Shown here: one piece after another, positions 1-64,000 of the stretch | Numbering within the stretch: the stretch's first letter is position 1 | Layout of the letters: every line of letters starts with the position of its first letter | Assembly: GCA_017965665.1 (NCBI GenBank) | Contig: JAGCPN010000003.1 | Location: forward strand, 1 to 64,000 | Source: Aeriscardovia sp. | GTDB lineage: Bacteria > Actinomycetota > Actinomycetes > Actinomycetales > Bifidobacteriaceae | DNA length: 64,000 nt | Reading direction: 5' to 3' | Notes under the pieces: generated by a model | What the model was told of the DNA's origin: nothing | The model's input: only the letters and a program-made list of their open reading frames with translations | Databases searched by the model: none | Translations under genes and position numbers: made by a program

Positions 1-194
1 ATGAAGCCGCGCTGCTTCTCTTCGGGGGCGGCGTCAATCTGGTCGAACTTGTACTCGGCGTTGACGTCCGGATACTCTTCGTGAAGAACCGTGGAGATGG
101 CCGCGGACAAAGAGGTCTAGCCTAGGACGATGTGCCCAATGGTGCCCACGTTCACGTGCGGCTTGGTGCGCTCGTATTTTGCCTTTTCTGCCAT
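1..194 (-). pseudogene. tuf: Elongation factor Tu, 5' part, with a stop codon in the P-loop
   Basis: Reading the minus strand from the ATG at 194-192, the frame gives an EF-Tu N-terminus ([20 protein letters not shown], then HI). The next residues should be DHGKTT but read V-L-G-stop-T-S: the TAG is at 119-117. After the stop the same frame resumes good EF-Tu sequence ([17 protein letters not shown], later PEEKQRG), so this is a cluster of substitutions and not a frameshift. The window edge then reads G-F-(I or M) where EF-Tu has the invariant GITI. A strong ribosome site (AGGAGG) precedes the ATG. The position after rpsL-rpsG-fusA is the standard tuf locus. As written the gene cannot make EF-Tu. 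It may be a dead second copy, a sequence error near a repeat, or a collapsed assembly. The 3' part lies outside the window. Confidence 0.85.
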
Positions 195-266
195 TAAAGT
201 CCTCCTGGACAACTTATCGCTTCAGGTAAGAAGCTGATCTTATTTTATATTTTGCCTTATCATTAT

Positions 267-286
267 CCATTTCCTCATGGAAATGG
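267..286. other. Hairpin in the fusA-tuf spacer
   Basis: A perfect 8-bp inverted repeat (CCATTTCC / GGAAATGG) with a TCAT loop lies just past the fusA stop in the 100-bp spacer before tuf. There is no following T-run on either strand, so it is not a clear terminator. It could be an attenuator or an mRNA processing or stability element. An AT-rich stretch (TATAAAAT on the minus strand, near 245) lies between it and tuf, but I do not see a convincing -35 box. Confidence 0.4.
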
Positions 287-294
287 AGCCGGGG

Positions 295-2439
295 CTATTC
301 GCCCCTCTGCTGCTTGATGATCTCGTCGGCTATGTTTTTGGGCACCTCGGCGTAGGAATCCATCTGCATGCTGTAGACGGCCCTGCCCTGTGTCTTGGAG
401 CGAAGGTCTCCGATGTATCCGAACATCTCGGCGAGGGGGACCTTGGCATCTATCACCTTCACCCTGGTGGCGTCGGTCATGTTTTCAATCCTTCCGCGCC
501 TGGAGTTGAGATCGCCTATGACGTCGCCCATGTACTCTTCGGGGGTCCTGACTTCGACGGCCATTATCGGCTCGAGGAGTACGGGGTCGGCCTTGAGGGC
601 GGCGCCCTTGAAGGCCATGGAGCCGGCGACCTTGAATGCCAGTTCGGAAGAGTCCACGGGGTGCATCTGTCCGTCTATGAGCTCGGCTTTGACGCCCACC
701 ATGGGGTAGCCCGCCAAAATGCCAGATTCCATCGCTTCCTTGATGCCGGCTTCAACGGAGGGGATGTACTCGGAAGAGATGACGCCTCCGGTGATCTTGT
801 CGACGAAGATGAAGTCCTTGCCCTTCTCGTCGGGATTGTTCTCATCGATGGGCATGAAGTTGAGCTGGACCCTCGCGAACTGGCCGGAGCCTCCGGTCTG
901 CTTCTTGTGGGTGTACTCGAACTCGGGCACCGCCCTCCTTATGGTCTCCCTGTAGGCGACCTGGGGCTTGCCCACGTTGCAGTCCACGTGGAACTCCCTG
1001 CGCATCCTGTCGACGATGATGTCTAGCTGGAGCTCTCCCATTCCGGAAATCAGGGTCTGCCCGCTCTCCTGGTCGGTCTTGACCTGGAAGGTCGGATCCT
1101 CGTCGGCGAGGCGGGCGAGCGCTATCCCCATCTTTTCCTGATCGGCCTTGCTCTTGGGCTCGACGGCGATCTGGATCACGGGGTCGGGGAAGGTCATGGA
1201 CTCCAGGCAGATGGGGTTCTTAGGATCGCAGAGCGTGTCTCCGGTGCCGACGTTCTTCAGGCCCACGAAGGCGTAGATGTTGCCCGCGAAGGCCTCGTCC
1301 ATCGGTATTTCCTTGTTGGAGTGCATCTGGAAGATCTTGCCGACCCTCTCCCTCTTTCCGGAGGTGGAGTTGAGGACGGTGTCTCCCGGTTTGACGGACC
1401 CCGAGTACACCCTCACGTATATGAGCTTTCCGTAGAAGGGGTGGACGGCGATCTTGAAGGCCAGGGCGGAGAAGGGATCGGAGATGACGGGCTTCCTGTC
1501 GATTTCCACGCTCTCGTCTCCGGGTTCGTAGCCTACGATGGCCGGGACGTCCTCGGGGCTGGGCAGGTAGTCCACCACGGCGTCGAGGAGGGGCTGGATG
1601 CCCTTGTCCTTGAAGGCAGAGCCGCAGAAGACCGGGTAGGCGTCGGAGTGTATGGTCAAAGTCCTCACGCCTTCGCGGATTTCCGCTTCGGAAAGCTCGC
1701 CCGTCTCAAAGTACTTGTCCATGAGCTTTTCGTCGGTTTCGGCGGCCGCCTCCACCAGCTCGGTCCTGTACTTTTCGGCCATCTCCATGAGGTCGGCAGG
1801 GACGTCGGTCACTTCGTAGTGGGCGCCCTGGTCGCTCTTCTTCACGTCCCCTTTCCAGAGGTATGCCTTCATCCTCACCAGGTCCACCACGCCGTCGAAG
1901 TCGTTTTCGCTTCCCACCGGGATCTGCATCACCAGGGGGCGCGCTCCGAGCTTGGTCTTGATGGTGTCTACGGAGTAGAAGAAATTGGCCCCGAGCTTGT
2001 CCATCTTGTTGATGAAGCAGATTCTGGGCACTCCGTACTTGTCGGCCTGCCTCCAGACGGTTTCAGACTGTGGCTCCACGCCTTCCTTGGCGTCAAAGAC
2101 CGCCACGGCCCCATCGAGCACCCTGAGGGACCTTTCGACTTCGGCCGTAAAATCGACGTGGCCGGGGGTGTCGATGATGTTTATCTGGAACTGTTCTTCA
2201 GGATCGTGGGTCTGCCTGTTCCAAAAGCAGGTTATGGCGGCGGAAGTGATGGTTATCCCGCGCTCCTTTTCCTGATCCATCCAGTCCATGGTCGAGTCGC
2301 CGTCGTGGGTCTCCCCAATCTTATAGTTGACCCCGGTATAGTACAGGATCCTCTCGGTCGTGGTGGTCTTGCCCGCATCTATGTGGGCCATGATCCCGAT
2401 GTTCCTGATCCTGTTCAAATCAGTGAGCACTTGCGGCAT
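295..2439 (-). CDS. fusA: Elongation factor G
   Basis: EF-G is the ribosomal translocase and acts with RRF in ribosome recycling. The 714-residue length is normal for the bacterial family. The G domain shows AHIDAGKT (residues 18-25), RGITI (60-64), DTPGH (90-94) and NKMD (144-147), so unlike the adjacent tuf its GTPase core is intact. EF-G domains II to V follow through to the C-terminus. It is third in the str operon, 18 bp after rpsG, with a purine-rich ribosome site upstream of the ATG. Identification is secure. Confidence 0.98.
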
Positions 2440-2457
2440 ATGCGTATCCCTTTCCTA

Positions 2458-2928
2458 CTACCAGCGATAGTGGGCGAAGGCGCGGTTGGCTTCGGCCATC
2501 TTGTGGGTGTCTTCGCGCTTCTTGACGGCCATGCCGAGCCCGTTGGAGGCGTCCAGAATTTCGTTGGCCAGCCTGTCGGACATGGACTTTTCCTTCCTCA
2601 GCCTGGCGTAGTTGGTCAGCCACCTCAAAGAGAGGGTGTTGGCCCTGGCGGGGCGCACTTCGACAGGCACCTGGTAGGTGGCGCCGCCGACCCTGCGGCT
2701 GCGCACTTCCAAAGTCGGGCGGACGTTGTCCAGCGCCCTCTTGAGCACTCCCAAAGCTTCCTGATCGCTCTTCTTGCCCACCTTTTCGAGGGCAGTGTAG
2801 ACTATCGTTTCCGCTACGGATTTCTTTCCGTCTTTCAAAACCTTATTTATGAGCTGGGCCACCGTGGTGGACTTGTAAATGGGATCCGGCTCTATCGTGC
2901 GCTTTTTCGCAGGTCCTTTGCGTGACAT
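2458..2928 (-). CDS. rpsG: 30S ribosomal protein S7
   Basis: Primary 16S rRNA-binding protein that nucleates assembly of the 30S head and forms part of the E site. The 156-residue product starts [10 protein letters not shown], as in other bacterial S7 proteins, and carries the helical core ([28 protein letters not shown]) and the C-terminal NRAFAHYRW. It starts 2 bp after the rpsL stop, consistent with translational coupling in the str operon. In other bacteria S7 is the translational repressor of this operon, but I did not identify its mRNA site here. Confidence 0.98.
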
Positions 2929-2930
2929 CT

Positions 2931-3302
2931 CTACTTAGCCTTCTTCGTTCCGTACAGGGAGCGGCCCTGTTTGCGATCCTTGACGCCCTGGGTGTCCAAA
3001 GCCCCCCGGACAATGTGGTAGCGCACGCCGGGCAGGTCCTTGACCCTGCCGCCCCTGACGAGGACGATGGAGTGTTCCTGAAGGTTGTGCCCCTCTCCGG
3101 GAATGTAGGCAGTCACTTCGTAGCCCGAGCTCAGCTTCACACGGGCCACCTTCCTCAAGGCGCTGTTAGGCTTCTTGGGGGTGGTGGTGTATACACGCGT
3201 GCAGACCCCTCTGCGCAGAGGGGATCCCTTGAGTGCCAAAGTTTTGGATTTCTTCGTCTTTGGCTTGCGTCCGTTGCGGACGAGTTGTTGGATTGTAGGC
3301 AT
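2931..3302 (-). CDS. rpsL: 30S ribosomal protein S12
   Basis: Decoding-centre protein of the small subunit, 123 residues, first gene of the str operon. The hallmark segments [12 protein letters not shown] and [13 protein letters not shown] are both present with the lysines whose substitution confers streptomycin resistance (E. coli K42 and K87 equivalents), so this allele looks wild type. The ATG at 3302 is preceded by a 227-bp leader that contains a likely promoter. Confidence 0.98.
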
Positions 3303-3434
3303 CCGACCCCTTTTTCATTGCGGGTCGGGGGCGCACAATGCGCCCTGCGCACAGCCAATGCCCACCGGCCCGATGGTTTTTCTAATATAAGCAAAAAGAA
3401 AAAATACCTGCGCTCAGCGCAAGTAAGCCCTTCG

Positions 3435-3464
3435 ATTTTACCCTTTGGAGGTCTTTTTGCGCAA
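3435..3464 (-). promoter_or_regulatory. Predicted rpsL (str operon) promoter
   Basis: On the minus strand, TTGCGC (3464-3459) and TAAAAT (3440-3435) are separated by 18 bp, a good sigma-A arrangement about 130 bp upstream of rpsL. The -35 hexamer is the left half of the palindrome at 3457-3471. Transcription would run through a roughly 130-nt leader containing further GCGC-rich inverted segments (GGGCGCA-type words near 3328-3350). Confidence 0.55.
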
Positions 3465-3471
3465 TGCGCAA
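3457..3471. promoter_or_regulatory. Perfect palindrome over the -35 region, possible operator
   Basis: TTGCGCA-A-TGCGCAA is a perfect 7+1+7 inverted repeat whose half includes the proposed rpsL -35 box. Palindromes in this position are typical of dimeric regulators. It also faces the divergent PP2C gene at 3530, about 60 bp away. No known regulator consensus is recognised, so the operator role is inference. Confidence 0.4.
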
Positions 3472-3529
3472 TTTCAGATATGCGGGAAGATAATAGGATA
3501 TTAGTGTAATTTGCATAGAAAGACTTTAA

Positions 3530-4375
3530 ATGAGCAAAATCGACATCTCCAGCGCCGCCTGCTCCGACATAGGCCTGAAGAGGGCCGACAACCAGGATTC
3601 GTACCTCGAAGTCGAGGGGCTCTACCTGGTGGCCGACGGCATGGGCGGGGGAGTGAAGGGCAGGCAGGCCAGCGCCACGTGCATGTCCGTCATGGAGAAG
3701 CTGGGCAACTGCAAAATCCGGACCAAAGGGGAGATCTTAGGCTGCATGCAGGAAGCCCAGGATGTGGTAGGGGAAATCGGGGCCAGGGAAGGCGGAGTGG
3801 CCGGGACCACCCTGAGCGGGCTCATCCTCAAAGACACCGACATGGAGGAAGAGGGAAACGCCTGGTACGTGGTGAACGTGGGCGACTCCAGGACTTACCA
3901 CGTGTGCCCTTCCCCCGAAGGCTTCGACAGGTCCACTTTCGAACAGATCACCCACGACCACTCCGAACAGCAAAAAGCCATCGACACGGGAAAGTACCTG
4001 CCCGAACAGGCCGAAAAGCTCATACCCAGAAACCTGATCACACAGGCCATAGGATCCCCCTCCCCTCTCAATCCCGACTTCTTCAGGGCCGATTTAGGCG
4101 GAAGATTTATAATTTGCTCCGACGGAATCTACACCCAGATGAGTTTGAGCAAGCTGGCGAATCTGTGCTCGGCCTCCAAGAGCCCCAAGGAGGTGGCCCA
4201 CTCGCTGGTGGAGGCAGCCCTCGACGGAGGGGGGAGCGACAACGCCACGGTGCTGGTGGTGGACGTAAAGGCTGAGTGCGGGGGCGGCTGGCTCGTCTCC
4301 AGGCTCTCGCCTGAAGAAGACATAGATTTTATTTCGGACGCCACCATGGAGAACCTCCACGTCCAAAGAGAGTAA
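3530..4375 (+). CDS. PP2C-family serine/threonine protein phosphatase
   Basis: Metal-dependent phosphatase expected to dephosphorylate Ser/Thr-kinase targets in the cytosol. Over 281 residues it shows the PP2C motifs in order: NQD (21-23), VADGMGG (34-40), GTTL (92-95), GDSRTY (118-123), CSDG (196-199) and the terminal DN (237-238), so the metal-binding aspartates are present. There is no transmembrane segment, unlike the membrane-anchored PstP type. An in-frame TAA directly before the ATG fixes the start; the ribosome site (AGAAAGA) is weak. It is followed after 9 bp by the LRV gene, and the pair is transcribed against the flanking str and rpoBC operons. No kinase gene lies in the window, but two FHA proteins do. 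Confidence 0.9.
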   Translation: MSKIDISSAACSDIGLKRADNQDSYLEVEGLYLVADGMGGGVKGRQASATCMSVMEKLGNCKIRTKGEILGCMQEAQDVVGEIGAREGGVAGTTLSGLILKDTDMEEEGNAWYVVNVGDSRTYHVCPSPEGFDRSTFEQITHDHSEQQKAIDTGKYLPEQAEKLIPRNLITQAIGSPSPLNPDFFRADLGGRFIICSDGIYTQMSLSKLANLCSASKSPKEVAHSLVEAALDGGGSDNATVLVVDVKAECGGGWLVSRLSPEEDIDFISDATMENLHVQRE

Positions 4376-4384
4376 GGAGAAAGC

Positions 4385-4837
4385 ATGGTAGATTACGACG
4401 AAGCCTGCCGGGCGGTTCAGGATGAGAACGCCGATCCTTCCCTGCTCGCGCTGATAGCCTATGAAAATCCGGAGTTCGGCCCGAACGTGGCGAGCCACCC
4501 CAGGGCCTATCCCGGCCTTTTGGCCTGGCTCGCGCGCTTCGGAGACGAAAAGACGAAGAAAATCATAATGGAGAGGATCATGACCGAGTCCATCCCGCTC
4601 TCCCCTTCGGCTTTCAAGCAGGAAGAGGGGCCCCTCTACACCCCCGAGCAGGTGATGGAAGTCAAAGACGCCATGATCCAGCACGACATCGCCCAAAACT
4701 TTCCGGAGTTGCGAAAATACCTCGCCCAAAATCCCAACTGCTACCCGGAGCTTTTGGAATGGTTTGAGGGCCTGGACGACCCGGAGGTGCAGGAAGCCCT
4801 CCAAAAGAGGAAGGGGGAGGCTTCCCCTACTCTATAG
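4385..4837 (+). CDS. Variant leucine-rich repeat (LRV) protein
   Basis: A 150-residue protein with two LRV-like units: NPEFGPNVASHPRAYPGLLA near residues 29-48 and FPELRKYLAQNPNCYPELLE near 102-121. Both follow the pattern in which Asn-Pro is followed by Tyr-Pro and a Leu-Leu-x-Trp helix. Such repeats are common in small proteins of bifidobacteria and other actinomycetes, usually with no assigned function. The gene follows the PP2C gene with a good ribosome site (AAGGAGAA) and overlaps the 3' end of the convergent FHA gene by 11 bp. A role as a partner in phosphoprotein signalling is suggested only by position. Confidence 0.75.
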   Translation: MVDYDEACRAVQDENADPSLLALIAYENPEFGPNVASHPRAYPGLLAWLARFGDEKTKKIIMERIMTESIPLSPSAFKQEEGPLYTPEQVMEVKDAMIQHDIAQNFPELRKYLAQNPNCYPELLEWFEGLDDPEVQEALQKRKGEASPTL

Positions 4838-5327
4838 AGACTTCGTAAAACTCGTCCCCCAGCCTGAGCAGCACTCCCCCCTCCAGCTGCACCGGCGCTT
4901 CGGGGGACGCCTTTTTTTCAGTAGAGTCCTTTATTACAAAAGTCCCGTTCAAAGATCCCAGATCTTTCACGTAGGCGTTCTTGTCGCCGTCAAAGTAGAT
5001 GAGGGCGTGGGATCTGGAAATGGTCCTGGTGGGATCTGCCAGTTCCACTTCGGCCCCCCGGCCGTCGGAGGAGGGCTTGCGGCCCAAAACCGAATCCGAG
5101 CTTATGCGGATGATGGAGTTGTTGGAGGTGTTCCTCAAAATCACCGTCCCCCCGGATTTTGCGCCGGCGCCGTGCTTGGGCTCGGAATACCTGCGCGCCG
5201 CCCCCATTCCCGACAGATCCGAGCGGTCAAGGTAGTCGGTGAGCCCGTGCTGCCTGGCCCAGATGCGGTCCTCCGGATACCACCCGAAGGCCGGCGGCTC
5301 CGGGAAAGGCCTGTCCGGCTTTTCCAT
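4827..5327 (-). CDS. FHA-domain protein coupled to rpoC
   Basis: Phosphothreonine-binding adaptor. The first 60 residues are low-complexity and may be flexible; the C-terminal part (about 61-166) is an FHA fold with the GR (82-83), SRSH (104-107) and LNGTF (126-130) signature residues that contact phosphothreonine. A GTG three bases upstream is in frame, but the ATG at 5327 shares its A with the rpoC stop (TGATG). This classical coupling arrangement makes it the likely start. The gene is thus co-transcribed with RNA polymerase and faces the PP2C/LRV pair head on. Confidence 0.85.
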   Translation of the reverse strand: MEKPDRPFPEPPAFGWYPEDRIWARQHGLTDYLDRSDLSGMGAARRYSEPKHGAGAKSGGTVILRNTSNNSIIRISSDSVLGRKPSSDGRGAEVELADPTRTISRSHALIYFDGDKNAYVKDLGSLNGTFVIKDSTEKKASPEAPVQLEGGVLLRLGDEFYEVSIE

Positions 5328-8300
5328 CACTCGTCCATATCCTCTTGGCTGCCGTCGGGAAAGTCATCGGGAGAGGCGTCGGGCTCATCTAGGGGCTCTC
5401 TGTCATCCTCCACTCCGAAGGCTCCGGGATCTTGCGGAGAGAGGATCTCCCCCGCGCCCATATCCTCCCCGAGGTTGTTAAGGTCTACTGCGCTCAGGTC
5501 TACCTGGCTGGCGTCCTCATCTTCATAGAAGGAGGACTTGTCCATGTCGAGGAAGGGGTGGATGCTCGCCTTCACGGCGCTGTTCATGTCCACTTCGCTG
5601 TTTCTGTAACGGCTCAGGCCCGTGCCGGCGGGGATGAGCTTGCCTATGATGACGTTCTCCTTGAGGCCGTTGAGGTTGTCTTCCTTGGTCTGCAGGGCAG
5701 CTTCGGTAAGAACCCTCGTGGTCTCCTGGAAGGAGGCGGCGGAGAGCCAGGAGTCGGTGGCCAGGGCCGCTTTGGTAATGCCCAGGAGGCACTCTCTGGC
5801 AGCCGCCGGCTTGCGGCCCTTCTCGAGTGCGCTTTGCACCGTAGCCGCAAATTCCGCCTTGCTCACAAGATCCCCCGGAAGAAGGGAGGTGTCCCCCGAA
5901 TCCACGATTACGACCTTGTCTACCATCTGGTGGACTATGACCTCTATGTGCTTGTCGTGAATGCCCACGCCCTGGGAGCGGTAGACGTCGTGCACGCCGT
6001 TGACGATGCACTCTTCCGCCGCCCTGGATCCTCGGATCCTGAGAACTTCCTTGGGATCTACGGACCCTTCAATCAGCTGGGTCCCCGCTTCCACCCTCTC
6101 TCCGTCGTGGACCAGCAGCGGGGTCCTCTTGCTGAGGTGGTATTCCTTCTTCTCCCCGTCCTCAGCCGTTATCGTTATCATCCTCTGGCTTCCGGCGTTG
6201 CTAATTTCCACTGTGCCTGCCAGTTCGGTTATGGGCGCCATGCCCCTGGGGGTCCTGGCCTCGAAGAGTTCGGTTACTCGGGGGAGGCCCTGGGTGATGT
6301 CGGAAGCGGAGGCGACGCCGCCGGAGTGGAAGCTGCGCAAAGTGAGCTGGGTGCCGGGCTCGCCTATGGACTGGGCCGCGACCACCCCCACGGCTTCGCC
6401 GATATCGACGAGGGTGTTTGTAGACAGCGACCAGCCGTAGCAGCTCGCGCATACCCCCAGTTTGGATTGGCAGGTCAGAACCGACCTCACCTTCACCTCG
6501 TGGATCCCATGGGCCACGAGGTTCTCTATGGACTGCATGTCGAGCGCCTGCTGGGCGTTCATGAGAAGATCTCCGGTTTCAGGATCGACCACGTCTTCGG
6601 CCAGGAGCCTGGAATAGGCGGAGGCGTCGGCAAACTCGTCCACTTTCCAGTTGCCTTCTTCGTCCTGGGTCGCTATGGGGATGACGATCCCCCTCTTGGT
6701 GCCGCAGTCCTTCTCCCGGATTATCACCTCCTGGGAGACGTCCACCAGCCTTCGGGTCAGGTACCCGGATTCTGCGGTCTTGAGCGCCGTATCCGCCAGG
6801 CCCTTGCGGGCGCCGTGCTGGGAGATGAAGTACTCGAGGGACGAAAGGCCGTCCCTGTAGTTGGATTTCACGGGCCTTGGGATGATTTCGCCTTTGGGGT
6901 TGGTGACCAGGCCCCTCATGCCGGCTATCTGGCGGATCTGCATCCAGTTGCCGCGGGCGCCGGAGCGGACCATGATGTTCAGGTCGTTGTCGGGGGCGAA
7001 GTTATCCTCCATGTCCTCTGCAATCTGGTCCGTGCACGCCGTCCACAGGCTTATGATTTCCTGCCTTCTCTCAAATTCGGTCAGATTGGCCAGGGCGTAG
7101 TATTCCTCGTTTATCTTGTCGGTCCTCGCCTCGTAGTCCTTTATCACGGCCTCTTTCTCGGGCGGGACGTGGATATCGGAGAAGGCGATAGTCACTCCGG
7201 ACCACTGCGCCCTGGTAAAGCCCATGTCCTTTAGGGCGTCCAGGGTGGCGGAGGCCTGGGAGGTGTCATAGCGCAGGGCGATGTCGTCGACGATCTTGGA
7301 AAGGATCTTCTTTGAGACCTGGCAGTTTATGAAGGGGTAGTCCACGGGCAGGCAGGAGTTGAACAGGAGGCGCCCGTAGTTGGTGGCAAACAGGTATCCG
7401 CCGTCTTCCAGCCTCTGTTCTCTAACCTCGCCTCCGGTGGAGGGAACCTTGAGCGTCCCGGGCTCCCAGCCTTTGGGGAGCACAAAGTCCTTGTCCATGC
7501 GGATAAGGACTTTGGACTGCATTCCGATTTGCCCGCGGTCCAGGGCCATCCTGGCCTCTTCCACGCTGCTAAAGATCCTCCCCTGCCCCTTTGCGTCCTC
7601 TATTTCGGGGAACCTTCTCTCCCCGCCGGGGTGCTTGGCATAGTATTTCTGTTTGGCTTCCTCCACTTCCGCCTGCTCTTCGTCGATGGTAGTGGTCAGC
7701 CAGTAGAGGCCGATTATCATGTCCTGGCTGGGCATGGTGACGGTATGTCCGTCGGCGGGCTTGAGGATGCTGTTAGAGGCGAGCATCAGAATCCGGCTCT
7801 CGGCCTGGGCCTCTACGGAAAGCGGAAGGTGCACGGCCATCTGGTCCCCGTCGAAGTCGGCGTTGAACGGAGCGCAGGCGAGCGGGGGAAGGTGTATGGC
7901 CTTGCCTTCCACCAGTATCGGCTCGAAGGCTTCGATGGAGAGCCTGTGGAGGGTCGGGGCGCGGTTTAGGAGCACGGGGTGCTCGTGGATGACTTCTTCA
8001 AGCACATCCCAGACCACAGGATCCATCCTGTCTATGAGCCTCTTGGCGCCCTTGATGTTCGAGACGTACTCGAGTTCCACCAGCCTTCTTATGACGAAGG
8101 GCTTGAAAAGCTCCAGGGCCATGGGCTTGGGCAGGCCGCACTGGTGCATCTTGAGCTCGGGGCCCACGACGATGACAGACCTTCCGGAAAAGTCGACCCT
8201 TTTGCCCAAAAGGTTCTGCCTGAACCTGCCGGCCTTGCCCTTGAGCATCATGGCCAGAGACTTTAGGGGCCTGTTGGAGGCTCCCGTCACGACCTTTCCG

Positions 8301-9460
8301 CGGCGCCCGTTGTCAAAGAGGGAATCTACGGCCTCCTGGAGCATCCTCTTTTCATTGTTGAGCATTATCTCGGGGGCGCCCAGCTCTATCAGCCTCTTTA
8401 GGCGGTTGTTCCTGTTTATAACCCTCCTGTAGAGGTCGTTTAAGTCCGAAGTGGCGAAACGGCCGCCGTCGAGCTGGATCATGGGGCGCAGGTCGGGGGG
8501 GATGACGGGGATGGCTTCCAGAACCATGGCTTCCGGCCTGTTGGTGGTGTTGAGGAAGGCGTCTACGACCTTTAGCCTCTTTAGGGCCTTCTGCTTTTTC
8601 TGGCCCGTGCCGGTCTTGATGGTGTCCCTGAGGGAGGCGTCCATTTCCTTGAGGTCCAAAGTCTCCAGAATTTTCTTTATGGACTCGGCCCCCATGCCCC
8701 CTTCAAAGTAGTCCCCATAGTTGTCCTGCAGGTCGTGCCAGAGGTCTATGTCGTCTATAAGATCCTTTTTCTTGAGGGACTTGAAGATCTCAAAGGAGCT
8801 TTGGTACTTCTGCTTCTGCTCCTCGCACCTGTCCTTAATTTCCTTCTCAAACTTGTCAAAGTCGTCCTTCAGGGCTTCAATCTGCTTGGAGGAGGCTCCT
8901 TCCTCTTCCAGCTCCTCTATGTCCTTTTCGAGGGCGGCCTTCCTGTCCTTAATCCTTCTGTCCCGGATTTTCTCGAACTTTTCCATTTTCTCTCTGCAAT
9001 ATGCTTCGAGATCCGGCATGTCCTTTTCCCTCTTGGCCTCGTCTACGGAGGTGACGATGTAGGAGGCAAAGTAGATCACTTTTTCGAGATCGCGGGTAGG
9101 GATGTCCAGAAGGTAGCCGAGGCGAGAGGGGATGCCCTTGAAGTACCAGATGTGGGTGACGGGGGCGGCCAGGTCGATGTGGCCCATCCTCTCCCTCCTG
9201 ACCCTGGACTGGGTAACTTCTACCCCGCACCTCTCGCACACAATCCCCTTATATCGGACTCTCTTGTACTTTCCGCAAGCACACTCCCAGTCCCTGGTGG
9301 GCCCGAACACCTGTTCGCTAAACAGCCCTTCCTTTTCGGGCTTCAGGGTGCGGTAATTGATGGTTTCAGGCTTTTTTATTTCCCCGTGGCTCCAGCTGCG
9401 GATGTCCTCCGTAGTGGCCATGCTGATTCTCAGCTTGCAGAACTCGTTTACGTCTATCAC
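5327..9460 (-). CDS. rpoC: DNA-directed RNA polymerase subunit beta'
   Basis: Catalytic clamp subunit of RNA polymerase, 1377 residues. It starts at GTG and reads [12 protein letters not shown], matching the actinobacterial N-terminus. The zinc ribbon cysteines are C60, C62, C75 and C78. The active-site NADFDGD motif is present, as are the bridge-helix and trigger-loop regions ([16 protein letters not shown]). Residues about 150-260 form a Lys/Glu-rich coiled insertion, as expected in the actinobacterial beta'-clamp. An acidic tail ends the protein. It follows rpoB after 31 bp and overlaps the FHA gene start. Confidence 0.98.
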
Positions 9461-9491
9461 TTACGCATTTCCTTAAACTTGAAGTCCAAAA

Positions 9492-12400
9492 CTAACAATC
9501 CAAAGATTCGGCCAGAGGTTTTTCAGGCCTGGCGCCGAGGTCGAGGCCGAGAGTCTGGACCGAGGAACTGGACTTGTCATCAGACCCCTTGGCGAGATCT
9601 ATCGGATTGCCATCGCTGTTTAAGACCTCGACGTTCAGGGCCAGAGACTGCATCTCCTTGAGGAGGACCTTGAAGGATTCGGGAATGCCCCCGGCCTGCA
9701 GGTTCTCCCCTTTGACTATGGCCCCGTAGGCTTTGACCCTTCCGTCCATGTCATCGGACTTTACCGTCATCAGCTCGTGAAGCGTGTAGGCCGCGCCATA
9801 GGCCTCCAAAGCCCACACTTCCATTTCTCCGAACCTCTGGCCTCCGAACTGGGCCTTTCCGCCCAAAGGCTGCTGGGTGATCATGGAGTAGGGTCCAGTA
9901 GCCCTGGTGTGTATCTTGTCGTCTACGAGGTGGTGGAGTTTAAGCATGTACATAATCCCCACAGATATCGGCTTGGGGAAAGGCTCTCCGGTGCGCCCGT
10001 CGTAGAGGAGGGCCTTTCCGGAAGAATCCACCAGCCTCTCTCCGTCAGGCCCGGGAAGGGAGGTCTTCAAAAGCCCGTCGAGCACGTCGTCTTTCACGCC
10101 GTCAAATACCGGGCTCGCCACCAAGGTGCCGGGGGCAGCTTTGAGGGCTTCTTCGGGAATGGCCGCCTTCCACTTATAGTTGCCGGGATCCAAGTCGGCG
10201 TCCCATCCGGTCTTGGCTATCCAGCCCAGATGCAACTCCAGAATCTGCCCCAAGTTCATCCTGGAGGGGACGGAGAGGGGGTTGAGCATGATGTCTACCG
10301 GGGTGCCGTCCGCCAGGAACGGCATATCCTCTTCCGGAAGGATGCGGGCCACAGTGCACTTGTTGCCATGGCGCCCCGAAAGCTTGTCTCCCACGCTGAT
10401 CTTCCTGTGCTGGGCGACAAAGACCTTTATGATCCGGTTGATTCCGCTGGGCAGTTCTTCCGCATCCTCGGGTGCGGTCTCGCGACTGATCTCCTTTACG
10501 GAGATGACGGTCCCGCTTTCTCCGTGCGGTAGGCGCAGGGACACGTCCTTTACTTCCCTGGACTTTTCCCCGAATATCGCCCGAAGCAGCCTCTCTTCTG
10601 GATTGAGTTCGGTCTCGCCTTTGGGGGTGACTTTGCCCACGAGGATGTCTCCGGCCTTCACCTTTGCCCCAATCCTGATGATCCCGTTCTCATCCAGGTT
10701 GGCCAGCATTTCTTCCGAGCAGTTGGGGAGATCGCGCGTAATCTCTTCGGGGCCGAGCTTGGTGTCTCTGGCATCAATTTCATAGCCCTCGATGTGGATG
10801 GAGCTCAGGCTGTCGTCTTTTACGAGCCTCTGGCTGATGATGGTGGCATCCTCGTAGTTGTACCCATTCCAGGGCATGAAGGCTATGATCAGGTTCTTTC
10901 CGAGGGCGAGCTCCCCCTGGTCTATTGCAGGTCCGTCGGCGATCACGCTCCCTTTTTCCACCCTGTCTCCCACCGACACTATCGGCTTTTGGTTGTAACA
11001 GGTTGTTTGGTTGCTCCTCTGGAACTTTTCGAGGCTGTACTCCCTCTCGGATCCATCATCCTGGGCCACTTTTATGGTGTCGGCCGAGACGTAGGAAACG
11101 ACTCCGTCCCCTTGGGCTATGACGCAGTCCCCCGAATCGTAAGCGGTCCTCCACTCGCTGCCCGTCCCCACCAGGGGCGCATCAGGCTTTATAAGGGGTA
11201 CTGCCTGCCTCTGCATGTTGGCACCCATCAGGGCCCTGTGGCCCTCGTCGTGTTCTAGGAAGGGGATGAGGGAAGAGCCTATGGAGACCATCTCCCTGGG
11301 AGAGACGTCCATGTAGTCCACTTCGTCGCTCGGCACATCCACCGCCTCTTCCTTGCCGTCCCTTGCGAGGGCGGTGGGAGTCTCGATTCGGCCCTCCTTA
11401 TCCAGCTTCTGGCTGGCCTGGGCGATGACGTGGTGGGACTCCTCGTCTGCGGTCATATAGGTGATTTCATCTGTGACCTTGCGATCGATCACCTTCCTGT
11501 AGGGGGCCTCTATGAAGCCGTAGGTGTCGATCTTGGCAAAAGTGGCCAAAGATCCTATGAGGCCGATATTGGGGCCCTCGGGGGATTCGATTGGGCACAT
11601 CCTCCCGTAGTGGGAAGAGTGGACGTCTCTCACTTCCATGCTCGCCCTGTCGCGGGTAAGCCCTCCGGGGCCCAGGGCCGACAGCCTCCTCTTATTGGTC
11701 ACCCCTGCGAGGGGATTGTTTTGATCCATGAACTGGGAGAGCTGGGAAGTGCCGAAGAACTCCCGTATCGCGGTGGCTATGGGGCGGATGTTGAGCAGGG
11801 ACTGCGGGGTGATGGATTCTGCGTCCTGGGTGGTCATCCTCTCGCGTATCACCTTCTCCATGCGGTTCAGGCCGCTGCGGAGCTGGTTTTGTATGAGTTC
11901 CCCCACCTGGCGGATGTGGCGGTTGGCGAAGTGGTCGATGTCGTCGGCCTCCACGGGTATCTGCACCACTTCCCCGTCGCGGATTCCGGAGATTGTCTCC
12001 TTTCCCGCAGCCATGGCGCACAGGTACCTGAGGGAGGCGCAGATGTCCTCCTTAGTCAGCCACCTCATCTCGGGATCTATAGACAGGCCCAGCTTCTGAT
12101 TGATCTTGTATCTGCCGACCCTGGCCAGGTCGTAGCGGCGGTGGTTGAAGTAGAAGCTGTCTAGCAGGATCTTTCCGCTCTCGGGGGTGGCCGAGTCGTT
12201 GGGGCGGACGAGCTTTGCGATCTTTTCCAGAGCCATGTCCCTAGATTCCGCCGGGGTGCCTCCCTGCATCGCCTGGGAGCTTATGAGGTCGAGCACGATG
12301 GGGTATCCCTCGAACTCCCTGCGTATCTCGTCTATGCTCATCCCCATGCCCTGCAGGAAGACGATCACGGGGACTTTCTTGCGCCTGTCGACCCTTATGT

Positions 12401-13040
12401 CGAATTTGCCGGACTTGCTGATCTCAAACTCCAGCCACGCTCCCCTGGAAGGTATGATCCTTCCGCTGAAGACCTCTTTGTCCTTCTCGGCGTCGGCCGC
12501 GCTTCCGCGGTCGAAGTACACCCCCGGGCTCCTGACGAGCTGGGAGACTACGACCCTTTCGGCCCCTGAGATTATAAAGGTGCCCTGAGGCGTCTGGAGG
12601 GGGAGGTCCCCCATGAAGACGTGCTGCTTTTTGATGATATTTTCGTGAGTAAACTCCGCCTCCACAAAGAGCCCCGCGGCATAAGTCCAGCCCTGCTCCT
12701 TGCACTCCTGCCAGGTGTGCTTGGGCACGTCCAAAGAGGGGTTCTTGAACGTCAGCTGCATCGTCTTGGCATAGTTCTCTATCGGGGAGATGTCGTCGAA
12801 AACTTCTTCAAGGCCGCTGACGTGCGGGGTCTCAAAGGTTCCGTTCTTTTCATCCTCCTTCACCTTTTCCTTCCACCGCTCGTTGCCTATGAGCCAGTCG
12901 AAGGACTCGGTCTGCACATCCAGAAGGTTGGGAAGCTCTATAGGCTCCTTTATCGTGGCGAAGTTCAGGCGCTTGGGGGCTTTGTGCAGGGACACCAGGG
13001 CGCTTTCGTCTTCGGGAGAGTTGGTTTTTTCAGCAGTCAA
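9492..13040 (-). CDS. rpoB: DNA-directed RNA polymerase subunit beta
   Basis: RNA polymerase beta subunit, 1182 residues. No ATG is available before the conserved [20 protein letters not shown]; the TTG at 13040 with AGG eight bases upstream is the best start. The rifampicin region is [15 protein letters not shown] then [16 protein letters not shown]. The residue matching E. coli His526 is Asn449 (codon AAT, 11696-11694), a change associated with rifampicin resistance in other bacteria. The other classical positions (S512, D516, S531 equivalents) are wild type. It leads the rpoBC operon with its own promoter near 13155-13182. Confidence 0.98.
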
Positions 13041-13091
13041 ATTGCAAATCCTCGCAAATCCGGTTGAAATCGAATGGAATTGAAACTTTTG

Positions 13092-13117
13092 ATTCTCTGA
13101 TCAGGCAACCAGAGAAT
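13092..13117. other. Stem-loop in the rpoB 5' leader
   Basis: ATTCTCTG and CAGAGAAT form a perfect 8-bp stem with a 10-nt loop about 50-75 nt upstream of the rpoB TTG codon. No T-run follows. It could affect rpoBC mRNA stability or translation, but no function is established from sequence. Confidence 0.4.
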
Positions 13118-13154
13118 GCTGGCATGCCCGCTATATGACACTTTACGCCTCGTT

Positions 13155-13182
13155 ATTGTACCCTCAAAGGCTGAAAAATCAA
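13155..13182 (-). promoter_or_regulatory. Predicted rpoBC promoter
   Basis: On the minus strand TTGATT (13182-13177) and TACAAT (13160-13155) are 16 bp apart. The -35 box overlaps the ribF stop codon. A transcript from here would have a leader of about 110 nt containing the 13092-13117 stem-loop. Confidence 0.55.
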
Positions 13183-14090
13183 ATTCTGGGCACCCTTTCC
13201 TCGCTCTCCCGGCAGTCGAGCGCGATGGCTTCCCGCAGGGCGCCAAAGGAGGAGAAAGGCCGCTGGGGGCGCAAAAAGTCCAAAAATTGCACGTTCGCGC
13301 TGCATCCGTAGAGGGAGGAAGAGAAGCCGTCGAGCAGGTGGGCCTCCACCGTGACCCGGCGGGAAGCGGGATTTACGGTGGGGTTGGTGCCCACCGAGAT
13401 GGCTGCCCTCCACAAAGCCTGCCCGCATTCCAGGTATCCGCAGTACACCCCCTCCGCCGGAATGAGCCCCTCTATTTTGCCTCCGAGGTTGGCCGTAGGA
13501 AATCCCATTTTCCGGCCGTTTTTGAGGCCGCGGACGATCAGCCCGCTCACGGAGTGCGGGCGGGAAAGGAGGGCGGAGGCCTCCAGGACCCTGCCCTCCT
13601 TGAGCATCGCCCTGATTCTGGTGGAGCTCACCCTTCCCCCCAGCTCTTCTACCGCGGGAGACACTCTGAGGCGCAGGGGGAGGGATCTGCAAAACTCCCC
13701 CATTTTTTCCACCGTCCCTTCCCCGCCGGCCCCCAGGCAGGTGAAGGGCCCGATGGAGAGATCTTCTACGCCCGAAGAGGAGAGGAGGGTGAGAAATTGC
13801 TGGTAGGGCATGGCTTTCAGGCGCCGGCAGAAGGGCGCTATAAACAGCTCGTCTATGCCGAGGGACTTAAAGAGCCTCATCTGCTGCGCCAGGGAAGTGA
13901 TCTCGGGCTTTTTGGGGTCGGGCCTGGGATCGAAAATCATGGCGGCGCAGGAAATTTTTCGGGCGCGGGCGGCCTCTTTAGCCAGAGACAGCACCGAAAG
14001 ATGCCCCTTGTGCAGCCCGTCGAAGCTCCCCAAAGCCAGGCTCCGCCGTCCGGGCGCAAGCAGGGGGCCTTCAACCCTGAAAACCTTCAT
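13179..14090 (-). CDS. ribF: Bifunctional riboflavin kinase/FMN adenylyltransferase
   Basis: Makes FMN and then FAD from riboflavin. The N-terminal nucleotidyltransferase carries GSFDGLHKGH (residues 21-30) and a later SSTRIR; the C-terminal flavokinase domain carries GRKMGFPTAN. The 303-residue length fits the family. The ATG at 14090 overlaps the truB stop (ATGA), so translation is probably coupled. A longer in-frame extension upstream is truB antisense-frame shadow and is not homologous. The truB-ribF order downstream of infB-rbfA is widespread. Confidence 0.95.
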   Translation of the reverse strand: MKVFRVEGPLLAPGRRSLALGSFDGLHKGHLSVLSLAKEAARARKISCAAMIFDPRPDPKKPEITSLAQQMRLFKSLGIDELFIAPFCRRLKAMPYQQFLTLLSSSGVEDLSIGPFTCLGAGGEGTVEKMGEFCRSLPLRLRVSPAVEELGGRVSSTRIRAMLKEGRVLEASALLSRPHSVSGLIVRGLKNGRKMGFPTANLGGKIEGLIPAEGVYCGYLECGQALWRAAISVGTNPTVNPASRRVTVEAHLLDGFSSSLYGCSANVQFLDFLRPQRPFSSFGALREAIALDCRESEERVPRI

Positions 14091-14884
14091 TTTTCCTCCA
14101 AACGCCTCTGAAGGGAGGGGAGATCCATCATCTTCGCCAGAGCCTGGGACCTGTCGATACGGACCCTTTTCCCTTCGAGGCGGCAGGAGGCGCAGTCTTT
14201 GAGGGAAAACGGCCCGATTTTGGAGCGCTGCAGGAAAAAGAGGTAGGCCCCGCATCCCAGCTCCCTGCCGAAATCTCTGGCCAGAGCGCGGATGTAGGTG
14301 CCTTTGGAGCAGGAAACTTCGCACTCCAGCAGGGCCGCCTGCCCGTTCCAGCGCTTTCCCAGCGTCTTTTGCGCCTCTCCGCGGGGAAGGGGGAAAAGCC
14401 TTCCGATTTTGAAAGAGTAAATTTCAACCGGCCTGGGATCCAGGTCAAAGTCCTGCCCCGAGCGCGCCAGGTCATACGCCCTTTTGCCCTCGAAGTGCAG
14501 CGCGCTGAAGCGGGAAGGGGTCTGGCTTATCGGGCCCGTAAACTTTTTTGCCGCCCCGGCAAGGCTCCTGTATGTAAGGCCCCTTACGATCCGGGCTTCC
14601 CTGGCCCCCTGGGGGCAAAGAGCGCCCTCGCTGTCCTCTGTGGAGCTTTCCGATCCCAGGGCGAAGATCGCCCTGTAAGTTTTTTTCAGGCCCTGGAGCA
14701 AAGGCAGGGACTTGGTGCCCCGGCCGAAGCCCAAAATCAGCAGGCCCTCGGCCAGAGGATCCAAAGTGCCGGCATGGCCGACCTTTTTAAAGGAAAATTC
14801 GCGCCTGAGCGCGCGCACCGCCGCAAAGCTGCTGGCGCCCCTGGGCTTGTAGACGCACACGGCCCCCGATTCCGGCTCAGGCAT
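14087..14884 (-). CDS. truB: tRNA pseudouridine(55) synthase
   Basis: Makes the pseudouridine of the T-loop at tRNA position 55. The catalytic Asp lies in GHAGTLDPLAEG (D42 counted from the chosen start), followed by the family SKGTYIRALARDFG and a short C-terminal domain. The ATG at 14884 overlaps the rbfA stop; a TTG nine codons upstream (14911) is an alternative start with a GGAGAGG further inside. Its stop is fused to the ribF start. Confidence 0.93.
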   Translation of the reverse strand: MPEPESGAVCVYKPRGASSFAAVRALRREFSFKKVGHAGTLDPLAEGLLILGFGRGTKSLPLLQGLKKTYRAIFALGSESSTEDSEGALCPQGAREARIVRGLTYRSLAGAAKKFTGPISQTPSRFSALHFEGKRAYDLARSGQDFDLDPRPVEIYSFKIGRLFPLPRGEAQKTLGKRWNGQAALLECEVSCSKGTYIRALARDFGRELGCGAYLFFLQRSKIGPFSLKDCASCRLEGKRVRIDRSQALAKMMDLPSLQRRLEEK

Positions 14885-15276
14885 CCCTGTACGGGTTTTC
14901 CTCTCCGGCAAACCGTTTTTCGGAGCTCTCCTCTTCCATTTTTTCGTCTTCCCTCAGGGCCTCGTCGATTTTCTCCTCTATCCTCATGGCCCTGTCCTGA
15001 AGCTCGTCGTAGCGGAAGTCCAGAGACGGGGCAGTTCTGAGGCCGCAGCCGCGGGCGACCCGGCTCCTCAGCTTCCCTTTCGCCCTCTCAAGGGCCTCTT
15101 CGGCTTCCTGCCTTCCGCCTCCGGGGCATATCCAATACACATAGGCCATGTGGAGGTCGGGGGTGACCCTGGCCTCCGTCACGGTGACCCCCCTCAGGGC
15201 CCGGTCTTTGAGATCCCTCTCTATCGCCGTTGCCACGGTCCTCTGTATAAAGTCGGCTATGCGGCCCTCTTTTACT

Positions 15277-15290
<14 letters not shown>
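14877..15290 (-). CDS. rbfA: Ribosome-binding factor A
   Basis: Single-KH-fold factor needed for 16S maturation and cold adaptation of the 30S subunit. The 137-residue product contains the typical [20 protein letters not shown] and [20 protein letters not shown] segments, then an acidic Glu-rich tail. The ATG at 15290 lies inside the end of infB (14-bp overlap); a second ATG at 15311 would add seven basic residues and cannot be excluded. The infB-rbfA-truB-ribF order is a strong contextual support. Confidence 0.92.
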
Positions 15291-17961
<2,671 letters not shown>

Positions 17962-17980
17962 CTCACTTATCCGACGTTTT

Positions 17981-18087
17981 GCGGCCCTTCAGGCCGCCGG
18001 TTATGCGCAACCACTTAAATCTCATGCAACTTTAACAGTTTAACTTGACCCGGGCCGCATCGCCCGGGTCAGGCGCATCCATGCGCC
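17981..18087. other. Three strong hairpins between nusA and infB
   Basis: The 138-bp gap holds three inverted repeats: GCGGCC/GGCCGC (17981-17997), GACCCGGGC/GCCCGGGTC with a 6-nt loop (18047-18070, 9 bp), and GGCGCAT/ATGCGCC with a 2-nt loop (18072-18087, 7 bp). None is followed by a U-run on the nusA-infB transcript, so these look like attenuation, processing or mRNA-segmentation elements rather than simple terminators. Confidence 0.6.
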
Positions 18088-18099
18088 GCACAAAAGCCC

Positions 18100-19068
18100 C
18101 TAGCGGGCCGGAGTCTGGATAGCGATCTTCCATCCGGTCAGCCTGGCGGCGAGCCTGGCGTTCTGCCCCCCCTGGCCTCCTATGGCGAGCCTGAGCTGAT
18201 CTTCGTTGGCGACGATGGCCACGGCCATTCTGTTCTCGCGCGAAAGGATGTCGACCTTTTCGACTTTGGCAGGGGAGAGGGCGTTGGCGATGTAGCGGGC
18301 GGGATCGTCGCTGTAGTCGATTATGTCTATCTGCTCTTTGCCTCCGAGCTCGGAAACCACCGACCTCACCCGGCTTCCGCCGGGGCCTATAAACGCCCCC
18401 TTGGCATTGAAACCCGGGATGCGGGAAGTTACGGCGATCTTGGTCCTAGACCCCGCCTCCCTGGCTATTTTGACTATGCTCACGTCCCCGGACGACATTT
18501 CCGGAACTTCCTTTTCGAAGAGGAGCTGCACCAGGTTGGGGTGGCGGCGGGAGACTATGATCTCGGGCCCCTTGGGCCTGCGGTCCACCGACACCACGTA
18601 CACCCTCAGCCTCTGGCCGTGGCGGTACTCTTCGCCCGGAGTCTGCTCGCGGCGCGGAAGCAGGGCTTCGGTGTCGCCTACGGCCACGTGGATGTTGTCC
18701 TCGTCCTTTTCGTCTTGCTGCACGGTGCCGGTTATGAGCTGGCCCCGGCGGTTCAGAAAGGATCCGAACAGCTTTTCATCTTCCATGTGGTGTACCAGCT
18801 GGCGGAGGGCCGAGCGGACAAATTCCGTGGACTGGCGGTTGAAGTCCTCCGGAGTGCAGTCCGCTTCCTCTTCCTCTTCGCTCTCCTTCCCCCAGATCGT
18901 CAGATTTCCGCGTTCGTCGACTTCCACCCTGGCTATGGGGCAGGCGCCCGGAAATTTGCTGTAAGCCTGCAGGAGGGAGGCTTGCAGAACGGACCTGACC
19001 TCTTTCTCTGCTACCCCTTCATCTTCCGCCAGCTGGCGGATGCTGGGCATGTCAAGCTTTATCGACAT
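18100..19068 (-). CDS. nusA: Transcription termination/antitermination factor NusA
   Basis: RNA polymerase-bound factor controlling pausing, termination and antitermination. The 322-residue form has an N-terminal polymerase-binding domain with an acidic insert (EEEEEAD near 62-67), an S1 domain (about 110-175), then KH1 (FIGPGGSRVRSVVSELGG) and KH2 (AIGGQGGQNARLAARLTGW). It lacks the C-terminal acidic repeats of proteobacterial NusA, as usual for Gram-positives. It lies upstream of infB and 49 bp after proS. The ATG is preceded by AGGGGGAAA. Confidence 0.96.
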   Translation of the reverse strand: MSIKLDMPSIRQLAEDEGVAEKEVRSVLQASLLQAYSKFPGACPIARVEVDERGNLTIWGKESEEEEEADCTPEDFNRQSTEFVRSALRQLVHHMEDEKLFGSFLNRRGQLITGTVQQDEKDEDNIHVAVGDTEALLPRREQTPGEEYRHGQRLRVYVVSVDRRPKGPEIIVSRRHPNLVQLLFEKEVPEMSSGDVSIVKIAREAGSRTKIAVTSRIPGFNAKGAFIGPGGSRVRSVVSELGGKEQIDIIDYSDDPARYIANALSPAKVEKVDILSRENRMAVAIVANEDQLRLAIGGQGGQNARLAARLTGWKIAIQTPAR

Positions 19069-19117
19069 TTTCCCCCTCTCCCTTGGCGAGGCTTCCCGCC
19101 GCCGTTAAGTTCCTATA

Positions 19118-20887
19118 CTATTCTAAGCAGGGCTCCTCCAGCGCCCGGCGGAGGCGGGAAGAAAGCTTCAAGATTTCCTGCGCCGCGTTTTTGGCGGGGA
19201 CTTTCAGCACTTTTCCGCTCTCCCTCTCTTTGACTTCCACTTCTCCCCTCTCCATGTACCCTCTTCCGAGCACGGCGGTTATGGGGGAGCCCACAAGGTC
19301 GCAGTCGGCAAACTTCACTCCGGCAGATTCTTCCCTGTCGTCCACCAGGGCTTCCAGGCCGAGGGAGGCGAGCTCTTCTCCCAGATCCGAACAGGCTTTT
19401 TTGCACTCTTTCCTCGCCGAAATTACCTCCACTTTGAAGGGGGCGGCCGAAATGGGCCACACGATTGCGCGCCCGTCCATGTGGCTTTCGGCAATGCAGG
19501 CTACAAGCCTGGAGACGCCGATTCCGTAGCTCCCCATCCACACCGGCTCCGGGGAACCCTCGGGTCCGGATACCTTAAAGCCCATGGAGGAAGAGTACTT
19601 GAGCCCCAGCTGGAAGACCTGTCCTATTTCCACTCCCCTCTCTATGGAGAGCATCCCGGATCCGTCGGGGCTCTCGTCCCCTTCCTTCACCTGGGCCGCC
19701 TCGACGATTTTGTCGCAGTCAAAGTCCCTGCCGAAGACGAGATTTAGGGTGTGGAAGCCCTCCCTGTCGGCGCCGGTGCACCACGCCGACCCCTTCGCCA
19801 CATGGGCATCCAAAAAGTAGGGGCAGGCCCCGGCCTCGCCCTGCGGTCCGACTTTCTTGACCCCTATAAAGCCTTTCACCAGTTCCGGATGGTTTTTGAG
19901 GTCCTCCCGGTCTGCAAGGCAGACTTCCATGGGCGACAGGCACGCCTCCAGCCTCTTTAAATCGATCTCCCTTCCCTCGGGGATGCCTACTACCGCTACG
20001 CTCTTTGTCCCATCGGGAGCTGTGAGCCTGACGGCTATATTCTTCAGTATCCCGGCCTCTATTCCCTGCTTTTTAAGCCAGGACTTCAGGGAGGCCGCGG
20101 ATCCGTCGATAGGGGTTTTGATGTCTTTGGGAGCGGGGACGCGGGAGAAGTCCCTCTCCTCTCTGGGGGTCTTGAGGGCTTCCACGTTCCACGCCTTGCC
20201 GCTGGGGGCTTTCACGAAGGTGTCCTCGCCTATTGCCAGGGGGCACAAAAACTCCTCGGACTGCGATCCCCCCATGGGGCCGGAAAAGGCGTGGACTATG
20301 ACGTAGTCGACTGCGAGCTTTTTAAAGACCCTCTCATAGGCCGCCCTCTCCAGCCGGTAGCACTCCTTCATCCCCTCTTCGCTTTCGGTAAAAGAGTAGG
20401 CGTCCTTCATGATGAACTCCCTGCCCCTTATCAGGCCTGCGCGGGGACGCGCCTCATCTCTGTATTTGGTCTGAATCTGGTAGAGGGTGAAGGGCAGGTC
20501 TCTGTAGGAGGACAGGAGGCTCTTGGCCAGGAGGGTGAAGGGCTCCTCGTGCGTGGGGGCCAGAAGGTAGTCGGCTCCGTGGCGGTCTTTGAGCTTGAAG
20601 ATGTTGTCTCCGTACTCGTCCCACCTTCCGGTGGGCGCGTAGACCGACTTGGGCAGGAGGGCCGGAAGGTGGACCTCCTGGGCTCCGATGGAAGCCATTT
20701 CCTTTCTGATCACTTCCTCCACGTTTTCCAGGACTTTGAGCCCCAGAGGAAGCCAGGCGAAAACCCCCGGCGCCATCTTGCGGACGTATCCTCCGCGCAC
20801 CAGGAGCTTGGCCGAATCTACGTCCTCATCTGCAGGGTCGTCCCTCAGGGTGCGGGTGAAAAGTTCGGAAAAGTAGGTAGGTTTCAT
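19118..20887 (-). CDS. proS: Prolyl-tRNA synthetase (bacterial type, with editing domain)
   Basis: Class II aminoacyl-tRNA synthetase charging tRNA-Pro. From the ATG at 20887 it reads MKPTYFSELFTRTLRDDP, 589 residues. Motif 2 (KYRDEARPRAGLIRGREFIM) and motif 3 (MGSYGIGVSRLVACIAE) are clear. A long insertion between them, about residues 220-390, is the cis-editing domain that hydrolyses mischarged Ala-tRNA-Pro. An in-frame GTG/ATG extension of 20 codons upstream reads from within orn and is not homologous. It starts 2 bp after orn. Confidence 0.96.
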   Translation of the reverse strand: MKPTYFSELFTRTLRDDPADEDVDSAKLLVRGGYVRKMAPGVFAWLPLGLKVLENVEEVIRKEMASIGAQEVHLPALLPKSVYAPTGRWDEYGDNIFKLKDRHGADYLLAPTHEEPFTLLAKSLLSSYRDLPFTLYQIQTKYRDEARPRAGLIRGREFIMKDAYSFTESEEGMKECYRLERAAYERVFKKLAVDYVIVHAFSGPMGGSQSEEFLCPLAIGEDTFVKAPSGKAWNVEALKTPREERDFSRVPAPKDIKTPIDGSAASLKSWLKKQGIEAGILKNIAVRLTAPDGTKSVAVVGIPEGREIDLKRLEACLSPMEVCLADREDLKNHPELVKGFIGVKKVGPQGEAGACPYFLDAHVAKGSAWCTGADREGFHTLNLVFGRDFDCDKIVEAAQVKEGDESPDGSGMLSIERGVEIGQVFQLGLKYSSSMGFKVSGPEGSPEPVWMGSYGIGVSRLVACIAESHMDGRAIVWPISAAPFKVEVISARKECKKACSDLGEELASLGLEALVDDREESAGVKFADCDLVGSPITAVLGRGYMERGEVEVKERESGKVLKVPAKNAAQEILKLSSRLRRALEEPCLE

Positions 20888-20889
20888 AA

Positions 20890-21537
20890 TCAGTCTTTCT
20901 TGGTGATGTTGGAATAGTCCACGAGCCTGACCCCCTTGGCCTGCCAAGTTTTGAGCAGGCTGGAGGCCTCAACCTGCGCCCTGGCCTCTCCAAAGCTTTC
21001 CGGCCTGAAGATGGTCCGCTTGTAGTACTTCAGCTCGTCTATAGATTCTATTATGTCGGCCAGGGAGCGATCGTCTCCGTGCTTGACGGGCTTGGAAGCG
21101 AAAGCCTCGGGGTACCACCTGCGGCACAGCTCCTTTATGGAGCTCACGTCCACCGTCCTGTAGCTGAGCATGGCTGAGAGCTCCGGGAGGTACTTGTCTA
21201 TGAACTTCTTGTCGGATCCTATAGTGTTTCCGGCCAGGTACCCCTTGTGTTCCCGGGAGACGAACCCGGAGGCGTAGGCTAAGATCTCACCTTTGACTTC
21301 CTTAAGGGGCCTGGCGGAATCTAGGAGGGGGAGGAGGCCGTTTTTGGTGTGCATGGAGCGCACGAACTCGCCCATGCCTTCCAGCGCGGCGCGGGAGGGG
21401 CGGATCACAAAGTCGCGCCCCGGATCCAGGGGGACCAGGGAAAAGTCGGTGGGGACCAGCGCTATTTCGCAGATCTCCTCCTTTTCCACGTCCAGCCCCG
21501 TCATTTCGCAGTCTACCCAAAGCAGCACGTCACTCAT
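20890..21537 (-). CDS. orn: Oligoribonuclease
   Basis: DEDDh 3'-5' exonuclease that clears 2-5-mer RNAs, including pGpG, to mononucleotides. The 215-residue product begins MSDVLLWVDCEMTGLD with the DxE metal ligands. It continues with GNTIGSDKKFIDKYLPEL and YRTVDVSSIKEL and ends the catalytic set with HGDDRSLADIIESI. It overlaps the upstream membrane-protein gene by 8 bp and is followed by proS. Orn is typical of actinobacteria and gammaproteobacteria. Confidence 0.95.
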   Translation of the reverse strand: MSDVLLWVDCEMTGLDVEKEEICEIALVPTDFSLVPLDPGRDFVIRPSRAALEGMGEFVRSMHTKNGLLPLLDSARPLKEVKGEILAYASGFVSREHKGYLAGNTIGSDKKFIDKYLPELSAMLSYRTVDVSSIKELCRRWYPEAFASKPVKHGDDRSLADIIESIDELKYYKRTIFRPESFGEARAQVEASSLLKTWQAKGVRLVDYSNITKKD

Positions 21538-21979
21538 CTTTTTTTTCCTCTACGCCTTTCTCTTCCCCTTTGGGAAGGCCCATCAAAAGCACCGTCAGGC
21601 CCTCTATGGCCAGCACCCCCACGGCCCCCGCAAACACCGTCCAGGCAAATACCCCCCTGTTGAAGAAGTCGAAGCGGCTGAGGATTATCAGAGCCGCAAA
21701 GACCAGTATCAGCTTTATAAACCAGCTCCCGGTCACATAGATGACGAATTTGCGGGGCTCTATCTTCCTGTGGCTCAGAATCTTAAAAGCCAGGGGCGTA
21801 AAAAGGGCGAACACCAGGAGCACCGCGACCGCTATGACAGCTCCCCACAGGCCCTTGCGGCCGGCCATGGAGCCGCCCAGGCTGAGCGAGAGGGCGGCCA
21901 CGGCCGCAAAGAAAACCAAGTCGAAGATGAAAATCCTGTTTATGATCTTTTTAGCTTGGATCTGACCCCGGGGGTCCAT
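21530..21979 (-). CDS. AtpI-like small membrane protein
   Basis: A 149-residue protein with four predicted membrane segments (about residues 15-36, 45-65, 79-98, 106-128) and a charged Glu/Lys tail. In many actinobacteria a similar four-helix protein sits between wecA/rfe and atpB of the F1Fo ATP synthase operon. Here it follows wecA in the same way, but orn and not atpB comes next. The ATG at 21979 has AAGGAAGGG just upstream; an ATG five codons earlier is less well placed. Assignment is by synteny and topology; sequence similarity to AtpI is not verifiable here. Confidence 0.6.
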   Translation of the reverse strand: MDPRGQIQAKKIINRIFIFDLVFFAAVAALSLSLGGSMAGRKGLWGAVIAVAVLLVFALFTPLAFKILSHRKIEPRKFVIYVTGSWFIKLILVFAALIILSRFDFFNRGVFAWTVFAGAVGVLAIEGLTVLLMGLPKGEEKGVEEKKDE

Positions 21980-23117
21980 TTCCCTTCCTTTCATGCGAGC
22001 CTTTATTCCCTATTATCCCCAATTCCGTGAGCCTCTGCTTGTAGTGGGGAGCGAGGGTGAGGAAAGTGAGGACGGGGACCACGCCGCAGGCGATCGCCAG
22101 CACCGTGAGGGAGGGGATGAAGAGCGTGAGGATGGAGCCGAAAGCTATCACAAACGCCCAGGCCCACAAAATCAGCACGGCCCCCACTACGCTGTGGCCG
22201 ATTTTGAGCATTCTGTGGTGAAGGTGCATGCGGTCGGGATGCATGGGGGACTGACCTTTGAGGAGCCTTCGGGTGATGGCCAGGATCATGTCCAAAACGG
22301 GAATGAAAAGAACCAAAAGAGGCAGGAGGATGGGCATAAAAACGGGCAGGTAGACCCCCGAATGCCTGAGGGAGGGGACAAACCTGCCGGTGAGAACGAG
22401 GGATGCGCAGGTGAGAAGGTAGCCCAGCATCATGGATCCGGAGTCCCCCATGAAGATGCTGGCCGGATGCCAGTTGTGCACCAAAAATCCCGCGCATATC
22501 CCTACCAGTATGACGTTGAGGAGGGTGGACATGGAAGAAAAACTGGGCTGGGACTTGGAGAGGATGTAACTGTAGATGGAGAAGGCCAGCGCCCCTATCG
22601 CCACGATCCCCGCCGCCAGGCCGTCGAGGCCGTCTATAAAGTTGACGGCGTTTATGGAGATGAGGATCAGAAGGACCGTTATGGCCATGGAGGAAAAAGA
22701 GGAGAGGGAGACTAAGACCGAGCCCCAGGGGATGGAGACCAGCTGCACCCCCTTCCACGCCACAAAGATCGCGGCAAACATCTGGCCGCCCAGTTTAAGC
22801 ATCCAGTCGAGATCGAATACGTCGTCCAAAACCCCGAGCAGGCATATGAAGAAGGCTCCCAAAAGTATCACCCACTGCTGGTAGCCGTTACCCTGGAAGA
22901 GGGCTCTGAGCCACGGGATGGCCCGGGCGAAGCACAGGGATACCGCAAACCCCAGAAACATCGCCACGCCCCCCATCCTGGGGGTGGGGACGGTGTGCAC
23001 GTCCCTCTTCCTTATCGCCTGTACCGCCCCCGCCTTGACGGCCAGGCGGCGCACCATGGGGGTCAGAAGGGCGACCGAGCAGAATGCGCACAGGAATATG
23101 AACACGTAAGCCCGCAT
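21951..23117 (-). CDS. wecA: Polyprenyl-phosphate N-acetylhexosamine-1-phosphate transferase (WecA/MraY family)
   Basis: Integral membrane enzyme that transfers a sugar-1-phosphate from a UDP-sugar to undecaprenyl/decaprenyl phosphate to start wall-polysaccharide synthesis. About eleven membrane segments over 388 residues. Family motifs are LGVLDDVFDLDW, NAVNFIDGLDGLAAG, FMGDSGSMMLGY and the histidine motif RMHLHHRML, which marks WecA/TagO rather than MraY. It sits between sua5 and the AtpI-like gene, the usual actinobacterial neighbourhood. The acceptor product (teichoic acid-like or arabinogalactan-like linkage) cannot be told from sequence. Confidence 0.92.
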   Translation of the reverse strand: MRAYVFIFLCAFCSVALLTPMVRRLAVKAGAVQAIRKRDVHTVPTPRMGGVAMFLGFAVSLCFARAIPWLRALFQGNGYQQWVILLGAFFICLLGVLDDVFDLDWMLKLGGQMFAAIFVAWKGVQLVSIPWGSVLVSLSSFSSMAITVLLILISINAVNFIDGLDGLAAGIVAIGALAFSIYSYILSKSQPSFSSMSTLLNVILVGICAGFLVHNWHPASIFMGDSGSMMLGYLLTCASLVLTGRFVPSLRHSGVYLPVFMPILLPLLVLFIPVLDMILAITRRLLKGQSPMHPDRMHLHHRMLKIGHSVVGAVLILWAWAFVIAFGSILTLFIPSLTVLAIACGVVPVLTFLTLAPHYKQRLTELGIIGNKGSHERKGNGPPGSDPS

Positions 23118-23124
23118 TTGCCCC

Positions 23125-23760
23125 CTATCTGAGCTGCAGGGCCCGGTAGAGGTCCTGGACCGTCACCGCCCCTTCCCTGAGGATTTCGATGCCAAAGGGC
23201 GCTCCGGCTTCCGCCCGGACCACGGTCGAGGCCTCTCCTCCCATGGGCAGATCCGAGTACGTGCACAGGGGAACTTCGCCTCCGAAAAGCGATGCCGCCT
23301 CCCTGGCACTCCTGGCGGTAGGAAAAGATGAGATGTTGGCGCTGGATGCGGCAAGGGGCCCGGCCAGGGAGGCGAGGCTTAAAAGCGCGGGAAGGGCGGG
23401 CACCCTCACGGCCTGGCTTTTAACCCCACCTTCCTCCCTGACTGTGGCCAAAGGGCACTCTGGCTTTGCCAGGGCGATAGGGCACAGGCCCCCCGGCAGG
23501 AATTTTTCGGCTAAAAACCCGAGGGGGGCGGGCAGGGATAGGCCGAAGGCCGCAAGGGAAGAGGCGGAGGGGAAGATGGCCTGCAGGGACTTGGAAGGGG
23601 GGCGGCGTTTCAGCGAGTAGATCCTGGCTACGGCCTTCGGGTTGCACGCGTCGCAGGCCAGGCCAAAGACCGTGTCGGTTGGGATCACTATCACTTCTCC
23701 GGACTTTATAAGGTCGGCCGCCTCTTGCAGGCAATCCTCCAAACGCTCTATTTTTGCCAC
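23125..23760 (-). CDS. tsaC: L-threonylcarbamoyladenylate synthase
   Basis: YrdC/Sua5-family enzyme making threonylcarbamoyl-AMP for the t6A37 modification of ANN-reading tRNAs. The 211 residues include VIPTDTVFGLACDA, the Lys/Arg motif YSLKRRPPSKSLQ and SSANIS near 140. It lacks the C-terminal Sua5 domain, so it is the short TsaC form. It starts at GTG inside the end of prmC (13-bp overlap) and ends 7 bp before wecA. Confidence 0.92.
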   Translation of the reverse strand: MAKIERLEDCLQEAADLIKSGEVIVIPTDTVFGLACDACNPKAVARIYSLKRRPPSKSLQAIFPSASSLAAFGLSLPAPLGFLAEKFLPGGLCPIALAKPECPLATVREEGGVKSQAVRVPALPALLSLASLAGPLAASSANISSFPTARSAREAASLFGGEVPLCTYSDLPMGGEASTVVRAEAGAPFGIEILREGAVTVQDLYRALQLR

Positions 23761-24632
23761 TTGATCCCCCGGGTGAACCGATCCCTGCCCGAAAGATCTT
23801 TCACCGTTTCCACGTCTTTAAATCCAAAGCGCAGGAAAAGGGAGGAAACTTCCCCGCTCTGCCCGCTTTCGTGTTCTATCATACATAGCCCTCCCCGCTT
23901 TAAGAGCCTGCTGCAGGAGGGCAGGAGGCGGCGCACGAAAGAGAGGCCGTCGGGGCCGCCTCCAAAGAGGGCTTCTTTCGGATCCTTGGCTGCCTCGGGC
24001 TGCTTTGGCGCCGGGAGAGGCAGGTAGGGGGGGTTGGAAATTACGCACTCGGCCTTTCCCGAAAGGAAGGGGAGGAGGGAAGGGGAAAGGGCGTCGGCCC
24101 TAACTGGGACGCACTCGGATCCCGGATGGAGCTTCTTTCTGCAGGCGCAGATATTCTCCCTCAGGATCCGAAAGGGCTTAGGCATTTTCTCCACCTCAAA
24201 GCAGAGGCACTTTCTCCTCCTGCACACTTCCAGCCCCACTGCCCCCGTGCCGGCGCAAAGGTCGACCACGACGGGACGGGGAAAATCCGAAAGAAACAAG
24301 GCGGCCGCATCCGCCATGCTTTCGGTCTCGGGCCTGGGGACAAAGACCCCGGGGGCGACCTTGAGGTCCAGCCCCCCGAAGGGAGCCTTCCCCTCCAGGT
24401 GCTGGAGGGGGATCCTTTCGAGCCTCCTGGAGAGAAGGAAGCGGAAGCGGACGATTTGCGCCTCGCTTGCCACTTCGAAAAGATCCGGGTTTAGAGCCTG
24501 CCAGATCTCCACCTCTCCCCGGCTTTCGCCGCAGGCCAAAGCCAGAAGCTTTGCGGCCTCGCTTGAGCCCCACTCCACTCCCGCCTCCCCGAGCTCTGCG
24601 GAGGCCTCCCTCAAGAGGGCGTTGACTTTCAC
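23748..24632 (-). CDS. prmC: Release factor glutamine methyltransferase
   Basis: SAM-dependent N5-glutamine methyltransferase that modifies the GGQ glutamine of release factors RF1 and RF2. The C-terminal domain shows the SAM loop [10 protein letters not shown] (124-133) and NPPY (200-203); an N-terminal helical domain precedes it. The start is the GTG at 24632 that overlaps the prfA stop (GTGA); upstream in-frame sequence is the shadow of prfA. 294 residues, normal for the family. It lies directly after its substrate gene prfA. Confidence 0.94.
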
Positions 24633-25714
24633 TCTCCGGAAATCTCCGATTCCTCGTCCATGCGGATTCCCGAATCTATCACGCTCTGAAGGTGCCCCTC
24701 CATGACCTGGTCGAGGTCGTAGGCCTTGTAGCCCGTGCGGTGGTCCACAATCCTGTTTTCGGGGAAGTTGTAGGTGCGGATCCTTTCGGACCTGTCGAGG
24801 CTGCGGACCTGGGAGTGGCGCATGTCGGCAGCTTTTGCCGCCTCTTCCTCCTTCTTTAAGGCCAGGAGGCGGGACTTTAAGACCCTGAGGGCCGCGGCCC
24901 TGTTTTGAATCTGGCTCTTTTCGTCCTGCATGTTCACCACAATCCCCGTGGGGATATGGGTCATCCTGACGGCGGAATAGGTGGTGTTCACGCTCTGGCC
25001 CCCGGGCCCCGAACTCATGAAGGTGTCGATCTTGAGGTCTTTGGGATCCACCTCTATCTCGTCGGAATCCTCCTCCACCTCCGGAAATACCAGCACTCCT
25101 GCCGCAGAAGTCTGGATTCGGCCCTGAGATTCTGTCACGGGCACCCTCTGGACCCTGTGCACCCCTCCTTCGTACTTCAGGTTCGCCCAAACCCCCTGGG
25201 ACGGGGAAGTCACGTTTTTTGCCCGGAAGGCGATCTGGGCGTCCTTTATCCCGCCCAGCTGCGTGGGAGACTGGGACTGGATCTGCACCTGCCAGTCTTT
25301 GAGCTGGGCGTAGCGCAGGTACATGCGCATGAGGTCGGCCGCAAAGAGCGCCGCCTCTTCCCCGCCCGTTCCGGCCTTTATCTCCATGATGACGTTTTTG
25401 GAGTCGTCGGGATCCCTGGGGTGCAGGAGGCGCTTAAGCTCGGCGTCCTTTTTAGAGATCTCTTCTTCCAGGCTCCGCGCCTCCTCTTCAAAGCCGGGGT
25501 CCTCTTTTGCCAGCTCCTGGGCCGCTTCCAGGTCGAGATAAAGCGATTTTATGCTTTGCAGGCACTCCACCGCCCCTTGGAGCTCGGAGTGGCGCATGGC
25601 GAGTTTTTTTATTTCCCTGGTGTCCGAAGTTTCAGACATCTTCCCCTCTATCTCGCCGTACTCTTTCTCTGCTTTAATTGCAGTCCTGTACTTGCTTTCA
25701 AAGCTCTTGGTCAT
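24629..25714 (-). CDS. prfA: Peptide chain release factor 1
   Basis: Recognises UAA and UAG stop codons and triggers peptidyl-tRNA hydrolysis. 361 residues, with the RF1 anticodon-like tripeptide P-V-T (192-194) and the catalytic GGQ at 238-240 in [12 protein letters not shown]. The [13 protein letters not shown] segment is also typical. It overlaps the end of the CLC gene by 17 bp and is coupled to prmC. Confidence 0.97.
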
Positions 25715-27305
25715 AGATGTCCTTTTCGTCTATCTTGTCGGAATTGTCAAGAATGTCGTCAATGTCGAGGTCGTCTTTGTCTATGAGGTTCTGGATGGAG
25801 GCGGAGTCGTTTCCGACGTCCTTTTCCTCCTGGGAGGGCAGATCCCCATCGGAGCTGTGCGCCCCTCCCTTCCGCTCGGCGATCTGCTTGTCCACCCTGT
25901 CGATGATCCCGGTCATAAAGTAGGAAATTACGGTGATGATGGCTATCACGCGCAGATCGCTGAAGGATGTGACTTCGACCGCCAGCACTACGGCCGTCAG
26001 GGGCTTTTTTATTACCGATCCGAACAGGCCGCCCAGGCACGCCACTCCCATGAGCGAGTAATAGGGGAGGGAAGCTGGGGCGAGGTGAAGGGCTGCGAAG
26101 ATCTTTCCGCAAAACAGGCCGTAAATGATCCCCAAAGAGCAAATCGGAAGGAAAATGCCGGAAGGGGCGCCGGAACCGTAGGAGACCTGGGCGAAAATCA
26201 GCCTCAGGACTATGTATATAAGCAGAAGCCATATCGAGACCCGGGCGGTGTCTTGGGCCAGGGTCTTGGCCAGGAAACTTCCGTCCCCCAAGGTGGCAGG
26301 CAAAAAGAGTCCTATCGGCACGGAGAGCATCAGGGGGATGAACATGCGCAGCCTGTGGGGGATATGGAGTTTGTCGTAGACCGCTATGCCCCAGGCCAGC
26401 GTCTTTTCATAGGCGTACCCTAAAATCCCGCACCCGATCCCTATGGGGAGCAGTTCCCAGTACCTGTGCAAAGCGAGGTGGGACGGGTTTATCAGGACGA
26501 AATCGGGGGTGGTGCCCAAAATCAGGAGCGTCATGTACCCGCTCGCCACGCTCGCGGCGAAAGAGGCGAGGATGGTCCTGAGGGGGTACTGGAACTTTCC
26601 TCTGTTCAGGTAGTCGCCTTCGATCAGAAACAGGGTGGCGGCTATCGGGGCGGTAAAGGCTGCGGCCAGCCCGGCGGCCAGCCCGGCGGCCACGAGCTCG
26701 CGCCTGTGCTCTTTTGTAAATTTCGAAGAGTTGGTGAGGGCGAGGCCAACTGTCGCACCCATTTGAATCGACGGCCCCTCGCAGCCCAGGTACAGCCCGG
26801 AAGAAAGCGCGAGGGTTCCGCCTACAAACTTTCTCCACAAAAGCCTCCACCAGTTCCACCAGTCCGGATTGAAGGAGTGGAGCCTTTCCTCCACATCCGC
26901 CGCGCCGGAATAGGCGACAAGGGGCGCGCTCCTGGTAATCCAGGCTATAAAGAAGCTGGCTGCGAGGCTCACGGCCACTATCAAAATCAGCCACCACCAG
27001 TGGCCGCCGCGTATGTAGACGTAAAAGTCGCGGACATATTGGACCAAAATTCCGGTGATGAGCCTGAAAAGGCCTATCACAGCCCCTACGAGCACTCCGT
27101 CGACTATTGCCCAAAGCAGGATCTTGGTCGAAGGGCTCCCGCCTTCGAGGGCTCTTGCGATCGCCGATTCCCACCCGGCCAGCTTCTTTCGGCGAAGGTG
27201 CTCCACCGAGGGGTTTTTGTGCGGAATGGGGCTGTTGGAGGAACTGTCCTTGGAATTTTTAGGCAAAGCGCCTTCTGCATTAGGCAAAGATGGTTGCGCG
27301 CTCAT
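25698..27305 (-). CDS. CLC-family chloride channel/antiporter
   Basis: Integral membrane CLC protein of 535 residues with a charged, low-complexity C-terminal tail (about 460-535) in place of CBS domains. Signatures are AYSGAAD (the Ser-containing selectivity loop), [10 protein letters not shown] with the gating Glu at about 176, a FLIEGDY segment matching the internal proton Glu region of antiporters, and [11 protein letters not shown]. The ATG at 27305 has GGAGGCGGAAC upstream and is preferred over one six codons earlier. The Ser in the first motif argues against the fluoride-specific CLC-F type. It starts a long minus-strand operon after the groES terminator. Confidence 0.88.
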
Positions 27306-27376
27306 GTTCCGCCTCCGCCGCACTTTGATCGACCGCTTCTACTTATCATAGTAGGAGCTCGGCCTCCTCCGGGATT

Positions 27377-27400
27377 AAAAAAGGGCCCCGCCGGGGCCCT
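27377..27400 (-). terminator. Intrinsic terminator of groES
   Basis: On the minus strand AGGGCCCC-GGC-GGGGCCCT forms an 8-bp GC-rich stem (27400-27382) followed by a T5-6 run, just past the groES stop at 27422. It separates groES from the CLC operon. Confidence 0.9.
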
Positions 27401-27421
27401 GAAACGCCGCAAAGGCTGCGG

Positions 27422-27721
27422 TTACTCCTCCTCTATAATGGCCAAAACATCCCTGGAAGAGATGATGAGGTAGACCTCTCCCCTGAAATGTATTTCGCTT
27501 CCGCCGTACCTGGAGAAGAGGATCTTATCTCCGGCCTTGACGTCCATCGGGATGATGTTTCCCTTTTCATCGCGCTTTCCGGGGCCTGCGGCCAGAACTT
27601 CGCCTTGCTGTGGCTTCTCCTTGGCGGAATCGGGGATGACGAGCCCGGACTGGGTGGTGGTCTCGGCACTTGCCTGCTTGATGATTATCCTGTCTTCGAC
27701 TGGTTTAAGCGCAATCGACAT
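27422..27721 (-). CDS. groES: Co-chaperonin GroES
   Basis: Ten-kDa lid of the GroEL folding chamber. 99 residues: [11 protein letters not shown] start, [25 protein letters not shown] mobile-loop region, [15 protein letters not shown] and the terminal VLAIIEEE. It is monocistronic here, with no groEL nearby, as in many actinobacteria where groEL lies elsewhere. A CIRCE element about 100 bp upstream predicts HrcA repression and heat induction. A terminator follows. Confidence 0.97.
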
Positions 27722-27806
27722 TATGCCTCCCTGTTAGGTGTAACCGAATTTGGGCAACCAGACACAAAGGCGGTGGCTGACGGCACCGCACAGTGGCTAT
27801 AAACCT

Positions 27807-27836
27807 AGGATATCTTATTTTTTAGCACTCTTACAA
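27807..27836 (-). promoter_or_regulatory. Predicted groES promoter
   Basis: TTGTAA (27836-27831) and TATCCT (27812-27807) lie 18 bp apart on the minus strand. The -35 box falls in the loop of the CIRCE inverted repeat, so HrcA binding would block polymerase. Confidence 0.55.
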
Positions 27837-27848
27837 GATAAGTGCTAA
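27822..27848. promoter_or_regulatory. CIRCE operator (HrcA binding site)
   Basis: TTAGCACTC-N9-AAGTGCTAA matches the CIRCE consensus TTAGCACTC-N9-GAGTGCTAA with a single mismatch (the first base of the right arm). The position over the groES promoter is standard for HrcA-controlled chaperonin genes. Confidence 0.92.
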
Positions 27849-27857
27849 GAGTGGAAA

Positions 27858-28325
27858 TCAGACCAAATCCGCCTTTTCAAGATCGTCCTCCCCTTTCTGG
27901 GAGGCAAAAGCGCCCCTGTCAAAGGCTTGCAGGTCCAGGCTTTTTACGCCCGTATCGGCCGGCCCGAGGCGGAACTGCACCCCGTCGGCATTCTGCTGGG
28001 CGGGAAGGATGTAGGTAGGCGCATCGTCGACGCCGAACTTTTCCAGGTTCTCGGACTTTGAATTTGGCCTCTGCTTGGACTTGGCGATCTTTTTCTCCCA
28101 TGCCCTCGCCTGGCGGGATGCGCGGACTCCCAACGCCACCACGAGCAGGAGGAAGAACAGGGGAATTAGGGCGTAGAGGAGGGAAAAGTGCACGCCAAGG
28201 CCCAGGAAAAATACAACCAGAGTGATGACGACAAGCGAGAGGACGAGAATCTGCCTCCGCCTCACGGCTTTATGGCGCAGAAGCCTGATTTCCTTTATCT
28301 GCTTGTCGCTTAACCCGGGCTCCAT
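27858..28325 (-). CDS. Hypothetical membrane protein, two helices
   Basis: 155 residues. A basic N-terminal segment is followed by two adjacent hydrophobic helices (about 26-44 and 46-66), then a charged cytoplasmic tail of about 85 residues containing KKIAKSKQRP. The ATG at 28325 is followed by a short acidic start (MEPGLSDKQIKEIRLLRHKA). It ends 10 bp before the CIRCE element and runs toward groES. I do not recognise the family; topology resembles a small membrane-anchored adaptor. Confidence 0.6.
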   Translation of the reverse strand: MEPGLSDKQIKEIRLLRHKAVRRRQILVLSLVVITLVVFFLGLGVHFSLLYALIPLFFLLLVVALGVRASRQARAWEKKIAKSKQRPNSKSENLEKFGVDDAPTYILPAQQNADGVQFRLGPADTGVKSLDLQAFDRGAFASQKGEDDLEKADLV

Positions 28326-28422
28326 GGCCTACCCATTCCTAAATCAGGCTTTCCAATCCGGAAAGCCTCGCCAAATAACCAAAAATAAAGCGGGATGCCC
28401 GCAGGGAGCTGGGAAAGCCGCC

Positions 28423-28499
<77 letters not shown>

Positions 28500-28604
28500 G
28501 ATGATGATAAACGGTCAAATTCTATCACCTGCGCCTGTAAAAAAACAGAAACACTCATTCGATAAAATGATATTAATGAGGTCTTTACGCTCAGAAGGAG
28601 AGAA

Positions 28605-29066
28605 ATGGGAATTTTTGAAGATCTAGGATCCGATGCCAAAAAGATTTTCCTGGCCGGCTTGGGGGCGATGAGCACTGCTGCCGATAAAGGCCAGGCCGTC
28701 GTCGACAAGCTCGTAAGCAAAGGGGAGATCACGGTGGAAGAGGGCCGGCAGCTCAACAGCGCCCTCGCCCACCGCGTTCAGGAAGGGGCTGAAAACCTCA
28801 GAGGCGGAGTGCTTTTGAAGTACATGCGCTCTATGACCATAGAGCAGAGAAAAGAATTCGTGAAGAAAGTGGTCGAAATTTCCGACCAGCTCGACAAAGA
28901 AGAGAGCGACTTTTCCTGCGACAGGTCTCAGGCGCCTGATGAAGGGGATAAGAAGGGGGAGTGCACAGCCAAAAGCTCCGATGAGCCGAAAGAGGCGGCA
29001 GGGAAAAGCGCAGATGCTCCTGAGAGCGCGGATGTGCCGCCTGAAAGCGATCCGACTGGCAAGTAA
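28605..29066 (+). CDS. Phasin-like coiled-coil protein
   Basis: 153 residues. The first 100 residues are helical and resemble the phasin/PhaF-type granule-associated domain (IFLAGLGAMSTAADKGQAVV, DKLVSKGEITVEEGRQL). The last 45 are acidic and low-complexity. Good ribosome site AAGGAGAG before the ATG. It lies 3 bp upstream of an ABC1/UbiB-type kinase gene, a pairing seen in other Gram-positive genomes. No PHA synthase is visible, so a polyhydroxyalkanoate role should not be assumed. Confidence 0.65.
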   Translation: MGIFEDLGSDAKKIFLAGLGAMSTAADKGQAVVDKLVSKGEITVEEGRQLNSALAHRVQEGAENLRGGVLLKYMRSMTIEQRKEFVKKVVEISDQLDKEESDFSCDRSQAPDEGDKKGECTAKSSDEPKEAAGKSADAPESADVPPESDPTGK

Positions 29067-29069
29067 AAA

Positions 29070-30743
29070 TTGGCCCTGAAACAGGAAAACATCTACGACA
29101 GGCTCGAAAACCTGACTGCTTCCGAATACGACAAGCCCCCCAAAAACGGCAGGCTGAAGCGGATAAGGGAAATAATAGGGGTCCTGAGAAAATACAACGC
29201 TCTGAGAGGCATGACCCCTGAAAAGCTCTGCCTCATCCTCCAGGCCCTTGGGCCCACCTTCGTAAAGGTGGGCCAGATTCTCTCTATGCGTTCGGAAATC
29301 CTCCCGCAGGCTTACTGCGAGGCGCTGGCGTCCCTCAGATCTCACGCCAACCCCATGCCCTACAGTACCGTCCTTGACACTTTGGAGCACGAGTACGGCA
29401 GAAATCTTGCGGAGATTTTTGACTTTATCGACAGAAAGCCCTTGGGATCGGCCTCTCTGGCTCAGGTTCATTACGCCAAACTCATAAGCGGGGAATCTGT
29501 GGCGGTGAAGGTGCAGAGGCCGGGCGTTAGGGAAATGATGGCCCAGGACGTGGCGATCATAAGGTCGGTCGTAAAAATCGCGATGAAAATCAGCAAGGAG
29601 AGCCAGCTTTTCGATCTCAAAGGGGTAGTCGAGGAAATCTGGACGAGCTTTAGGATGGAGACCGATTTTCTCGTAGAGGCAAGAAACCTGCAGGAATTTC
29701 GCCAATTTACAGACCAGTTCGCCTATATGGACTGCCCGAAAGTCTACATGAATCTCTGCACCCACAAAGTGGTGGTCATGGACTACGTGCAGGGCATCCC
29801 CCTGGCTCACACTTCCGAACTGCAAAGCGAGGGCTACAGCCTGGAAGAGATAGGGACAAAGCTCGTAGACAACTACGCTTCCCAAATTCTGGATCGGGGC
29901 TTTTTCCACGCCGACCCGCACCCCGGAAACATCATCATCCGGGGGGGGCAGATCGTGCTCATAGACATGGGCATCATGGGAAGGCTGAACGCGCACACCC
30001 GAAGCATCCTGAAAGACATCATTTTCGCCCTCGCAGTGCAGGACTCTTCCAGCATAGAGGAGAGCATCCTCAAACTCTCCCCTCCCTCCACCGCGGCCTC
30101 CATCAACCGCTCGGCCCTTCTTTCCGATATCGACATAATCGTCTCCAACTTCGCCACGGTCGATCTGGAGGATCTGAACATGGGGGAGTTCATCCTTTCC
30201 CTGCTCCAGCTCATGCAGAGAAACGGGCTGGAAATCCCTTCAAGCCTCATCCTCGTCTCCCGAGCCCTTGTGACTCTGGAGGGTACGATTTCGGAGTTCA
30301 TACCGGACGTCAACATGGTGGAAATCATCGAGGAGCACCTGAAAAGGAACGGCATGGGGGAAGGCCTCAAAAAAGAAGTCTCCTCTCTGGTCCAGGAAAG
30401 CCTTCAGGGCGCGCACGGGCTTCTCAGATCCCTTGCAGATTCCAAGGTGGCCGTAAAGCAGCTGACGCGCGGAAACCTGAAGATCAATGCGGAGCTCGTG
30501 GGCTCTCAAACTCCCCTAAGGCAGCTAAGCTACATCATCGACCGCCTCACCATGGCCATAATAATAGCCGGCCTCTTCGTGGGCTCCTCCATCGTCTACT
30601 ATGCCAGGATCCGGCCCGTGGTGTTCGGCATCCCCATAGTCGGAATGCTCGGCTATATCGTGGCCTTTTGCCTGGGAGTGTGGATCATAATCGACATAAT
30701 GCGCCGCAACCACCAGCTGAGAAAGAAATCTAGGCACAAATAA
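29070..30743 (+). CDS. ABC1/UbiB-family atypical kinase with C-terminal membrane helices
   Basis: 557 residues starting at TTG. The family KxGQ motif is at 66-69 (KVGQ, in FVKVGQILSMR). The nucleotide-binding Lys is at 147 (AVKVQRPGV), and the catalytic region is HADPHPGNI with a later LIDMG. Two hydrophobic helices near the C-terminus (about 495-540) anchor it to the membrane. UbiB/Coq8 relatives support quinone synthesis or lipid traffic. The lineage suggested by this window generally lacks ubiquinone, so the substrate here is unknown. It forms an operon with the phasin-like gene. Confidence 0.85.
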   Translation: MALKQENIYDRLENLTASEYDKPPKNGRLKRIREIIGVLRKYNALRGMTPEKLCLILQALGPTFVKVGQILSMRSEILPQAYCEALASLRSHANPMPYSTVLDTLEHEYGRNLAEIFDFIDRKPLGSASLAQVHYAKLISGESVAVKVQRPGVREMMAQDVAIIRSVVKIAMKISKESQLFDLKGVVEEIWTSFRMETDFLVEARNLQEFRQFTDQFAYMDCPKVYMNLCTHKVVVMDYVQGIPLAHTSELQSEGYSLEEIGTKLVDNYASQILDRGFFHADPHPGNIIIRGGQIVLIDMGIMGRLNAHTRSILKDIIFALAVQDSSSIEESILKLSPPSTAASINRSALLSDIDIIVSNFATVDLEDLNMGEFILSLLQLMQRNGLEIPSSLILVSRALVTLEGTISEFIPDVNMVEIIEEHLKRNGMGEGLKKEVSSLVQESLQGAHGLLRSLADSKVAVKQLTRGNLKINAELVGSQTPLRQLSYIIDRLTMAIIIAGLFVGSSIVYYARIRPVVFGIPIVGMLGYIVAFCLGVWIIIDIMRRNHQLRKKSRHK

Positions 30744-30753
30744 GAGCCGGTGG

Positions 30754-30759
30754 TATAAT
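30754..30759 (+). promoter_or_regulatory. Extended -10 promoter of tRNA-His
   Basis: TGGTATAAT is a perfect -10 box with an upstream TGn extension, 14 bp before the tRNA-His 5' end. The expected -35 position holds no clear match, which is common for extended -10 promoters. Confidence 0.65.
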
Positions 30760-30772
30760 TTTCCCGTACATG

Positions 30773-30848
30773 GTGGGCGTAGCTCAGTTGGTAGAGCATC
30801 TGATTGTGGTTCAGAAGGTCGCGTGTTCGAATCACGTCGCCCACCCCA
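30773..30848 (+). tRNA. tRNA-His(GUG)
   Basis: Acceptor GTGGGCG/CGCCCAC with C73 and encoded CCA; the genomic base before position 1 is G, giving the G-1:C73 pair specific to tRNA-His. Anticodon loop TTGTGGT, anticodon GTG. Confidence 0.96.
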
Positions 30849-30872
30849 TTTTTTTTGCCCGGGATTCGAGGC

Positions 30873-30911
30873 GTGAAAAGGGGCCCCTTCTGCACAGGGG
30901 CCCCTTTTCAC
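30873..30911. terminator. Bidirectional hairpin terminator
   Basis: GTGAAAAGGGGCCCC and GGGGCCCCTTTTCAC form a perfect 15-bp stem around a 9-nt loop. The A4/T4 block is inside the stem instead of a free U-run. It lies between tRNA-His (plus) and the minus-strand tRNA-Leu/tRNA-Thr pair, so it can stop transcription from both sides. Confidence 0.8.
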
Positions 30912-30936
30912 GTGGATTGTCTAGAATTGACGCGAG

Positions 30937-31016
30937 TGCACGGGAAGGGACTCGAACCCTTATGTCTGAGACACAGGAACCTAAATCCTGCGCGTCTACC
31001 ATTTCGCCACTCGTGC
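30937..31016 (-). tRNA. tRNA-Leu(UAG)
   Basis: Class II tRNA with a variable-arm stem (TGTCTCAGACAT). Anticodon stem CAGGA/TCCTG, loop TTTAGGT, anticodon TAG. The acceptor GCACGAG/CCCGTGC has an A-C mismatch at pair 6. CCA is not encoded. It starts 2 bp after the 3' end of tRNA-Thr and is probably co-transcribed with it. Confidence 0.93.
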
Positions 31017-31018
31017 GC

Positions 31019-31094
31019 TGGAGCCGTTTAACAGGTTTGAACTGTTGACCTTCTCTTTACGAGAGAGACGCTCTACCAGCTGAGCTAAAACGGC
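31019..31094 (-). tRNA. tRNA-Thr(CGU)
   Basis: Acceptor GCCGTTT/AAACGGC, anticodon stem TCTCT/AGAGA, loop CTCGTAA, anticodon CGT. CCA is encoded. Transcribed before tRNA-Leu on the minus strand. Confidence 0.95.
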
Positions 31095-31138
31095 CTGACG
31101 GTTTAAAGTATATCAGACGCGCCCGAGGGCGGGGAAAG

Positions 31139-32281
31139 ATGAGGATAATGAAACCCAAGGCGAGAAACCTGAACATAGAACTTCTCCGATGCGTTGCCAT
31201 CCTCTCAATCGCCCTCTTCCATACTTTCGTCCCCTATTTCAACGCCCTGGCCTACGGGGCGGAGGCGGCCGGAATCAATACGGCGATGAAGGGATCTTTT
31301 ATCGCCCTCTTTGCCATGGCCCTCATAAACTTTTTGGGAAGCGCCGGCAACTTCATCTTCTACATGATCTCCGGATTCTTTTTGATTCCGCACGCCATAA
31401 GGGACACGGGGCGCGGATTTTGGGCAAAGCAGATGAGATCGGTAGCCAGAAGGTGCATCGTAATTGTGGGATCGGTTATAGTTTTTGCGCTCCTAACGGT
31501 GTTTTTGCACTTCGTGTGCCGGATGCCTTCGGCAAGGCTCGCAGGAGTCAGGTGGCTCGGAGGAGATCTGGAGTTCATCTGGCTCTACCTGCTCTTTTGC
31601 ATCCTCGCCCCCTTTGCAGCCCTCGTACAAAACAAGTGGCCTAAAGGATGGACGGCCCTTTTGACCGCCCTGCTCATCCTGACTTTTGCCTGCAACGCCT
31701 TCATAGCTTTCTTTTCCCAGGGCGGCGTGAACCACGCTTTGGACGGATGGAGGAAGATTATGAGCGCGGTCACCTACTTTTGGGGCTTTTGCCTGGCGGG
31801 AGTGGCAGGAGAAAAGGGATGGAGCCGGAATCGGAAATGCGCCGGGGAAATTTTCATCATCTGCCTCATTTCGGCCTTTGTGACGACGTTTGTGTGCGCA
31901 GCGGCGCAGAGCTGGAAAATTGCAGGAGAGCTCTCCTTCAAATCGACTTCCCTCATCTCTTTCGGGCTGGCCTTTTCGCTGTTGATGCTGTCGGCCTCCA
32001 GGGAGAAAAAGAACGGGGAATTTAAGGCGGGAAGGGCCATAACCTTCTTTGCCAACGGGATTTTGGGGTTCTACATCTTCCAGTCCATGCTCACTTCCTT
32101 CTGGCACCTTCTGATTTTCCCGGTCATAAACAGCCTTTCAATGCCGGGGTTCTTCCCCTTTGTAGGCCTCTTCGTCTTTGCCACCCTTCTGACTTTCATT
32201 TACACCCTCATCCTCTCCGCGCTGGGATCCTGGGTGCGCCGGCCCCTGCTGGCAGCGGGATCCAGGCTCCTCAAAAGTTGA
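31139..32281 (+). CDS. Acyltransferase family 3 membrane protein
   Basis: 380 residues with about ten membrane helices. The N-terminal RNLNIELLRCVAILSIALFH resembles the conserved Arg/His-containing first helix of acyltransferase-3 (OafA-like) proteins, which O-acylate extracytoplasmic sugars. A later FYMISGFFLIP segment also fits the family. The substrate is unknown; surface polysaccharide or peptidoglycan are the usual targets. The ATG has GGGGAAAG upstream. It is followed directly by rpe. Confidence 0.75.
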   Translation: MRIMKPKARNLNIELLRCVAILSIALFHTFVPYFNALAYGAEAAGINTAMKGSFIALFAMALINFLGSAGNFIFYMISGFFLIPHAIRDTGRGFWAKQMRSVARRCIVIVGSVIVFALLTVFLHFVCRMPSARLAGVRWLGGDLEFIWLYLLFCILAPFAALVQNKWPKGWTALLTALLILTFACNAFIAFFSQGGVNHALDGWRKIMSAVTYFWGFCLAGVAGEKGWSRNRKCAGEIFIICLISAFVTTFVCAAAQSWKIAGELSFKSTSLISFGLAFSLLMLSASREKKNGEFKAGRAITFFANGILGFYIFQSMLTSFWHLLIFPVINSLSMPGFFPFVGLFVFATLLTFIYTLILSALGSWVRRPLLAAGSRLLKS

Positions 32282-32287
32282 TTGGCC

Positions 32288-32971
32288 ATGAGCCTGGAAA
32301 TAAAATCAGGGCTTATGGATATAAAAATAGCTCCCAGCATTCTTTCAGCGGACTTTTGCAACCTTCAATCAGATCTCGAGGCGGTAAAAAGCGCTGACCT
32401 CATACACGTAGACGTCATGGATTCCCACTTCGTCCCGAACCTGACCATAGGAATCCCGGTCGTCAAGAGGATTGCCCAAGTCTCCCCGCTCCCCCTGGAT
32501 GTCCACCTCATGATAGATTCTCCGGACGTCTTCGCCCTCGACTACGCCTTCGGGAACGTGGAAAGCATAACCTTCCACCTTAGGGCCGCCCAGTCCCCTA
32601 TAAGGCTTGCCAGAAAGATCAGGGAAAAGGGTATAAAGGCCTGCTGCGCCTTAAATCCGGCAGTCGGCCTTGAGGGACTTGAGGGGATTTTGGACGAATT
32701 TGATTCGGTGCTGATAATGAGTGTGGAACCGGGATTTGGAGGACAGAAATTCCTCTCTTCCCAGCTTTCCAAACTTTCACGCCTGAAAAGGGAGATAGAA
32801 GATAGGGGGCTAAATACTAAGATAGAGATAGACGGAGGTATAAACAAACAGACGATAGGGCCGGCCTGCAGGGCCGGAGCCGATATTATTGTGGCCGGCT
32901 CCGCCATCTATGGCGAGCAAGATCGCGCACAAGCCATAAGGGAACTAAGGGAAATAGCGAAAAGAGCCTGA
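32288..32971 (+). CDS. rpe: Ribulose-phosphate 3-epimerase
   Basis: TIM-barrel enzyme interconverting ribulose-5-phosphate and xylulose-5-phosphate. Motifs: KIAPSILSADF, LIHVDVMDSHFVPNLTIG, DVHLMID, MSVEPGFGGQKF and EIDGGIN, with the catalytic and metal-binding Asp/His residues present. The start is uncertain: ATG 32288 is chosen, while the ATG at 32315 (MDIKIAPS) is closer to the usual N-terminus and a TTG at 32282 is also possible. It links the pentose phosphate pathway to this otherwise envelope-related plus-strand cluster. Confidence 0.95.
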   Translation: MSLEIKSGLMDIKIAPSILSADFCNLQSDLEAVKSADLIHVDVMDSHFVPNLTIGIPVVKRIAQVSPLPLDVHLMIDSPDVFALDYAFGNVESITFHLRAAQSPIRLARKIREKGIKACCALNPAVGLEGLEGILDEFDSVLIMSVEPGFGGQKFLSSQLSKLSRLKREIEDRGLNTKIEIDGGINKQTIGPACRAGADIIVAGSAIYGEQDRAQAIRELREIAKRA

Positions 32972-32974
32972 AAC

Positions 32975-33574
32975 ATGCCAGATTCAGAGACCCGGAGCGT
33001 GGAAGTTTCCAGACATGTCTGGACCGTGCCAAACTTTATAAGCTTTTTGCGCATAGCCTCCATACCGGTGATAGCCTGGCTCATAGCTTCCAACCACCTC
33101 CTGTGGTCTCTTCTTCTGATGGCGCTCTCCGGCATTTCCGATGGCGTAGACGGCTATGTGGCCAGGCGATTCGACCAGGTATCCGTACTGGGGCAGATCC
33201 TCGATCCCATAGCCGACAGGCTTCTAATCATATGTTCCTGCATAGCTCTGGCCGTAGCCCAGTTGCTGCCGTGGTGGATTTTGATAGTCATCTGCTGCAG
33301 GGACTTTGTCATAGGGATTGAAGTGCTGATCTTGGCCAACAAAGGGTACGGGCCCCTTCCGGTCCATTTTGTAGGCAAGGTCGGCACTTTTGTAATACTG
33401 GTGGCCATTCCCTGCCTCATCATTTCCCACGTCATCCCCCCAGTATCACTTGCGCCCCTGTCTTTCTACTGCTTTGGAATGGCCAGTTGCTACTGGGGGA
33501 TCGGCCTTTACTGGATGGCGGGGATAGTCTATATAGTGCAGGGGATATCTCTTATGAAAAAAAGAAAGCACTAA
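32975..33574 (+). CDS. pgsA: CDP-alcohol phosphatidyltransferase (PgsA-like)
   Basis: Membrane phospholipid synthase, 199 residues, about five helices. The CDP-alcohol motif is complete: D56, D59-G60, A63-R64, G73, D77 and D81 (in SDGVDGYVARRF then GQILDPIAD). Most likely it makes phosphatidylglycerophosphate or cardiolipin; phosphatidylinositol phosphate synthesis cannot be excluded. It starts 4 bp after rpe and is followed by the garA-like gene, the same neighbour as in mycobacteria. Confidence 0.9.
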   Translation: MPDSETRSVEVSRHVWTVPNFISFLRIASIPVIAWLIASNHLLWSLLLMALSGISDGVDGYVARRFDQVSVLGQILDPIADRLLIICSCIALAVAQLLPWWILIVICCRDFVIGIEVLILANKGYGPLPVHFVGKVGTFVILVAIPCLIISHVIPPVSLAPLSFYCFGMASCYWGIGLYWMAGIVYIVQGISLMKKRKH

Positions 33575-33576
33575 GG

Positions 33577-34002
33577 ATGGATGAAGAAAAAGAGGCGGAG
33601 CGCACAGTCATCGGCCTCCCCCCGGTAAAAGTGCCCGCAGCCCTGGCCAGGGAAGGATCTCTGACGGGCCAGGATCTCGAAGTCATGGACAAGCTCAGAG
33701 AGGGCAACGCCCTCCTCATAGCCGTCAGCGGCTTCTCTCAAAACGTGAGGTACCTCTTGGACGAGCCTTCGATAAACGTGGGGAGGAGCATGAAGGCCGA
33801 CATTCTCTTGGATGACCCCACCGTCTCCAGGCGACATGCGGTCTTTACAAAAGTGGGGGGAACCTACGTCCTCAAAGATCTGGACTCCCTAAACGGCACC
33901 TACGTGAACGGATCCCGCATAGACAGCCTGGAGCTCCACAGCGGAGATGCCATTATGATAGGGCGCTTCAAGATGCTCTTCTACTTAAAGGATCATTCGT
34001 AA
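33577..34002 (+). CDS. GarA/OdhI-like FHA protein
   Basis: 141 residues with an N-terminal tail and a C-terminal FHA domain (about 53-141): GRS (69-71), SRRH (84-87), NGTYVNG (106-112). GarA/OdhI proteins bind and inhibit 2-oxoglutarate-consuming enzymes and are switched off by PknB-type phosphorylation of a threonine in the tail. Here the tail has one clear candidate, Thr10 in ERTVIGLPP, but not the ETT doublet of GarA. Starts two bases after the pgsA stop (AAGGATG); an in-frame upstream extension is pgsA shadow. It converges on rbpA with a 10-bp overlap. Confidence 0.8.
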   Translation: MDEEKEAERTVIGLPPVKVPAALAREGSLTGQDLEVMDKLREGNALLIAVSGFSQNVRYLLDEPSINVGRSMKADILLDDPTVSRRHAVFTKVGGTYVLKDLDSLNGTYVNGSRIDSLELHSGDAIMIGRFKMLFYLKDHS

Positions 34003-34337
34003 TCGGAGAGCTCCCCTTCTTCATGCTTGCGTATCCTTTCCGCAAGCAGTTTTTTCAACTCGTCTTCCGTGCGCCTCTCCAGGAGCATGTCGTAATGGGA
34101 TCTTTTAGGCTTGCCGCCATCCAGGGGATCGCCTTGGTGGTCCTCCTGAACGCATGTCAGGCCGCAGTGGCAGAACCATGTTGCCGGCACGGTGGCCTGA
34201 GAGGCGAAGGGCACAATGGTCCTGTGGCCTTTCGGGCACACATACACTACTTCCTTTCGCTCCGCCAGAGATACCCCCTCATCTGACTCCAGGCTCTTTG
34301 CCCCTATGCTTCTGCCCCTAAGGCTCCGCTCGGCCAT
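33993..34337 (-). CDS. rbpA: RNA polymerase-binding protein RbpA
   Basis: Actinobacteria-specific transcription activator that contacts sigma and the promoter. 114 residues. The N-terminal tail (RSLRGRSIGAKSLESDEGV) matches the RbpA tail, the core domain has potential zinc ligands C34, H38, C56 and C58, and the basic linker plus sigma-interaction domain (KPKRSHYDMLLERRTEDELKK) follow. RbpA is essential or important for housekeeping transcription and affects rifampicin tolerance, of interest given the RpoB variant in this genome. Confidence 0.93.
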   Translation of the reverse strand: MAERSLRGRSIGAKSLESDEGVSLAERKEVVYVCPKGHRTIVPFASQATVPATWFCHCGLTCVQEDHQGDPLDGGKPKRSHYDMLLERRTEDELKKLLAERIRKHEEGELSDYE

Positions 34338-34392
34338 CTCTCTTCCTTTCTCTGACCTCTTTAGCTTACTTTTAACGTCAGCTTCTGAAATT

Positions 34393-34623
34393 TTATTCCT
34401 GCTCTTCTATGAAGCGCTTTATCCGCTCAAGCCTTTTCACCTTGCGCCTGACCTTTAGCGCCGCATGGGCCCGGGCATACGCCTCAACGCTTTCTTCGAG
34501 GGTTTTTTCTATCGCGCTCTTGGGAAGGGCCGAAGGGGGATCGGGGCGGATCGGATCTATATGGATGGAAGAGCGCAGCTTATCCAAGCTCCTCTTCATT
34601 CTCTTGGCGCTTTTAAAAAACAC
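34393..34623 (-). CDS. Small basic helical protein, unknown
   Basis: 76 residues starting at GTG with a good ribosome site (GAAAGGGG). The C-terminal half is strongly helical and basic (LEESVEAYARAHAALKVRRK, then VKRLERIKRF). It lies 55 bp upstream of rbpA in the same orientation. The family is not recognised. Supporting evidence is only the ribosome site, context and composition, so a chance ORF remains possible. Confidence 0.45.
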   Translation of the reverse strand: MFFKSAKRMKRSLDKLRSSIHIDPIRPDPPSALPKSAIEKTLEESVEAYARAHAALKVRRKVKRLERIKRFIEEQE

Positions 34624-34774
34624 GGTGCCCCTTTCATTTCCCCAAGTCAGACCGGGCTTTTAAACGGATAAGTTTTGATTTTAACACTGAATGCGCTTGC
34701 CTCTTACTTTACCATGCAATAACAAGGGTCCAATGAGGACAGGAGGGCGCCCTCTTAGATTCGTCACATCTCCA

Positions 34775-35510
34775 TTAGGTCCTGCGTTTTAACATTACGG
34801 CCCCCGCCGCAAAGAGCAGCACCGCGGCAGAGGATACTATGAGCACCCAGCTGCCGCCCGTGAGGGGCAAAGAGGAGGGGACGACCATGTTGTAGACCGC
34901 GCCCTGGGATGCAGAGAGCAGGTGAAGGGAGTCCTTTACGGCCGAAAGGGCAGTAGGAGAGGGAGGAGGATCCTCGGCCGTTGGCGAAGAGGGGGGAAGT
35001 GAAGTGAGGCGGTCCCGCGCCCCGACGCAGCGCATTTTCATCCTTAAAGCCCTCAATGATCTCAGCCGGGAAAGTTACGACAATGCGGCGCTCCGAAGAG
35101 GAAGAGAGATTGTCACTTTCGATATCCTTCCTATTCTCTCCCAAATACTTCAGAGCCGAATACTTAAGATAAATCGAAGCCAAGGAAGGGCGCGAACTGA
35201 AGGCGGCCTCCGCATTTTCTTCCAAAGTTTCCATTGAAATTCCGGCGATGGCGATCTGGGAGACCTGTATAGAGCGGCTCCACATGGCATAGGGGAGACT
35301 TTCAGGCAGAGTGATTTTAAGGGCAAAATCAAAGCCTGCAGAAAGGCTTTATCGGGGAAAATCAAGCGCTAGTTTTTGGCCCTCACCGAAAGGCACCCCA
35401 GGGGGCCGGTCTGATTTGCCCCTTCTAAATCCGGCCTGCAGTTTTGAAGTATGATCATCGGTTAAAGTCCCAAGGGGGGGGGAGGTATTTTCAAGGGATT
35501 TTCGGAACAT
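34775..35510 (-). pseudogene. Decayed LPXTG-anchored surface protein gene
   Basis: The 3' frame ends with a textbook sortase signal: SSLPLTGG, a hydrophobic helix (about 18 residues) and KRRT, then a stop at 34775. The frame before it (ALKITLPESLPYAMWSRSIQ and onward) is shifted by one base. The two frames would join if the C6 run at 34996-34991 had five C. Upstream the same frame is open from an ATG at 35510 except for an in-frame TAA at about 35340, and it contains a C9 run (35482-35474). No signal peptide, promoter or ribosome site is visible, so the 5' end is probably lost to the adjacent pafBC-type gene. It is a remnant, or less likely a gene subject to tract-length switching. Homology of the ectodomain is not recognised. 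Confidence 0.7.
35474..35482. repeat. G9 homopolymer tract (C9 on the coding strand)
   Basis: Nine consecutive G on the plus strand, lying within the upstream open frame of the LPXTG remnant. Tracts of this length are prone to slipped-strand mispairing and also to sequencing error. Confidence 0.9.
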
Positions 35511-35544
35511 GGAAGCGAATAGAAACCGGCTGCCCCGAGAAGGG

Positions 35545-37278
35545 CTATTCTCCTACGCTTAGCTCCCTTTCGGCCCTGGCCACCACCAGATCCCTGATGG
35601 TCTTAGGGCCTACAGCACTGATGTGTTTGGCGTGGGAAATGCAAAAAGCCACAAACCAGCTGTCATGGCTGACAGTCATATGCACTTTAACCTTGTCGTT
35701 TCCGATTTCTTCCACTCTGGCTTCAGGGAACTTGGAAATTTGCGCGAGCAGGCTGGAATCACACACAAAACTCACAGGCATCCTCTTTCCGTCCCCCTTG
35801 AAAGGAACTGTACCTGCGCTCTCCAGCTTTTTTGCATCGGGGAGGGGCTTAATTCTCGCTATTCCTGAGATCCTAAGGTTTTGCGGATATCCGTTTTCGT
35901 CTCTTCCCACCAGCCAGTAAATGCCTTCGTCTACCACAATCCGATCTGCAAAGATCCGCTTTTTGCATCTTTCCCCCGCGGCATCTACGTACTCCACTTC
36001 CAGGCTTCCGCCCTCCCTTGCGATCTCGCGGATCGCCGGAAGGTGTATAGGCTCCACTTCGCACCCCGTAAGGCTCAGCCATGGCACGGACCCCGGGGTC
36101 GTGTACTGCCTGAGGTAGCGGCCCAGCCTTTCGGCCGACGCCCTCCCCTCAGGGGACAGGAAGGAGGATCTGGACAGATAGTGCACGGCCGCGGCCAGGA
36201 GGCTGACGTACTGCGGAGGAATGCCGGCCAGCCTTTCAAGGCCCAGCGAGTTTGTAGTCTTTACTATCCCTTTTTGCTCCAAAAGATCCCAATCGACGTC
36301 GAAAAACTGCGATCCCGCAATCTCTCCGTCATCGGAAACCGTGCTCAAGATGCCGATGTCGCGCCTGATGAGGTCTATAGCCCTTCTTTCCTCTTCCTTC
36401 CCCGAAAAGCCGATAAACTGGCGCGCCAGATCCTTCAGGGCGTATCCTACGCCCATGTGAGCGGAGAGAAACAGGAGGAGCTTTAGGCGCCTGTCCACTT
36501 CGGATTCGGTCTGGAAGAGAAAGCGGCCCTGCTCATTTCTTCCATCCTTCTTTTTTACAGGGCGGCTCTCCCCCTCTTTCATCTCCGCCAAGCCAATTCC
36601 GATCGCGGCCTCCAGGCGCTTTTTATACGCTTCTTTCGCTTCAAAAGGGGTGAGGATGCGGGAGGAAGGATGCTCCAGCATAAAAGTGGCCAGATCGTCG
36701 GAATCGGCGTAGACGACGTTTATCTTTTCGCCGTTGATTTCCACGGTTGCCGCGTATTTTCTGGAATCCAACGCCTCTATGAGATCTATGGGGATTTTCT
36801 GCATTCCGAGGCCCGGAACTATGGAATCCAGTCCGAGGGCGGGCTCGGGGGAAATGTCTGCAGGAAAGTCGCGCGCCTGGGCCAAAGACTGGACGAAGTA
36901 GTTGGCCACGGCGAGAACGGGGATATCTTCCTGCTCGAAATGTATGCGTATCTTGGGTTCGTTTCCCAGCCTCAGCCTGTAGGAAGCGAAGTCCTGGCTG
37001 TCGGTTTTAGGCGAATACTCGGGCTGTCTGGACTCTATCACGATGCCCATAGTCGAAAGTTTGGCCCGATCCCTTTGAAACTGCTTTGCAAAGGCGGCCT
37101 TGGCGGTCTGATCGGCCAGCTCCCCGTAAGAGTCGGTGTAGGCCTTCACCCTCTGGGCGATTTGACGGCTGGTCAGCCACTGCGGAAAGGCTGACGAGAG
37201 CACGGCCAGGACGTCTAATTCGTGTTTGCCCCCCTTGTCCGAAAAGCGGCGCCTGCCGTTAGAGCTCTTTTGTGCCAT
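35545..37278 (-). CDS. PafB/PafC-type fused WYL-domain transcriptional regulator
   Basis: 577 residues. The N-terminal winged-helix region (ELDVLAVLSSAFPQWLTSRQ to about 80) and a central WYL-like segment form a first half. A second HTH-like region (about 260-330) leads into a C-terminal WYL domain with IFADRIVVDEGIYWLVGRDE and a WCX-like end. This tandem layout matches actinobacterial PafBC, which activates the RecA-independent DNA-damage response when it senses single-stranded DNA. No proteasome (paf) genes are adjacent. The first ribosome site GGGAG is close to the ATG, with GGAGG further out. Fusion instead of two genes is seen in several lineages. Confidence 0.78.
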   Translation of the reverse strand: MAQKSSNGRRRFSDKGGKHELDVLAVLSSAFPQWLTSRQIAQRVKAYTDSYGELADQTAKAAFAKQFQRDRAKLSTMGIVIESRQPEYSPKTDSQDFASYRLRLGNEPKIRIHFEQEDIPVLAVANYFVQSLAQARDFPADISPEPALGLDSIVPGLGMQKIPIDLIEALDSRKYAATVEINGEKINVVYADSDDLATFMLEHPSSRILTPFEAKEAYKKRLEAAIGIGLAEMKEGESRPVKKKDGRNEQGRFLFQTESEVDRRLKLLLFLSAHMGVGYALKDLARQFIGFSGKEEERRAIDLIRRDIGILSTVSDDGEIAGSQFFDVDWDLLEQKGIVKTTNSLGLERLAGIPPQYVSLLAAAVHYLSRSSFLSPEGRASAERLGRYLRQYTTPGSVPWLSLTGCEVEPIHLPAIREIAREGGSLEVEYVDAAGERCKKRIFADRIVVDEGIYWLVGRDENGYPQNLRISGIARIKPLPDAKKLESAGTVPFKGDGKRMPVSFVCDSSLLAQISKFPEARVEEIGNDKVKVHMTVSHDSWFVAFCISHAKHISAVGPKTIRDLVVARAERELSVGE

Positions 37279-37340
37279 CTGCTCCCAAATCCTCCGCTAA
37301 AAAGCAACTACATACAATTTTATGCTTTTTTTCGGAGGGA

Positions 37341-38741
37341 TTATTGAGCGCCTTCCACCCCCCGATCTCCCACAAAGGAACCGTCGGGCACAAAGTTTTT
37401 CTTCCCGTTGTCTTCAAGGAGGACGTTCCCGAAGAACGATACGCCCTCTCCAAAGGTCCAGTCACCTTCAATTTTCACGCTGGCCGCCGCCGCCAGCGAC
37501 GGAATTGAGGGAATTCTCCCGTCGAAGTCCGACACGTTCTTGTAGTACTTTTTATCCAAAATGACGCGGGGCAGGTGGTAGTCGCCGTCCTCCATTTCAT
37601 AAAGGTCGGTCAAGTGGAACCGGTTAGAGCGCATGACGAAGAGATCTTCTGTAGTCTTGACCGGAAGGAAGCGGGGCCTGTCCACTTCCAGGCAGGAGGA
37701 ATCGGGGAATTTGCTGATTATGGATCCCATGGCGGTCTCCAGCTGGACCACGGGGAGCGAAGAGGGATCTGCAGGATCTACGGTCTTTTTATTCACAATG
37801 AGGGGGAAGTCAAATACTCCTCCCGCCTCATCCAGCCTGTCTTTGAGGTCTTTAACCTTGATCCAGAGGTTGTTGGTATTGAAGTACATGTGCCGGGAGA
37901 TGTCGGAGGCGAACTTCATGTCCTCGGGAGATACCTGGCTCATCTCCCTGAGCATCAGCCTCCTCGAATACCTGTCCCTGACTATCTGCCCCCCCTTGAC
38001 GTCAGAGGGGGTGCGCCTGGCCACTTCCATCATGAAAGAAGAGGGTGAAGAGGCGAAATAGCTGGCGATCTTGGTGGAAGGCCGGGCGCCGAGGTTGTCG
38101 CAGTTGGAAATGAAGAGATACTTTATACCCCTCTCGAGGAGGAGAGGGAGGATGTGGGAAGTGTAGAGAACGTTGAAAATATCCCCGTGCCCCATGGGGC
38201 ACCATTCGAGGGAGGGGTCTTTAGGCCAGGAGGCGGGCCGTCCGTCTGCAAGAAGCTTGGGCTCCCGGTTTTGCATGATTTCAAGCGGGATTCCGTCGGG
38301 GTTGGAAAACTCCAGCTTTTTCACTTCTCCCAGGGTCTGAGCAGAAGTGTGGAGGGAGTCCATGAAGATCAGGGGGAACTGCGCTCCCAGCCTCTGACGG
38401 GCGGATTGGATCTGCCGGACAATTACATCTAAGAAAGTGAGGACTTCCCCGTTCTTCTTTGCAACGGGCAGGCTGGACTTGGGGGCCCTCAGGCCCATGG
38501 AGGTTCCCAGGCCTCCGTTGAGCTTGATGAAGGCGGTGCTGGCCAGGGCTGAAGGATCGGCCTTTTCGGAGACGATGTCGCGAACGCTCGGCACTTCCCG
38601 CAGAGGTTCTACATCCTCCTCCCTTATCCAGTGATCCCCGTCTTGGTCCGCGAAGGTATGGAAAAGGTGGCTGAAAGCGTCAATTTCGCTCTCCCTTTCC
38701 CCCTGCGCGCGCATCTTTTTAACGCATTCTTGTAGAGTCAT
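37341..38741 (-). CDS. UTP-glucose-1-phosphate uridylyltransferase (eukaryotic-type UDPGP family)
   Basis: 466 residues. Contains the UDPGP signature LNGGLGTSMG (74-83), APKSSLPV, QNREPKLL, WCPMGHGDIF and FISNCDNLGA. This is the eukaryotic/bifidobacterial type and not GalU. It makes UDP-glucose, which feeds galactose/lacto-N-biose metabolism and cell-surface glycan synthesis. The N-terminus (about 1-50) resembles the regulatory helical segment of the family. It is separated by 62 bp from the downstream PafBC-type gene. Confidence 0.9.
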   Translation of the reverse strand: MTLQECVKKMRAQGERESEIDAFSHLFHTFADQDGDHWIREEDVEPLREVPSVRDIVSEKADPSALASTAFIKLNGGLGTSMGLRAPKSSLPVAKKNGEVLTFLDVIVRQIQSARQRLGAQFPLIFMDSLHTSAQTLGEVKKLEFSNPDGIPLEIMQNREPKLLADGRPASWPKDPSLEWCPMGHGDIFNVLYTSHILPLLLERGIKYLFISNCDNLGARPSTKIASYFASSPSSFMMEVARRTPSDVKGGQIVRDRYSRRLMLREMSQVSPEDMKFASDISRHMYFNTNNLWIKVKDLKDRLDEAGGVFDFPLIVNKKTVDPADPSSLPVVQLETAMGSIISKFPDSSCLEVDRPRFLPVKTTEDLFVMRSNRFHLTDLYEMEDGDYHLPRVILDKKYYKNVSDFDGRIPSIPSLAAAASVKIEGDWTFGEGVSFFGNVLLEDNGKKNFVPDGSFVGDRGVEGAQ

Positions 38742-38810
38742 AAAATCTCTTTTCTGACCGGCAATCGGATATTTCTAGAATACAGGTATTTTCCGCCCTA
38801 TTTCCAGACG

Positions 38811-40796
38811 CTAAGCTTTTTTCTCCCTGATCTTCTGCTTGAAGGATATGGGGCTCCCCTCAAATCCGTACTGGGATCGCAGCTGCCTTTCAAAGTGGCG
38901 AAGGTAGGAGGCGTCGAGAGGATAGTTGACAAAAAGTATGAACTGGGGGGGGACCTGCGCCGCCTGCACCGCGAACAGGATTCTGGGCTGTTTTCCGGAT
39001 CTCAAAGGATGGGGATGAGAGATCTGGAAGGAGGAGATGAATTGGTTGAGCTGGTGGGTGGGGATCCTTTTGGATCTCGACGAAAGCGCCTCCTCGACTG
39101 CGGGAGCGATCTTTTGCACGTGCCAGCCCGTCATGGCCGAGGCCCGTATCTTCCGGGCCCAGTAGGGCAAGGCGCCCTCCCCGTCCTCTATCCTGGCCTT
39201 CTGCTCCCCGTCGGCCCCATCCCACTTGTTTAGGACTATGACCAGGCCTTTGCCGGCTTCTTCGACCCTGTTTATGACCTTAAGGTCCTGCTTGGAGAGG
39301 GGCCGGAGGGCGTCCAGGAGCACCAGGCACACCTCCGCCCTGTCAATGGCATTCTGGCTGCGGATGAAGGAGTAGTACTCTATCCCTTCAGACATGTTGG
39401 GCCTGCGGGATATCCCGGCGGTGTCGATGAGAAGCCAGGGCTTCCCCCCAATCTCGGCCACTTCGTCAACGCTGTCTCTGGTAGTACCAGCCTCCCCGCT
39501 CACGACCGCCCTCTCCTCTCCCGAGAGGCGGTTTAAAAGCGTGCTCTTTCCGACGTTGGGCCTCCCCACGATGGCCAGCTTGGGCAGATCCTCCCCGCCG
39601 TCCCGCTTCCGGCCACCTTTGGCCTTTTCGAGGACGAGGTCCAAAAGATCCCCAACTCCCCGGCCGTGGAGGGCGGAGATGGGCACAGGCTCGCCCAGAC
39701 CCAGTTTCCAGCCCTCCCCGGCCGCGGCCTCCTGCAGGGAAGAATCGGCTTTATTGACCGCAAGGACGGTGGGGACGGCGCTGCGGCGCAAAAGGGATGC
39801 GATCTGACGGTCGAGGGTGGTGAGAGGGGAGGCCGCGTCCACTTCAAATATGACCGCGTCGGCCCGCTCAATGGCCATCTGGGTCTGCTGTAAAGTCCTT
39901 TCGGCAATCTCCCCCGGCCCTTCGTTCCAGCCGGCGGTGTCTACGATGTCGAGCTTTTTTCCCCTCCACTCCGTCCTTTGGACGACCCGGTCGCGGGTGG
40001 CGTTGGGGAGATCGGAAATTATCGAGCGCCTAGTTCCGCATATCCTGTTGGCAAGCGTGCTCTTTCCGACGTTGGGCCTCCCCACGATGGCGATGTTCAG
40101 AGCGGTCTCACCGGCTTCTTTTTCAGCCTCCCGGCGCTCTTCGCCCTCCCCCTCATCGACTAAGTTGTCTCTGTCAATCATGGAGCAGATGAGGGAGAAG
40201 ACCTGGTCTGCGTCCATGTGGGTGGTGTCGATCTCTATCACCCCCGGAGCCGGGGTGAGAAAGTTTGTTGTCAAAAGATCCGATTCGTCTCTGGAAGAGA
40301 CGTCGTCTTCTATCCCCTCCCCCCGGCGACGCTCGCGCCTGACGGCCTTGGAGGCCGTAAGGAGCAGGCGCAGATCGGCCTTGAGCGCGATGGCGGTGGT
40401 GGCGTCCCTTCCCTCGAGCACAACCCCCCTGTGAACCTTTTGCGCCTCCGCTATCTGGCGCCTGAAAAAGTGGTTGAGGATGTCCCGGATCTCCTTTATG
40501 GAGGAAAAGGCTGAAATATTTTCGCCAATCTCCTTTTTCCGAAGCTCTGAAGAAACGTCCCTGCCGTCTATGAGCACTTCAGATCCGCCCCCGGCCAGGG
40601 AGAGGCGGCCGTCAAAAAGGGAGAGGGTGGCCCGGATTTTGCCTTCCTTCCCCTCGGCTCCCGCCTCCATGCTGTACAGGCAGGCGGCCCGGTAGACGCT
40701 TCCGGTATTCAGGTATACGAGGCCGTATTTTTCGGCCAGCATCTTTGAAACGGTGCTCTTACCGACCCCCGCCGGGCCGTCAATCGCGATTATCAA
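38811..40796 (-). CDS. der: Fused cytidylate kinase-ribosome GTPase Der
   Basis: 661 residues joining two enzymes. Residues 1-210 are cytidylate kinase (GPAGVGKS at 7-14, LNTGSVYRAACLY, GRDATTAI), phosphorylating CMP/dCMP. After an acidic linker, residues 232-660 are Der/EngA with two G domains: GRPNVGKST at 239-247 and again at 411-419, DTAGW at 286-290, NKAD and NKWD, and a C-terminal KH-like domain. Der assembles the 50S subunit. The fusion is a known actinobacterial arrangement and the symbols cmk and der both apply. It overlaps the rluB stop by 17 bp. Confidence 0.95.
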   Translation of the reverse strand: MIIAIDGPAGVGKSTVSKMLAEKYGLVYLNTGSVYRAACLYSMEAGAEGKEGKIRATLSLFDGRLSLAGGGSEVLIDGRDVSSELRKKEIGENISAFSSIKEIRDILNHFFRRQIAEAQKVHRGVVLEGRDATTAIALKADLRLLLTASKAVRRERRRGEGIEDDVSSRDESDLLTTNFLTPAPGVIEIDTTHMDADQVFSLICSMIDRDNLVDEGEGEERREAEKEAGETALNIAIVGRPNVGKSTLANRICGTRRSIISDLPNATRDRVVQRTEWRGKKLDIVDTAGWNEGPGEIAERTLQQTQMAIERADAVIFEVDAASPLTTLDRQIASLLRRSAVPTVLAVNKADSSLQEAAAGEGWKLGLGEPVPISALHGRGVGDLLDLVLEKAKGGRKRDGGEDLPKLAIVGRPNVGKSTLLNRLSGEERAVVSGEAGTTRDSVDEVAEIGGKPWLLIDTAGISRRPNMSEGIEYYSFIRSQNAIDRAEVCLVLLDALRPLSKQDLKVINRVEEAGKGLVIVLNKWDGADGEQKARIEDGEGALPYWARKIRASAMTGWHVQKIAPAVEEALSSRSKRIPTHQLNQFISSFQISHPHPLRSGKQPRILFAVQAAQVPPQFILFVNYPLDASYLRHFERQLRSQYGFEGSPISFKQKIREKKA

Positions 40797-41550
40797 ATCC
40801 CACTTCCTTTTCCAGTTCTTGAATTTCCCTTCCGGAGAGCTTGCGGTACTGCCCCGCTTTGAGTCCTCCCAGAGATATCGGCCCTATCCGCGTCCTCACC
40901 AGCTTTTCGACCCTGAATCCGAGCGATGCGAACATCCTCCTGACAATCCTGTTTTTGCCCGAGTGAAGGGAGACCGAGACTTCGCACTTGTGGCTCCCCT
41001 GCCTAAGGATGCGGATTTTGTCGAATTTTTGCCAGCCGTCCTCCAAAAGGACGCCACGGGACATCAGCCTCAGCTCCGCGTCGCGTGGCAGAGGGGAGTC
41101 CAGGCGGACGACGTAGGTCTTTTCCACTCCGTAGCGGGGGTGGGAAAGCCTGTTGGCGAGCTGGCCGTCGTTGGTCATAAGTATGAGCCCCTCCGAGTCG
41201 TAGTCGAGCCTTCCGACATGGAAGAGCTTAGCCCGCGTCTTATAAGTCAAAACGTCCTGGAGGGTCAGCCGGGAAGATCTGTCTTCCATGGCAGAGAGGA
41301 CATTTTTCGGCTTGTAGAGGGCGAGCACAATCTTTTCCAACACAGGTCTCACCCTGGAGCCGTCGACTTTCACCTTTTGATCGTACGCGTTCACTCTGGC
41401 GCCCAGATCCCGGACCAGGGCGCCGTCGATTTCCACCCTTCCCTCTTCTATGAGTTTTTCGCATTCCCTTCTGGACCCCAGAGAGCAGAGGGCCAGGAAC
41501 TTTTGGAGCCTCACGTCTTCCAGCCCCGGATTGCGCTTTTCCTCGTTCAT
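40780..41550 (-). CDS. rluB: RluB-type 23S rRNA pseudouridine synthase
   Basis: 256 residues from the ATG at 41550 (CAGGGG upstream). An N-terminal S4 domain (about 12-60: RLQKFLALCSLGSRRECEKL) is followed by the RsuA/RluB catalytic domain with the nucleophilic Asp116 in HVGRLDYDSEGLIL. Predicted to modify helix 89 of 23S rRNA (U2605 in E. coli numbering); small-subunit specificity cannot be excluded from sequence. The 39-codon in-frame upstream extension crosses the divergent promoter region and is rejected. The rluB-cmk-der order is typical of actinobacteria. Confidence 0.9.
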   Translation of the reverse strand: MNEEKRNPGLEDVRLQKFLALCSLGSRRECEKLIEEGRVEIDGALVRDLGARVNAYDQKVKVDGSRVRPVLEKIVLALYKPKNVLSAMEDRSSRLTLQDVLTYKTRAKLFHVGRLDYDSEGLILMTNDGQLANRLSHPRYGVEKTYVVRLDSPLPRDAELRLMSRGVLLEDGWQKFDKIRILRQGSHKCEVSVSLHSGKNRIVRRMFASLGFRVEKLVRTRIGPISLGGLKAGQYRKLSGREIQELEKEVGFDNRD

Positions 41551-41657
41551 TTTTACCCCTGTGTTCAGATATGTATAGAGTGTATTACATTCCGATTTAC
41601 ATTTTTTAATGGTACATATTGATTGACTTGCATACAGCTCATAGATAAGGAAGTTTA

Positions 41658-42584
41658 ATGGAAGCAAAAGCGCAAAAGGCCGGAACGGAACGCGGGCAGG
41701 AGAAAAACTCCTCCTCTTCCCCCAGCGGAGCGAAATTTTACTTTTCCGGCAGGAAATGGCTCAGAATCCTCACGGAATTTGTGGGGACCTATTTTGTGGT
41801 CTTCACGATCATGGCCGCAACCTGCTGGATTACCCTGACGAGCCTTTCTCCGGTATACCTCGGAATCGTGGCCTTCTGCGCCTATGCGGGGGCGGCCGCA
41901 GTGTTTCAGGGCGTGTCGGGCGCGCATTTCAACCCCGCGGTCAGCTTTGCCATGGCCCTCAGCTCCCGCCTCTCATGGCTGGATGCGCTTTACTACGCCA
42001 TAGCTCAAATTGCCGGCGCCATTGCAGCTTCAGGGACGCTGTTCGGGCTTTTGAAATTCATGCCTTCCGACCTCAACGTCACCAGCCAGCAGTGGTGGGA
42101 GCTGCTGGCCAACACTTTTGATTCTTCCGCTTCCGACAGGATTAAAGTCGGGCCCGGCTTTGCGATAGTGATAGAGCTTATCTCGGCCTTCATCGTAATG
42201 GCCCTCGTTTTGAGGGCCGTGCGCTCAGACGGCAGGCCGCTTCGCTCCTACTTCTTCCTCTCCGCCCTCGGGTACGCCATAGCCACCATCCTGGCCAGCT
42301 TCTTTACGGGAGGGGGATTTAACCCCGCAAAAGCTACGGGAGCTGCGATCATGGCGGGGGCGGCCGGGGTGCCCGGAGTTGGGCCGGAGCTGTGGCTGTT
42401 TTGGATCATACCCCTGCTGTGCGCAGCGGTTTGCGCGCTTGTAAATACGATCTACTCGGGGCTGGTAAGAAAAGAAAAATCCGGGACGCTTCCGGAGCCG
42501 GAAGAGGAAGAGAGGGGAACCGGAGCGCTCTCAGAGGGAGAGGATGAGGTAGGAGCCGAGGAAAAGGGCGCCGAGGAGGAGTAA
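41658..42584 (+). CDS. Aquaporin (MIP family) with NPAK second motif
   Basis: 308 residues with six membrane helices, an N-terminal polar tail and an acidic C-terminal tail. The two half-helix motifs are NPA (92-94) and NPA (222-224). After the second NPA the near-invariant Arg of the aromatic/Arg selectivity filter is Lys (NPAKATG), so permeability may differ from standard water or glycerol channels. Ribosome site AAGGAAG before the ATG. Its 3' end overlaps a convergent small gene by 54 bp. It is divergent from rluB across a 107-bp AT-rich gap in which I find no confident promoter. Confidence 0.87.
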   Translation: MEAKAQKAGTERGQEKNSSSSPSGAKFYFSGRKWLRILTEFVGTYFVVFTIMAATCWITLTSLSPVYLGIVAFCAYAGAAAVFQGVSGAHFNPAVSFAMALSSRLSWLDALYYAIAQIAGAIAASGTLFGLLKFMPSDLNVTSQQWWELLANTFDSSASDRIKVGPGFAIVIELISAFIVMALVLRAVRSDGRPLRSYFFLSALGYAIATILASFFTGGGFNPAKATGAAIMAGAAGVPGVGPELWLFWIIPLLCAAVCALVNTIYSGLVRKEKSGTLPEPEEEERGTGALSEGEDEVGAEEKGAEEE

Positions 42585-42806
42585 AGTCGCGCAGTCTTCG
42601 GCCCGGCTCCGGGCCTTCCAGGGGCTATCGTCTCCCAAAAAAATCCTAAAGAAGAATGCCAGGACCAGGGTGAGAAGCACCGTCAGCACGGCCAAAAGCA
42701 GCAGGCCGAAAAAAGCCAGGCAGGAAGCCAGGGCAAGAAGAAAGAGCGGAAAATAAAACAGGGAGGCCAACACAGCCTCCCTCCTCTTCCCTTTGGCCTT
42801 TTTCAA
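42531..42806 (-). CDS. Small hydrophobic membrane protein, unknown
   Basis: 91 residues, two or three membrane helices (about 14-52 and 72-90) after a basic start (MKKAKGKRREA). It would begin at a TTG overlapping the apt stop (TTGA), with GGAGAGG directly upstream in the apt coding sequence. The 3' end lies antisense to the aquaporin C-terminal tail. Composition supports a membrane protein, but the start is unusual and the family is not recognised. Confidence 0.45.
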   Translation of the reverse strand: MKKAKGKRREAVLASLFYFPLFLLALASCLAFFGLLLLAVLTVLLTLVLAFFFRIFLGDDSPWKARSRAEDCATLLLLGALFLGSYLILSL

Positions 42807-43378
42807 GCCCTCTCCGGAAACTGGATGAGGGTGCTTATGGGGGTCTGGGAGAGGCGCTCGCGGCCGCCCTGGCCCTTAAGCTCTATAAGGAAGCAAAATC
42901 CGGCGACTTTGGCCCGCAGCCGTTTGACCAGCCTCGCGGCGCTCACGGCCGTCCCCCCTGTAGCCATGAGATCGTCTACGATCAGGACCCTGGATCCGGG
43001 CCTGATAAGATTTTTTTCCACTTCGACGCTGGAAATTCCGTACTCCAGCTGGTAATCCTCCCTGAGCACGGGAGGAGGAAGCTTTCCGTTCTTCCTGAAC
43101 GGAACAAAGCCCTTGCCGAGCCTGTCGGCCAAAGGGGCCCCTATCAGAAAGCCCCTGGCCTCAAGCCCGCCCACATAGTCGAACTCCGCCGCCGGGACAG
43201 GCAGCGTGGCCTGGAGGGCGTCTAGCAAAATCCGATACGCCTTGGCGTCGGCGATGAGGGGCATGATGTCTCTGAAGACTACGCGGGGCCTGGGGAAGCC
43301 CTCCACGGAGCGGAGTTTGCCCATAAGGTAGCGGGCCGATTCCTCCCCTACGGCTTTGACGAGGGATTTATCTGTCAT
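42803..43378 (-). CDS. apt: Adenine phosphoribosyltransferase
   Basis: Salvages adenine with PRPP to AMP. 191 residues from the ATG that shares its A with the yajC stop (TGATG). Contains VVFRDIMPLI, GLEARGFLIG, FVPFRKNGKLP and the PRPP loop VLIVDDLMATGGT. The yajC-apt pairing downstream of ruvB is common in actinobacteria. Confidence 0.95.
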   Translation of the reverse strand: MTDKSLVKAVGEESARYLMGKLRSVEGFPRPRVVFRDIMPLIADAKAYRILLDALQATLPVPAAEFDYVGGLEARGFLIGAPLADRLGKGFVPFRKNGKLPPPVLREDYQLEYGISSVEVEKNLIRPGSRVLIVDDLMATGGTAVSAARLVKRLRAKVAGFCFLIELKGQGGRERLSQTPISTLIQFPERA

Positions 43379-43866
43379 CAATCCTGATTTTCGATCTTGG
43401 CTACCTTGTCCTGAGAGGAGGAGTCAGAAGAATCGGCCTTATCCATAAGATCGATGTTTTCGACTTTCACCCCTTCCTCTCCGGAAGCTTCCACGTGCTC
43501 CACGCTTTTCTCTTCGGAAGCAGGGGCCTCCTTCTTGGCGAGGGCTGCTCCCTTCCTCTTCCTGGCCTCGGCGGCAGCCTCTTCGTCGCTCACGTATGCA
43601 GGGATTACCGGGGGCTTGACTATGGCCTGGATCCTCCAGCGGGACAAAGATCCTTCCGAATCTATCACCACCTGATCGTGGGGGATGTCTATCTCCTTCA
43701 CCTTTCCCAAGAGCCCGGACACCGTAGCCACAGGGTCGCCCGGCTTTAGGCTTTTGAGCCATTCTTCCTGCGTGCTGCGCGTCTTCTTCGAGCGGCGCAT
43801 GGAGAATATGGCGAAGATAATGAAGAGGATGATTATGGCGATGAAAAGCAGATAGTTCTCGCGCAT
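43378..43866 (-). CDS. yajC: Preprotein translocase subunit YajC
   Basis: 162 residues: one N-terminal membrane helix (about 5-22) and the YajC core SLKPGDPVATVSGLLGKVKE, followed by a long acidic/Lys tail absent from the proteobacterial protein. YajC associates with SecDF and the holotranslocon; secD and secF are not adjacent here. Followed by apt. Confidence 0.92.
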   Translation of the reverse strand: MRENYLLFIAIIILFIIFAIFSMRRSKKTRSTQEEWLKSLKPGDPVATVSGLLGKVKEIDIPHDQVVIDSEGSLSRWRIQAIVKPPVIPAYVSDEEAAAEARKRKGAALAKKEAPASEEKSVEHVEASGEEGVKVENIDLMDKADSSDSSSQDKVAKIENQD

Positions 43867-43977
43867 TCTGTTTCCTTTTCCTTTTTACGACTTAAACCTT
43901 GGATGAGCAGCTAATCCCATGGTGGGAGGATGTCAATCTCACTTTCCTATGATAATACCTACAAACGCCATTGACCC

Positions 43978-44997
43978 TCAACCCAAAGAAAACAGATCCC
44001 TTCCTTTAAGGCCCAGGTGCTCCCTGCCTTTCTGGGTTATAACCCTCCCCTTTCGGGTGCGGGCCATGAACCCTTCGCGTATGAGGTAGGGCTCGGAAAC
44101 CGATTCTATCGTTTCGGCGCTCTCCCCGAGCACGGCAGCCAGATTTTTCAGGCCCACCGGGCCGCCTCCGAACTGCTTTTCGAGGGCGGAAAGGAGGGCG
44201 ATGTCCAGCCGGTCCAGGCCGCAGGGGTCAACCTGGTAGATGTCCAGGGCTTTTTTGACCTCCTCTTTTCCGGCCATGTCGGCATTTTCCACCGTCACCC
44301 AGTCCCCCACGCGCCTGAGCAGCCTGTTGGCGATCCTGGGGGTCCCCCTGGATCTGGACGCCAGCTCCATGCAGGCTTCATCTGTTATCGGTATGGACAG
44401 GATTTCGGCCGACCTCTTTACCAGATCCTTTAGATCTTCGGGCCTGTAGTAGTCCAGCCTCAAAGAGAGTCCGAAGCGGGTCCTGAGCGGGCTGGGCAGC
44501 ATGCCTTCCCGGGTGGTGGCCCCGATGACCGTGAAGTGGGGGAGGGAGAGGGGGATGGAGGTCGCCCCGGGCCCCTTTCCCACCATCACGTCCACCCTGA
44601 AGTCCTCCATGGCGATGTAGAGCATCTCTTCTGCCACTTTCGGAAGGCGGTGGATCTCGTCTATGAAGAGCACTTCTCCCTCTTCGAGAGAGGAAAGGAT
44701 GGAAGCCAAATCCCCCGGATGCTGAACGGCGGGTCCTGAAGTGATCCTGAGGGGCACCTGCATCTCCTCGGAGACGATGAAGGCGAGGGTGGTTTTGCCC
44801 AGCCCCGGCGGCCCTGACAAAAGCACATGGTCTGCGGCCTTCTTCCTCTTTTTGGCTGCATCCAAAAAGAGGCGCATCTGTTCCTTTAGCTCGCTTTGAC
44901 CGATGAAACTGTCTAAAGTGCGGGGGCGCAGCTTCTCATCGCTGAGCTCAGAGGCCGCGCCCTGGGCGGAGAAGGAAAAATTATCGTCTTCAGGCAT
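43978..44997 (-). CDS. ruvB: Holliday junction branch-migration ATPase RuvB
   Basis: AAA+ motor that drives branch migration with RuvA. 339 residues: [14 protein letters not shown], Walker [11 protein letters not shown], Walker [11 protein letters not shown], sensor 1 GATTREG and arginine finger RTRFG, then a winged-helix C-terminus. The ATG overlaps the ruvA stop by 8 bp. Confidence 0.97.
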
Positions 44998-45562
44998 GTC
45001 TGTCCAAAATCTGCAAGCAGGCTTTCAGCAGCCTGGAACTGTCTGCATTGGGGAATGCGGCTTTGGCCGAGCGGTAGGCGGCCAGGGCCTGGGGCCCCTT
45101 CCATCCCAAATTCTCCAGGGCCTCCACTACCCCGTCGTCAGCCAAAGGAGCGCCGCCCTCCGCGGGGCCCAAATCAGCATCCTCCAGGGATGAAATGAGC
45201 CTGGAAGCGGCTTTGGGGCCTATGCCCGGGACTTTCAAAAGGAGCGAAGAATCCCTGTTTTTGACGGCCGATGCCAGATCCTTCACCCCGATATTCGAAA
45301 GGATTGAGAGCGCGGCTTTGGGGCCTATGCCCGGGACTTTCAAAAGGAGGGCGAATACCGCCTTTTCCCCCTGAGAGGCGAACCCGTAGAGCTTGGGTCC
45401 GTCGGGAGAAACGTGGAGTAAGACTTGCACCCGCTCCCTGCTGCCCACCCGGAGGGCGGAAAGATCCCGCTCCGGCATATTGATTTCAAAGCCTATGCCA
45501 AAGCAGCTGAGGACGAGGGGGCCGGACGAAGACACCACTTCCCCCTCCAGAAACGAAAGCAC
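44990..45562 (-). CDS. ruvA: Holliday junction DNA helicase subunit RuvA
   Basis: Tetrameric junction-binding protein, 190 residues: N-terminal OB fold, two helix-hairpin-helix motifs, and a C-terminal RuvB-binding domain (about 140-190). Both HhH motifs read [13 protein letters not shown], at about residues 70-84 and 105-119; in other RuvA proteins these two copies differ. The spacing of 35 residues is normal, so the fold should be intact. It starts at GTG directly after the ruvC stop. Confidence 0.95.
45207..45349. repeat. 38-bp exact direct repeat inside ruvA
   Basis: Two identical 38-bp copies at 45207-45244 and 45312-45349, offset by 105 bp (35 codons), encode the two HhH motifs. Recombination between them would delete or duplicate 35 codons in frame. 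Confidence 0.95.
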
Positions 45563-46147
45563 CTACATGCCCCTTCCGCGCATCTTGTTTTTTGCCGCCT
45601 TGAACTTCTCGCTGGCCTCGATCCACTTCTTCTGGGCTTCGCTTTTGCCGGTGTCCATAAGTCCGAAGACGGAAGAATCTTCAGGATGAAGGATGTGGCA
45701 TATGGCCTGGGCCAGGGCGTCTGCCCCGTCGAAAGGCGAGGGGAGGGAAGGGAGGGAGAGGAACCTTGCCACCATCCTCTGAATCTGCACCTTGGTGGCC
45801 ATCCCGTTTCCGGTCACGGCCAGCTTCACCTCAGTGGGGGTGTGCATGGCGGTGGGAAGGGAATGCTGGGCCGACACGAGCATGGCGAGACCCGCCACCT
45901 GGGCGGTGCCCAAAACGGTATTGGTATTTTTCTGTGCGAAAACCTTTTCTATGGAAACTATATCGGGCTTAAATTTTGAAATTTCTTCCCTGAGCCCGTC
46001 ATAAAGCTGAAGGAGCCTGTCTTCCTGCCTTTGGGAGGGCGAGGTAGACAAAACCCTCATCTCCACAAAGCGCATCTTGAGCCCCTGAGCTTCTACCGCT
46101 CCGATTCCGCAGCGGGTGAGCCCCGGATCTACGCCCAGGACAAGCAA
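45563..46147 (-). CDS. ruvC: Crossover junction endodeoxyribonuclease RuvC
   Basis: Resolves Holliday junctions by symmetric nicking. 194 residues beginning MLVLGVDPGLTRCGIGAVE with the first catalytic Asp. SIEKVFAQKNTNTVLGTAQV carries the Glu, and the C-terminal FDGADALAQAICH carries the Asp pair. It starts at TTG two bases after the yebC stop and runs directly into ruvA; yebC-ruvC-ruvA-ruvB is a conserved order. Confidence 0.95.
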   Translation of the reverse strand: MLVLGVDPGLTRCGIGAVEAQGLKMRFVEMRVLSTSPSQRQEDRLLQLYDGLREEISKFKPDIVSIEKVFAQKNTNTVLGTAQVAGLAMLVSAQHSLPTAMHTPTEVKLAVTGNGMATKVQIQRMVARFLSLPSLPSPFDGADALAQAICHILHPEDSSVFGLMDTGKSEAQKKWIEASEKFKAAKNKMRGRGM

Positions 46148-46149
46148 AC

Positions 46150-46908
46150 TTACTCTTCGTCTTCCAAAAGCTGCAGGACTTCAGGGCTGGCGGTCCAGTT
46201 AGAGTAAATATTTTGCACATCGTCAAGATCGTCGAGCGCATCTATGAGCCGGATGACTTTCTTGGCCGTGTCGAAATCAAGATCCACTTTAGTGGAAGGA
46301 ACGAGCGCCGTTTCGGCTGATTCGTAGTCAAATCCGGCGGCCTGAAGGGCCTTCCTGACGGCGATGAGGTCGGCGGGGGAAGTGGTGACTACGTATATGT
46401 CCCCGTCGTCCTCCACATTTTCTGCCCCGGCTTCGGCGGCCACGGCGAAGAGCTCATCGTAGTCGACGTTGTCGGTGGGAACTTCAATCTCGCCTTTCCT
46501 GGAGAAGTTGAAGGACACCGACCCGGAGGAAGCCAGAGAGCCCCCGTTTTTGCCGAGCGTGCTTCTGACTTCGGCCGCCGCCCTGTTGTGGTTGTCGGTC
46601 AGGCACTCGATGATGAGGCCGACCCCTCCGGGGGCGTACCCTTCGTAGGTTATAGATTCGTAGTTCACCCCGCCGCCTTCGGCGCCGCTTCCCCTCTTTA
46701 CGGCCCTCTTTATATTGTCGGCAGGAACCGAGTTCTTCTTAGCCTTATAGATCGCGTCGTAAAGCGTGGGGTTGCCGTCGGGATCTGCGCCGCCCTGCTT
46801 GGCCGCAATCTCAATGTTCTTTATGAGCTTTGCAAAGAGCTTGCCCCTTTTGGCGTCTATAGCGGCTTTCTTGTGCTTGGTGGTCGCCCATTTTGAATGC
46901 CCGGACAT
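46150..46908 (-). CDS. yebC: YebC/PmpR-family protein
   Basis: 252 residues: [20 protein letters not shown] start, [39 protein letters not shown] and the acidic [20 protein letters not shown]. The family is annotated as transcriptional regulators and more recently linked to relief of ribosome stalling at proline tracts; which applies here cannot be told from sequence. First gene of the yebC-ruvCAB operon, 19 bp after thrS. Confidence 0.95.
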
Positions 46909-46927
46909 ATTTCTCTCCTCCTATCTG

Positions 46928-48922
46928 TTACATGTACGATTTTAGATCCTCTGCCGTATTAACCTGAATCTTTTCTTTGCAGGCCTGCAGGATGAGGGGG
47001 ACAGCCTTCTCTTTGGCTATGCCGTTTAGCTGTGTGCCGTCCCTGAAGCGGAAGCTCACCGTGCCTTCCTCTTCGTCCTTGGGCCCGGCAATAAGGACGA
47101 ACGGAGCCTTGGCCTGGACAGAATTTCTTATCTTCTTTCCGAACCTGTCGGAGGAGAAATCCTTTTCCACCCTGATTTCTTCGCTCTCCAGCTCCCTGCC
47201 TATAGCGGAAAGGTACTCTTCGTTTTGCTCCGTAACCGGGATGAGCAAAGCCTGGGTAGGTGCGAGCCATGCCGGAAGGGCCCCCGCGTAGTGCTCCAAA
47301 AGGATGGCGAAGAACCGCTCGATGGATCCGAAAAGCGCCCTGTGAATCATGACGGGCTCCCGGTGTTCGCCTTCGCGGCTGACGTATTCCAGCCCGAAGA
47401 GGCGGGGCTCGTTGAAGTCGAGCTGAAGGGTGGAAAGCTGCCAGAACCTGCCCAAGGCGTCCTTTATTTCCACCGAGATCTTGGGCCCGTAAAAAGCAGC
47501 TCCCTCTTCATCTAGCTTTAAGGACAGTCCGGAGGCATCGGCCACCTTGCGCAAAGTACTCTCTGCTTTTTCCCACGCTTCATCGGATCCCACGTACTTG
47601 TCCGGGTTCTTGGTGGACAGCTCCAGGTAGAAGTCTTTGAGCCCGAAATCCCTGAGGACGGCGAGGATGAAGTTCAAAGTATTGGTAAGCTCTTCTTCCA
47701 TCTGCTCCGGAGTGCAGTAAATATGGCTGTCGTCCTGAGTAAATCCCCTCATACGGGTCAGTCCCTGCACTTCCCCGCTCTTTTCATACCTGTAGACCGT
47801 CCCGAACTCAAACAGGCGAAGCGGAAGCTCCTTGTACGACCTCTGCCGGGACATGTAGATGAGGTTGTGCATGGGGCAGTTCATGGGCTTGAGGTAGTAG
47901 TTTTGGGGCTGCCTTATGATTTCGCCTTCCGCATTTTTCAGTTCGTCTAAATGCATGGGAGGATACATCGAATCGGAGTACCAGTTGAGATGGCCGGAAG
48001 TTTTGTAGAGATCCTCTTTGGTGACGTGCGGGGTCTGGACGAAAGAATAGCCGTTGCGCCGGTGCATGGCCCTCGAGTAGTCCTTCATGGTCTCAATCAC
48101 CGCCGCGCCCTTGGGATGAAAGACTGCCAGCCCCGCTCCGAGCTCGGAGGGGAAGGAGAAGAGGTCCATGGCCTCCCCGATCTTCCTGTGATCCCTCTTG
48201 GCCACTTCCTCCCTCATTTTGAGGTAGGACTCCAGATCCTGCCTGGTACCCCAGGCCGTTCCATATATCCGCTGCATCGAGGGATTTTTCTCGCTGCCCT
48301 TCCAGTAGGCCGACGCCGTGCGCAGCAGCTTTACCGCCCCAATTTTGCCGGTATCCTGCAAATGGGGCCCGCGGCACAGATCCTTCCAGACGGTCCTGCC
48401 GCCCTGATCCACATTGTCGTACATGGTCAAGGGCTGGCCCTTCCTGTCCTCTATGAGTTCAAGTTTGTAAGGCTGGGCGGATTCCTCTTTTTCGGCCTCT
48501 TCCAGGCTCACTTCCCTTCTGACGAATTTCTGTCTTTGGGAAATGATTTCCTTCATTTTCTTTTCGATTTTTTCCAAATCTTCCGGAGTGAAGGGCCTGT
48601 CCACGTCGAAGTCGTAGTAAAAGCCGTCCTCTATCACAGGCCCTACTCCGAGCTTTGCGCCGGGATAGAGATCGGTTACGGCCTGAGCCATGACGTGGGC
48701 CGCAGAGTGGCGCATGATGTTTAAGGCGTCCTGCGATCCCGGGGCGATGTCTTCCACTTCGTCTCCGTCTTTAAGCTCCGTAGTCCAATCCCTTATTTCT
48801 CCGTTTATCTTTGCCGCGGCGCATCCGCTTTTGCCGGAAATTACGTCTTTGGCTTCGATAGGCAGATTTACTTCGGTTTCCGATCCGTTGACTTTGATTT
48901 TTGCTTGTCCAGAGTGAGACAT
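46928..48922 (-). CDS. thrS: Threonyl-tRNA synthetase
   Basis: 664 residues in the family order: TGS domain (about 5-65), editing domain with [12 protein letters not shown], then the class II catalytic core. The core has [10 protein letters not shown] (zinc-binding Cys), motif 2 [20 protein letters not shown], and a C-terminal anticodon domain. ATG start at 48922. No T-box leader is apparent in the 54 bp separating it from the tRNA cluster. Confidence 0.97.
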
Positions 48923-48976
48923 AATGAAGACATTCCTCGACTAGAAGGTAGAAATCTTGCAAGAAGATATGAAAAG

Positions 48977-49048
48977 TGGGCGATGCAGGAATCGGACCTG
49001 CGACCCCTTCGGTGTGAACGAAGTGCGCTACCGCTGCGCTAATCGCCC
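48977..49048 (-). tRNA. tRNA-Val(CAC)
   Basis: Acceptor GGGCGAT/ATCGCCC, anticodon stem CTTCG/CGAAG, loop TTCACAC, anticodon CAC. CCA not encoded. Almost identical to the next tRNA gene outside the anticodon arm. Confidence 0.95.
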
Positions 49049-49056
49049 TTAAAAAG

Positions 49057-49128
49057 TGGGCGATGCAGGAATCGGACCTGCGACCCCTTCCGTGTCAGGG
49101 AAGTGCGCTACCGCTGCGCTAATCGCCC
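49057..49128 (-). tRNA. tRNA-Val(GAC)
   Basis: Same body as its neighbour at 48977 but with anticodon stem CTTCC/GGAAG and loop CTGACAC, anticodon GAC. CCA not encoded. The 8-bp spacer and shared flanks show a recent tandem duplication or gene conversion. Confidence 0.95.
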
Positions 49129-49143
49129 AATTTGGTGGATGGG

Positions 49144-49214
49144 AGGTGGGTATGAGAGTCGAACTCATCTAAACGGTTTTGCAGACCGGTACCTAACCGC
49201 CTGGTTCACCCACC
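49144..49214 (-). tRNA. tRNA-Cys(GCA)
   Basis: Acceptor GGTGGGT/ACCCACC with U73, the tRNA-Cys discriminator. Anticodon loop CTGCAAA, anticodon GCA. CCA not encoded. Confidence 0.93.
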
Positions 49215-49233
49215 ATGGTTTTAAAAAACCTTG

Positions 49234-49306
49234 AGCGGACAACGGGACTCGGACCCGCGCTCTCGACCTTGGCAAGGTCGCGCTTTACCAACTAAGCTAT
49301 GTCCGC
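49234..49306 (-). tRNA. tRNA-Gly(GCC)
   Basis: Acceptor GCGGACA/TGTCCGC, anticodon stem CGACC/GGTCG, loop TTGCCAA, anticodon GCC. CCA not encoded. First transcribed gene of the minus-strand Gly-Cys-Val-Val cluster, which lies upstream of thrS. Confidence 0.95.
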
Positions 49307-49384
49307 ATGCGTTTTCCACGCGCCAACTATTCTATCTGAGGCATTCTCATAAATCAATAGGGGACGCGGATAAATGGGGGCAGA

Positions 49385-49412
49385 TTGAAAATTCCCGGGC
49401 ATGTGGTATTTT
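49385..49412 (+). promoter_or_regulatory. Predicted promoter of tRNA-Pro(CGG)
   Basis: TTGAAA and TATTTT separated by 16 bp, ending 9 bp before the tRNA 5' end. Confidence 0.5.
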
Positions 49413-49421
49413 TTATGTGAG

Positions 49422-49495
49422 CGGGCTGTAGCGCAGCTTGGTAGCGCACCTCGTTCGGGACGAGGGGGTCACAGGTTCAAATCCTGCCAGCCCGA
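49422..49495 (+). tRNA. tRNA-Pro(CGG)
   Basis: Acceptor CGGGCTG/CAGCCCG, anticodon stem CCTCG/CGAGG, loop TTCGGGA, anticodon CGG. CCA not encoded; a short T-run follows. Its last 19 bases overlap the 3' end of an antisense ORF (49477-49725). Confidence 0.96.
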
Positions 49496-49725
49496 CTTTT
49501 CTTTTTCCCTTTTCCCTTCTTCCCGAAGAGCATTTCATTCCTCCGTCTGTACTCGTGGGGGTCATGCTTAGTCAGATGCCATTTTCCGCACCACTTGCAT
49601 TGATAGACAAATAACGTCACGCCCCTCTTCCAGTAGGTCTCCTTGACCTCCCTCTGCGCCTGGGCGGCGGAGGCGTACATTATCTTGTTGCACTCTTGGC
49701 AGCGTTTGGGTTCAAAGAAATACAC
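49477..49725 (-). CDS. Small zinc-ribbon-like protein
   Basis: 82 residues with two Cys pairs, CQEC near 9-12 and CKWCGKWH near 43-50, in a layout found in small phage and actinobacterial proteins of unknown function. The basic tail ends GKKGKGKKKSRAGRI. The zinc ligands require the GTG start at 49725; no clear ribosome site precedes it, so it may be leaderless. The 3' end runs 19 bp into the antisense tRNA-Pro gene, which is unusual. Confidence 0.6.
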   Translation of the reverse strand: MYFFEPKRCQECNKIMYASAAQAQREVKETYWKRGVTLFVYQCKWCGKWHLTKHDPHEYRRRNEMLFGKKGKGKKKSRAGRI

Positions 49726-49781
49726 TTATATCAATATAATCCAAACGCGCATACGGGGAGTTTAGAAGCGAGGAGCCTGAA

Positions 49782-50570
49782 TTGATAAGGAAAACCGAAG
49801 AAGACATGGATCTGAAAAAAATTGCCGAGAGCGGACAGGTTTTCCGGGCAAAAGAGTGTGAGCCGGAGCTCTACCGGTTTGTGCACTGCAAATCCGCCCT
49901 CTTTATCTCAAAAAAGGCTCCAAAGGTATTCGACGTCTCCTGCACTCCGGAAGAATGGGAGAGAGTTTGGATACCTTACTTCGATTTGGATGAGAAGTAC
50001 AGGATAGATCCCAGAGATTTCGACAACCCTTACCTTAAGAAGGCCGTGGAGTTCGGGCAAGGGATAAGGATTTTAAGGCAGGACCCGTGGGAATGCCTCG
50101 TCAGCTTCATAATCTCGCAGAGGAAAAATATCCCCGCCATAACTTCGTGCGTGGAAAAGATGAGCGAAGAAAAAGGGGAAGACATAGAGACGCCCCGGGG
50201 GACCGTAAAGGCCTTTCCCTCCCCCGAGGCGCTCAGAGGCGATCTCTCTTCCTTTAAGTTGGGATACCGGGAAGCGTACGTCAGGGGCGCGGCCGAAAAA
50301 GTGGAAAAGGGAGAGCTAAACCTCCCCTCCCTTTACGGGTTGGATGACGCAGGGCTCAAGGCAAAGCTGAAAGAAGTGAAGGGAGTGGGGGAGAAGATTG
50401 CCAACTGCGTTTCACTTTTTGCCTATCACAGGACCGCCTGCGCCCCGATAGACGTGTGGATAGAAAAAATCATCAACGACTGGTTTGAAGGAGAAAATCC
50501 TTTCCCCGCCCTGGGAAGCAGGGCAGGGATAATCCAGCAGTACCTCTACTTTTACGCCCGATCTATCTAG
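49782..50570 (+). CDS. OGG1-like 8-oxoguanine DNA glycosylase (HhH-GPD)
   Basis: Base-excision repair glycosylase/lyase, 262 residues. The N-terminal half (about 1-100) is the OGG1/AlkA-type beta domain. The HhH-GPD core follows: SFIISQRKNI, then the hairpin KEVKGVGEKIANC with catalytic Lys205, and the GPD Asp224 in CAPIDVWIEKI. Resembles the bacterial OGG1 group first known from clostridia, unlike the Fpg or MutY families. TTG start with GAGGAG six bases upstream; an ATG eight codons in is an alternative. It ends 8 bp inside the convergent gatD. Confidence 0.82.
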   Translation: MIRKTEEDMDLKKIAESGQVFRAKECEPELYRFVHCKSALFISKKAPKVFDVSCTPEEWERVWIPYFDLDEKYRIDPRDFDNPYLKKAVEFGQGIRILRQDPWECLVSFIISQRKNIPAITSCVEKMSEEKGEDIETPRGTVKAFPSPEALRGDLSSFKLGYREAYVRGAAEKVEKGELNLPSLYGLDDAGLKAKLKEVKGVGEKIANCVSLFAYHRTACAPIDVWIEKIINDWFEGENPFPALGSRAGIIQQYLYFYARSI

Positions 50571-51297
50571 GCCTCCTGCTGGCCGCCTCATTGGCCTTTC
50601 CGGCCAACTCGTCTATGCGCCTTAAAATCGGGGCGGCCGGGGGAAGAAGCTCTTCTCCATAGCGATTGAGCTGGGCCTTTTGGATCAGAAAATCTGCCAG
50701 CTTGGGATTTTTGGAAAGCACGGGGCCGTGAAGATAAGTCCCTATGGCGTTGTTTACCACAGCGCCGTCAACTCCGTCTTTGAGGTTGTTGCCCTCGCCT
50801 GAAATCACTTTTCCGAGCGGGCGCAGGGGGGAGGAAAAATAAGTCTGCCCCGAGTGGTTTTCGTAGCCCACCAGCCTTCCAAATTGGCTAGATTCTTCTA
50901 CCAGGTTCCCTATGAGCCTGTCGGAAGTGGCCTCGGTGTAAAGATCAAAGACGCAGATTCCCGGGATTTTCTTTCCGGAATTTGTAAGGAAGTACTTTCC
51001 GAAGAGCTGGTACATACCGCATATCATGAGCATCGGGACGCCCTGGGAAGCGAGCTCCCTCAGTTTTTCGCTTCTTTTCTGCAGGTCTTCAAAGATATTT
51101 TTCTGCCCCGAATCCTGGCCGCCGCCGCCAAACACCATATCCACGTGCTCAGGGAAGACATCTCCCGGATTGTAAAAATGCACAACAGGCTCAAACCCGT
51201 AAAAGGCGAGCCTTTTCGACACTACGAGGACGTTGCCCATATCCCCGTAGAAGCTCATGTCGTTAGTGTAGAGGGAAAGGACGTCAATCCGCCGCAT
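50563..51297 (-). CDS. gatD: Lipid II isoglutaminyl synthase, glutamine amidotransferase subunit
   Basis: CobB/CobQ-type class I amidotransferase that supplies ammonia to MurT for amidation of the D-Glu residue of lipid II. 244 residues, with the nucleophilic Cys93 in MLMICGMYQLFG and His190 in GTYLHGP. Its start overlaps the murT stop by 14 bp, the usual murT-gatD arrangement of Gram-positives. Confidence 0.93.
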   Translation of the reverse strand: MRRIDVLSLYTNDMSFYGDMGNVLVVSKRLAFYGFEPVVHFYNPGDVFPEHVDMVFGGGGQDSGQKNIFEDLQKRSEKLRELASQGVPMLMICGMYQLFGKYFLTNSGKKIPGICVFDLYTEATSDRLIGNLVEESSQFGRLVGYENHSGQTYFSSPLRPLGKVISGEGNNLKDGVDGAVVNNAIGTYLHGPVLSKNPKLADFLIQKAQLNRYGEELLPPAAPILRRIDELAGKANEAASRRPR

Positions 51298-52615
51298 ACA
51301 GGTCTCCTCCTTTGCTTTTGTCCATTTCCAAAAGGATTTTGCGAAGAGAGAGCATGGAAGTGTAGCTGGAAAAAATTATTTTGTCCTTCTGGCCCTCGAG
51401 AAAGCCCGAGAGGCTTTTTGCTATGTCCAGATCTGCCCGCCTGACTTCTTTCCCGTTGTACTCGAGGCACAGGGCCATATCAAACGCCCTCTCTCCCGTC
51501 ACCGCTTTGATTTTCGACAGATTCGAGTAATCGACGTCATAAATCCAGCTCACATCCCGCCCGTCGGCGCTCTCATCGTTTAAAGCCACCATCACATCTT
51601 TGTCCTGAAGCGGCAGCGCTCTGAGGGCCGAAGAAAATCCTACGGGGTTTTTGACAAGCACCATCTTGACTTCGCATCCGCCTATATGGAATTCCTCGCC
51701 TCTTCCGAAAGCCGGCTTTACCTTTGAAACGGCCTGCGCCACGGATCTCGCAGACATGTCGACATATTCGAAGCGCCCTTTTTCACCGATTTGGGGGCAG
51801 CATTTTGCAATGCACAAGATTGCAGCCATGGCGGCGGCGGCGTTGAGAAAGTTGAAGCTTCCCTCCACCCCCATCTTTAGGGAAAATTCCTCGCCCCCAA
51901 CTTCAAAAAGCGCCGTATCGCCAAAGGCCCTTTTCAGGATTACCGAGGCCTCGCCATCGGGAGCCTTCACATACGATCCCTGCTTCATGCAGATGAGATC
52001 CTCGTCTCTGGGAAACAGGGGGGAGATCGCAGGATCGAAATCATAGAAAGAGACCTTGGCCCCTTTTGCCAGGGAAGAAAAGGCCTTAACCCTTTCGTCT
52101 CCCCCATTTAAAATCAGGCCCTTAGTGGCGCAGGAGGCGACCTGTGCCAACATGGATTCGACCGAATCCCGCTCCCCGTAGCGGTCGAGCTGATCTCTGG
52201 AACAGTTCAAAATAAGGGCGTAGGAGGGAGGAAACTGCCTGCAAAACACCGGCGCCCACGCCTCGTCGAGCTCGAAAATTCCTATATCGCACGGCAGCTT
52301 TCCGGAAGGGGTCATGAGGGGGAGGAGGGAGGAAATAATGCCACGGGTGAAATTTGCCCCCGAATTATTCGTCACGGCCCTCAGCTCCAGCTCCCTCAAA
52401 GCCTGGGCGATGAGTCTGGCCGTCGTCGTTTTGCCGTTAGTTCCGCACACAATCATGGTCCCCAAGGGAAGTTGCGAAAGCGCGGAGGCTAAAAATCCTT
52501 TGTCAATCTTTTCAACCACCATCCCCGGAAGGGAATGCCCTCTTTTAAAGAGACGGCAGGCGCCCTGAACGCCCTTTCCAGCAGCCACGCTGAGAGGAGA
52601 ACACCTTTTTTTCAT
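51284..52615 (-). CDS. murT: Lipid II isoglutaminyl synthase, Mur-ligase-like subunit (no zinc ribbon)
   Basis: 443 residues, ATP-dependent partner of GatD. Mur-ligase P-loop GTNGKTTT at 58-65, then NNSGANFTRGI, FELDEAWAP, NCSRDQLDRYGE and the C-terminal DUF1727 part with ALNDESADGRDVSWIYD. In other MurT proteins a Cys4 zinc ribbon (two CPxCG-like pairs) interrupts the central domain after the DPAxS segment. Here that place reads DLICMKQGSYVKAPDG with no cysteine pairs. Ribosome site GGAG seven bases before the ATG. Followed by gatD. Confidence 0.92.
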   Translation of the reverse strand: MKKRCSPLSVAAGKGVQGACRLFKRGHSLPGMVVEKIDKGFLASALSQLPLGTMIVCGTNGKTTTARLIAQALRELELRAVTNNSGANFTRGIISSLLPLMTPSGKLPCDIGIFELDEAWAPVFCRQFPPSYALILNCSRDQLDRYGERDSVESMLAQVASCATKGLILNGGDERVKAFSSLAKGAKVSFYDFDPAISPLFPRDEDLICMKQGSYVKAPDGEASVILKRAFGDTALFEVGGEEFSLKMGVEGSFNFLNAAAAMAAILCIAKCCPQIGEKGRFEYVDMSARSVAQAVSKVKPAFGRGEEFHIGGCEVKMVLVKNPVGFSSALRALPLQDKDVMVALNDESADGRDVSWIYDVDYSNLSKIKAVTGERAFDMALCLEYNGKEVRRADLDIAKSLSGFLEGQKDKIIFSSYTSMLSLRKILLEMDKSKGGDLYAAD

Positions 52616-52636
52616 TTTGCAGCTCCAATCGCCTAC

Positions 52637-53011
52637 TCAGTGAAGGATCAAGACTCCGAAAAATCCTATGAAATAAAAGCACAGGCTCAATAGGAAGGAT
52701 GAAAAAGAATAGAAGAGGGACTTTTTCCAGCCTCCTTTTGGCCTCGCCAGCAGGGCCGCCACAGTGCTGATGACCGCAAAGGACGAGTACCCGCATAAAA
52801 ATCCCGCACACACTATTTCCAGAAGAAGCGGGGAGACCTCTACCAGGGTAACCAGCGCATTCAAAATCCCGCAGACAAGGCAGGCGATCAGGCTGGCGGC
52901 GAATATGCTCATAGCCGTATTCCCTTTCAGGCGGCAAAAGAGCCTGTCCTGGCAGAACCTGAGAGCGGTTCCAAAGGCAGAGGTGACGATTACAAGAATG
53001 CTAACCCACAT
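52637..53011 (-). CDS. crcB: Fluoride channel subunit CrcB/FluC (divergent partner)
   Basis: 124 residues, four membrane helices. Retains GTALRF near the start and GFLCGYSSFAVIS in place of the family GFxGGxTTFSTF, but the Asn of the second helix (VN motif) is missing. Paired with a more canonical copy 9 bp upstream, it probably forms a heterodimeric Fluc fluoride exporter, as in other Gram-positives with tandem crcB genes. Confidence 0.83.
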   Translation of the reverse strand: MWVSILVIVTSAFGTALRFCQDRLFCRLKGNTAMSIFAASLIACLVCGILNALVTLVEVSPLLLEIVCAGFLCGYSSFAVISTVAALLARPKGGWKKSLFYSFSSFLLSLCFYFIGFFGVLILH

Positions 53012-53020
53012 TTTTCCAAC

Positions 53021-53572
53021 TTAATATCCGTGGCGCGCGGCCGCGGCGCCCTGCTTTCGCCGGGCCGGGAGCGGGGAATGCCTGGGGGATTTGCGTTGCT
53101 TTTTAGCGGGTCTCTTCCCCGATCCCCACCATACCCCCAGCGCGCTGCAGCCTATGCAGGCCGCAAAGTTCACGCCTACATAGAGGATGAGGATCCACAC
53201 CTCCGGCTGCAGGGCGATTAGGGAAATTTGGGAAAATACAAGATCGAAGGCGGTAAAGCTTCCAACGGCGCCCTCCGCCAGGAACACATACCACCTGTTC
53301 CGCATCGAAGGAAAACGAACCCTGAAAAGCGCCGCCAGAAAGCCGAAGGCAAAAGATCCGATAACGTTTATGAACAGGTAAGTCCAATTCCAGTTATAGA
53401 ACCCGAAATCGGAAAAGTTTAAAAAATTGGCAAGCACCACCCTCAGGGCCGCTCCCGCAAGGCCCCCCAAAAATACCAGAACCGCTTCGCGCAGGAAATG
53501 CCTCTCCGCCGCGCCATGCCTCGCCTTATTAATTCCCGTAGTCCTTTGCTTGCCGGAAACCGTCAGAACCAA
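53021..53572 (-). CDS. crcB: Fluoride channel subunit CrcB/FluC (canonical partner)
   Basis: 183 residues, four helices flanked by a polar N-terminal tail and a long basic C-terminal tail (KRPAKKQRKSPRHSPLPARR). Family motifs GGLAGAALRVVL, LFINVIGSFAFGFL and EGAVGSFTAFD include the pore Asn and the TF-type Phe segment. The start is an in-frame TTG at 53572 with no good ribosome site, so the exact N-terminus is uncertain. It leads the crcB-crcB-murT-gatD operon. Confidence 0.83.
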   Translation of the reverse strand: MVLTVSGKQRTTGINKARHGAAERHFLREAVLVFLGGLAGAALRVVLANFLNFSDFGFYNWNWTYLFINVIGSFAFGFLAALFRVRFPSMRNRWYVFLAEGAVGSFTAFDLVFSQISLIALQPEVWILILYVGVNFAACIGCSALGVWWGSGKRPAKKQRKSPRHSPLPARRKQGAAAARHGY

Positions 53573-53693
53573 TTTTATTACAGGGGTCTAATTTCCAATC
53601 CCGGATGCAACGGGGCCTTTTAAATGCGCTATGGCTTCGCTGAACTTCGGGGCAGATGGTACCGCGGCGGAAAATCAAATTACAAGCCGGGCG

Positions 53694-54902
53694 CTATTTC
53701 AAAAACAGCCCTACGACTTCGACATGATGCGTCGAAGGATAAAGGTCAAACCCCCTCAGTGAAGAGAGAGAATACCCTTCTTCCCCCAAAAAAGCGCAGT
53801 CTCTGGCAAAAGTGGCGGGATTGCAGGAGACGTATATGAGGGCGGGAACGTTCCTCTCTCCCAGCTGGCGGCAAACTTCCCTTCCCATCCCAGAGCGGGA
53901 AGGATCGGCCACTACGAGGTCGGGAGCGGACCCGAGGGATGGCATGGCTTTTGCCACGTCCCCCTTTCTTATGTCGAATTTGGGATTTTTCCCGGCATTT
54001 TTTCTGGCAGCTGCCACAGCCGAAGGCGACTGCTCCACGCTTTTCACTTCGTCAAACAGCGACCCCAGGGGGAGGGTGAAAAGCCCGGAGCCCGAATAGA
54101 GATCCCACACCCGCTTTCCGGAAAACTCTTTTGCAAGGGAAAAGACTTGCGAGGCGAGGGTCTGGGCTGCCAAAAGGTGGACCTGCCAGAAGCAGTCCTG
54201 GCGCACTTGGTAGCGGTAGGTGCGCCCGCCTAGCACTACCGATTCCGAAAGCTTTTCCTTTCCCGAGATCACCTTGCCCCCTGCGGCTATCGAAAAGCTC
54301 CCCCCTGCCCCTATAGACAGCCTCACGGGGGCTCCGGGAGCGAGGCCGCCGCCCCAGATGCCGGCCTCGTCGGCCTTTTCAAGAAGCTCTTTTGAGCAAA
54401 GCGGCATCGAGCGGATTGGAACCAGGTCCCTGCTTCCTCGCCTGCGCATGGAGGCAAACCCCTGCGCGTTGGCGACGAGGTCTATCCTGCTCCTCCACCA
54501 CAGGCCCCCGTTTTCGCGGTCAAACTCCAGCCTTTCTACGGGGCACCCGGCCTCGATTTTGCCCAGATGCGCGAGCTGCGCCTCGGTCACCTGCTTTTTC
54601 CACTCGATTTGCCCTTCCAGGCTCACGTGGCACAGATCCGCCCCCCCGAGGCCTCCTCCCCATGCGACAGGCCCGGCTTCGGGCCAGGAGGGGGGGACTC
54701 TGAAAGGCGAGGCGCTGAAAACCTCCTCAACTTCTCCCGTCCAGAACCTGTCGGAGGTCCTCGCGGGCTCGTCTACGCAGATCAGTACCTCTTCGCCCGG
54801 GAGGGCGAAGCGCACGAAAACCACCCGTCCGTCCACATGGGCCACGCACCTGCCCTGATCCGCAAACCTTTCGATCAGGACCCTGTACTTTTTAGCCGCC
54901 AT
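53694..54902 (-). CDS. RNA (uracil-C5)-methyltransferase, TrmA/RumA family
   Basis: 402 residues: N-terminal TRAM domain (about 1-65), then a SAM methyltransferase with DLYSGSGLFTLPLG, DPSRSGMG and the nucleophile region YVSCNPATFARD, ending THHVEVVGLF. Makes m5U in tRNA or 23S rRNA; which one cannot be decided. The Fe-S Cys cluster of RumA/RlmD is not evident. Its start overlaps the DUF3159 stop by 11 bp. Confidence 0.88.
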   Translation of the reverse strand: MAAKKYRVLIERFADQGRCVAHVDGRVVFVRFALPGEEVLICVDEPARTSDRFWTGEVEEVFSASPFRVPPSWPEAGPVAWGGGLGGADLCHVSLEGQIEWKKQVTEAQLAHLGKIEAGCPVERLEFDRENGGLWWRSRIDLVANAQGFASMRRRGSRDLVPIRSMPLCSKELLEKADEAGIWGGGLAPGAPVRLSIGAGGSFSIAAGGKVISGKEKLSESVVLGGRTYRYQVRQDCFWQVHLLAAQTLASQVFSLAKEFSGKRVWDLYSGSGLFTLPLGSLFDEVKSVEQSPSAVAAARKNAGKNPKFDIRKGDVAKAMPSLGSAPDLVVADPSRSGMGREVCRQLGERNVPALIYVSCNPATFARDCAFLGEEGYSLSSLRGFDLYPSTHHVEVVGLFLK

Positions 54903-55674
54903 ATTTTCTGAGCCTGTCGACCCTCTTGATTTGGGGGGAGATTATCATCCAGCACGCCCACACCGTCACGGCGTAAAGGGGGATGCCCAACACAAGGTGC
55001 AGCGTGCCCAGGACGTCTACGTTGTCTGCAAAGTAGAAGGGGACTTCTATGACGAGGCGGATGGAGAAAAGCGCCACCCACACCCAGGTGGCCTTCATGT
55101 AGGCCTTGTGGAGGAATTTGTCGCCGTTCCATTTCCTGGCCCACGCCCTAAGCCCGTTTTTGGGGGGAGTGTGGAAAAATTCCACCAAAATCCCCAGGAT
55201 GGGGAACCGGCACAAAAGGGTGATGAGGAAAATCACCACGGCGCAAAAGTCCAAAATAAAGGCCGGAAGGTAGTAATTTCTGGCGCTGTGGGAAACGGCC
55301 GCGGCGCCTAGATATATCGCCGAAAGGATGAGGCCGATTATGGCGCTCCTCATCTTCTCGCGCATTATGAACCTCCAAGCTATGAAGAACAGGGAGATCC
55401 CTATGGAGCAGACTACCGCTATGGAGAGCTTATGGGTGCAGATGAAAAGGATGAGGAAGATGGCGCTGGGCCCTACTGCCTCAAAAATCCCCCTCCACCC
55501 GCCCACGGCGTCCATGAACGAAAAAGTGTCGCTCTGCGCTATGGAGGCCAGGCCTTTCTTGCCCCTGGTGCCCCTCGCTCCGGGCTGCGTGCCGCCTTCC
55601 GGCGGGGCGGCTGCAGGCTGGAAGGCGGATGAGACCACCCTCCTGCCCTTCCTCTCTTCGGACTTTTCTTCCAT
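54892..55674 (-). CDS. DUF3159 membrane protein
   Basis: 260 residues: a low-complexity cytoplasmic N-terminus (about 1-45), then the family start FSFMDAVGGWRGIFEAVGPS and about six membrane helices. DUF3159 is an actinobacterial integral membrane family without known function, usually next to DUF3710, as here. Followed by the m5U methyltransferase gene with overlap. Confidence 0.85.
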   Translation of the reverse strand: MEEKSEERKGRRVVSSAFQPAAAPPEGGTQPGARGTRGKKGLASIAQSDTFSFMDAVGGWRGIFEAVGPSAIFLILFICTHKLSIAVVCSIGISLFFIAWRFIMREKMRSAIIGLILSAIYLGAAAVSHSARNYYLPAFILDFCAVVIFLITLLCRFPILGILVEFFHTPPKNGLRAWARKWNGDKFLHKAYMKATWVWVALFSIRLVIEVPFYFADNVDVLGTLHLVLGIPLYAVTVWACWMIISPQIKRVDRLRKYGG

Positions 55675-55696
55675 TCTCCTCTTTACTTTCGCTCAG

Positions 55697-56446
55697 TCAG
55701 CGGATTTCCGTGAACATGGGCCCCCTCGTCAGGGTCTCCTGGACGCTCTGCTTCGTTTTGACATCGACCATTTCAGGCCCCCGCCCGGCCGCGGCCCTGG
55801 CCATATTTTCAGGGAGCAGCTGGGGCGGGAAGGCGAGCGGGACGGGGTCTCCGGGCGCGAGGGGCTCTTTGCCCCTGTCGGCGATCACGGTGGAAAAGAA
55901 GCTGTCGAGGTACTCCTTTTCCTCCCCGCCCACCGCCGCGGGACCGGCGAAGATCCCCCGCAGCATCCAACGCGGGCCGTCCACTCCCACTATTCTTGTG
56001 GGGATTTCCACTCCCTCGCGCACCTTGGTCTCAAAAAAGATCTCGGGCCCAAAGGCGCCCTCCGCCTCCCTGGATCCCTTTTGGGCGGAGAGGATGTTGC
56101 TTCTCAGCTCCTCCCAAAACTTCACCCTCCGGGGTGAGGCCAGCAAGGTGAGCTTTAGGGAAGAAGAGCCGTAGCTAAAGGTCAGATCCACTATGCTCTT
56201 CCTGTCGGGGGAAGGGGAGAGGTGCATAGACAGCCCCGACTTTCCCAGGATCTTGAGCGCGCCCAAATCCAGGTACTCCCCCTCCGGGGCGTCCGGATCC
56301 GACACGTCATAGGGCCCGGGCCGCTGGGGGCCTTCTTCGCTCTCTTCCAGCTCCTCCTCTTCTATGTCCCTCTCTTCCCTTTCTTCCTTCTCTTCCTCTT
56401 GGACTTCCTTGGCTTGCGCCTTGCTCTTGTCTCGCTTCTTAAACAC
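55697..56446 (-). CDS. DUF3710 protein
   Basis: 249 residues beginning at GTG, six bases after AGGAGA. The first 45 residues are highly charged (KKRDKSKAQAKEVQ, then Glu-rich); the rest is the soluble DUF3710 domain (GPYDVSDPDAPEGEYLDLGA, then a conserved WEELRSNI segment). An actinobacterial family of unknown function, typically adjacent to DUF3159 and near dut or exonuclease genes. Confidence 0.85.
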   Translation of the reverse strand: MFKKRDKSKAQAKEVQEEEKEEREERDIEEEELEESEEGPQRPGPYDVSDPDAPEGEYLDLGALKILGKSGLSMHLSPSPDRKSIVDLTFSYGSSSLKLTLLASPRRVKFWEELRSNILSAQKGSREAEGAFGPEIFFETKVREGVEIPTRIVGVDGPRWMLRGIFAGPAAVGGEEKEYLDSFFSTVIADRGKEPLAPGDPVPLAFPPQLLPENMARAAAGRGPEMVDVKTKQSVQETLTRGPMFTEIR

Positions 56447-56456
56447 TCTTTCTCTC

Positions 56457-57290
56457 CTAGCACTCGTACTCGACGCTCACCGGTCCGTGGTCGCTGAAGC
56501 GCTGGCCGTAGGAGGGCGCCCTGTAGATTGAAAACTTCTCAGCTTTCCGGGCGAGGCCCGGGGTCGCCAGCTCGTAGTCCAGCCTCCAGCCCGCGTCCCT
56601 GTCGAAGGCGCGCCCCCGGTAGCTCCACCAGGAGTAGGGCCCCTGGCCGCCTCCCCGAAGCGCCCTGACTTCGTCTTCAAGGCCCAAAGAGAGCCACTTG
56701 TCCAGATAGGACCGCTCTTGGGGCAAAAAGCCCGAGTTTTTCAGGTTCTCCCTGGCGTTCTTGATATCTGAGGGAGTGTGGGCGATGTTGAGGTCTCCGC
56801 AGACAAGGAGCTCGCTTCCCCCTTCCAGCAGGAGTTCTTCAATCCTCAAAGTGGCCCTGTCCAGGAACCGGTACTTTTGCGCCATCTTTTCGCCGTCGGC
56901 ACTCTCTCCCGAGTGGACGTAGGCGCAGATTACCCTCACCTTCATCCCGCTTTCGAGCTTCACCCCGGCCTCGATCCACCTGCCGGTATCTACGTCGTCG
57001 TCCAGCCCGGGCAGTCCGAAAGACAGGCTCTCAAAGGGGAACACGCTGAAAAGCGCCACACCGGCCCGGCCCGGAACTTTGCAGACCTGGTGGGCGATGT
57101 GAAGTTTTTTGCCTTTAGAGGCGTAAATGCCGGAAATGGCGGAAAAAATCGGGCCCAGGGCATCTTCGGGCGCCCGGACCTCCTGGACGCACAAAACATC
57201 CGGGAGCGCATCCTCGATCCAGCCTCCCAGGCCTTTCCTCCAAGCGGCCCTCAGGCCGTTCAAGTTAGAAGTGGAAATAAGCGTCGTCAT
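56457..57290 (-). CDS. xth: Exonuclease III-family AP endonuclease
   Basis: 277 residues of the exonuclease/endonuclease/phosphatase fold. Metal and catalytic residues: SNLNGLRAA (Asn9), CVQEVRA (Glu37), YVHSG, GDLNIAHTPSDI, GPYSWWSYRGRAFDRDAGWR, and FSDHGPV at the end. Acts at abasic sites and 3' blocked ends. It lies upstream of the DUF3710-DUF3159 operon and may share its repair theme with the OGG1-like gene 6 kb away. Confidence 0.92.
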   Translation of the reverse strand: MTTLISTSNLNGLRAAWRKGLGGWIEDALPDVLCVQEVRAPEDALGPIFSAISGIYASKGKKLHIAHQVCKVPGRAGVALFSVFPFESLSFGLPGLDDDVDTGRWIEAGVKLESGMKVRVICAYVHSGESADGEKMAQKYRFLDRATLRIEELLLEGGSELLVCGDLNIAHTPSDIKNARENLKNSGFLPQERSYLDKWLSLGLEDEVRALRGGGQGPYSWWSYRGRAFDRDAGWRLDYELATPGLARKAEKFSIYRAPSYGQRFSDHGPVSVEYEC

Positions 57291-57315
57291 CGCTAATCAT
57301 TTTAAAACCGCGAGG

Positions 57316-57744
57316 TTATTTTTTGGCCCTGAACCATTTGCGCGGCAAAAGGGCCGCGACGATCTGTACGGCTATCATGCCGAAAAGCCAGATGTACCCC
57401 GCAGAGGCGCTGAAAAAGGTGGTAAAAGCGGGGGAGGCCACGGGGACCAGGATGCTCCCTCCGGCCCCGGGGCAGAGGGCTAAAATCCACGCCAGGGCGC
57501 TTGAAAACACCAGAGAGGCGCCCACTCCGGCTATGCCGCGGCTGCGGCGGGCCAGGATCGCGGTCAAAAATACAAGCAGGAGCGAGGCGATTAGGCCCCA
57601 GGGAAAGGGACCGTCCGCGCCGTCTCTGGCGATCACGGTTCCGAGAAATGCCGCCCCGGCTCCGAAGAGTGCAATCCTGGCCCAGGCCAGAACCGCCCTG
57701 CCTACCTGGCCTCCCTGGCCTGCCTGGCGCGCCACTTGTACCAC
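57316..57744 (-). CDS. Four-helix membrane protein, unknown
   Basis: 142 residues with four membrane helices (about 20-40, 48-68, 74-93, 112-132) and short basic ends. It starts at GTG with AGGGAGC upstream, overlapping the typA 3' end by 43 bp. The overlap and ribosome site suggest coupling to typA. Similar small actinobacterial proteins follow typA, but I do not recognise a named family. Confidence 0.65.
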   Translation of the reverse strand: MVQVARQAGQGGQVGRAVLAWARIALFGAGAAFLGTVIARDGADGPFPWGLIASLLLVFLTAILARRSRGIAGVGASLVFSSALAWILALCPGAGGSILVPVASPAFTTFFSASAGYIWLFGMIAVQIVAALLPRKWFRAKK

Positions 57745-59612
57745 TGCTCCCTGTCCAAAATGATCTTCCTGACCCTTATGGCTTCAGGGGTAACTTCCAC
57801 GCATTCGTCCTCGGCCGCAAAGTCCAGCGCCTCTTCGAGGCTGAGGGTTATGGGCGGAGTGAGGGTCTCCAGCACGTCGGCGGTGGAGGATCGCATATTG
57901 GTCATGTGCTTGGCTACGGTGATGTTCACGTCCAAATCATTGGGCTTATTGGCGATCCCCACAATCTGGCCCTCGTAAACCTGGCTTTGGGGCTCGACGA
58001 AAAAGACTCCCCTGGCCTGGAGGTGCTGCATGGCGTACGGGGTGGCGGCCCCGCGGGTGTCGGAAACCATAGAGCCGCTCTGCCGGGTCACGATCTCTCC
58101 GGCCCAGGGCTTGTAGCCGGTGAGGATGGAGGAGCTGACGGCCGTGCCGTGGGTGTCTGTCAAAAGCTTGGCCCTGATGCCTATAAGCCCCCTTGAGGGG
58201 ACGGAGAAGACCAGGCGCACCCATCCCGATCCGTGGTCCTTCATCGAGACCATGACACCCTTGCGCAGAGCCATGAGCTGGCTGACGGCGCCCACAAATT
58301 CGCTCGGCACATCCACCGTCGCCTCTTCGAAGGGCTCGAGGAGCTCCCCCGAATCGCTCTTTCGGGTGACTACCTGGGGGCGTCCCAGGGTGAGTTCGTA
58401 CCCCTCCCTCCTCATCTGCTCGGCCAGAACCGAGAGGGCCAGTTCGCCCCTGCCCATGACCTTCCACATGTCGGGCCTGTCGGTGGGGAGCACCTTTATG
58501 GAGACGTTGCCCACCAGCTCCCGATCCAGCCTGTCTTTGAGCATCCTGGCCGTGAGCTTGTGGTCCTTGCCCTCGGTTCCAGCCAGGGGGGAGTCGTTTA
58601 TCCCGAAGGTCATGGAAATGGCCGGCTCGTCTATGTGGATCACCCCGAGGGGCCTGGGGTCGTCCAGATCCACTATGCTCTCCCCTATCATGATGTCCTG
58701 GACCCCGGCCACGGCGACGATGTCTCCGGGGCCGGCCGAGGGAGCCGGCTGGCGCGTCAGGCCGTAGGTTTTGAGGAGCTCTGTCACTTTGAAGCTCTCC
58801 ATCCCCTTCTCCCTCACCAGGCCGTAGGTCTTCCCCTTTTCAATCATCCCGTTGTAGACGCGGATGAGGCCCAGGCGCCCCAAAAAGTCGGAGGAATCGA
58901 TATTGGTCACGAGCGCCTGCAGGGGTGAGGAGGGGTCGTAGGAGGGGGCCGGGATCTCGTTTACGAGGGCGGAAAAGAGAGGCTCTAAGTCCTTGTTTGC
59001 CGGCATCTGCCCGTCTTGGGGGCGCACGGTGTCGGCCCTGCCCTCTTTGGCGCAGGCGTAGAGGATGGGAAGGGAGCAGAGCTTGTCGATATCGACTTCA
59101 ATCCCCTCCGCCATGACGTCTTCTGCCAAAGAGAGGAGCAGGTCGGTAGTCTCGCTGACCACCTGCGCGATTCTGGAATCCGGCCTGTCGGTCTTGTTTA
59201 TCACAAGGATTATGGGGAGTTTCGCTTCCAGGGCCTTTCTCAGCACGAACCTCGTCTGGGGCAAAGGGCCCTCGGATGCGTCCACGAGGAGGATCGCCCC
59301 GTCCACCATGGACAGTCCCCTCTCCACTTCTCCCCCGAAATCGGCGTGGCCGGGGGTGTCTATGAGGTTGATGGTTATGCTCTCCTGGCCCAGCTCTCCT
59401 GCGGCTTTGCCGCTGTAGTTGATGGCGGTGTTTTTGGCCAGGATGGTTATGCCCTTCTCCCTCTCTATTTCCCCGCTGTCCATCACCCTTTCGGGCACCT
59501 TCTGCCTGTCGGAAAAGGCGTGGGCCTGCCTGAGGAGGGCGTCGACAAGCGTGGTCTTGCCGTGGTCCACGTGGGCTATTATGGCTACATTCCGTATATC
59601 GGGTTTGATCAT
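57702..59612 (-). CDS. typA: Ribosome-associated GTPase TypA/BipA
   Basis: 636 residues. Translational GTPase domain with IIAHVDHGKTT (11-21), EREKGITI, DTPGHADF and NKTD, then EF-G-like domains and the BipA-specific C-terminal domain with SVPSRGLIGIRAK and GAATPYAMQHLQARG. Involved in ribosome assembly and stress adaptation. Transcribed after parA with a 23-bp gap. Confidence 0.97.
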   Translation of the reverse strand: MIKPDIRNVAIIAHVDHGKTTLVDALLRQAHAFSDRQKVPERVMDSGEIEREKGITILAKNTAINYSGKAAGELGQESITINLIDTPGHADFGGEVERGLSMVDGAILLVDASEGPLPQTRFVLRKALEAKLPIILVINKTDRPDSRIAQVVSETTDLLLSLAEDVMAEGIEVDIDKLCSLPILYACAKEGRADTVRPQDGQMPANKDLEPLFSALVNEIPAPSYDPSSPLQALVTNIDSSDFLGRLGLIRVYNGMIEKGKTYGLVREKGMESFKVTELLKTYGLTRQPAPSAGPGDIVAVAGVQDIMIGESIVDLDDPRPLGVIHIDEPAISMTFGINDSPLAGTEGKDHKLTARMLKDRLDRELVGNVSIKVLPTDRPDMWKVMGRGELALSVLAEQMRREGYELTLGRPQVVTRKSDSGELLEPFEEATVDVPSEFVGAVSQLMALRKGVMVSMKDHGSGWVRLVFSVPSRGLIGIRAKLLTDTHGTAVSSSILTGYKPWAGEIVTRQSGSMVSDTRGAATPYAMQHLQARGVFFVEPQSQVYEGQIVGIANKPNDLDVNITVAKHMTNMRSSTADVLETLTPPITLSLEEALDFAAEDECVEVTPEAIRVRKIILDREQWYKWRARQAREAR

Positions 59613-59635
59613 AAGTCCCTGTCTCTCTAGTCGAG

Positions 59636-60475
59636 TTAAGCTATGAATTTTTTGGCCAAAATTTCGTAGGTGGCGGCCCTGTACTCTTTGGCCACCTTGT
59701 GTTCCGGGGCGAAGAAGGTGATGGGGGCTCCGGCCACCGTGGCGTCGGGCAGCTTTATCGATCTTGAAATCGCGGTGTGGAAAAGCTTGTCTCCGAAAGC
59801 CTCGTAGAGCCTGTCTAAAGATTCCTGGGCGTGGTTGGTATTGGTCGTGTACATGGTGGGAAGGACCCCTAGAACTTCGAGGGAGGGGTTTATCCTGCTT
59901 TTCACCTTCGCTATTGAATCCATGAGGAGGGCCACTCCCCGGAGCGCGAAATACTCGGTAGACACCGGGATTATCACGCCGCTGGCGGCCGTGAGGGCGT
60001 TCAAGGTCAAAAGCCCGAGGGAGGGCTGGCAGTCTATGAGCACGGCGTCATAGTCTCCCAGGATCGGCGAAAGGACGCTCTGCAGTATCCTCTCCCTGCC
60101 CATTTCCGTCACCAGCTGTATCTCCGCCGCCGACAGATCGATGTTTGCGGGCAGCAGGTCCAGCCCGTCGAAGCGCGTGTGGATTATGGAGCTTTTCACG
60201 TCCGGGTCGGGGTCGAAAAGCAGATCGTAAACGGTCTTTTCCTCCGAGTTCCCGTCAATCCCCAAACCCGCCGTGAGGGCGCCCTGGGGGTCGAAGTCCA
60301 CTGCGAGGACCTTCCTGCCCAGCTGCGAAAGGACGCCTGCGATGTTTATAGTGCTGGTGGTTTTGCCAACGCCGCCCTTTTGATTTACCACGGCTATCAC
60401 GGGCGCCTTGCTGCGCCTCTGAAGCGGCGGGGGAGAAAAAGGCTCAAATTCGCGCCCTAAAAGATCTTTTGCCAT
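59636..60475 (-). CDS. parA: ParA/Soj-family chromosome-partition ATPase
   Basis: 279 residues. Deviant Walker A NQKGGVGKTT (31-40), VDFDPQGALTAGLG, and DAVLIDCQPSLGLLTLNAL. The position near rplT is the second parA-like locus of bifidobacteria and related groups, usually followed by scpA/scpB; here typA follows and no parB is adjacent. A role with SMC-condensin or in segregation is inferred. Confidence 0.9.
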   Translation of the reverse strand: MAKDLLGREFEPFSPPPLQRRSKAPVIAVVNQKGGVGKTTSTINIAGVLSQLGRKVLAVDFDPQGALTAGLGIDGNSEEKTVYDLLFDPDPDVKSSIIHTRFDGLDLLPANIDLSAAEIQLVTEMGRERILQSVLSPILGDYDAVLIDCQPSLGLLTLNALTAASGVIIPVSTEYFALRGVALLMDSIAKVKSRINPSLEVLGVLPTMYTTNTNHAQESLDRLYEAFGDKLFHTAISRSIKLPDATVAGAPITFFAPEHKVAKEYRAATYEILAKKFIA

Positions 60476-60496
60476 TGAAACCGATCCGAAGAATAG

Positions 60497-60525
60497 TTGG
60501 CAGATGCCCTGCGCAAATGTATAAT
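60497..60525 (+). promoter_or_regulatory. Promoter of tRNA-Pro(GGG)
   Basis: TTGGCA and a consensus TATAAT separated by 17 bp, ending 10 bp before the tRNA 5' end. One of the best sigma-A promoters in the window. Confidence 0.8.
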
Positions 60526-60535
60526 TACTTTTCAG

Positions 60536-60609
60536 CGGGCTGTAGCGCAGCTTGGTAGCGCACTCGGCTGGGGGCCGAGGTGTCGCAGGTTCAAATCCTG
60601 TCAGCCCGA
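60536..60609 (+). tRNA. tRNA-Pro(GGG)
   Basis: Acceptor CGGGCTG/CAGCCCG, anticodon stem CTCGG/CCGAG, loop CTGGGGG, anticodon GGG. CCA not encoded. Paralogue of the CGG gene at 49422. Confidence 0.96.
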
Positions 60610-60620
60610 CTCTTTATGAG

Positions 60621-60644
60621 GCGGCTTTAAAAGGCCGCTTTTTT
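60621..60644 (+). terminator. Intrinsic terminator of tRNA-Pro(GGG)
   Basis: GCGGCTT/AGGCCGC (7 bp including one G-T pair) with loop TAAA, followed by T6, 11 bp past the tRNA. It lies 6 bp from the convergent rplT stop. Confidence 0.85.
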
Positions 60645-60649
60645 CATGC

Positions 60650-61042
60650 CTAAGCGGCTATGTGGTCAACAGGCTGGTTGACGTCCTCGGGCAGGGCGGA
60701 TTTCGCCCTGGAGACGAGGGAGGAAAAGACTTCGGGGTCCTGTACGGCCAGGTCTGCCAGAGAGCGCCTGTCTAGCTCGATTCCGGCCAGCCTGAGGCCC
60801 TGGATGAAGCGGTTGTATGTCAGCCCCTCTTCCCTGGCGGCGGCGTTGATCCTCTCTATCCACAGCTTCCTGAACTGCCCGGCGCGGTGGCGCCTGTCTC
60901 TAAAGGAGTAGTTGAAAGAGTGCAGGAGCTGCTCTTTTGCCCTCCTGTAGGATCTGCTCCTGGCGCCCCTGTAGCCCTTAGCCCTTTCGAGCACTACGCG
61001 GCGCTTCTTGTGCGCGTTTACAGCTCTCTTTACACGTGCCAT
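60650..61042 (-). CDS. rplT: 50S ribosomal protein L20
   Basis: Early 50S assembly protein. 130 residues: [60 protein letters not shown]. Last gene of the infC-rpmI-rplT operon, 9 bp after rpmI. Confidence 0.98.
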
Positions 61043-61051
61043 TTCTAACCT

Positions 61052-61252
61052 CTATTTCTTCTTTCCGAGCATTCTCCACGTAACTTTGTCCTCGCACCGG
61101 GCGATCTGGCCGTCCGCGCTCAGCTCGCGCTTCTTGTGCGCGCTCTTGCACTCCAGGTGGTGCCTCATTCCGCACCCGCACGCGATGAGCTTTCCGGAGC
61201 CGGTCACCTTCATGCGCTTGGCAACGGCCCGCCTAGTCTTCGACTTGGGCAT
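61052..61252 (-). CDS. rpmI: 50S ribosomal protein L35
   Basis: 66 residues, MPKSKTRRAVAKRMKVTGSGKL start and the basic rest typical of L35. The ATG lies inside the end of infC (20-bp overlap). Confidence 0.97.
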   Translation of the reverse strand: MPKSKTRRAVAKRMKVTGSGKLIACGCGMRHHLECKSAHKKRELSADGQIARCEDKVTWRMLGKKK

Positions 61253-61886
61253 CTTTTTCCTCCTTAGTCTGTTCTGATTGCGCTTTTTCTTTGGCCACGA
61301 GATGGGCAGCCTGCCTGTTCAGCCTTTCGGCCTTGGCCTCTTCCCCCCTGCGCCTCTGCTCCGACTCGGTGTGCACCTTCTTGACCTTTGGCGCGAGGGT
61401 CATGTAGATGTCCCTTCCGTCCTGCCTGGGCTGGCTTTCGATGGTGCTTATGTCGGACACGTCCTGGGCCAGGCGGAACAGGAGCTCTTTGCCCCCTATG
61501 GGATGGGCCCTCTCCCTCCCCCTCAGCATTATGGTCACTTTGACCTTGTCACCGCCTTGGAGGAACTTGCGGGTGTGGTTCTCCTTCGTCTCAAAATCAT
61601 GGTCGTCGATCTTGAGGCGGAACCTTATCTCTTTGAGTTCAGTCCTGTTCTGGTTGCGCTTGGCCTTGCGCTGCTTAACCGTCTCGTCATACTTGAACTT
61701 GCCGTAGTCTATGAGCTTGACTACGGGGGGGACGGCCTGGGAGGCCACTTCCACCAAGTCCAGATTGGCTTCCCTGGCGAGGTTCAGGGCGGTGGAAGTG
61801 GAAATCACTCCCACCTGCTCGCCGTTGGGGCCGATCAGGCGGACTTGAGGGGACTTGATCTCCTCATTAATCCTTAAATCGCTTAT
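61233..61886 (-). CDS. infC: Translation initiation factor IF-3 (probable AUA start)
   Basis: Keeps 30S subunits free and proofreads the start codon. Homology begins at ISDLRINEEIKSPQVRLIGP. The Ile of ISDLRIN is encoded by ATA at 61886-61884, with GGAGA five bases upstream. In other actinobacteria the corresponding Ile is the initiating AUC/AUU-type codon, so AUA is the best start (217 residues). Upstream TTG and GTG codons in frame lack a ribosome site and homology. The domain linker (KFKYDETVKQRKAKRN) and C-terminal domain are intact; the charged Lys/Glu tail is long. Non-AUG infC starts allow IF-3 to repress its own synthesis. Confidence 0.9.
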   Translation of the reverse strand: MSDLRINEEIKSPQVRLIGPNGEQVGVISTSTALNLAREANLDLVEVASQAVPPVVKLIDYGKFKYDETVKQRKAKRNQNRTELKEIRFRLKIDDHDFETKENHTRKFLQGGDKVKVTIMLRGRERAHPIGGKELLFRLAQDVSDISTIESQPRQDGRDIYMTLAPKVKKVHTESEQRRRGEEAKAERLNRQAAHLVAKEKAQSEQTKEEKDAQVED

Positions 61887-62007
61887 AACTTCTCCAATCC
61901 TTAGAGTGAGAAAGTCAAAATAACGCACTTGCAATCAAACCCAGCGCCGCAGAAGGCACTCAGGTGGGATTTCTCCTCTTTCTTGATTCTTCAAGCTGGC
62001 GTTCACA

Positions 62008-62036
62008 ATAATACTCCAGGGAGGCGATGAAATTAA
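62008..62036 (-). promoter_or_regulatory. Predicted infC-rpmI-rplT promoter
   Basis: TTAATT (62036-62031) and TATTAT (62013-62008) on the minus strand, 17 bp apart, in the 193-bp gap between infC and sigH. The transcript would carry a leader of about 115 nt with a small GAATC-type hairpin near 61985; an L20 leader structure was not recognised. Confidence 0.55.
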
Positions 62037-62079
62037 AACCTGAGGGTATATCCTAGAAAAAGAGACAGTACACAGGAGT

Positions 62080-62682
62080 TTGGATCAGCTTATGGACCCT
62101 GCGCAGGAAGAAAACCCTAAAAAAATATTTGAACAACAGGCCTTGCCCGCCGTAGACATGCTTTACAGGCAGGCTATGAAATACACCAATAACCCCTTTG
62201 ACGCCGAAGACCTCGTGCAGGACACTTTTGAGAAGGGGTTCAAGGCCTTCAGCTCCTTTAAGCCCGGCACGAATTTGGAGGCGTGGCTGAGCACGATTTT
62301 GAAAAACACCTACTTCAACCAGTACCACAAGGCCCAGAGGCGCCCCAAGAAACTCGACGCCTTCAGCGGGGACTACAGCGACAGCAAACTCTACCAGGCG
62401 GGCAAGCTGAACCCGGGCTCGGCCAAGAGCAGCGAGCAGGCCTATATGGACGGGCTGATTTCCAAAGACATCCTGGACGCCCTCAGGCGCCTGCCCGAAG
62501 AGAGGCGCAAGATCTTCATAGAGACGGCCGTGGACGGAAAGAGCTACAAGCAGGTGGCCGAAGAAAACAACATAAAGATAGGGACCGTCATGAGCAGGCT
62601 CAACCGGGCCAGGACCCAGCTCAAAAAAGATCTCGCAGGCTACTGCGCTTCCCAGATCCCGGCCGGGGGTGAATTAGAATAG
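62080..62682 (+). CDS. sigH: SigH-type ECF sigma factor
   Basis: 200 residues (TTG start; an ATG four codons later at 62092 is equally possible, and the GGAG is poorly spaced for either). Region 2: ALPAVDMLYRQAMKYTNNPF, DAEDLVQDTFEKGFKAFSSF, LEAWLSTILKNTYFNQY. Region 4: IKIGTVMSRLNRARTQLKKD. Resembles SigH/SigR, which control thiol-oxidative and heat stress genes in actinobacteria. It is followed by an RsrA-like gene and bL37, the actinobacterial order. No GGAAC-type autoregulatory -35 is seen upstream. Confidence 0.88.
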   Translation: MDQLMDPAQEENPKKIFEQQALPAVDMLYRQAMKYTNNPFDAEDLVQDTFEKGFKAFSSFKPGTNLEAWLSTILKNTYFNQYHKAQRRPKKLDAFSGDYSDSKLYQAGKLNPGSAKSSEQAYMDGLISKDILDALRRLPEERRKIFIETAVDGKSYKQVAEENNIKIGTVMSRLNRARTQLKKDLAGYCASQIPAGGELE

Positions 62683-62717
62683 AGAGATGAACGGGCAATT
62701 TACTAAGAGAGGTGAAT

Positions 62718-62993
62718 ATGCATCCCCAAAAGACAGGGGTGACCCTGGTAGTGGTGGCGCAGGGCTGTACGGAAGTGGCCTGCGTGGAGGATTTTTCCGA
62801 CCTCTACCAAGCGGGCCTGGCCCTGGAGCAGCTTGCGGGAAGAGAGAGCAGATTTACGGAAAGCTTCAATCCCGCAAGGGATGCAGACGAGCGGGAGAGG
62901 GAAATTTTGGAGCTGGTAAAGCAGGTTTTAAGGCCCGACAAAGCTCCCGACGGCCTGCTGGAAAAATGCTTCGCCTTGATTGAAAGCATGTGA
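62718..62993 (+). CDS. RsrA/RshA-like anti-sigma homologue lacking the zinc motif
   Basis: 91 residues from the ATG at 62718 (AGAGGTGA upstream; a GTG at 62712 is also in frame). Position after sigH and the C-terminal pattern ILELVKQVLRPDKAPDGLLEK (compare the RsrA C-terminal helix) point to an anti-sigma factor. The zinc-binding HxxxCxxC that senses thiol oxidation is absent: residues 40-55 hold no Cys or His. Two N-terminal Cys (17 and 22) and one near the end remain. Either redox control is lost or the protein is a remnant with another role. Confidence 0.65.
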   Translation: MHPQKTGVTLVVVAQGCTEVACVEDFSDLYQAGLALEQLAGRESRFTESFNPARDADEREREILELVKQVLRPDKAPDGLLEKCFALIESM

Positions 62994-63026
62994 TTGCCGA
63001 ACTGCGGAAAACGAAAAGGAGGCAAA

Positions 63027-63101
63027 GTGGCAAAGAAAGGAAGAATGCGCAGGGCCAGGAGGCACGCTGCAGCATGCCACGGCAAGAGGCCCAACGCCTG
63101 A
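63027..63101 (+). CDS. 50S ribosomal protein bL37 (24 residues)
   Basis: A 24-codon gene starting GTG with a very strong ribosome site (AAGGAGG, 4-bp spacing). The product is basic, MAKKGRMRRARRHAAACHGK then RPNA, and its ends match the 24-residue actinobacterial ribosomal protein bL37 (MAK start, HGKRPN end) described in mycobacterial ribosomes. The position immediately after the sigH/anti-sigma pair is the same as in mycobacteria. A strong terminator follows 12 bp later. Confidence 0.82.
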   Translation: MAKKGRMRRARRHAAACHGKRPNA

Positions 63102-63112
63102 AGCCGGAGCGC

Positions 63113-63147
63113 AAAAAAAACGGCGGGACCGTCCCGCCGTTTTTTTG
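63113..63147. terminator. Bidirectional intrinsic terminator
   Basis: A8, stem CGGCGGGA, loop CCG, stem TCCCGCCG, T8. Symmetrical, so it terminates both the sigH-bL37 operon (plus) and gap (minus, stop at 63157). Confidence 0.97.
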
Positions 63148-63156
63148 TTCAGTCTT

Positions 63157-64000
63157 TCAGAGCTCTGCGAAATAGAGCAGGGTCCTTATCATATTGCAGG
63201 TAAATCCGTATTCGTTGTCATAGAAGGAAACGGTCCTGACCAGCTGCCCCGAGGGGGTGGTCAAAACGTCGGTCTGAGTCGGATCGAAGACGCCGCCGTG
63301 GCTGTCTCCGATGATGTCGCTGGAAACTATCCCGTCCCCGTTGTACCCGAAGTAGTCGGCATGGGAGAACTCTTCCTTAAAGAGGGAGTTTATCTCCTCT
63401 TTTGAAGTCTGGCGTCCCAAAAGGGAAGTTAGCTCGGTTACCGACCCGTCGCACACGGCCACCCTCTGGGCGTGGCCGGTGAGCTTTCCGTCCACGGAGG
63501 GGACGACTTTGCCGATGGCGCTGGCGGCCCCGCTGGAGTGGGCCACGGTGTTGACGCCCGCGCTCCTGTTGCTCCTGGCGTTGGAGAAGCGGGGGCCGTC
63601 TAGGAGCATCTGGGAAGCGGTATAGGCGTGGATGGTGGTCATAAAGCCCGCATTGATCCCAAAGTGCCTGTCGAGCAGCTCGACCATGGGGGCCAGGGAG
63701 TTGGTGGTGCAGGAGCCTGCGGAGACTACGGTGTCTTCCTTCTTCAAAATCTTGTGGTTAACTCCGTACACCACGGTCGGAGTCACTTCGTCCTTGCAGG
63801 GAGCCGACACCAGCACCTTTTTCACCCCGGCCCTTATGTGGGCCTGGCTCTTGTCAAAGGAAGTGTAGAATCCGGTGCACTCCAGGACGTAGTCGACGCC
63901 CTCCTCGGCGACCCAGGGGATCTGGGAGGCGTCCTTTTCCGCGTAGACCCTGTAGGCTTTTCCGTCCACGATGATGTGGGAGTCGTCGCTTTCGACTTCC
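63157..64000 (-). CDS. gap: Glyceraldehyde-3-phosphate dehydrogenase (C-terminal part)
   Basis: Glycolytic NAD-dependent enzyme. The frame is open through the right edge (…VESDDSHIIVDGKAYRV), so the N-terminus with the NAD fold lies outside. Visible: the catalytic Cys in SAGSCTTNSLAP, the substrate loop segment NRSAGVNTVAHSSGAASAIG, and the terminal WYDNE-like SFYDNEYGFTCNMI. It converges on the bL37 operon with a shared terminator. Confidence 0.96.
   Translation of the reverse strand, partial: EVESDDSHIIVDGKAYRVYAEKDASQIPWVAEEGVDYVLECTGFYTSFDKSQAHIRAGVKKVLVSAPCKDEVTPTVVYGVNHKILKKEDTVVSAGSCTTNSLAPMVELLDRHFGINAGFMTTIHAYTASQMLLDGPRFSNARSNRSAGVNTVAHSSGAASAIGKVVPSVDGKLTGHAQRVAVCDGSVTELTSLLGRQTSKEEINSLFKEEFSHADYFGYNGDGIVSSDIIGDSHGGVFDPTQTDVLTTPSGQLVRTVSFYDNEYGFTCNMIRTLLYFAEL

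Follow-up and report, generated by a model that had tools for sequence, protein, structure and literature searches.

EF-Tu is essential, and in the Bifidobacteriaceae, as represented by metagenome-assembled genomes (MAGs) of the genus studied here, it is encoded by a single tuf that follows fusA behind a shared leader. The tuf of G000, the genome under study, has the same position, copy number and leader, and its C-terminal 289 aa are intact. In the G000 assembly, however, it is distributed over two contigs, and the first fragment carries ten aberrant bases near a contig end. The second system for comparison is the contig break in short-read metagenomes. According to excerpts of the COBRA paper, MEGAHIT and metaSPAdes contigs share ends as long as the largest k at graph branches, and one k-list printed there for MEGAHIT ends in 141 (PMC10914622). 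As far as the same excerpts go, the breaks in the COBRA simulation resemble those of G000 in the fixed length of the shared ends (141 nt) and in a break within a gene that is near-identical in related species, but differ in that the last bases at the present contig end are aberrant and not shared. The lesions in tuf are best read as a contig-end artefact in a Bifidobacteriaceae MAG, and not as a natural oddity or a new feature. The placement in this family is based on the labels of the congeners together with the taxonomy entry of Aeriscardovia.

The window, the whole stretch of 64,000 nucleotides that was analysed, corresponds to G000:C3:1-64000, and its base 1 is base 1 of contig C3, a contig end. 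The G000 assembly comprises 784,903 bases in 8 contigs with 16 ends. Read on the minus strand, positions 194-1 hold the first 64 EF-Tu codons. The features of this region were as follows.

1 to 194, minus strand: 5' part of tuf, comprising EF-Tu codons 1-64 plus two bases of codon 65 and ending at the contig end (base 1); PF00009 match with one TAG.
1 to 127, minus strand: error tail with ten aberrant bases, one of which creates the TAG and none of which is synonymous; the next 127 nt inward are without any.
117 to 128, minus strand: altered P-loop codons (V, L, G, stop), namely GTC at 128-126, CTA at 125-123, GGC at 122-120 and TAG at 119-117.
128 to 256, minus strand: clean run of 129 nt, tuf start and leader, exactly as in G004.
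295 to 2439, minus strand: fusA, upstream of tuf and coding for EF-G in an open frame of 714 aa; PF00009 match without stops.

Further into the window, two ORFs were read by eye between rpsL and rpoC, one of them PP2C-phosphatase-like (3530-4375) and the other FHA-like (4827-5330, minus strand).

As deposited, the P-loop reads GHI-V-L-G-stop-T, which is neither GHIDHGKT nor GHVDHGKT, the forms of a functional EF-Tu, but it lies within an unreliable contig end. The original prediction had placed a stop codon and an altered P-loop in the tuf beside fusA, and these are present in the deposited sequence, with four substitutions in the P-loop and no indel; RGITI at the very edge of the window is likewise altered, to RGF. 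The altered codons had been given at 131-120 and actually occupy 128-117, a shift of one codon. A concentration of the changes on catalytic motifs had also been claimed. Instead, the ten aberrant bases are spread across the last 127 nt, at window positions 127, 124, 123, 119, 113, 107, 91, 59, 5, and 1, with four in the P-loop, four elsewhere and two in the edge motif. They alter nine codons (23, 24 twice, 26, 28, 30, 35, 46, 64, and the cut codon 65), and there is no second stop in frame before the contig end. The lesions do exceed chance, as the next 127 nt inward have no difference from the closest congener. When ten random substitutions were simulated in the same 127 nt (20,000 trials), 13.6% of the trials contained no synonymous codon and 33% contained at least one stop; the lesions therefore do not need to have been aimed at catalytic motifs.

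The comparison set consisted of six congeners (G001-G006), which were located via the tuf leader pattern in genome contigs and make up seven genus genomes together with G000. These congeners carry the label Aeriscardovia sp. isolate RGIG and are MAGs obtained from the abomasum of yak, water buffalo and goat. All six have GHIDHGKT, including G006, which has other changes nearby, and none of the ten aberrant bases was found in any of them. The aberrant bases are thus restricted to the contig end and absent from relatives. The last 127 nt of C3 differ from G004, the closest congener, at 11 positions, which are the ten aberrant bases and one synonymous change, and from G001 at the ten sites only. 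Going inward, C3 and G004 have 0 differences at 128-254 and 9-18 per 127 nt in the blocks beyond, which are mostly fusA. The near-identity of tuf and leader to G004 over long stretches (0/127 differences at window positions 128-254 and 1/381 at L010:1-381) could possibly result from strong constraint, recent exchange or cross-assembly. The genus genomes (G000-G006) measure 0.6-0.9 Mb at 87-100% estimated completeness, compared with 1.5-3 Mb for most other listed members of the family, and the genus is a lineage with reduced genomes.

The remainder of the gene was found on another contig. C7:1-870 is an open EF-Tu remainder of 289 aa (NCBIfam NF000766, 469 bits, above cut-off), in which Pfam also recognized GTP_EFTU from profile position 103 onward, D2 and D3, that is, the rest of the G domain and domains 2 and 3. 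This remainder is intact. Adding up C3:1-194 (minus strand), 139 missing nt and C7:1-870 gives 1203 nt (194 + 139 + 870), and the tuf of G002 and that of G003 are equally long. In these two congeners, one contig holds fusA, a tuf of 400 aa and the downstream ORFs that are seen on C7. On the basis of this layout and the 1203-nt sum, C3 and C7 carry the two sides of one ordinary tuf that lacks 139 nt in between. On C7, tuf is followed by ORFs that by eye resemble efp, nusB and an amino-acid antiporter. Downstream of tuf, efp and nusB, L010:2008-4000 contains both this antiporter-like ORF and the beginning of one that resembles glutamate decarboxylase (judged by eye); the pair would be in keeping with acid resistance in the abomasum.

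A real but dead tuf beside fusA, complemented by an unassembled working copy at another genomic site, was considered very unlikely. The 16 ends of the 8 contigs do leave room for a missing second copy. However, the dead duplicate and the second intact tuf that had been proposed were not supported by searches of the assembly. The GTP_EFTU (PF00009) search of G000 gave eight matches, which were the C3 fragment with its one TAG, the fragment at C7:1-291 and six in other places. The DNA search of G000 with the 194 nt gave seven matches at E up to 10, six of which were stretches of 14-19 nt with E of at least 0.46. Thus neither the domain family search nor the DNA search revealed a second copy of the 5' piece in the assembly. 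The tuf 5' end had one match per genome (E up to 1e-20) in 150 of the 151 family genomes, G000 included, and the only genome without a match is 57% complete; a stop inside the match occurred in G000 alone among the 150. In another family genome, G047, tuf lies within a 1.9-Mb contig in two overlapping frames (L111, G047:C1:1554000-1555900), and the frame shifts after VVAATDGP, owing to either a sequencing indel error or a real frameshift.

The selection on the gene also spoke against a dead copy. The C-terminal part starts at C7:1 in the conserved place, followed by the downstream genes of the congeners, and its 290 codons, stop included, show 23 synonymous and 0 nonsynonymous differences from G004. 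The corresponding numbers are 74 and 1 for G003, and 98 and 3 for G002. By these numbers tuf is under ordinary, and strong, purifying selection, and the start of tuf with its leader is identical to that of G004. Because two congeners carry fusA, tuf and the same downstream genes whole, the two fragments were assigned to one locus and not to a dead duplicate.

The ends of the G000 contigs carried marks of the assembly. Among the 16 ends, C1R matches C8R without a single difference for exactly 141 nt before the two diverge, and C4R and C5R behave likewise; shared ends of exactly this length are the mark of a short-read assembler with k=141. A maximum k of 127, which the first lesion at position 127 had suggested, was dropped, since other contig ends share exactly 141 nt. 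In a ruminant gut study of such samples, 150-nt NovaSeq reads were assembled with MEGAHIT v.1.1.1, and single samples also with IDBA-UD (PMC8199421). The labels of the congeners and the 141-nt ends suggest that these MAGs and G000 belong to that study. Two further pairs of ends overlap tail to tail: C1L and C8L share 235 nt with 15 mismatches, whereas the overlap of C4L and C6R has 11 mismatches in 141 nt. By eye on the translations, these overlaps look like natural variant haplotypes and not random errors, and contigs C1 and C8, as well as C4 and C6, may be neighbours in the genome.

The apparent mixing of variants at these two pairs of ends is also what favours another explanation, in which the assembler took a minor real variant of the population, from a strain whose tuf is inactivated or from a chimeric molecule, into the contig end. 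We gave this explanation only a slim chance. The tail equals G001 base for base save the ten bases, while another strain or species should add synonymous changes, and a cell having only such a tuf could not live, EF-Tu being indispensable. The aberrant 33-nt P-loop string was found in one of the seven genus genomes, G000 itself, even when three mismatches were allowed, and its 24-nt core was found in no viral contig.

We are highly confident that the lesions represent erroneous bases, introduced by assembly or sequencing, at the end of a metagenomic contig. The contig end, the split gene, the missing 139 nt, the single locus in congeners, the confinement to the last 127 nt, the intact relatives and the 141-nt shared ends were all observed directly. 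The organism would have one ordinary tuf between fusA and efp, and the short-read assembly would have broken in it because the gene is so highly conserved that related species have identical stretches of it. In four of the six congeners (G001, G004, G005, and G006), a contig also ends inside tuf, at tuf nt 245-290. The exact run shared by the C3 end and G004 is 129 nt (256-128) as deposited and would be 241 nt, above 141, if the lesions were removed, and the first 254 nt of C7 have no difference from G004. Because of these two identities, the true path in a k=141 graph would join that of a G004-like genome, provided that the sample contained one, while a path erroneous from position 127 on would stay unique. 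The last 127 bases of C3 may follow such a path, rare and with errors, instead of the true sequence, with the gene resuming intact 139 nt further on C7. We infer that the assembler retained the aberrant path since the true one would merge with another species, and the wrong bases were probably sequencing errors. The original prediction had also offered a consensus artefact from two collapsed tuf copies; the assembly artefact stands, but not the collapse of two copies of one genome, and a better fit is a contig that ends where its sequence is shared with a related species.

Two observations weigh against the artefact. The first is that four other contig ends lack such a tail. None of C2R, C7R, C7L and C3R, which are four of the 15 other ends, had excess differences from congeners in the last 127 nt. 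C3R differed from G005 at 34 positions in the last 127 nt and at 56 in the next 127 nt, where the relatives are only 68-79% identical and a few errors could hide. The tuf contig ends of the four broken congeners also read normally. The error tail is therefore not general.

The second observation is the bias toward adenine. The base replaced is an adenine at seven of the ten sites, with A to T at six of these (P = 0.005 against uniform errors, in a test picked post hoc), and C at the other three. In two-colour sequencing, the loss of one dye channel would turn A into T or C, but it would not cover all three changes at C. The adenines at seven of the ten changes would also fit targeted mutagenesis, for example by a diversity-generating retroelement, to which we assigned a practically negligible probability. 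No reverse transcriptase domain (PF00078, RVT_1) was found in the assembly, while the same search was positive in 3 of 14 named control genomes. Moreover, G000 contained no second, template-like copy of the stretch, and an essential gene would be an implausible target. A real sub-population of the ruminant abomasum, in which the fusA-linked tuf was inactivated by clustered adenine-biased substitutions and EF-Tu came from a second, unassembled copy, was regarded as extremely unlikely.

Next to no credence was given to recoding, or to a modified EF-Tu that would function despite its altered P-loop and with read-through of the TAG. The lack of a second in-frame stop before the contig end favours this reading. 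On the other hand, the congeners keep the P-loop, and the aberrant string is confined to G000 within the genus. Reading TAG as an amino acid would leave the other replacements in place, namely D to V, H to L and six others, and the changes start only 127 nt from the contig end.

With the lesions read as a contig-end artefact, the biology is unchanged, and the outcome is a caution on contig ends. The final bases of short-read metagenome contigs, here 127 and within one k-mer length of 141, can place a false stop in a gene that is essential, and related species can have their contigs broken in genes as conserved as tuf. Contig ends should therefore be masked in scans for recoding or pseudogenes.
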